Shown here in pieces: positions 1 to 21,561 of a DNA stretch of 21,561 nucleotides (its first letter is position 1; each line of letters starts with the position of its first letter). The position numbers and the translations under genes are program-made. Source of the DNA: DASVDK01 sp036381125 [NCBI: Thermodesulfobacteriota bacterium] (GTDB lineage: Bacteria; DASVDK01); NCBI GenBank assembly GCA_036381125.1, contig DASVDK010000188.1, positions 1-21,561 of the forward strand. Direction: 5' to 3'. The notes beneath the pieces are model-generated. The model worked only from the letters and a program-made list of their open reading frames with translations. It was not told the origin of the DNA and searched no databases.

Positions 1-204
1 GGGTTTCGGCAGGCTCCCGGTGCGCCCCCGTGCGACGCGCGAGTCTCCGACCACCTCGACGCGGCCCTCGAGCCTCGAAGTCGCGCCCGGCGGGCGATGG
101 CCGGCCGTACGGAGCCTGTCCACGCGGCCTCCGCGCCACGCGGCCGCGTCGTCGTCGCAGGCTGTCAAGAGAATTCGTCAGCGACGCGTGCGCCGTGCCG
201 CTCC

Positions 205-230
205 CCCAACTCGGTCCGAACCGAGTTGGG
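205..230. repeat. Perfect 11-bp hairpin with 4-base loop
   Basis: CCCAACTCGGT (205-215) is followed by CCGA and then its exact reverse complement (220-230). No T-run follows on either strand, so it is not a canonical intrinsic terminator. An 11-bp perfect stem with so small a loop is unlikely by chance in 21 kb even at this GC content. Function unknown: U-less terminator, protein site or structured RNA. Confidence 0.6.
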
Positions 231-331
231 CTGCATGGAGAGCGCCGGTCGCGCGGCGTGCCCCACCTCTGCGCCAGCAGGCCCCCTTCTCGCCGCGCTA
301 CCGGCCGGGAGCGTGCGGCCTCGTTACAAGA

Positions 332-406
332 CCCCACGGCTGGACCGCGCAGAGGAGGTATCTCGCCGTGGGGATCTACGCGTCAGCGCGGATCACCGTG
401 ACGTGA
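332..406 (+). promoter_or_regulatory. Mini-ORF with a strong SD, start codon inside an inverted repeat
   Basis: CCCCACGGC (332-340) and GCCGTGGGG (365-373) are perfect 9-bp inverted arms. The loop carries AGAGGAGGT (351-359), an almost ideal Shine-Dalgarno, 8 bases before a GTG (368-370) that lies in the right arm. The GTG opens a 12-residue frame (MGIYASARITVT) ending at 406. It could be a leader peptide, a remnant of a lost gene, or coincidence. Nine-bp inverted repeats do occur by chance in such GC-rich DNA. Confidence 0.25.
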
Positions 407-472
407 CGCGCGGGGAACGGGGCGGCTGCGGGCCGTGGAAGGCGAGCCCCATCAGACCCCCGACGTATGCTC

Positions 473-520
473 GGAAAATGGAAAGGCCTGACCCCCTGGA
501 AAACGGAAAGGCCTGACCCC
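473..520 (+). repeat. Tandem 23-base repeat, GGAAAANGGAAAGGCCTGACCCC type
   Basis: Two 23-base units (473-495 and 498-520) differ at one base (T479 versus C504) and are offset by exactly 25 bp. They are A-rich in a GC-rich setting. Each contains AGGCCTGACCCC, and a CCCCATGGGG palindrome (517-526) overlaps the second copy. The look recalls short repeats beside REP-associated or IS200-like transposases, but no transposase is in the window. Origin is inferred. Confidence 0.6.
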
Positions 521-537
521 ATGGGGAACCCCGCCCG

Positions 538-837
538 TCAGGCCACGGCCCGGAGCGCGACGACCGCCGCGACCCCCACGGCGATCGTCGCGAGGAGCGG
601 CAGACGGGTCGCGGCGGCCGCGGTGACGAGGGCCGCCGCCGTTTCCGGCCAGCCGGTGGCCAGCGCGGTCGGGGCGATCACCGCCACGAGGACGGCCGGT
701 GGGATGGCGTCGAAGGCCGCCCTGGCCCGCCCTCGGAGGGCGAGCCGGCCAGCCACGAAGAGGCCCGCGATCCGGGTGAGGTAGGTCACGACCGCCATCG
801 CGACGATCGTCGCGAGCGTCGCGGGATCGACGCTCAT
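538..837 (-). CDS. azlD: AzlD-type branched-chain amino acid exporter small subunit
   Basis: This 99-residue, almost wholly hydrophobic protein has about three to four membrane spans. It carries the AzlD-like segment TYLTRIAGLF near residues 18-27 and the AFDAIPPAVL segment near 41-50. In the family, AzlD is the small partner of AzlC, and the pair exports branched-chain amino acids or analogues (azaleucine resistance). The length matches the family (about 100 aa). The ATG (835-837) overlaps the azlC stop by four bases, indicating translational coupling. It is the last gene of the minus-strand block; the tandem repeat at 473-520 begins 18 bases beyond its stop. Confidence 0.88.
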   Translation of the reverse strand: MSVDPATLATIVAMAVVTYLTRIAGLFVAGRLALRGRARAAFDAIPPAVLVAVIAPTALATGWPETAAALVTAAAATRLPLLATIAVGVAAVVALRAVA

Positions 838-1526
838 GCCGGCGCCTCGTCCGGCCCCGCGGCCCAGTAGGCGGCGGCGATCCCGGCGAAGGCGCCGGCC
901 GCCACGTGCCACGGCGGTCCGGCGGTGACGTGGGTCAGCGCCGAGGCTATGCCGCTCGCCGCGATCGTGAACCCCGTGACGCGGCCCCTCCAGAACGCCG
1001 CGACGAGCCCGATGAAGAGGGCCGTGAAGGCGAAGTCGGCGCCGAGCCGCGCGGGGTCGCCGAGGAACGAGCCGAGCCAGGCGCCGAGGACGGTCGAGCC
1101 GATCCAGGCCGGCGGCAGCATCATGGCCATCGGGAACCAGTACCCCGGCCTCACCGGCTGCGTCAGGGCGCGCCGCTCGGCGAGGGCCCACGACTCGTCG
1201 GTGAGGACGTAGAAGCCGACGAGCCGCTGGAGCCAGGAGAAGCCCTCCAGCTTCGGGGTCAGCGAGGCGCCCATCAGCACGTGGCGCGCGTTGATGAGGA
1301 GCGTCGAGAAGGCGAGCGCGAGGACCGGCACCGGATAGGTCCAGAGCTCCACGGCCGCGAACTGCGCCCCGCCGGCGAAGACCAGCACCGACATGAGCCC
1401 GGCCTCCGCGACGGACAGCCCCCTGGCCGCGCTCAGCGCGCCGAACAGGCCGCCGATGGGGATGGCGGCCACCACGACCGGCGCGATGTCGCGCAGGCCC
1501 TCGCGAGCCTCCGCGCGCCGGTTCAT
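834..1526 (-). CDS. azlC: AzlC-type branched-chain amino acid exporter large subunit
   Basis: A 230-residue integral membrane protein of the AzlC/YgaZ family, the large subunit of a two-part exporter for branched-chain amino acids. Family features are visible: PIGGLFGALSAARG (about 23-36), FAGGAQFAAVEL (50-61), INARHVLMGASL (78-89) and the DESWAL segment (110-115). The length is usual. The ATG at 1524-1526 overlaps the stop of the upstream AraC gene (ATGA), and its own stop overlaps azlD. The three genes therefore probably form one transcript. The actual substrate cannot be read from sequence. Confidence 0.9.
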   Translation of the reverse strand: MNRRAEAREGLRDIAPVVVAAIPIGGLFGALSAARGLSVAEAGLMSVLVFAGGAQFAAVELWTYPVPVLALAFSTLLINARHVLMGASLTPKLEGFSWLQRLVGFYVLTDESWALAERRALTQPVRPGYWFPMAMMLPPAWIGSTVLGAWLGSFLGDPARLGADFAFTALFIGLVAAFWRGRVTGFTIAASGIASALTHVTAGPPWHVAAGAFAGIAAAYWAAGPDEAPA

Positions 1527-2260
1527 CTCGAGACCGCCGCGCGGTAGGCCCCCGGCGTGACGCCGACGCGGGCCTTGAAGGCGCGGGTGAGATGCGCCTG
1601 GTCGCAGAACCCGGTGGCCGCGGCGACCTCGGCCGGGGAGTCCCCCCGCCGCAGCCGCGCCCTCGCGGCGCCGACCCGGCAGTTGACGAGATAGGCGTGC
1701 GGGGTGAGGCCCGGCTCGCGCCCCACGACCGCCGGGACGATGCGCGCATGCCTGACGAGGCAGTAGGCGTAGGCGCCGAGGAGCCGCTCGTCTGCCGCGA
1801 GCCCCTCCGCCCCCTCCTCCAGCATGCGGTGCGCGGCCGTGAGGAGCGCGACGCCCTGCGGATCGTGGACCACGGGCTCCGGGAAGAACGGGGTGCCGAC
1901 GGCGGCGCGTCCCGAGACCTCCGCCGCGATGCGCCCGAGCAGCGCGACCGTCGGATAGGTCGTGCGGTAGCTGTAGCCCTCGCCGTGCGGGGCGCCGTCG
2001 TGCACGTCCTCGGGGTTCGTGAAGATGAAGTCGCCCGGGCGCGCGTAGCGCCGGCGGCCGCGCACGGTCAGGCTCTCGCAACCGGCCGAGACCGCGCCGA
2101 TGACATAGGTGTCGTGCGTGTGCAGCGCGTACCGATGGCGACGGAAGGTCGCCGCCAGGCACTCGAGCCCGTCGAAGCGCTCGGCCGTGAAGAAGCGCGC
2201 CCGCTCGCCACTCGCGGGGGGCGCCATCGGCATGGCGTCGGCTCGCGTGATCGTCTCCAT
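1523..2260 (-). CDS. AraC-family regulator with a reduced DNA-binding domain
   Basis: A 245-residue protein with an N-terminal AraC-type cupin (about 25-100: HTHDTYVIGAVSAG, RPGDFIFTNPEDVHDG) and an AraC C-terminal helix-turn-helix (EVAAATGFCDQAHLTRAFK, about 211-229, then GVTPGAYR). Normal AraC DNA-binding domains hold two HTH units in about 100 residues. Here residues 171-185 run from the interdomain linker straight into the LTPHAYL linker helix, so the first HTH seems to be missing (about 35-45 residues). It is coupled by overlap to azlC and so probably controls the exporter. A likely leaderless promoter lies just upstream. ATG at 2258-2260 is preferred because of that -10 spacing. Confidence 0.85.
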   Translation of the reverse strand: METITRADAMPMAPPASGERARFFTAERFDGLECLAATFRRHRYALHTHDTYVIGAVSAGCESLTVRGRRRYARPGDFIFTNPEDVHDGAPHGEGYSYRTTYPTVALLGRIAAEVSGRAAVGTPFFPEPVVHDPQGVALLTAAHRMLEEGAEGLAADERLLGAYAYCLVRHARIVPAVVGREPGLTPHAYLVNCRVGAARARLRRGDSPAEVAAATGFCDQAHLTRAFKARVGVTPGAYRAAVSR

Positions 2261-2266
2261 CGGCCG

Positions 2267-2272
2267 AGTGTA
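2267..2272 (-). promoter_or_regulatory. -10 element of a probable leaderless araC promoter
   Basis: On the minus strand TACACT is followed by six bases and then the araC ATG. This matches the spacing of other TANACT-type -10 boxes in the window, so the transcript would begin at or next to the ATG. No convincing -35 is seen and no Shine-Dalgarno precedes the start. Confidence 0.5.
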
Positions 2273-2308
2273 GTCCTGCGCCAGGGTCGCCTGTCTCGAA
2301 GAAAAGTC

Positions 2309-3508
2309 TCAGCCGCGCTTCGGCTCCGGCAGGAAGCAGGCGGCCGCGAGGCCGAGGACCGGCGTGAGCGCCGCCGCCCAGAGGGCCGACGGCAGGCCGA
2401 AGCGGTCGGCCACCATGCCGAGCACCCACGCGCCGACGCCGCCGGCGCCGATCGCCAGGCCGACGATCAGCCCCGAGGCCATGCCGTGGTGGCGCGGCAG
2501 GTAGGCCTGCGCGAGGACCACCGAGGTCGTGAAGGTGGCCACCAGGACGAAGCCGAGGCCGGCCAGGAGCGCGAAGTGCACCCAGATCGGCATCGAGCGG
2601 GTGGCGAGGAGGAAGAGGACGGCCAGCGGCGTGCCGAGGGCGAACGCGCCGAGCATGAAGCGCCGCGCGCCGATCCGATCGGCGAGGACGCCGCCGACGA
2701 GCGTGCCGACCGCGCCGGCGCCGAGGAAGACCGAGAGCAGGGGCCCGGTGAGCCGCGGATCGGCCCCGAGGACGTCCCGGTAGTAGAAGGGGATGTAGGT
2801 CGTGAAGCCGAGCTGCGACCAGGAGCGGAACATGACCACGACGACCAGGAGCGTCATGGCGCCGATCAGCGTCGGCGCGACGCCGGCCGCCGCGGCGCGC
2901 TTCGTCGCAGCGGCCTGCCGCGCGAGGTAGGGCTGCACGGCGAAGAGCAGGGCGGCGACGAGGAGCGGGTGCACCGCCATGCCGAGCGAGCCGGCCGCCC
3001 CGTAGCGCGCCAGGAACAGGGCGATCAGGGCCGGCCCGAGGGCGATGCCGATGTTGCCGCCGACCGAGAACCAGGAGAGCCCCGTGGCCTTGTAGTCGCC
3101 CGCCACGCTGGCCGCGGTCTTGTACCCCTCGGGGTGGTAGGCCGCGATGCCGACGCCGGCCGCCACCGTCAGGGCGAGGACCGTCCAGTAGGACGGGGCG
3201 AGTCCGATCAGGGCGAAGCCGACGCCGGCCAGGAACACCGCCCAGGGCAGCAGCCACCGGCGGGCGCTCCGGTCCGAGAGGTACCCGAAGGCCGGCTGGA
3301 TGACCGACGAGGTCAGGTTCGAGATGAGGATGATCGCCCCGGCCGCCTCGTACGACAGGCCGTGCACATCGCGGAGCGTCGGCAGGATGGCCGGAAAGGC
3401 GCCCTGGATGCTGTCGACCGTGAGGTGGCCCACGGCGAGGAGGCCGAGCATCTTCGCGTTGGGCTTCACGCGCTCGCGCGGGAAGGCGGCTTCGGCGACG
3501 CTGCTCAC
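2309..3508 (-). CDS. Fosmidomycin-resistance (Fsr)-like MFS exporter
   Basis: A 399-residue, 12-span major facilitator. The N-terminal half closely follows the Fsr pattern: GHLTVDSIQGAFPAILP, GLSYEAAGAI, NLTSSVIQPAFGYLSDR, RRWLLP and YHPEG (the last inside the fourth-fifth span region). Fsr-type proteins export fosmidomycin and probably other small anionic compounds; the substrate here is not known. GTG at 3506-3508 is chosen because it overlaps the stop of the upstream EamA gene (GTGA) and gives the usual length. A longer in-frame reading upstream is the shadow of EamA. It ends 48 bases before araC, so it is probably the last gene of the gntR unit. Confidence 0.85.
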   Translation of the reverse strand: MSSVAEAAFPRERVKPNAKMLGLLAVGHLTVDSIQGAFPAILPTLRDVHGLSYEAAGAIILISNLTSSVIQPAFGYLSDRSARRWLLPWAVFLAGVGFALIGLAPSYWTVLALTVAAGVGIAAYHPEGYKTAASVAGDYKATGLSWFSVGGNIGIALGPALIALFLARYGAAGSLGMAVHPLLVAALLFAVQPYLARQAAATKRAAAAGVAPTLIGAMTLLVVVVMFRSWSQLGFTTYIPFYYRDVLGADPRLTGPLLSVFLGAGAVGTLVGGVLADRIGARRFMLGAFALGTPLAVLFLLATRSMPIWVHFALLAGLGFVLVATFTTSVVLAQAYLPRHHGMASGLIVGLAIGAGGVGAWVLGMVADRFGLPSALWAAALTPVLGLAAACFLPEPKRG

Positions 3509-4434
3509 GCTGCAGACCTCGCGCGGCCGACGAGCACGAGCGCGACGCCGGCCAGGATGACCATCATCGACACGATGGTCGTCCCGGTGATCCGCTCGCC
3601 GGCGACGAGCGCCCCGAGGGCGACCGCCACGACCGGATTCACGTAGGCGTAGCTCGTGGCCAGGGCGGGCCGCACGCGCCCCAGCAAGTAGATGTACGCG
3701 GTGTAGCCGACGAGCGAGCCTACCACGATCAGGTAGGCGAAGGCCCAGAGGGCCCGGGCCGACGGCCAGGCCGTCAGCCGCTCGCCGGCCGCGAGCCCGA
3801 GCAGGATCAGCGCCGCCCCTCCGACGAGGAGCTGGGCCGCCACCGCCATGAGGCCCGACGGCATCGACAGGTATCGGCTCCAGGCCGATCCGAAGGCCCA
3901 GCATACCGCGGCGAGCAGGAGGGCGACGGCCCCCACCGGGTGGGCCCGGAGATCGGCACCGGTGTTGAGCAGGACCACGCCGGCGAGGCCGAGGCCGAGC
4001 CCGACCCACTCCACCCGGCTCGGCCAGCGGCCGAAGAGGCCGGCGAAGAGGCCGGTCCAGATGGGGGTCGTGGCGATCACGACCGCCGCGACCCCCGAGG
4101 CGACCCACTGCTCGGCGAAGGCGACGCCGCCGTTGCCCCCGACGAGCAGGAACGTGCCGACGATGGCCGCTCCCCGCCACTCGGCCGCCGCGGGGGCCGG
4201 CGCGCCGCGCAGCCTGAGCAGCGGGTAGAGGAGGGCCCCCGCGACGACGAAGCGGATGCCGGACATGAGAAAGGGGGGGAACCCCTCGATCGCCAGGGCG
4301 ATGGCGAGGTAGGTCGAGCCCCAGATCACGTAGAGCAGCCCGAGCGCCGTGTAGACGCCGGCGGAGCGGTCGACGCGATCGGACGCCTCGACCGCGGCCT
4401 CTCCCTGGTACGCCGTCCTGCCGGTTACCGACAC
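3505..4434 (-). CDS. EamA-family (DMT) transporter
   Basis: A 309-residue drug/metabolite transporter with ten predicted spans in two EamA repeats. Family marks include the first-span YVIWGSTYLAIA, FxxxGIRFVVAG, and the second-repeat segment LATSYAYVNPVVAVALGALVAGE. Members export amino acids, nucleosides or small metabolites; the substrate is not deducible. There is no in-frame ATG near the N terminus. GTG 4432-4434 is the best start, lying inside the last codons of the upstream 86-residue gene (10-base overlap), which implies coupling. The stop overlaps the GTG of the MFS gene. The start could be a few codons off. Confidence 0.82.
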   Translation of the reverse strand: MSVTGRTAYQGEAAVEASDRVDRSAGVYTALGLLYVIWGSTYLAIALAIEGFPPFLMSGIRFVVAGALLYPLLRLRGAPAPAAAEWRGAAIVGTFLLVGGNGGVAFAEQWVASGVAAVVIATTPIWTGLFAGLFGRWPSRVEWVGLGLGLAGVVLLNTGADLRAHPVGAVALLLAAVCWAFGSAWSRYLSMPSGLMAVAAQLLVGGAALILLGLAAGERLTAWPSARALWAFAYLIVVGSLVGYTAYIYLLGRVRPALATSYAYVNPVVAVALGALVAGERITGTTIVSMMVILAGVALVLVGRARSAA

Positions 4435-4685
4435 ACGACGCTCAGGAAGGCGACGGCGCCGGTCGCCGCCGCCACGAGGGCCGCGATGTCGATCACACGC
4501 GAGCGTTCGGCGTCGAGGCTCGTCGACAGGACCGGGCGCGCCGCGCGCGAGTCCTCGGGGACGGGCACCGGGACGGTGACGTGCAGCCAGGCGTAGCGGT
4601 TCGCCGCACCGGCGCGCGGCTCCTCCTGGGCTGCCGTGAGCCGCGTCCAGGCGCGCCGGGTGAGTGTCGGGGACAGGGTGCTCAT
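4425..4685 (-). CDS. Small protein with a C-terminal membrane span
   Basis: An 86-residue protein of unknown family. Residues 1-65 are hydrophilic with a VTVPVPVPED stretch. Residues about 64-84 (VIDIAALVAAATGAVAFLSVV) form one hydrophobic span ending two residues before the C terminus, a tail-anchored layout. The ATG overlaps the gntR stop by four bases and the end overlaps EamA. Overlaps on both sides and consistent third-position GC support it as real. Its position between a regulator and an exporter suggests an accessory role in the same response, which is inference only. Confidence 0.65.
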   Translation of the reverse strand: MSTLSPTLTRRAWTRLTAAQEEPRAGAANRYAWLHVTVPVPVPEDSRAARPVLSTSLDAERSRVIDIAALVAAATGAVAFLSVVCR

Positions 4686-5680
4686 ACCGCACCTCCTGCG
4701 GGGACCAGCTTGCGACGCGCGAGGTCCGCCGCGAGTTCCTTCACCATCTCGATGCTGCCGCGGTCGATCTGCTTCTCGACCAGGATCCGCTCCTGCCCGG
4801 GCTCGAGAAGCGGCTCCACGGCCGGCTGCGACCCGTCGGCGTAGACGACCACGTCGGCCCCGGCGAGCGCCTGCGGCACCCCCTCGGGCTCGAGGACGTG
4901 CGCGAAGGCGATCGGCCGCTCGGGGCCGATGACGTTGCGCAGCGAGGTCACGAGGCCGCGCGCGCAGACGGGGCTCACGCCCACGGCGGCGATGCGCGCG
5001 TGCTCGTCGAGGGCCATGATCCGCATGAGCGTCCGGATCGAGGGCCCCATGTAGAGGCCGGCCACCTTGATGCCGGTCGCCTCGAGGAGCGCCTCCACCT
5101 CGTTCACGTGAAAGAAGGTCGTGACCACCAGGTCGACGTCGCCCAGCGCCTGCCGTCCGGAGGTGATGCGCGCAGCCAGCTCCTCGATGGTGGCGACGGA
5201 GAGCCGCGCCCCGACCTCGGCGACGAGCGCGTCGCGCATGACGTCGAGGTCGACGCCGTTGCACTCGACGAGGAGCAGGTGGGCCTGCGCCGCGCCCCCC
5301 TCGGGCGACTGCGCCACGGCGGTCGCGGCGTCGAGGAACTCTCGGGCCGTGGCGCCGAGGGCGAGCGCCCTGTCGAACGCCTCGCGTACGGCCGTCATGA
5401 CCTCCGCGTGGCGGGCGTCGACGGCCGAGCCGATCGACTCCGCGACGAACGTGCCCCGGCCCTGCTCGACCCGCAGGAGGCCCTGCGCCTCCAGCTCCCG
5501 GTAGGCGATGGCCACCGTGTTGTGGTTGATCCGCAGGTAGCCGGCGAGCTGGCGCACCGTCGGAAGCTGCTCCCCGGGCTTGAGCGAGCCGGAGCGGATG
5601 AGGCTGCCGAGCTGCGCCGTGAGCTGCCGCTGGATCGAGAACGGGCTACGCTTGTCGATTGCGAGGCCGGAGACGGACAC
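4682..5680 (-). CDS. GntR-family regulator with an unassigned effector domain
   Basis: A 332-residue protein (GTG start). The N terminus is a GntR winged HTH: SIQRQLTAQLGSLIRSG, LKPGEQLPTVRQLA, LRINHNTVAIAYRELE, GLLRVEQGRGTFV. The roughly 230-residue C-terminal part alternates strands and helices (LLLVECNG, VDLVVTTFFHVNEVEALL, ADVVVYADGS). It resembles a Rossmann or periplasmic-binding-like effector fold rather than FCD, UTRA or aminotransferase. GTG 5678-5680 is preferred: AGGAG lies 11 bases upstream, and the longer TTG-initiated reading would begin inside the promoter/operator. It heads the 86-aa/EamA/MFS unit and probably represses itself and those exporters. Confidence 0.8.
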   Translation of the reverse strand: MSVSGLAIDKRSPFSIQRQLTAQLGSLIRSGSLKPGEQLPTVRQLAGYLRINHNTVAIAYRELEAQGLLRVEQGRGTFVAESIGSAVDARHAEVMTAVREAFDRALALGATAREFLDAATAVAQSPEGGAAQAHLLLVECNGVDLDVMRDALVAEVGARLSVATIEELAARITSGRQALGDVDLVVTTFFHVNEVEALLEATGIKVAGLYMGPSIRTLMRIMALDEHARIAAVGVSPVCARGLVTSLRNVIGPERPIAFAHVLEPEGVPQALAGADVVVYADGSQPAVEPLLEPGQERILVEKQIDRGSIEMVKELAADLARRKLVPAGGAV

Positions 5681-5721
5681 GGGTGCGAGGGCTCCTGATT
5701 GTCTGGTGTCTATATCCACAA

Positions 5722-5759
5722 TGTACAATTACACTATACACATGAGGTAGGCGTGTCAA
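5722..5759 (-). promoter_or_regulatory. gntR promoter overlapped by a palindromic operator
   Basis: On the minus strand TTGACA (5754-5759) is followed, after exactly 17 bases, by TAGTGT (5731-5736). Across the -10 lies an imperfect palindrome (5722-5740) with TGTA and TACA outer arms and AT-rich centre, like operators of YtrA/GntR regulators. The arrangement predicts autorepression. The same DNA contains the 5' end of the divergent DUF1285-like gene, so both could be controlled together. Confidence 0.65.
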
Positions 5760-6241
5760 GAGACTTTCCGGTGAGCCCGTTCGGGCCGAAGATCGCCATC
5801 GACCCGGACGGCGTCTGGCTGGTGGACGGCGACCCGGTCGTTCACCCGACCGTCCTGGCCGAGCTGGTCGGGCGCCTGGCCCGCCGGCCGGACGGGACCC
5901 ACGTCATCCGCGCCGGCGGCGGCGAGGTTGCCATCGACGTGGCGGAGGCGCCCTTCGTGGTCCGAACGCTCGAGGTGGAACGAGGGGCCGACGGTCGCAT
6001 CGCCCGGCTCGATGCGCGGCTGAGCGACGGCACCGAGGAGGTGATCGATCCCGGGTCGCTGCGACGCCTGGCCGCTCCGGCGGCCGGACCGGACGGCGCC
6101 CGCTTTGCCTGCAGCGTGAAGGGGGGGCGTTTCGAGGCCCGGCTTTCCCGCTTCGCAACCTACCGCCTCCTCGCCGAGGCCGAGCCGACCGACGACGGCC
6201 GCGCCAGGCTCGAGACGACGCGCGGAACGGTGGTCCTCTAG
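5753..6241 (+). CDS. DUF1285-like protein
   Basis: A 162-residue soluble protein. The N-terminal IDPDGVWLVDGDPVVHPTV (about 14-32), the VAIDVAEAPFVVRTLEV segment (about 60-76) and the C-terminal FEARLSRFATYRLLAEA (about 123-139) followed by G-T-V-V-L match, by eye, the DUF1285 pattern (DGxWxxxGxPI, a V-D-APFVV strand, ARLxRxxYYELVE, short hydrophobic end). DUF1285 proteins have no settled function. GTG 5753-5755 is chosen because GAGGTAGG lies just before it; a longer reading would begin upstream of the operator. It is divergent from gntR and shares its control region. No obvious partner follows. Confidence 0.6.
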   Translation: MSRDFPVSPFGPKIAIDPDGVWLVDGDPVVHPTVLAELVGRLARRPDGTHVIRAGGGEVAIDVAEAPFVVRTLEVERGADGRIARLDARLSDGTEEVIDPGSLRRLAAPAAGPDGARFACSVKGGRFEARLSRFATYRLLAEAEPTDDGRARLETTRGTVVL

Positions 6242-6553
6242 GGGCTGCCGAAGCATCTCTTGCCTCTCGCGTAACTGGCTACAAGCCTGTTGCTAGTTAC
6301 AGGGTGCAGCTCAATCTGTAACGTGTCAAGTAGATTTTAGTCGTTACATTTCCACCGCTTACGGGACGAAGACAGAAGGACCGTCCCGAGGGACGACCCC
6401 GACCGGATTCCATTCCGCTCCGTCCGCCTCTTTCCAGGATCCAACGGGCCAAGTCCGCGATTCGCGGGGCCGCCGCGCCGGCACGCCTGCTGCTCCTGGC
6501 GCCGCCTGTCGCGCCTCGGGCCGGTCCGGGGCTCCTTCGGGGAGGGACTCGAG
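6242..6553. other. Intergenic region with clustered inverted repeats
   Basis: No reading frame here looks genuine. The first 120 bases are clearly less GC-rich than the surroundings and hold two GTAAC-N20-GTTAC inverted repeats (listed separately). Next comes GGGACG/CGTCCC material: CGGGACG (6362-6368) pairs with CGTCCCG (6382-6388), and CGTCCC (6382-6387) can also pair with GGGACG (6390-6395), giving mutually exclusive folds. The promoter of the 99-aa gene must lie here, but no clear -35/-10 pair was found. Confidence 0.55.
6271..6348. repeat. Two GTAAC-N20-GTTAC inverted repeats of equal geometry
   Basis: GTAAC (6271-6275) and GTTAC (6296-6300) span 30 bases. The second pair (6318-6322 and 6343-6347) also spans exactly 30. 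Their centres are 47 bp apart. Arms extend to GTAACTGGC/GCTAGTTAC (one mismatch) in the first and TGTAACG/CGTTACA (perfect) in the second; the interiors are unrelated. Conserved ends with unconserved middles suggest tandem binding sites for a dimeric protein. Confidence 0.55.
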
Positions 6554-6853
6554 ATGTTCGTGCGGGTGCTGAGGAACGAGCGCGGCGTGCCAGCCCACAA
6601 GCTCGCCGACGTGGAACTGGTCTTCGACGAGGGGCCGCTCGCGGGGCTCAAGCTCGTCGGCACGGCCATATGGGAGACGCGGGAGACATCGGGAGACGTG
6701 AGCGTGACGTTCCCGGCCCGAACGTTTCAGGGCGAGGACGGCGTCAGGTATTTCAACTTCATCCGGCCGCAGGGGATCGACAAGGCCCCGCTCGATCGGC
6801 TGAAGGAACTCATCAAGGAGGAGTTCCGGCGGAGCCGGGGCCCGGCGGTATGA
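6554..6853 (+). CDS. 99-aa protein resembling SpoVG-type domains
   Basis: A short soluble protein. Order of elements: VRVLRNERG, ADVELVFDEGPLAGLKLVGTAIW (about 18-40), VSVTFPARTFQGEDGVRYFNFIRP (about 49-72), then a basic helix LDRLKELIKEEFRR. A strand-rich core with a V-x-x-P substrate-like turn followed by a C-terminal amphipathic helix resembles the SpoVG fold (small nucleic-acid-binding proteins), but the similarity is by eye and weak. ATG 6554 is supported by GGAGGGA eight bases upstream. It is convergent with the histidine kinase, the stop codons being 9 bases apart. Real gene likely; function uncertain. Confidence 0.6.
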   Translation: MFVRVLRNERGVPAHKLADVELVFDEGPLAGLKLVGTAIWETRETSGDVSVTFPARTFQGEDGVRYFNFIRPQGIDKAPLDRLKELIKEEFRRSRGPAV

Positions 6854-6862
6854 CGCGGCGCG

Positions 6863-9358
6863 CTACGACGCCGGCACGCCTCCCGGCCTGGTGCCGGTGT
6901 CCACCGCCTCGCGCACCCGCCGGCGGAGCGCATCGAGCGTGAAGGGCTTGGCCAGGAACGAGGCGCCCTGGTCGAGCACGCCGCTGCGGTAGATGGCCTG
7001 GTCGGCGTAGCCCGACATGTAGAGCACCGGCAGCCCGGGCCGCGCGGCCGCGAGGAGCCGCGCCAGGTCCGGCCCGTTGAGCCGCGGCATCACCACGTCC
7101 GTCAGCAAGAGGTCGATCGGTCCGGCGTGCGTCTCGCTCACCCGCTTCGCGTCGTCGCCGTCGCTCGCCTCGAGGATCCGGTAGCCGGAGTCCTCGAGGG
7201 CCTGGCGGGCGAGCCGGCGCACGATGTCGTCGTCCTCCACCAGGAGGATCGTCTGCGCGTCGCGCGGCGCCTCGGCCGCCGGCGCCGGGGCCGGGTGCGC
7301 CTCGACGGCCTCCGGGACGCGCGGGAGGTAGATCTTGAACGTGGCGCCGCGGCCCGGCTCGCTGTAGACCCAGATGTTGCCGCCGCTCTGCTTGACGATG
7401 CCGTAGACGGTCGAGAGCCCGAGACCGGTCCCCTTGCCGGCCGCCTTGGTGGTGAAGAAGGGCTCGAATAGCCGGTCGCGCGTCTCCCGGCTCATGCCGG
7501 TCCCGGTATCGCTCACGGCCAGGAGCACGTACGCCCCGGGGCGGACCGACACGTGACGTCGCGCGTAGCTGGCGTCGAGGTCGGTGTTGGCCGTCTCGAT
7601 CGTGAGCGTGCCGCCGTCGGGCATGGCGTCGCGCGCGTTCACGACGAGGTTGGTGAGCACCTGCTCGATCTGGGCCGGGTCGGTGCGGACGCGGCCGATC
7701 GACGGGGCGAGCGCCGTCACGACCTGCACCCGGTCGCCGGCGAGCTGGCGCACGAGGGGCAGCATGCCGCCGATCACGCCGTTCACGTCGACGAGGCGGG
7801 GCTTGAGCACCTGGCGGCGGCCGACGGCGAGGAGCTGCCGCGTGAGGGCGGTCGCGCGGTCGACCGTGCGCTGGATCTCCGCCGCCTCGAGGACGGCGGG
7901 CGACCCGGGCTCGAGCAGCTCGCGCAGCCGCTCGCAGAAGCCGCCGATGGCGGTCAGGTAGTTGTTGAAGTCGTGGGCGACGCCGCCGGCGAGCCGGCCG
8001 AGCGCCTCGAACTTGGTCGCCTCGCGCAGCTCGGCCTCGAGCCGGCGCTGGTCGCGCAGGTCGTGCGCGATGGTCGAGAGGAAGGCGACGGCGCCGTCGG
8101 GGCCGCGGTGCGCCACGATCACCTGCGAGACCGGCACCTCCTCGCCGTCCGGCGTGAGGAGGGCCGCCTCGCCCCGCCAGGCGCCGTCGCGGATGGCCGA
8201 CGGAATGGCCTCCTCCAGGATGAGCGTGCGCGCCCAGGCGGGCCGGTTGTCGGCGAGCGTCGTGTGGGAGATGTCGGCCGTGTCGCCGAGGCCGAGGAGC
8301 CGCCGGCCGGCCTGGTTCATGTAGAGTTGGCGGCCGTCGGCGTCCGCGATGGCGACCGGATCGGGTGTCGCCTCGAGCACGGCGGCGAGGCGCTCGCGCG
8401 CCTGCTCCGAGGCGGTGAGGCCGCGGCCGGCCTGCCGGGCCGCCTCCTCGAGCCGCACCTTCTCGAGGCCGAGGCCGATCTCGGTGCCGATCATCTCGAG
8501 CATCCGCAACTCGGCGGCGGGGACCGGGCGTCCGGCGTAGCTGGCCAGCTCGAGCACCCCGGTGACGGCGCCTCCGCCCACGACCGGCACGGCCACCACC
8601 CACGCCGCCGCCCCGGCGACGCCCGACGCGGCCGCCGGCGCGTTCACCACCGCGCGGCGACGCGCCACGGCGTCGGCGAGGAGCCGCCCGTGGGGCAGGT
8701 CCTCGAGCGCCGCCGCCCCCTCGTCGGTCGGTCGGCCGCCCCGACGCACGGAGAGCCCGCCGAGCCTCCGGCCGTTGCCGTCGAGGACGTGGATCGCCCC
8801 CGCGTCGAACCCGCCCACGGCGAGGGTGACCTCGAGCACCCCCTCGAGGACGCTCGGCAGGTCGCGCCCGCGCAGGATCGCCTCGCCGACCCGGGTCACC
8901 GCGGCCAGCTCGTGGTAGCGCGCCTCGAGCGCCTCGGCCCGGGCCGTCACCGACCGGATCTCGGCCCGCAGTCGGCTCTGCGTCAGGGCTCGTCGGACGA
9001 GCCGATCGAGCGCATCGAGGTCGAAGGGCTTGGCGATGTAGTCGTACGCCTCGCGCTTGATCGCGCTCACGGCGGTCTGGAGCGAGGCGTGCGCGGTGAC
9101 CACGATGACCTCGACGTCCGGGTGGCGAGCCTTGAGCGCCTCGAGCGTGGCGATCCCGTCCATGCCGGGCATGCAGAGGTCGAGGAGCACGACGTCGACG
9201 GGGCCCTGCGCGGCGAGCGCGAGGGCGGCGGCTCCGCTCTCCGCGGTGAGGACCGCGAAGCCGCGATCGCTCATCGCCTCGACGAGCGCCTCGAGCAAGG
9301 CCCGCTCGTCGTCGACGACGAGGAGGGTGGGGAGCGTCTCGGTCGTCTCACGCGGCAT
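6863..9358 (-). CDS. Hybrid histidine kinase REC-GAF-PAS-HisKA-HATPase-REC
   Basis: 831 residues, no membrane span, so a cytoplasmic sensor. Receiver 1 (about 10-125) has VVDDE, phosphoacceptor D60 (LLDLCMP) and K110. A GAF domain follows (about 150-305), then PAS (about 322-435). The HisKA H-box GGVAHDFNN puts the phosphorylated His at 462. The ATPase has NLVVNARDAM, DTGTG (617-621), FEPFFTTK and GKGTGLGLS. Receiver 2 (about 703-820) has LLVEDDD, D754 and K804. The AHDFNN H-box is usual for complex hybrid kinases feeding phosphorelays. ATG 9356-9358 with GAGGGAG upstream is preferred over an in-frame start 45 bases earlier. No cognate output regulator is adjacent; the output may be distant. 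Confidence 0.92.
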   Translation of the reverse strand: MPRETTETLPTLLVVDDERALLEALVEAMSDRGFAVLTAESGAAALALAAQGPVDVVLLDLCMPGMDGIATLEALKARHPDVEVIVVTAHASLQTAVSAIKREAYDYIAKPFDLDALDRLVRRALTQSRLRAEIRSVTARAEALEARYHELAAVTRVGEAILRGRDLPSVLEGVLEVTLAVGGFDAGAIHVLDGNGRRLGGLSVRRGGRPTDEGAAALEDLPHGRLLADAVARRRAVVNAPAAASGVAGAAAWVVAVPVVGGGAVTGVLELASYAGRPVPAAELRMLEMIGTEIGLGLEKVRLEEAARQAGRGLTASEQARERLAAVLEATPDPVAIADADGRQLYMNQAGRRLLGLGDTADISHTTLADNRPAWARTLILEEAIPSAIRDGAWRGEAALLTPDGEEVPVSQVIVAHRGPDGAVAFLSTIAHDLRDQRRLEAELREATKFEALGRLAGGVAHDFNNYLTAIGGFCERLRELLEPGSPAVLEAAEIQRTVDRATALTRQLLAVGRRQVLKPRLVDVNGVIGGMLPLVRQLAGDRVQVVTALAPSIGRVRTDPAQIEQVLTNLVVNARDAMPDGGTLTIETANTDLDASYARRHVSVRPGAYVLLAVSDTGTGMSRETRDRLFEPFFTTKAAGKGTGLGLSTVYGIVKQSGGNIWVYSEPGRGATFKIYLPRVPEAVEAHPAPAPAAEAPRDAQTILLVEDDDIVRRLARQALEDSGYRILEASDGDDAKRVSETHAGPIDLLLTDVVMPRLNGPDLARLLAAARPGLPVLYMSGYADQAIYRSGVLDQGASFLAKPFTLDALRRRVREAVDTGTRPGGVPAS

Positions 9359-9384
9359 GGTCTCGGCTCCCTCGGCGTATCCCC

Positions 9385-9417
9385 TATGTAAGCCGCAGAT
9401 CACCGTTATGCAAGCCG
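9385..9417 (-). promoter_or_regulatory. Tandem direct repeat at the kinase promoter
   Basis: On the minus strand CGGCTTGCATA (9407-9417) and CGGCTTACATA (9385-9395) are 11-bp near-identical direct repeats spaced 22 bp, two helical turns. They contain the best -35 (TTGCAT) and a -10-like TTACAT for the kinase gene. They may be promoter elements, a tandem response-regulator site, or both. Confidence 0.45.
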
Positions 9418-9467
9418 AAATGTCGCTTCCGGACCATCCGCGCGGCGGCGGCCGCGCCGGTCGGTGC

Positions 9468-9473
9468 TAGACT
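9468..9473 (+). promoter_or_regulatory. Leaderless -10 (TAGACT) for the MFS gene
   Basis: TGCTAGACT gives an extended -10 (TGn plus TAGACT). The ATG lies seven bases after the hexamer, placing +1 at the start codon. No Shine-Dalgarno is present. The 8-mer GCTAGACT recurs at 11818 and 16158 with the same spacing. Confidence 0.6.
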
Positions 9474-9480
9474 CCGCGCC

Positions 9481-10674
9481 ATGCGCGCGGGGGGTACACC
9501 GAAGGCCGTCTGGGTCGCCGTGGGCGCACAGTTCGGCCTGGCCTTCTCGATGAACTACCTCACCGTCTTCCTCCCCTTCTACATCCGGTCGGTGAGCGCA
9601 CTCCCCGAGGCGCAGACGCTCCTCTGGACGGGGGTGATCCTGGCGGCCTCGCCGGCGACAGCCTCGCTCGCCTCGCCCATGTGGGGGAGCCTCACGTCGC
9701 GCATCTCGCCGAAGCTCCTCTTCCTGCGCGGCCTGCTGACGCACGCCGTCATCATCGCCGCGACGGCGTTCACGACGAGCCTGCCGCTCCTCCTCGGGCT
9801 GCGGGTGGTGCAGGGCGCGATGGGGGGGATCTCGACCATCGCGCTGATCATGATCGGCGCGGTGAGCCGCAAGGAGCAGCTCGCCGGCCACATCGGCCTC
9901 TTCAATTCGGCCATGACGACCGGCAGCATCCTCGCCCCGCCGATCGGCTCGGTGGTGGCCGCGTCGCTCGGCTTCGAGGCCGGCTTCCTCTCGGCGGCCG
10001 CCATCGTCACGCTCGCGCTCGTCTTCGGCCTGCGCTTCCTTCCGGCCATCCCGCCCGTACCGCCCAGGGCCGACGCCCCGCCGGTGTCGCGGCGGGCCCT
10101 CTTCGCCGCCTGGCTCGTGAGCGTGATGGCCATGGCCCAGCTCGTCTTCCTCGCGGCCATCCTCCCCGACGTGCTGGCCGGGTTCGGGATAGCCGGGCGG
10201 AAGGCCGTCGTCGCGGCCGGCCTCGTGGTGGCGGCCTACGGCGCCACCGCCGCGGTCGGCTCCGTCTCGCTGCGCTGGCTCCACGGCCTGCCGCACCGCC
10301 GGGCCGTGCTGCTCGCCGGCCTCGCCGCGACGATCCTGCAGGGGGCGCTCGCCCTCGCCACGAACCTCGCCGTCTTCGTGGCGCTGCGCGTCGTGCAGAC
10401 CTTCCTGGCCGGCCTCATCGTGCCGCTCATCATGGCGGACGTGGCCGCCACCGGGCGCGGAGGCGCCGTCGGCACGCTCAACACCGCGCGCTTCGTCGGG
10501 CTCGCCGTCGCGCCGCTGGCCGCCACGGCGCTCCTCGCCCGCACCGACCTGGCCACCGTCTACCTCGTCCTCGCGGCTGCCACCCTCGTGTCGCTCGTCG
10601 TGTTCGTGGTCTCGGGGCCCGATCAGGGGTTGCGCCGGGCCGAACGCGCGATCGCCGCCCAACGCTCAGTGTGA
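9481..10674 (+). CDS. MFS transporter (drug/metabolite efflux type)
   Basis: A 397-residue, 12-span MFS_1 protein. Features: MNYLTVFLPFYIRS in span 1, SPMWGSLTSRISPKLLFLRG (motif A loop, about 65-84), LLLGLRVVQGAMGGIS (span 4, the R of motif B) and GSILAPPIGSVVAASLGFEAGF (motif C-like, span 5), as in multidrug/tetracycline-type antiporters. The substrate is unknown. Transcribed divergently from the histidine kinase across 122 bp, which may reflect shared control. A leaderless start is inferred from the TAGACT box. Confidence 0.85.
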   Translation: MRAGGTPKAVWVAVGAQFGLAFSMNYLTVFLPFYIRSVSALPEAQTLLWTGVILAASPATASLASPMWGSLTSRISPKLLFLRGLLTHAVIIAATAFTTSLPLLLGLRVVQGAMGGISTIALIMIGAVSRKEQLAGHIGLFNSAMTTGSILAPPIGSVVAASLGFEAGFLSAAAIVTLALVFGLRFLPAIPPVPPRADAPPVSRRALFAAWLVSVMAMAQLVFLAAILPDVLAGFGIAGRKAVVAAGLVVAAYGATAAVGSVSLRWLHGLPHRRAVLLAGLAATILQGALALATNLAVFVALRVVQTFLAGLIVPLIMADVAATGRGGAVGTLNTARFVGLAVAPLAATALLARTDLATVYLVLAAATLVSLVVFVVSGPDQGLRRAERAIAAQRSV

Positions 10675-10687
10675 GGGGAATCAAATG

Positions 10688-10715
10688 CTTCACAAGACCT
10701 AGAAACGTCTTGAAG
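10688..10715 (+). terminator. Hairpin after the MFS gene
   Basis: CAAGAC (10693-10698) pairs with GTCTTG (10707-10712), and CTT/AAG (10688-10690/10713-10715) extends the stem across a two-base bulge. It stands 13 bases after the stop in a locally AT-richer patch. No T-run follows, so termination is probable rather than shown. Its right arm overlaps the -35 of the next gene. Confidence 0.4.
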
Positions 10716-10738
10716 TAGCCAGGGCCCGACGGTACGCT
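10710..10738 (+). promoter_or_regulatory. Promoter TTGAAG-N17-TACGCT
   Basis: TTGAAG (10710-10715), a 17-base spacer and TACGCT (10733-10738) form a sigma70-like promoter. Its +1 would fall near 10745, about 45 bases before the ATG of the zinc-ribbon gene. The -35 is built into the upstream hairpin. Confidence 0.5.
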
Positions 10739-10789
10739 GCTGTCGTTACCCGTAGGCCCGACTCGCTCGCGAAGGAGATCGCCGCGCTC

Positions 10790-11410
10790 ATGTCCAAGGC
10801 CGCAGCGTCCGACTCGTACGACCTCTTCGATCTCGCCGACCTGCCCGACGACAACCCGGACGACGACGACAGCCTCGACCTCGAGGCCTACCTGGACCTC
10901 GAGGAGAGCCCGGAGATCACCCGGCTCATGCAGGAGATGCGCGCCGGCGGGGCGAGGGCGCCCGCCGAGCCGGTCGCCGCCGCGCGGCCCGCACCGCCCG
11001 AGCCTCGACGGCTCGCCGCGACGCGCGGCGCGGCGAGCGACGCCCGGCCCGCACCCGAGGCGACGCCGGCCCCCGCGGTCGCGCCGGTCGACCGCGACCG
11101 CGCGTACCGCGAGGCGAGGCGTCCCGACCTCGCCGCGGTGGCCCGCGCCCTCGGCCAGGTGAGCGTGCAGGCACGGCAGCTCGTCGTCGCCTGCCCGCGG
11201 TGTGACGGCCGCGCCTCCATCGTCGTCTACGCCGACCGCTTCAAGTGCTTCGGCTGCAGCGCCACGGGCGACGAGCGCGCCCTCGCGGCGCACCTCACGG
11301 GATGGGACTCGCGCCGTGTCGCGGCGTGGCTCGAGGCTGCGGCGGTCCGACCGGAGGTCGACGACACCGAGGTCCGCCGTCCCTGGCGCCTCTCGTTCTT
11401 CGCGCGCTAG
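10790..11410 (+). CDS. Stand-alone primase-type (CHC2-like) zinc-ribbon protein
   Basis: 206 residues. Residues 9-40 are extremely acidic (runs of Asp), and about 52-105 are Ala/Pro-rich linker. The C-terminal module has C135-x2-C138, then YADRFKCFGCSATGD with C153-x2-C156 and an LAAHLTGWD helix. This strongly resembles the CHC2 zinc ribbon of DnaG primase (CxxH...YHCFGCGxGGD), with Cys in place of the usual His. There is no TOPRIM or primase core, so it is not a primase. Likely a DNA/RNA-binding or regulatory derivative; role unknown. Start ATG 10790 with AAGGAG 12 bases upstream is rather far. Two hairpins follow the stop. Confidence 0.65.
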   Translation: MSKAAASDSYDLFDLADLPDDNPDDDDSLDLEAYLDLEESPEITRLMQEMRAGGARAPAEPVAAARPAPPEPRRLAATRGAASDARPAPEATPAPAVAPVDRDRAYREARRPDLAAVARALGQVSVQARQLVVACPRCDGRASIVVYADRFKCFGCSATGDERALAAHLTGWDSRRVAAWLEAAAVRPEVDDTEVRRPWRLSFFAR

Positions 11411-11424
11411 CAATTAGCGGGAAT

Positions 11425-11457
11425 GCGGGCCGCGCCAGCGGCCCCGGGCCGTAGGCC
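11425..11457 (+). terminator. Two tandem hairpins after the zinc-ribbon gene
   Basis: GGGCCGC-GCCA-GCGGCCC (11425-11442) is a perfect 7-bp stem with a 4-base loop. CGGGCC-GTA-GGCCCG (11443-11457) is a second 6-bp stem directly abutting it. They start 15 bases after the stop. There is no U-tract; probable U-less terminator. Confidence 0.45.
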
Positions 11458-11519
11458 CGAGCGCCGGCACGCCGGTGCGTGGGCGGCACGCGAGCGCGGG
11501 GGCCAATCCTCGCCCCGCG

Positions 11520-11782
11520 TCACGGCGGGACGCGAACGGTCACGCCGCCGACGGCTTGCAGCGTCTGCTCGTCCACGCGGGCCTCCCCGCCCGCCACGTC
11601 GACCTCGAGATCGGCGCGAGACACCTCGACGCGGTAGTCGTCGCCGGCGGACGGCGGATCCTGAGGTCGGCGTCGTCCGGGAGGCTCGTGCCTCCGCACG
11701 CGTCGAGGAACGGGTCGGCCGTGGCCGGGGCCTGGGGGGCGAGGGTCCGGGCGAGCGCGAGGACACAGGCGCAACGTCGCAT
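11520..11782 (-). pseudogene. Small exported protein split by a frameshift
   Basis: Beginning at ATG 11782 the first frame gives a signal-peptide-like N terminus (MRRCACVLALARTLAPQAPA, then TADPFLDACGG) and runs to about DDADLR. The strand-rich remainder (DYRVEVSRADLEVDVAGG, ending TVRVPP at a TGA, 11520-11522) is in a different frame (offset by one). Joining the two near 11655-11670 gives a sensible secreted protein of about 87 residues; either frame alone degenerates. It is thus a recent pseudogene, a sequencing or assembly indel, or a misreading. The family is not recognised. It is divergent from the HAD gene. Confidence 0.4.
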
Positions 11783-11819
11783 CCCGGCCCGGCGCGCAAC
11801 GGTCGGGCCGGAGATCGGC

Positions 11820-11825
11820 TAGACT
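11820..11825 (+). promoter_or_regulatory. Leaderless -10 (TAGACT) for the HAD gene
   Basis: GCTAGACT (11818-11825) ends six bases before the GTG start at 11832. No Shine-Dalgarno and no good -35 are visible. The spacing is the same as at araC and one base shorter than at the MFS and dehydrogenase genes. Confidence 0.55.
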
Positions 11826-11831
11826 GACGCC

Positions 11832-12518
11832 GTGCACACGTTCGCCGCCGTGTCGGCCGTCGTCTTCGACTTCGACGGAACCCTCGCCCATCTCACCATA
11901 GACTTCGGCCGGATGCGGCGCGACGTGCTCGCGCTCCTGCCGGCGCACGGGCTCGAGCCGGCCGACTTCGAGCGCCTCTACGTGCTCGAGCTGATCGAGG
12001 CCGCCGGCCGTCGGCTCGGCGCGACCGGCGCCGACGCGGAGGCCTTCCGGGCCGCGGCTCGCGCCGCGATCGAGCGGGTCGAGATCGAGGCGGCGGCGGC
12101 CGGCGGCCTCCTGCCGGGTGCGGCGGCGGCCCTCGAGACCCTCGACCGGCGCGGCTTCCGGCTCGGCATCGTCACCCGCAACTGCGCCGCCGCGGTGTCG
12201 GCCGTGCTCGGCGGGCCGGCCGGAGGCCGCCTACCCCACCGCGTGCTCCTCACCCGGGACGACGTGCCGCGGGTGAAGCCCGATCCGGCCCATCTCGAGG
12301 CCGCGCTCGCCGCGCTCGGCGTCCCGGCCTCGGAGGCGGTCATGGTCGGCGACCATCCCATGGACGTGGAGGCGGGCCGCCGGGCCGGCATGCGCACGAT
12401 CGGCGTCCTCACCGGCAGGAGCCCGCGACGCGACGTCGAGGCCGCGCGTCCGGACCTGGTCGTCGACGACGTGACCCGCCTGCCGGCCGTCCTGCCGGGC
12501 AGAGCGGTACGCAACTGA
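11832..12518 (+). CDS. HAD-superfamily phosphatase, phosphoglycolate phosphatase-like
   Basis: 228 residues starting at GTG. All four HAD motifs are present: VVFDFDGT (nucleophile D13, acid D15), IVTRN (T115), RVKPDP (K149) and MVGDHPMDVEAG (D174, D178). A helical cap lies between about 20 and 95, as in the Gph/beta-phosphoglucomutase group. It probably dephosphorylates a small phospho-metabolite; the exact substrate cannot be assigned. The start is fixed by the leaderless -10. It lies 23 bases upstream of argJ and may be co-transcribed with it, though there is no obvious arginine-pathway link. Confidence 0.85.
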   Translation: MHTFAAVSAVVFDFDGTLAHLTIDFGRMRRDVLALLPAHGLEPADFERLYVLELIEAAGRRLGATGADAEAFRAAARAAIERVEIEAAAAGGLLPGAAAALETLDRRGFRLGIVTRNCAAAVSAVLGGPAGGRLPHRVLLTRDDVPRVKPDPAHLEAALAALGVPASEAVMVGDHPMDVEAGRRAGMRTIGVLTGRSPRRDVEAARPDLVVDDVTRLPAVLPGRAVRN

Positions 12519-12541
12519 TCGTTTCGGGAGGTCCTTCACGC

Positions 12542-13759
12542 ATGTCGATCACGGTCATCGAGGGGGGGAGCGTGACCTCGCCGCAGGGCTTCAGGGCGGC
12601 GGGGGTCGCGGCCGGCATCAAGAAGAACGGCGCGCCCGACCTCGCGCTCGTCGAGTCGATCGGCCCGGCGACCGCCGCCGCCGTCTTCACGACGAACCGC
12701 TTCCAGTCGGCGCACGTCTGGTTCGATCGCCAGCGGCTTGCGCGGACCCGCGAGGGTTACCGGGCCGTCGTGGTCAACGCCGGCAACGCCAACGCGGCCA
12801 CCGGCGCGCGGGGGCGGCGCGACGCCGCCGCCGTGGCGCGCCTCGCCGCGCACGCCCTCGCCGTCCCGGACCGCAGCGTCCTCGTCATGTCGACCGGCGT
12901 CATCGGCTTCCCGCTCCCCGTGCCGAAGATCGCCCGCGCCCTGCCGCGCGCGGCGGCGCTCCTCTCGGAGGGGGCGGGGCTCAACGCGGCCCGCGCCATG
13001 ATGACGACCGATACGTTCCCGAAGACGCGGGCGGTCCGCGTGGGCGGCCGCGCCGGCTTCACGGTGGGCGGCGTCTGCAAGGGGTCGGGGATGATCCACC
13101 CGAACATGGCCACCATGCTGGCCATCCTGTCGACCGACGCCGCCGTCTCGCCCCACGCGCTCGAGGCGGCGCTGCGCGAGGCGGCCGAGGTGTCCTTCAA
13201 CCGCGTGTCGGTCGACGGCGACCGCAGCCCCAACGACACCGCCATCGCGCTCGCCAACGGCATGGCGAGTGGAGTCGAGATCGCGCGGCCCCGCGGGGCG
13301 ACCTACGCGCGGTTCGTCGACGCGCTGACGACGCTGTCGGTCGCGCTCGCCCAGGACCTGGCGCGGGACGGGGAGGGGGCGACCAAGCTCATCCCGATCA
13401 CGGTTGCCGGCGCGCGATCGACCGACGAGGGGGTCACCGTCGCCCGGGCGATCGCCAACTCGCCCCTCGTCAAGTGCGCGTTCCACGGCGAGGAGTTCAA
13501 CCCCGGCCGGATCCTCTCGGCGGTCGGGCAGAGTGGGGCGCCGGTCGACATCGACCGGGTCGCGATCTGGATCGCCGACCTGCCGGTCATCCGGCGGGGG
13601 ACGCTGCTGCGCGTCCCCGAGCGCGCGGGGACCAGGGCGATGCGGGGCAAGACCGTGCCGATCCGGGTGGACCTCGGACGCGGGCGCGCCGAGGTGACCT
13701 TCTACACCTGCGACCTCTCCAAGGAGTACATCGAGATCAACGGGGCCTACCGGTCGTAG
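12542..13759 (+). CDS. argJ: ArgJ, glutamate N-acetyltransferase / ornithine acetyltransferase
   Basis: 405 residues, full family length. ArgJ moves the acetyl group from N-acetylornithine to glutamate (cyclic arginine synthesis) and in some forms also uses acetyl-CoA. The precursor cleaves itself at Ala-Thr in KGSGMIHPNMATML. Here the cut falls between A190 and T191, Thr191 becoming the N-terminal nucleophile of the beta chain. The oxyanion-hole segment STGVIG (117-122), TTDTFPK (155-161) and the C-terminal YIEINGAYRS are all present, so it should be active. GGGAGG lies about nine bases before the ATG. A large hairpin begins at the stop codon. Confidence 0.95.
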   Translation: MSITVIEGGSVTSPQGFRAAGVAAGIKKNGAPDLALVESIGPATAAAVFTTNRFQSAHVWFDRQRLARTREGYRAVVVNAGNANAATGARGRRDAAAVARLAAHALAVPDRSVLVMSTGVIGFPLPVPKIARALPRAAALLSEGAGLNAARAMMTTDTFPKTRAVRVGGRAGFTVGGVCKGSGMIHPNMATMLAILSTDAAVSPHALEAALREAAEVSFNRVSVDGDRSPNDTAIALANGMASGVEIARPRGATYARFVDALTTLSVALAQDLARDGEGATKLIPITVAGARSTDEGVTVARAIANSPLVKCAFHGEEFNPGRILSAVGQSGAPVDIDRVAIWIADLPVIRRGTLLRVPERAGTRAMRGKTVPIRVDLGRGRAEVTFYTCDLSKEYIEINGAYRS

Positions 13760-13975
13760 GAGTCAGGAGGGGGACTCCGCGCCGTCTCTCATCGACGCTC
13801 CGCCCCCCTCCTGACAAGTCGTCAGCAGGCGCAGCGACTCGCGCCGCGAGAGCGGCGCAACCTCCCCATTCTCTCGATCGCTCCGGGCGGAGTGAATCCG
13901 CCCTCCGCTCCAGAAGCACTCGGTCGGTCACCGGGTCGCCCGGTCCCGAGAGGAGGCCGGCTAGGCGCCTCTCGG
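13759..13975. repeat. Run of five consecutive perfect hairpins between convergent genes
   Basis: In order: a 12-bp stem 13762-13773/13804-13815 (arms GTCAGGAGGGGG and its complement); a 7-bp stem with GAGA tetraloop (13841-13858); a 7-bp stem with GTGAA loop (13885-13903); a 6-bp stem ACCGGG-TCG-CCCGGT (13930-13944); and an 8-bp stem CCGAGAGG/CCTCTCGG (13946-13975) covering the stop of the minus-strand gene. The first stem has rivals: GGAGTC/GACTCC (13759-13764/13773-13778) and CTGAC/GTCAG (13811-13815/13821-13825). No T-tracts. It probably acts as a bidirectional terminator; a structured RNA is possible. Confidence 0.55.
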
Positions 13976-15634
13976 AATGGGGGGCGGCACGACCAGCCGC
14001 GGCTCCTCGGCCGCGCGCCGGCGCGCCTGGGCGGCGATGAGCGCCACGTGCTTCTGGATCAGGGCGATCACGAAGGGGTGGCGCGACGCCTTCGGTCCGA
14101 GCGGCGAGAGACCCCGCGCCGCGGCGAGGGCGCTCTTCGCATCCTCCTCGCGCCCCAACCGGTCGAGGTAGTCGGCCTGCGCCTCGAGGCGCCGGCGATA
14201 GCGGTCGCGCATGGCGGCGTCGAACACCCGGTCCGCGAAGGTGTCGAAGATCTGCTGGAACCGCTCCCGGCGCTGCTCCTCCCCCACGATGAGCGGACTC
14301 CTGGCCGCGTCGTCCAGCTCCTCGACGAGCGGCCGGATCGTCTCCTCGGGCAGCAGCCAGCTCGCGAACTCCGGGAGCCGGTGCAGCTCCACCGACCGCG
14401 CGAGGCGGGCCTCGATCTCCGCCGTGTCCATGCCGCCGTCGAGGCCGCGCCGGGCCAGGATGGGGGCCTCGGGCGGCTCCGCGGACGCGGCTGCGGACGC
14501 CCCCTCGCCGAGGAGGAGCGGGCGGGCGGTGCTGTACGCGGACGGCAGCGGCGCCAGGCGCGCCGCCTCGGCGCCGGCGGTCTCGGGCGCGAGCTGCCGT
14601 CTCGCCGCGTGCTCGACGAGGGCGAGCGCGTAGGCCGGCTCCACCGGCACGAGCGGGAAGCCCTCGGCCTGCTCGGCCTCCCGCGCGCGCTCGCGCAGCG
14701 TCCGCCGCGAGGTCTCCGATGCCTGGAAGTGGACGAGGCCCCGCTCGTCGTTGACGATGGCCTGGAAGAGATAGAGCGCGCCCCGCCGGTTGCCGGCCAG
14801 CCAGACGAGCCGGTCGCCGACGCCGTCGATCGCCGACGCCCACGCCTGGTCCGGCTCGATCTCGCGCACCGGGCGGAAGCGCGGCCCCTCGTCCTCGCGC
14901 CGCGGCGCCTCGGGCACCGCGATGCCCCGGGTCTTGAGGAGGAACAGGCCGCGCCGCAGCGCCTTCTCGACCGCGCCGCTCGGCCGCAGGTCGCCGAGCC
15001 AGGCGGCGAGGAAGAGGCCCACGGCCGGCTCGGCCCGCCTGACGAGCGCGTCGACGAGCGTGAGGTCGAGCGCCTCGTGGCGGCCCCGGAGCCGCTCGAG
15101 CGGCGGCAGCGGGCGGGGGAGCGCCTGGGGGAACCTGGCGAAGAAGGCCTCCACGGTGTCGGCGGCGAGCCGTCCCGGGAGGGCGGCCACGCGGTCCGTC
15201 CACTCCTCGCCCCCCTCGTCGGCCAGCTCGGCCGGCGATGCGGCCGCGAGGCGATTGGCTTCCTCCACCGGACCGGCGAGCGGCGCCGCGGCCTCGGGGT
15301 CGAGCGCGGCGGCGGCGGCGACGGCGGCCCGCTTCACCGACGGGTCGGCCGCGGCGTCGCGCACGAAGGCGACGAGCGGCGCGGCGAAGGCCGGCTCGCC
15401 GAGCCGCCCGACGCCCTCGATGAGCGCGAGGCGCGCCTCGCCGCGCTCCCGCTCGAGCCGGCGGGCGATCGCGTCGGCGATCAGCTCGCGGTGGCGCTTG
15501 AGGTCGACGGCGAGCCGCCCCTCGAACGGCGCCCGGGGGTCGTGGCGGCGCGCCTCGAGCGCGGCGTCGAGGAGTTCGGCCGCGCGCTCGCGCGCCGCCT
15601 TGCTGTCGCGTGACGGCGGCCTGACCTTGGCCAT
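13961..15634 (-). CDS. 557-aa protein of unknown function, partly helical-repeat-like
   Basis: A soluble, Ala/Arg/Glu/Leu-rich protein. Residues about 40-160 (repeated LIADAIARRL, ALIEGVGRLGEPAFAAPLVAFV, DPSVKRAAVAAAAAL) look like HEAT-type helical repeats. A middle part (about 205-340) includes LFLLKTRGIAVPEAP and a strand-rich YLFQAIVNDERGLVHFQ segment. The C-terminal third is helical (FADRVFDAAMRDRYRRRLEAQADYL) and ends in PPPIPRGA. No catalytic motif or family is recognised. The ATG lies four bases after the DUF2203 stop with no Shine-Dalgarno, implying coupling. Coding bias and length make it a confident gene; it may be a scaffold. Confidence 0.8.
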   Translation of the reverse strand: MAKVRPPSRDSKAARERAAELLDAALEARRHDPRAPFEGRLAVDLKRHRELIADAIARRLERERGEARLALIEGVGRLGEPAFAAPLVAFVRDAAADPSVKRAAVAAAAALDPEAAAPLAGPVEEANRLAAASPAELADEGGEEWTDRVAALPGRLAADTVEAFFARFPQALPRPLPPLERLRGRHEALDLTLVDALVRRAEPAVGLFLAAWLGDLRPSGAVEKALRRGLFLLKTRGIAVPEAPRREDEGPRFRPVREIEPDQAWASAIDGVGDRLVWLAGNRRGALYLFQAIVNDERGLVHFQASETSRRTLRERAREAEQAEGFPLVPVEPAYALALVEHAARRQLAPETAGAEAARLAPLPSAYSTARPLLLGEGASAAASAEPPEAPILARRGLDGGMDTAEIEARLARSVELHRLPEFASWLLPEETIRPLVEELDDAARSPLIVGEEQRRERFQQIFDTFADRVFDAAMRDRYRRRLEAQADYLDRLGREEDAKSALAAARGLSPLGPKASRHPFVIALIQKHVALIAAQARRRAAEEPRLVVPPPIPRGA

Positions 15635-15638
15635 GGCG

Positions 15639-16106
15639 CTAGTGGTACGTCGGCGAGCCGGCCTCGGCCGCCGCGTCCTCGTCGCGCTCCGTCGTGACGC
15701 CCGCCGGGTCGAGCGGCTTGCGGCCCGCGAACCCCTCCTCGAGGCCGTGCCAGTGGGCGACCGCCGGCTCGCCGCGGCGCCAGCAGAGGAACGCCTCGCG
15801 GCCGTGATGGAGCGTGGGGAAGTCGACGAGCCCGAGGTCGACGTCCTTCACGAGGCAGCCGAGCCGCGACACCTCGTGCAGCGAGACGTTGAACTCCTCG
15901 GCGATGAACTTGAGCTCCTCCTTGCCGCGGACGAGCCGCCCGGCCTGCCGCTCGTCGTACGGGGCCCCGCCCCCCTCGAGGAGCGCCGTCAGCTCCGCCT
16001 GCTTGGCAAGGATCTCGGCCTTCTTGTCGGCGAGCGCCGCGAGGAGCGGCTCGAGGACCGGGATGAGGCGGTTCGCCTCCTCGAGCGAGAAGAGTCGGAC
16101 ATGCAT
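15639..16106 (-). CDS. DUF2203 family protein
   Basis: 155 residues. Begins RLFSLEEANRLIPVLEPLL, followed by a long charged helix (about 25-80), then VKDVDLGLVDFPTLHHGREAFLCWRRGEPAVAHWHGLEEGFAGRKPL (about 86-132). The GLVDFP, LCW..GE and WH motifs are the signature of DUF2203, a family of unknown function found in many phyla. The His/Asp/Cys-rich core could bind a metal. The extra tail (133-155) is acidic. ATG 16104-16106 is consistent with a leaderless CATAAT box. Promoter region shared with the divergent dehydrogenase; coupled to the 557-aa gene. Confidence 0.88.
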   Translation of the reverse strand: MHVRLFSLEEANRLIPVLEPLLAALADKKAEILAKQAELTALLEGGGAPYDERQAGRLVRGKEELKFIAEEFNVSLHEVSRLGCLVKDVDLGLVDFPTLHHGREAFLCWRRGEPAVAHWHGLEEGFAGRKPLDPAGVTTERDEDAAAEAGSPTYH

Positions 16107-16112
16107 GCCGCC

Positions 16113-16143
16113 ATTATGACGGCCCCGACGCGGCCGGTGTCAA
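16113..16143 (-). promoter_or_regulatory. Promoter for the DUF2203 unit, probably leaderless
   Basis: On the minus strand a perfect TTGACA (16138-16143) is followed after 19 bases by CATAAT (16113-16118), six bases before the ATG. The spacer is longer than optimal. There is no Shine-Dalgarno. Confidence 0.5.
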
Positions 16144-16159
16144 GGCGCCGGGCCGGCGC

Positions 16160-16165
16160 TAGACT
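16160..16165 (+). promoter_or_regulatory. Leaderless -10 (TAGACT) for the dehydrogenase gene
   Basis: GCTAGACT (16158-16165) ends seven bases before the ATG at 16173. GTGTCA (16137-16142) is a partial -35 at 17-base spacing and overlaps the opposite-strand TTGACA. Confidence 0.55.
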
Positions 16166-16172
16166 CCCCCGC

Positions 16173-17180
16173 ATGCGATCCCCCCTGACCGTGCTCCTCG
16201 GCGATCGGCTCGTCGCCGGTCAGGCTTCCCGTCTCGCCGCGGAGCTCGGCGACCCGTTCCGGGTCGTCGTGCCCGACGGGGAGGGGGCGTTCACGCCGGA
16301 CGGCCTCGTCCCGTTCGCCGCGCAGGCGGACGTGATCGTGGCGACCGGGCTCGCGTCCCCCACGATCGAGGCGGCGCGGCGCTGCCGCCTGGTCCAGTCG
16401 TGGATCGCCGGCGTGGATCGCTTCGACCTCGAGGCGATGGCCCGGGCCGGGCTGGTGCTGTCGGCCGCGCACGGCAACGCGGTGGCCGTCGCCGAGCACG
16501 CGCTCGGCCTCGTGCTCGCCCTCGGCCGCCACATCGTGCGCGGCGATCGGGCCCTGCGCCGCGGCGACTGGTCGGTCGGCTTTGCCGCCGGGGCCCCCCC
16601 GCACGCCGGCGTGAGCGGCCGCACGGTCACGGTCGTCGGGTACGGCAGCATCGGTCGGGCCTTCGGCCGCCTCGCGGCCGGCTTCGGCTTCCGGCTGATC
16701 GGCGTCCGGCGGCACCCGGAGCGCTCCGGAGCGGACGGGGGGCCCGTGACCATCGTCGGCCTCGACCGGCTCGACTGGGCGCTCGGCCAGGCGGACGTCG
16801 TCGTCCTCGCCCTGCCGAAGACGCGCGAGACGGTGGGGCTGATCGACGCCCGGCGGCTGGCCGCGATGCGACGCGACGCCTGGCTCGTGCAGGTGGGCCG
16901 CTCGGAGACGGTGGACGAGGCGGCGCTCTTCGAGGCCTGCCGGGACCGCCGCATCGCCGGCGCCGGCCTCGACGTCTGGTGGCGCTATCCACCCCCGCAC
17001 CCGAGGCTCCCCGCCCGATTCCCGTTCCACGAGCTGGACAACGTGGTCCTCACGCCGCACTCGTCCGGGTGGACCGTCGAAGGGCTCGAGGCCCAGATGG
17101 CGTTCGTGGTCGACAACCTGCGGCGCTTCGCCCGGGGCGAGCCGATCGAGGGGGTCGTGGACCTCGAGCTCGGGTACTAG
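16173..17180 (+). CDS. D-isomer-specific 2-hydroxyacid dehydrogenase
   Basis: 335 residues in the usual catalytic-NAD-catalytic layout. NAD-binding GYGSIG lies at 156-161. The substrate-binding/catalytic Arg is in VQVGRSETVDEAAL (R243) and the catalytic His in LTPHSSGW (H296). The Glu that normally partners the His after the GLDV motif (DVFxxEP) is not at its expected place: the sequence reads GLDVWWRYPPP (265-275). This may mark a subfamily with another acid or altered activity. Probably NAD(P)-dependent reduction or oxidation of a 2-keto/2-hydroxy acid; substrate unknown. Fragment of a second copy follows. Confidence 0.88.
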   Translation: MRSPLTVLLGDRLVAGQASRLAAELGDPFRVVVPDGEGAFTPDGLVPFAAQADVIVATGLASPTIEAARRCRLVQSWIAGVDRFDLEAMARAGLVLSAAHGNAVAVAEHALGLVLALGRHIVRGDRALRRGDWSVGFAAGAPPHAGVSGRTVTVVGYGSIGRAFGRLAAGFGFRLIGVRRHPERSGADGGPVTIVGLDRLDWALGQADVVVLALPKTRETVGLIDARRLAAMRRDAWLVQVGRSETVDEAALFEACRDRRIAGAGLDVWWRYPPPHPRLPARFPFHELDNVVLTPHSSGWTVEGLEAQMAFVVDNLRRFARGEPIEGVVDLELGY

Positions 17181-17196
17181 GCCGCGGTGGCGGACC

Positions 17197-17295
17197 GGCG
17201 GCGCGGCCGTCGACGTCCTCGTCGACAACCTCTTCGCCCGCTGGCGCGCAGGCGAGCCCTGGCGCAACCTCGGCGATCCGGCGCGCGGCTACTGA
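17197..17295 (+). pseudogene. C-terminal remnant of a second 2-hydroxyacid dehydrogenase
   Basis: In a different frame from the intact gene, this stretch reads ...VDVLVDNLFARWRAGEPW, then RNLGDPARGY and a TGA. It aligns with the intact C terminus (FVVDNLRRFARGEP ... VDLELGY). No start codon or NAD domain precedes it. It is best explained as the tail of a decayed paralogue or a recombination scar, with the intact gene's tail upstream. Confidence 0.6.
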
Positions 17296-17310
17296 GCGCG
17301 CCCTTGGTTG

Positions 17311-17339
17311 TTGACACAGGTCACACCCGCGCCTAGCCT
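17311..17339 (+). promoter_or_regulatory. Strong promoter TTGACA-N17-TAGCCT
   Basis: A perfect -35 (17311-17316), exactly 17 bases, and TAGCCT (17334-17339). The predicted +1 near 17346 leaves about 108 bases of leader before the first formamidase gene. TGAC-ACAG-GTCA (17312-17323) is a small palindrome over the -35. Confidence 0.75.
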
Positions 17340-17360
17340 CGTTCCTATCCCGTGAGCGGT

Positions 17361-17446
17361 GCGCCGCCGTGCAACAGGGCGGCGCTCGCGACGCGTGCCC
17401 CGTACACCGCCGCCCGTCCCTCCGACGCATCGCCACGAACGGAGGG
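17361..17446 (+). promoter_or_regulatory. Two-hairpin leader that hides the Shine-Dalgarno
   Basis: GCGCCGCC (17361-17368) pairs perfectly with GGCGGCGC (17378-17385) across a 9-base loop. CCCTCCG (17418-17424) pairs perfectly with CGGAGGG (17440-17446), and the latter contains the Shine-Dalgarno of the gene starting at 17454. The second stem would block ribosome entry. No known riboswitch class is recognised. A GTG at 17352, near the predicted +1 and in frame with the gene, is an alternative near-leaderless start adding 34 residues. Confidence 0.5.
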
Positions 17447-17453
17447 TCCCCCT

Positions 17454-18716
17454 ATGGCGACAGTGCCTGAAACGCGGTTCGGCGAGGCGGTCGGCCGCGC
17501 CCGCGTGCGCAAGCCGGGGCCGATGGACTTCCGCACCTCGGGCGTCTCGCGCTTCGAGGACCGCGACCTCGGCGTCCCCAGGTTCCGGTGTGAGGTGGGC
17601 GTTCCGCTCGCGCAGCAGGCTCACCTCGGCCACAACCGGTGGCACCCGGACATCCCGCCCCTCATCGAGCTCTCGCCGGGCGAGGAGGTAATCCTCGAGA
17701 CGCCCGGCTACGACGACTACCAGCTCAAGGACAACGACGCGCGAACCGACATCGATTCGCTCGACCTGTCGCGCGTCCATCCTCTCGCCGGCCCGGTGGC
17801 GGTCAAGGGGGCGGAGCCGGGCGACCTCCTCGTCGTGGACCTCCTGGCCATCGAGCCGCTCTCCGGCATCGGCTACTCCTGCGTGCTCCCCGGCATGGGC
17901 GGCATCCTGCGCGAGCAGTTCCCGAAGGGCTTCAAGTCGGTCTGGGACTGCCGGGGCGTGTACGCGACCTCGCGGCACGTGCCCGGCGTGCGGATCCCTG
18001 CCATCCCGCACCCCGGGGTCATCGGCGTGGCGCCGTCCCACGAGATGCTGAAGCGATGGAACGAGCGGGAGGACCCGCTCGTGTCCCAGGAGAAGGCCGC
18101 GCCTCGCGTCGCGGAGACGGCCGTCCTGCGGATGCAGCGCGGGGCGGACAGCTCGCGGCGCAGCAGCATAGCGGCCGAGGCGGCCCGCACCGTCCCTCCG
18201 CGTGAGAACGGCGGCAACGTGGACATCAAGAACCTCTCGACCGGGTCGCGGCTCTACTTCCCCGTCTTCGTCGAGGGGGCGCTCCTCTCGCTCGGCGATC
18301 TCCACTTCGCCGAGGGAGATGGCGAGGTCACCTGGAACGCGATCGAGATGGACGGCGTCACCTGGCTGCGCACCAACCTCGTGAAGGGCGCTGCCAAGAA
18401 GTTCAACGTGAAGACCCCGATCTTCGAGCCCGGCCCGGTGGAGCCGCGCTTCTCCCGCTGGCTCACTTTCACCGGCATCAACGTGCACGACAACACGCAG
18501 GGTTACCTCGACTGCACCATGGCTGCGAAGGAGGCGCTGATGCAGGCGATCGACTACCTCGGGAAGTTCGGCTTCTCGGGGGAGCAGGCGTACACGATCC
18601 TGAGCGTCGCGCCCATGGAGATGCGGATCAGCTCCATGGTCGACATCCCGAATGCCTGCGTGACCGTCTCCCTCCCGCGCGACATCTTCGAGAAGGACAT
18701 CCTGCCCGCCGCATGA
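17454..18716 (+). CDS. Acetamidase/formamidase (FmdA/AmdA) paralogue
   Basis: 420 residues. The family hydrolyses short amides to acid and ammonia. Shared blocks: HNRWHPDIP (60-68), AVKGAEPGDLLVVDLL (116-131), WDCRGVYATSRH (164-175), TVPPRENGGNVDIKNLS (246-262), YFPVFVEGALLSLGDLHFAEGDGE (268-291), EPGPVEPRFSRWLTF and MVDIPNACVTVSLP. Compared with the second copy it has about 38 extra N-terminal residues and lacks two Cys: Val256 replaces C225 of NCDIKNL, and Asn295 stands where the other has FCGAIEM. Substrate preference may therefore differ. ATG 17454 follows GGAGGG by seven bases. A 16-bp hairpin follows the stop. Confidence 0.85.
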   Translation: MATVPETRFGEAVGRARVRKPGPMDFRTSGVSRFEDRDLGVPRFRCEVGVPLAQQAHLGHNRWHPDIPPLIELSPGEEVILETPGYDDYQLKDNDARTDIDSLDLSRVHPLAGPVAVKGAEPGDLLVVDLLAIEPLSGIGYSCVLPGMGGILREQFPKGFKSVWDCRGVYATSRHVPGVRIPAIPHPGVIGVAPSHEMLKRWNEREDPLVSQEKAAPRVAETAVLRMQRGADSSRRSSIAAEAARTVPPRENGGNVDIKNLSTGSRLYFPVFVEGALLSLGDLHFAEGDGEVTWNAIEMDGVTWLRTNLVKGAAKKFNVKTPIFEPGPVEPRFSRWLTFTGINVHDNTQGYLDCTMAAKEALMQAIDYLGKFGFSGEQAYTILSVAPMEMRISSMVDIPNACVTVSLPRDIFEKDILPAA

Positions 18717-18729
18717 CCGGCGCGCAGCC

Positions 18730-18768
18730 GGCAGGCGTGCGGCGCCGCCGCTGCGTCGCGCGCCTGCC
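18730..18768 (+). terminator. 16-bp terminator hairpin after the first amidase gene
   Basis: Bases 18730-18745 pair with 18753-18768 over 16 consecutive positions (14 Watson-Crick, 2 G-U), leaving a 7-base loop. It begins 13 bases after the stop codon and is followed by a pyrimidine-rich ACGCTTCTCGCGTCTTCC. It is the strongest terminator candidate in the window. Confidence 0.7.
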
Positions 18769-18886
18769 ACGCTTCTCGCGTCTTCCCGCGCGCCATGCGG
18801 CCCGAGGCCTCGACCAGGCCGCCTGGCTCCCCCGCCGCGCGACCGCGCGTGGACGTGACCGCCTCGGGCGCAGGGTCGATCGTCAC

Positions 18887-18934
18887 TTGACCCCCCTTCC
18901 GGGCGGGTGTAGCGTGAGACTACCTCAGAGCTAC
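18887..18934 (+). promoter_or_regulatory. Promoter TTGACC-N17-TAGCGT with an operator-like palindrome
   Basis: TTGACC (18887-18892), 17 bases, TAGCGT (18910-18915); +1 near 18922. A palindrome covers the -10 and the start point: GTAGC (18909-18913) with GCTAC (18930-18934), and TGAG (18915-18918) with CTCA (18924-18927). A repressor bound here would block the amiS-fmdA-fmdB unit. As RNA only the downstream half would be transcribed, so it is more likely a DNA site. Confidence 0.65.
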
Positions 18935-19079
18935 AAGGTCGCGCCGTGGGCCTGGCTGGTGTCATCGGTCTCGCCCTCGAAGGTTCCGTTCCCTCCGTAC
19001 CGTGGCCGAGGGTCGAGGCGCACCGCTCCTTCCGCACCGTCCTCCGACGTTCCGCTCGCCCGTACCCGGCAACGCCGAA

Positions 19080-19120
19080 CAGGCGCCGCGTAGTCCGACC
19101 GAACGGACAGTCGGCGCCTG
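19080..19120 (+). promoter_or_regulatory. Leader hairpin with ACCGAA hexaloop
   Basis: The outer stem CAGGCGCCG (19080-19088) pairs with CGGCGCCTG (19112-19120), and the inner stem GTCCG (19093-19097) with CGGAC (19104-19108). The closing loop is ACCGAA. A six-base loop with A at 1 and G at 4 matches the loop rule for RNA targets of ANTAR antiterminators such as AmiR of amidase operons. A second neighbouring hexaloop stem, normally needed, was not found. Confidence 0.4.
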
Positions 19121-19155
19121 CGGGTCCTGCCGCCCGCCGTGGCCTCGACCAGACA

Positions 19156-19185
19156 TCCCCCCCGCGTCGCCGCCGATCGGGGGGA
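19156..19185 (+). promoter_or_regulatory. C-run/G-run stem touching the amiS Shine-Dalgarno
   Basis: TCCCCCC (19156-19162) pairs with GGGGGGA (19179-19185). The Shine-Dalgarno AAGGAGGGG (19185-19193) starts at the last paired base, and the C-run could pair with it instead. The ATG follows at 19199. Confidence 0.45.
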
Positions 19186-19198
19186 AGGAGGGGTCATC

Positions 19199-19711
19199 AT
19201 GCTAGGTCTCGTCCTGCTCTACGTGGGGGCCGTCCTCTTCCTCAACGGCCTCTGGCTCCTGGGCCGCATCGGCGACCGCGAGATCGCCGTCATCAACGTC
19301 TTCACCGGTGGCCTCACGCTCCTCGTCGCGCTCTACCTCGCGTTCGGCCCGGGATCGAGCCCGGAGTCGATCCTGGCCGCGGCCCAGGTCCTGCTCTTCT
19401 CGTTCACGTACTTCTGGGTGGCGATCAACCGTTACAACGGCGCCGACGGGCGTGGGCTCGGCTGGTACTGCCTCTTCGTGGCACTCACCGCTGCGCCGAT
19501 CGCGTACACCACGCTTGCCGGTGCGACCTCCGTGTTGGGCGTCTGGCTCGGCCTGAACTGGGCCGCGTGGGCCGTGCTCTGGTTCCTCTTCTTCCTGCTC
19601 CTCGCCCTCAAGAAGCCGATCCTCCGGGTGACGGGCGCCATTACGGCCGTCGAGGGGGTCCTTACCGCGTGGCTGCCCGGCTACCTGCTCCTCACGGGGG
19701 TCCTGCGCTGA
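19199..19711 (+). CDS. amiS: AmiS/UreI-family amide/urea channel
   Basis: 170 residues with six predicted membrane spans. It opens with LGLVLLYVGAVLFLNGLWLLG, close to the start of Helicobacter UreI. Further family marks are INVFTGGL, FSFTYFWVAINRYNG, GWYCLFVALTAAP, WAAWAVLWFLFFLLLALKKP and VEGVLTAWLPGYLL (150-164). UreI is a proton-gated urea channel; AmiS is the amide-uptake relative in amidase operons. The His-rich periplasmic loop used by UreI for acid gating is absent, so it is more AmiS-like. It probably admits formamide or other short amides for the amidase encoded 45 bases downstream. AAGGAGGGG precedes the ATG. Confidence 0.88.
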   Translation: MLGLVLLYVGAVLFLNGLWLLGRIGDREIAVINVFTGGLTLLVALYLAFGPGSSPESILAAAQVLLFSFTYFWVAINRYNGADGRGLGWYCLFVALTAAPIAYTTLAGATSVLGVWLGLNWAAWAVLWFLFFLLLALKKPILRVTGAITAVEGVLTAWLPGYLLLTGVLR

Positions 19712-19724
19712 CCAACGCGTTCGG

Positions 19725-19741
19725 ACCGGCGCCGCGCCGGT
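19725..19741 (+). promoter_or_regulatory. Short stem-loop two bases before the fmdA Shine-Dalgarno
   Basis: ACCGGCG-CCG-CGCCGGT is a perfect 7-bp stem with a triloop in the amiS-fmdA gap. The Shine-Dalgarno AAAGGAG begins at 19744. It may protect or set the level of the downstream message. Confidence 0.4.
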
Positions 19742-19756
19742 GGAAAGGAGACGTAC

Positions 19757-20977
19757 ATGCCTGAGAGCCTGATCAAGGTCGACGTCCGGAAGGCGCCGGC
19801 CGAGCAGCCGATGCCGCTGCACAACCGCTGGCACCCCGACATCCCGGCCGTGGTGGACGTGAAGCCGGGGTCCGTCTTCCGCGTGGAGTGCCTCGACTGG
19901 ACGGGCGGACAGATCGGCAACAACGACAGCGCCAATGACGTCCGCGACGTCCAGCTCACCCAGGTCCACTACCTGAGCGGGCCGATCGCCGTCGACGGGG
20001 CCGAGCCGGGCGACATCCTCGTCGTCGACCTGCTCGACCTCGGGACCCTGCCCGCGTCGGAGTGGGGTTTCACCGGCATCTTTGCCAAGGAGAACGGCGG
20101 CGGCTTCCTGACCGACCATTACCCGCAAGCGAGGAAGGCGATCTGGGACTGCCAGGGGATCTACACGACGAGCCGACACATCCAGAACGTCCGGTTCGCG
20201 GGGCTCACGCATCCCGGCCTCATCGGCTGCGCCCCTTCGGCCGACCTGCTCGCCACCTGGAACAAGCGAGAGCGCGAGCTGATCGAGACGAACCCGAATC
20301 GGGTCCCGCCCCTCGCGGCGCCGCCCAACCCGGAGAAGGCCATGCTCGGCAAGCTCTCCGGGGCGCAGGCGGAGCGGGCCGCGAAGGAGGCGGCACGCAC
20401 CGTCCCGCCGCGCGAGCATGGCGGCAACTGCGACATCAAGAACCTCTCGCGCGGGTCGCGGATCTACTTCCCCGTGTACGTGAAGGGCGCCAACCTCTCG
20501 ATGGGCGACATGCACTTCTCGCAGGGAGACGGCGAGATCTCCTTCTGTGGCGCCATCGAGATGGCCGGCTTCCTCGACCTGCACGTCGACCTCATCAAGG
20601 GCGGCGTGGCCAAGTACGGGATGGTCAACCCCATCTTCAAGCCGGGGCCGGTCGAGCCGCGCTACTCCGAGTTCCTCGTCTTCGAGGGGATCTCGGTCGA
20701 CGAGCAGGGGAAGCAGTACTACCTCGACGCGCACGTCTCGTACCGGCGGGCCTGCCTCAACGCCATCGAGTACCTGAAGAAGTGGGGCTACACCGGCGAG
20801 CAGGCGTACCTGCTCCTGTCGTGCGCGCCGGCCGAGGGGCGCATCAGCGGCATCGTCGACATCCCGAACGCCTGCGCGACGCTCGCGATCCCGACCGAGA
20901 TCTTCGACTTCGACATCCGGCCGAGCGCTCAGGGGCCCCGGCAGGTGGACCGCGGGCGGGAGGCGTCGACGACGTAG
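19757..20977 (+). CDS. fmdA: Formamidase FmdA
   Basis: 406 residues, the length of FmdA from methylotrophs. Formamidase hydrolyses formamide to formate and ammonium in the cytoplasm. Blocks: HNRWHPDIP (22-30), GAEPGDILVVDLLDLG, IWDCQGIYTTSRHI (129-142), VPPREHGGNCDIKNLSRGSR, YFPVYVKGANLSMGDMHFSQGDGE, ISFCGAIEMAG (261-271), FKPGPVEPRYSEFLVFEG and GIVDIPNACATLAIP. It keeps both Cys (225 and 264) missing from the upstream paralogue, so it is the better formamidase candidate. AAAGGAG precedes the ATG. It lies in one unit with amiS and fmdB, the usual fmd context. Confidence 0.9.
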   Translation: MPESLIKVDVRKAPAEQPMPLHNRWHPDIPAVVDVKPGSVFRVECLDWTGGQIGNNDSANDVRDVQLTQVHYLSGPIAVDGAEPGDILVVDLLDLGTLPASEWGFTGIFAKENGGGFLTDHYPQARKAIWDCQGIYTTSRHIQNVRFAGLTHPGLIGCAPSADLLATWNKRERELIETNPNRVPPLAAPPNPEKAMLGKLSGAQAERAAKEAARTVPPREHGGNCDIKNLSRGSRIYFPVYVKGANLSMGDMHFSQGDGEISFCGAIEMAGFLDLHVDLIKGGVAKYGMVNPIFKPGPVEPRYSEFLVFEGISVDEQGKQYYLDAHVSYRRACLNAIEYLKKWGYTGEQAYLLLSCAPAEGRISGIVDIPNACATLAIPTEIFDFDIRPSAQGPRQVDRGREASTT

Positions 20978-20988
20978 CGTCGCGGCGG

Positions 20989-21014
20989 GGGGACGGCCCC
21001 GGCGGGCCGTCCCC
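20989..21014 (+). promoter_or_regulatory. Perfect 11-bp hairpin between fmdA and fmdB
   Basis: GGGGACGGCCC-CGGC-GGGCCGTCCCC lies 12 bases after the fmdA stop, one base before the fmdB Shine-Dalgarno GAGGGAGG. There is no T-tract, so read-through is likely; it may attenuate transcription or stabilise the fmdA message. Confidence 0.55.
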
Positions 21015-21027
21015 AGAGGGAGGCCAC

Positions 21028-21303
21028 ATGCCGCTCTACGAGTTCCACTGCGGGGCCTGCGGCCCCTTCGACGCCTGGCGCACCCTGGCGGAGGCGGGCG
21101 CCCCCATGGCCTGTCCCGCCTGCGGCGGCGATGCCGAGCGCCGCTTCTCGCCGCCGATCCTCGGTCTGCCGAGCCCCCGGACGCAGCGGCGGATCGAGCA
21201 GGCGACGGCGCCCCGGCTCGTGAGTCGGGCGCGATCCGAGGCGCCGCCGAAGGGCCCCACGTCCCGATCGGTGAGAGGGCGCCCCTGGCAGATCTCCGGC
21301 TGA
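21028..21303 (+). CDS. fmdB: FmdB-family zinc-ribbon protein
   Basis: 91 residues. Begins MPLYEFHCGACGPFDAWRTL and continues MACPACGGDAERRFSPPIL, giving the two CxxC pairs (C8/C11, C29/C32) of the FmdB putative regulatory family, a single zinc ribbon followed by a basic, disordered tail (about 50-91). In Methylophilus fmdB accompanies fmdA and was proposed to regulate formamidase expression; the molecular role is unsettled. GAGGGAGG lies four bases before the ATG. Third gene of the amiS-fmdA-fmdB unit. Confidence 0.88.
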   Translation: MPLYEFHCGACGPFDAWRTLAEAGAPMACPACGGDAERRFSPPILGLPSPRTQRRIEQATAPRLVSRARSEAPPKGPTSRSVRGRPWQISG

Positions 21304-21342
21304 GTTTGCTTATATAGTAGGCGTAGCTGCTGCCGCACGCGT

Positions 21343-21361
21343 GGCCGGCGCGGCGCCGGCC
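21343..21361 (+). promoter_or_regulatory. 19-bp perfect palindrome abutting a Shine-Dalgarno
   Basis: GGCCGGCGC, a central G, then GCGCCGGCC. As RNA it can form a 7-bp stem with a 5-base loop. GGGAGG follows without a gap (21362-21367). Upstream is an AT-rich TATATAGT (21311-21318), possibly a -10 for the last gene, but no good -35 is present. Confidence 0.45.
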
Positions 21362-21375
21362 GGGAGGTCTGCCAC

Positions 21376-21561
21376 CTGGTCATCGACGACCTCAGGCGTC
21401 TGCAGGCGGCCCACGGCTATCTCCCGCGGGCCGCGCTCGAGGCCCTGTCGGCCGAGCGGCGGGTACCGCTCGACGAGCTGTACGGCGTCGCGTCCTTCTA
21501 TCCCCACTTCCGCTTCGCGCCTCGCGAAGGCCCCGAGATCACCGTCTGCCGCGACCTGCCC
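21376..21561 (+). CDS. NuoE/FdsG-type thioredoxin-like [2Fe-2S] subunit, 5' part
   Basis: Open at the window end. The 62 codons seen give VIDDLRRLQAAHGYLP, AALEALSAERRVPLDELYGVASFYPHFRF and GPEITVCRDLP, the N-terminal part of the 24-kDa NuoE / formate dehydrogenase gamma (FdsG) family. The Cys of VCRDLP is the first [2Fe-2S] ligand. After a formamidase operon an NAD-linked formate dehydrogenase gamma subunit is attractive, but NuoE or a hydrogenase subunit cannot be excluded. No ATG, GTG or TTG is in frame after the fmdB stop. CTG 21376, eight bases after GGGAGG, is the most likely start; otherwise the 5' end is frameshifted. Confidence 0.75.
   Translation, partial: MVIDDLRRLQAAHGYLPRAALEALSAERRVPLDELYGVASFYPHFRFAPREGPEITVCRDLP

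What the first reader, a model, noticed from the sequence alone, without database searches (positions are those of the whole stretch)
17311..21561. Compact amide-to-formate module: two FmdA paralogues, AmiS channel, FmdB and a NuoE/FdsG-type subunit
Seen: two FmdA-family genes flank an AmiS/UreI-like channel, followed by fmdB and the start of a NuoE/FdsG subunit. Known: FmdA makes formate and ammonia from formamide; FdsG belongs to NAD-linked formate dehydrogenases. Inferred: the locus imports short amides, takes nitrogen as ammonium and electrons as NADH from formate. The two amidases may split the substrate range, since one lacks two Cys kept in the other and has an N-terminal extension.
Basis: partly seen in the sequence, partly recalled or inferred. 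Interest (0 to 1): 0.7.

Follow-up and report, generated by a model that had tools for sequence, protein, structure and literature searches.

The report
Amide-scavenging gene cluster, cut off
This stretch encodes an amide channel, a formamide-splitting type of enzyme, an unusual relative of that enzyme and a small helper protein, a known way for bacteria to get nitrogen from simple amides; the idea that a formate-oxidising enzyme follows cannot be checked because the sequence stops there.

Summary
In detail: two PF03069 (FmdA/AmdA) genes flank an AmiS/UreI channel gene, followed by fmdB and the start of a NuoE-type frame. The amide part is ordinary. Of 63 related FmdA loci, 56 have FmdB and 27 AmiS within 1.5 kb; three genomes of the order Mycobacteriales carry AmiS, two FmdA genes and FmdB together. 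FmdA2 passes NCBI's formamidase cut-off; FmdA1 does not. FmdA1 belongs to a separate, well-supported clade seen on Rhodococcus plasmids and in one more genome, with 21 fixed differences, among them loss of a Cys kept in 89 of 89 other rows; its substrate is unknown. The formate dehydrogenase link is not shown: the window ends 86 codons into the frame, which has no usual start codon, and no NuoE-NuoF gene lies near FmdA in 63 loci. The fragment looks like the N-terminus of a NuoE-NuoF fusion. Twelve of 14 relatives' loci that I read have an FdhA-like match, but the best-scoring one has cytochromes and an MtrB/PioB porin instead, so the downstream content is open. Best reading: amide nitrogen scavenging with a divergent second amidase.

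The parts
17311..17339 (+). possible promoter of fmdA1, by eye: TTGACA, 17 nt, TAGCCT
   Evidence: read; the consensus scan, which asks for at least 4 of 6 matches in each hexamer, reported none in the region, so weak
17454..18716 (+). FmdA1, divergent FmdA/AmdA-family amidase, 420 aa, with N-terminal extension
   Evidence: PF03069 466 bits; NF045496 formamidase 441 bits, below its cut-off of 500; own clade; AlphaFold model best matched by 2wkn, TM 0.84
18717..19198 (+). 482-bp stretch without a convincing gene; by eye TTGACC, 17 nt, TAGCGT at 18887-18915
   Evidence: the two + strand ORFs of at least 80 aa that reach into it lack the codon-position GC pattern of genes; promoter scan negative
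19199..19711 (+). AmiS/UreI-family channel, 170 aa
   Evidence: PF02293 208 bits; matches H. pylori urea channel 6nsj (5.6e-24) and 3ux4 (1.1e-23)
19757..20977 (+). FmdA2, formamidase-type FmdA, 406 aa
   Evidence: NF045496 730 bits, above its cut-off of 500; 2wkn E 5.8e-187; 74 and 73% identity to L001 and L002
21028..21303 (+). FmdB-family zinc-ribbon protein, 91 aa
   Evidence: TIGR02605 54.5 bits and PF09723 50.3 bits
21304..21561 (+). 5' part of a NuoE-type [2Fe-2S] gene, probably a NuoE-NuoF fusion, cut by the window end; start codon not found in frame
   Evidence: PF01257; the two best matches in 376 genomes are N-termini of NuoE-NuoF fusions

Best explanation
An amide nitrogen-scavenging cluster. 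AmiS lets short neutral amides (formamide and the like) cross the membrane. FmdA2 hydrolyses them to ammonia and a carboxylate (formate from formamide). FmdB, a small zinc-ribbon protein often found beside fmdA, probably regulates or assists. FmdA1, which may be transcribed on its own, is a second hydrolase of the same fold with an altered set of otherwise conserved residues, so it probably takes a different amide or lactam. The NuoE-type gene is the start of the next gene, most likely a NuoE-NuoF fusion that passes electrons to or from NADH; a working link to formate is possible but not shown. Shown: gene identities, families, clades, recurring neighbourhoods. Inferred: substrates, direction of flow, FmdB role, transcription units.
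For: Families with curated cut-offs. FmdB lies within 1.5 kb of the FmdA2-like gene in 56 of 63 loci, AmiS in 27 of 63, both in 24 of 63. AmiS, two FmdA genes in tandem and FmdB-like matches lie together in three genomes (G871: L198/L231; G924: L199; G970: L210) of 249 searched in the order of G031. FmdA1 keeps the family core: 82 columns have at most one exception over 93 rows, and the model fits 2wkn. FmdA1 clade support 99/95. Published: msmeg_4367 formamidase 3.67-fold and msmeg_4368 FmdB-family 3.11-fold up under nitrogen limitation (PMC4617892, passages); disruption of one of three amd/fmd genes in a haloarchaeon abolished growth on acetamide, while growth on formamide only lagged (PMC5052560, passages).
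Against: No functional data for any of these genes. FmdA1's relatives (L097, L098, L099, L221) share no gene with the window other than FmdA, so its place beside AmiS may be chance. 2wkn is titled a gamma-lactamase and formamidase, so a 'formamidase' label in this family does not prove a substrate. The window's transcription units rest on gaps and by-eye boxes that the scan did not report.
Confidence: 0.78

Rival explanations
1. The reader's module: amide in, formate and ammonium out, formate oxidised to CO2 by an NAD-linked formate dehydrogenase whose FdsG/NuoE part starts at 21304.
For: 12 of 14 loci read around relatives of the fragment have an FdhA-like match; nine align over 600 residues or more (L089, L090, L091, L100, L185, L186, L188, L189, L190), three only in part (L092, L093, L230). 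Six share a MobA-AOR-FdhA-NuoEF-MoeA module, and the FdhA-like protein of L100 passes the Fdh-alpha cut-off (774 over 666 bits). In L092, L093, L186, L190 and L230 the FdhA-like match follows the NuoF match, the order the window would need. PDB sequence matches include formate dehydrogenase gamma subunits from rank 4 on. Formamidase plus formate dehydrogenase is a known metabolic pair (PMC10781810, passages).
Against: In 63 FmdA loci no NuoE hit and no NuoE-NuoF hit; three have a distant FdhA-like match 5-9 kb off. In the six modules FdhA lies directly 5' of NuoEF, whereas in the window that place holds fmdB. The best-scoring relative has no FdhA-like match. Downstream sequence is not held.
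Confidence: 0.33
2. The NuoE-NuoF gene starts a separate electron-transfer locus, e.g. NADH to membrane cytochromes and an outer-membrane porin-cytochrome complex, unrelated to the amidases.
For: Best-scoring match (60.8 bits, 51% over 61 aa) is a NuoE-NuoF fusion on a 6.6-kb contig with cytochrome c7-type, multiheme CXXCH and MtrB/PioB genes and a gene without a Pfam match that reads like a membrane cytochrome. There too NuoEF comes first on its strand.
Against: One example of 14 loci read. None of the other 26 genomes of that order matches the fragment at 1e-8, though nine of them do so between 1e-6 and 1e-8; the contig may be mis-binned. The comparison rests on about 60 residues.
Confidence: 0.25
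3. The fragment is the start of a complex I (nuo) or hydrogenase operon.
For: It matches PF01257 and, weakly, NuoE, HoxE and formate dehydrogenase gamma models of NCBIfam, all far below cut-off; the best three PDB sequence matches are NfnC and hydrogenase subunits. The third-best genome hit (G064, 153 aa) is a separate NuoE-type protein.
Against: Most separate NuoE-type hits read TFY[AS]QF at the place where the window reads SFYPHF; S-F-[YF]-P-H-F-R occurs in six long frames (L144, L100, L078, L079, L156, L228) and in one short one (L179, 262 aa). The two best-scoring hits in 376 genomes are fusions.
Confidence: 0.15
4. FmdA1 is a decayed or inactive copy.
For: Below the formamidase cut-off; loses a Cys otherwise kept in 89 of 89 rows.
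Against: Intact 420-aa frame with strong codon-position GC, conserved core, relatives at 65-67% identity that share the changes, model fits 2wkn.
Confidence: 0.07

Closest known systems
FmdA formamidase/acetamidase clusters with AmiS and FmdB (AmiS in Actinomycetota loci; FmdA-FmdB also in Pseudomonadota)
   Same: FmdA, AmiS and FmdB as close neighbours; two FmdA genes with AmiS and FmdB in L231, L199 and L210
   Different: the second FmdA here is from another clade, lies upstream of amiS and may be its own unit
Acetamidase/formamidase family protein on Rhodococcus plasmids (WP_206003409.1, WP_248690967.1)
   Same: 66.5-66.8% identity to FmdA1 over 95% of it, most of the N-terminal extension included
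   Different: no AmiS, FmdA2 or FmdB match in the plasmid stretches L097, L098 and L099 other than the FmdA1-type gene itself
NuoE-NuoF fusion of the MobA-AOR-FdhA-NuoEF-MoeA module (L089, L090, L100, L185, L188, L189)
   Same: N-terminal NuoE domain 41-49% identical to the fragment over 60-69 aa
   Different: FdhA is 5' of NuoEF there; in the window fmdB is
H. pylori urea channel UreI (3ux4, 6nsj)
   Same: same family; two stretches, window residues 1-44 and 60-165, align, with a Trp-rich stretch in common
   Different: the aligned loop with His in UreI is shorter, and the window protein has no His; that this loop serves acid gating is recalled

Membership tests
FmdA_AmdA (PF03069) | match over the gathering score | tested here: met
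   FmdA1 466 and FmdA2 632 bits, cut-off 27
Formamidase FmdA, NCBI equivalog NF045496 | score over 500 bits: FmdA2 | tested here: met
   730 bits
Formamidase FmdA, NCBI equivalog NF045496 | score over 500 bits: FmdA1 | tested here: not met
   441 bits; separate clade
Formamidase (EC 3.5.1.49) | hydrolysis of formamide | not testable with these tools
   needs an assay; 2wkn is titled gamma-lactamase
AmiS/UreI channel (PF02293) | match over the gathering score | tested here: met
   208 bits, cut-off 25
FmdB zinc-ribbon family (TIGR02605) | match over cut-off | tested here: met
   54.5 bits, cut-off 31.3
NuoE / FdsG / HoxE (NCBIfam equivalogs) | score over each cut-off | tested here: inconclusive
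   34.2, 32.1 and 31.7 bits against 141, 198 and 224; only about 60 residues of the domain are present
NuoE-NuoF fusion | NuoF domain after the NuoE domain | not testable with these tools
   window ends; relatives have it
NAD-linked formate dehydrogenase module | FdhA/FdsA catalytic subunit in the same locus | not testable with these tools
   none among the 21 window proteins scanned with Pfam in a right frame; downstream not held

The most novel reading that the evidence does not exclude
The FmdA1 clade is a separate amidase type with its own substrate, kept beside AmiS and a formamidase, and the following NuoE-NuoF gene opens an electron-transfer chain (formate dehydrogenase or cytochromes) that uses the formate, so the locus would turn one amide into ammonium plus usable electrons.
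Probability: 0.1. Interest if true: 0.5.

Novelty: new member of a known kind. Interest (0 to 1): 0.2.

Why it matters
If FmdA1 has a different substrate, the cluster would show how one amide channel serves two enzymes, and the clade (also on plasmids of Rhodococcus, some from nitrile-contaminated soil) would be worth a substrate screen. The formate coupling, if real, would make amides a source of both nitrogen and electrons. As it stands the locus is an ordinary nitrogen-scavenging cluster.

Tried and rejected
Own genome: not held, so the sequence beyond 21561 was not seen. The one genome-contig scan returned 63 loci; in none did the comparison find the window's set with both FmdA kinds and a NuoE gene. 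Viral contigs with FmdA1 gave one partial relative. Plasmids with the NuoE fragment gave two weak hits. No tRNA or Rfam hit. The sigma-70 scan found no promoter; the two by-eye boxes are only noted.

His-to-Asn in HGGN as a sign of a dead or special enzyme: rejected, since 47 of 93 rows have Asn there and 46 His (counted). Loss of Cys225 as special: rejected (32 of 93 have Cys). FmdA1 neighbours as a clue to substrate (2-oxo or 2-hydroxy acid genes): dropped; the window shares no gene but FmdA with L097, L098, L099 or L221, although L099 and L221 share an E2-type match of 77 aa; the first comparison missed genes by its GC filter and was repeated without it. Host phylum: not established; 73.4% GC and the tree do not tell.

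Rows dropped before counts: one search extracted 167 frames of at least 330 aa and kept 91 after removing identical cores and frames without a P..(x)GGN(x)D motif; five frames of a third subfamily without that motif were added back by hand for the tree (98 rows with the two window proteins). The 14 loci are my choice among the higher-scoring hits, not all of them. Literature: (formamidase, FmdA, AmiS together) found 0 papers; other searches were made; I read passages only of PMC10781810, PMC4617892, PMC5052560 and PMC4222082, and saw the rest as listings.
Full report
What is there. The window's right end holds five frames on the + strand: FmdA1 17454-18716, AmiS 19199-19711, FmdA2 19757-20977, FmdB 21028-21303 and an open NuoE-type frame to 21561. 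Pfam gives FmdA_AmdA for both amidases (466 and 632 bits), AmiS_UreI (208 bits), a zinc ribbon for FmdB and 2Fe-2S_thioredx. NCBI's formamidase equivalog scores FmdA2 at 730 bits, over the cut-off of 500, and FmdA1 at 441, under it. A CTG at 21376 stands behind GGAGG, and a GTG at 21341 lies in the neighbouring frame; which, if either, is used cannot be told.

The amide part is a known kind. A scan of genome contigs with FmdA2 returned 63 loci at 60-74% identity. In those, FmdB lies within 1.5 kb of the FmdA2-like gene in 56 of 63, AmiS in 27 of 63 and both in 24 of 63; a NuoE hit (E 0.01) lies in 0 of 63, a NuoE-NuoF hit (E 1e-5) in 0 of 63, and a distant FdhA-like match in 3 of 63 (L027, L031, L058), 5-9 kb from FmdA. 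Flanks reach at most 10 kb on each side, and 11 of the 63 loci are shorter than 21 kb in all. The loci were chosen by FmdA2 similarity, so the counts describe that set only. Two FmdA genes in one cluster are not new either: in G871, G924 and G970, three of 249 genomes searched in the order of G031 (Mycolicibacterium agri, Mycobacteriales), AmiS, two FmdA genes in tandem and FmdB-like matches lie together (L231, L199, L210). In the sample of the phylum of G030, L130 and L131 have an FmdA2-like gene, FmdB and a third-type FmdA within about 4 kb.

FmdA1. A maximum-likelihood tree of 98 rows places FmdA1 with two Rhodococcus plasmid proteins and one from G999 (99/95 support), apart from the 89 rows that hold FmdA2. 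tblastn against plasmids found 1028 records with a match; seven, all Rhodococcus, are 66.5-66.8% identical and the other 1021 below 60%. In 249 genomes of the order of G031 one (G999) has a 66% match, the others listed at most 51%; in 296 genomes of the phylum of G030 no listed match exceeds 53%. At 21 columns conserved to 95% or more in the other 89 rows the four clade members share another state (a gap in six), among them the places of Trp48, Trp103, Phe109, Gln256, Phe263 and Cys264 of FmdA2. The family core remains (82 columns with at most one exception over 93 rows). An AlphaFold model from 28 sequences (mean pLDDT 78.7, residues 1-31 unreliable) matches 2wkn first, TM 0.84, 45% identity. 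2wkn is named formamidase in the sequence table and gamma-lactamase from Delftia acidovorans in the structure table, a warning that the family label does not fix the substrate. A different substrate for FmdA1 is my inference; the neighbourhoods of its relatives share only FmdA with the window.

AmiS. It aligns with the H. pylori urea channel over two stretches, residues 1-44 and 60-165. The shorter loop and the absence of His in the window protein suggest a channel without acid gating; the role of that loop in UreI is recalled, not from a call.

The NuoE-type end. Of 376 genomes of the phylum of G057, 378 of the phylum of G010 and 194 of the phylum of G002, 55, 20 and 2 have a match at the limits set (1e-6, 1e-6, 1e-8). 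The two best-scoring hits are N-termini of NuoE-NuoF fusions, G223 (60.8 bits) and G225 (53.2 bits); the third, G064 (46.6 bits), is a separate 153-aa protein. I read 14 loci around chosen hits. FdhA-like matches are in 12, over 600 aligned residues or more in nine. Six (L089, L090, L100, L185, L188, L189) share the order MobA-AOR-FdhA-NuoEF-MoeA; the FdhA-like protein of L100 passes the formate dehydrogenase alpha cut-off. There FdhA stands 5' of NuoEF, where the window has fmdB; in L092, L093, L186, L190 and L230 the FdhA-like match follows NuoF, which would fit the window. L187 and L184 have none. L184, the best-scoring relative, carries multiheme cytochromes and an MtrB/PioB porin; no other of the 27 genomes of that order matches at 1e-8, so it may be mis-binned. 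The fragment therefore most likely begins a NADH-module gene; an FdhA-type partner is the commonest among the loci read, but it is not shown here.

Mechanism. Most likely: AmiS admits short amides, FmdA2 hydrolyses formamide-like ones, ammonium feeds biosynthesis, FmdA1 takes another amide. An FmdA and an FmdB gene rise together under nitrogen limitation in M. smegmatis (msmeg_4367 and msmeg_4368; PMC4617892, passages). In Halorubrum lacusprofundi disruption of one of three amd/fmd genes stops growth on acetamide, while growth on formamide only lags, a precedent for divided substrates (PMC5052560, passages).

Verdict. Observation confirmed; amide reading supported; formate dehydrogenase coupling unproven (0.33); novelty is a new member of a known kind with a moderately interesting divergent second amidase. 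Interest 0.2.

Noticed in passing
window 21304-21400: NuoE-type frame without ATG, GTG or TTG; GTG 21341 in the next frame and CTG 21376 behind GGAGG are candidates, a one-base frameshift in the GC-rich stretch is possible.
   Followed up: partly
window 17199-17295: After the D-2-hydroxyacid dehydrogenase (16233-17180, PF02826) a short frame reads by eye like the C-terminus of a second such enzyme; Pfam finds nothing in the 48 aa given. Possibly a gene remnant.
   Followed up: partly
window 538-4425, - strand: AzlD, AzlC, an AraC-type regulator, an MFS transporter and an EamA transporter in a row.
   Followed up: no
window 5699-6241, 10790-11410 and 13961-15634: Three frames with coding-like third-position GC but no Pfam match.
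   Followed up: no
L089, L090, L100, L185, L188, L189: Conserved module MobA-AOR-FdhA-NuoEF-MoeA: an aldehyde ferredoxin oxidoreductase beside a formate dehydrogenase-like protein and an NADH module.
   Followed up: partly
L184 1-6591: NuoE-NuoF fusion beside multiheme cytochromes and an MtrB/PioB porin on a 6.6-kb contig in G223; perhaps mis-binned.
   Followed up: partly
L130 and L131, also L141-L143: A third FmdA subfamily with AGN in place of GGN, about 43% identical to FmdA1, near FmdA2 and FmdB in L130 and L131.
   Followed up: partly
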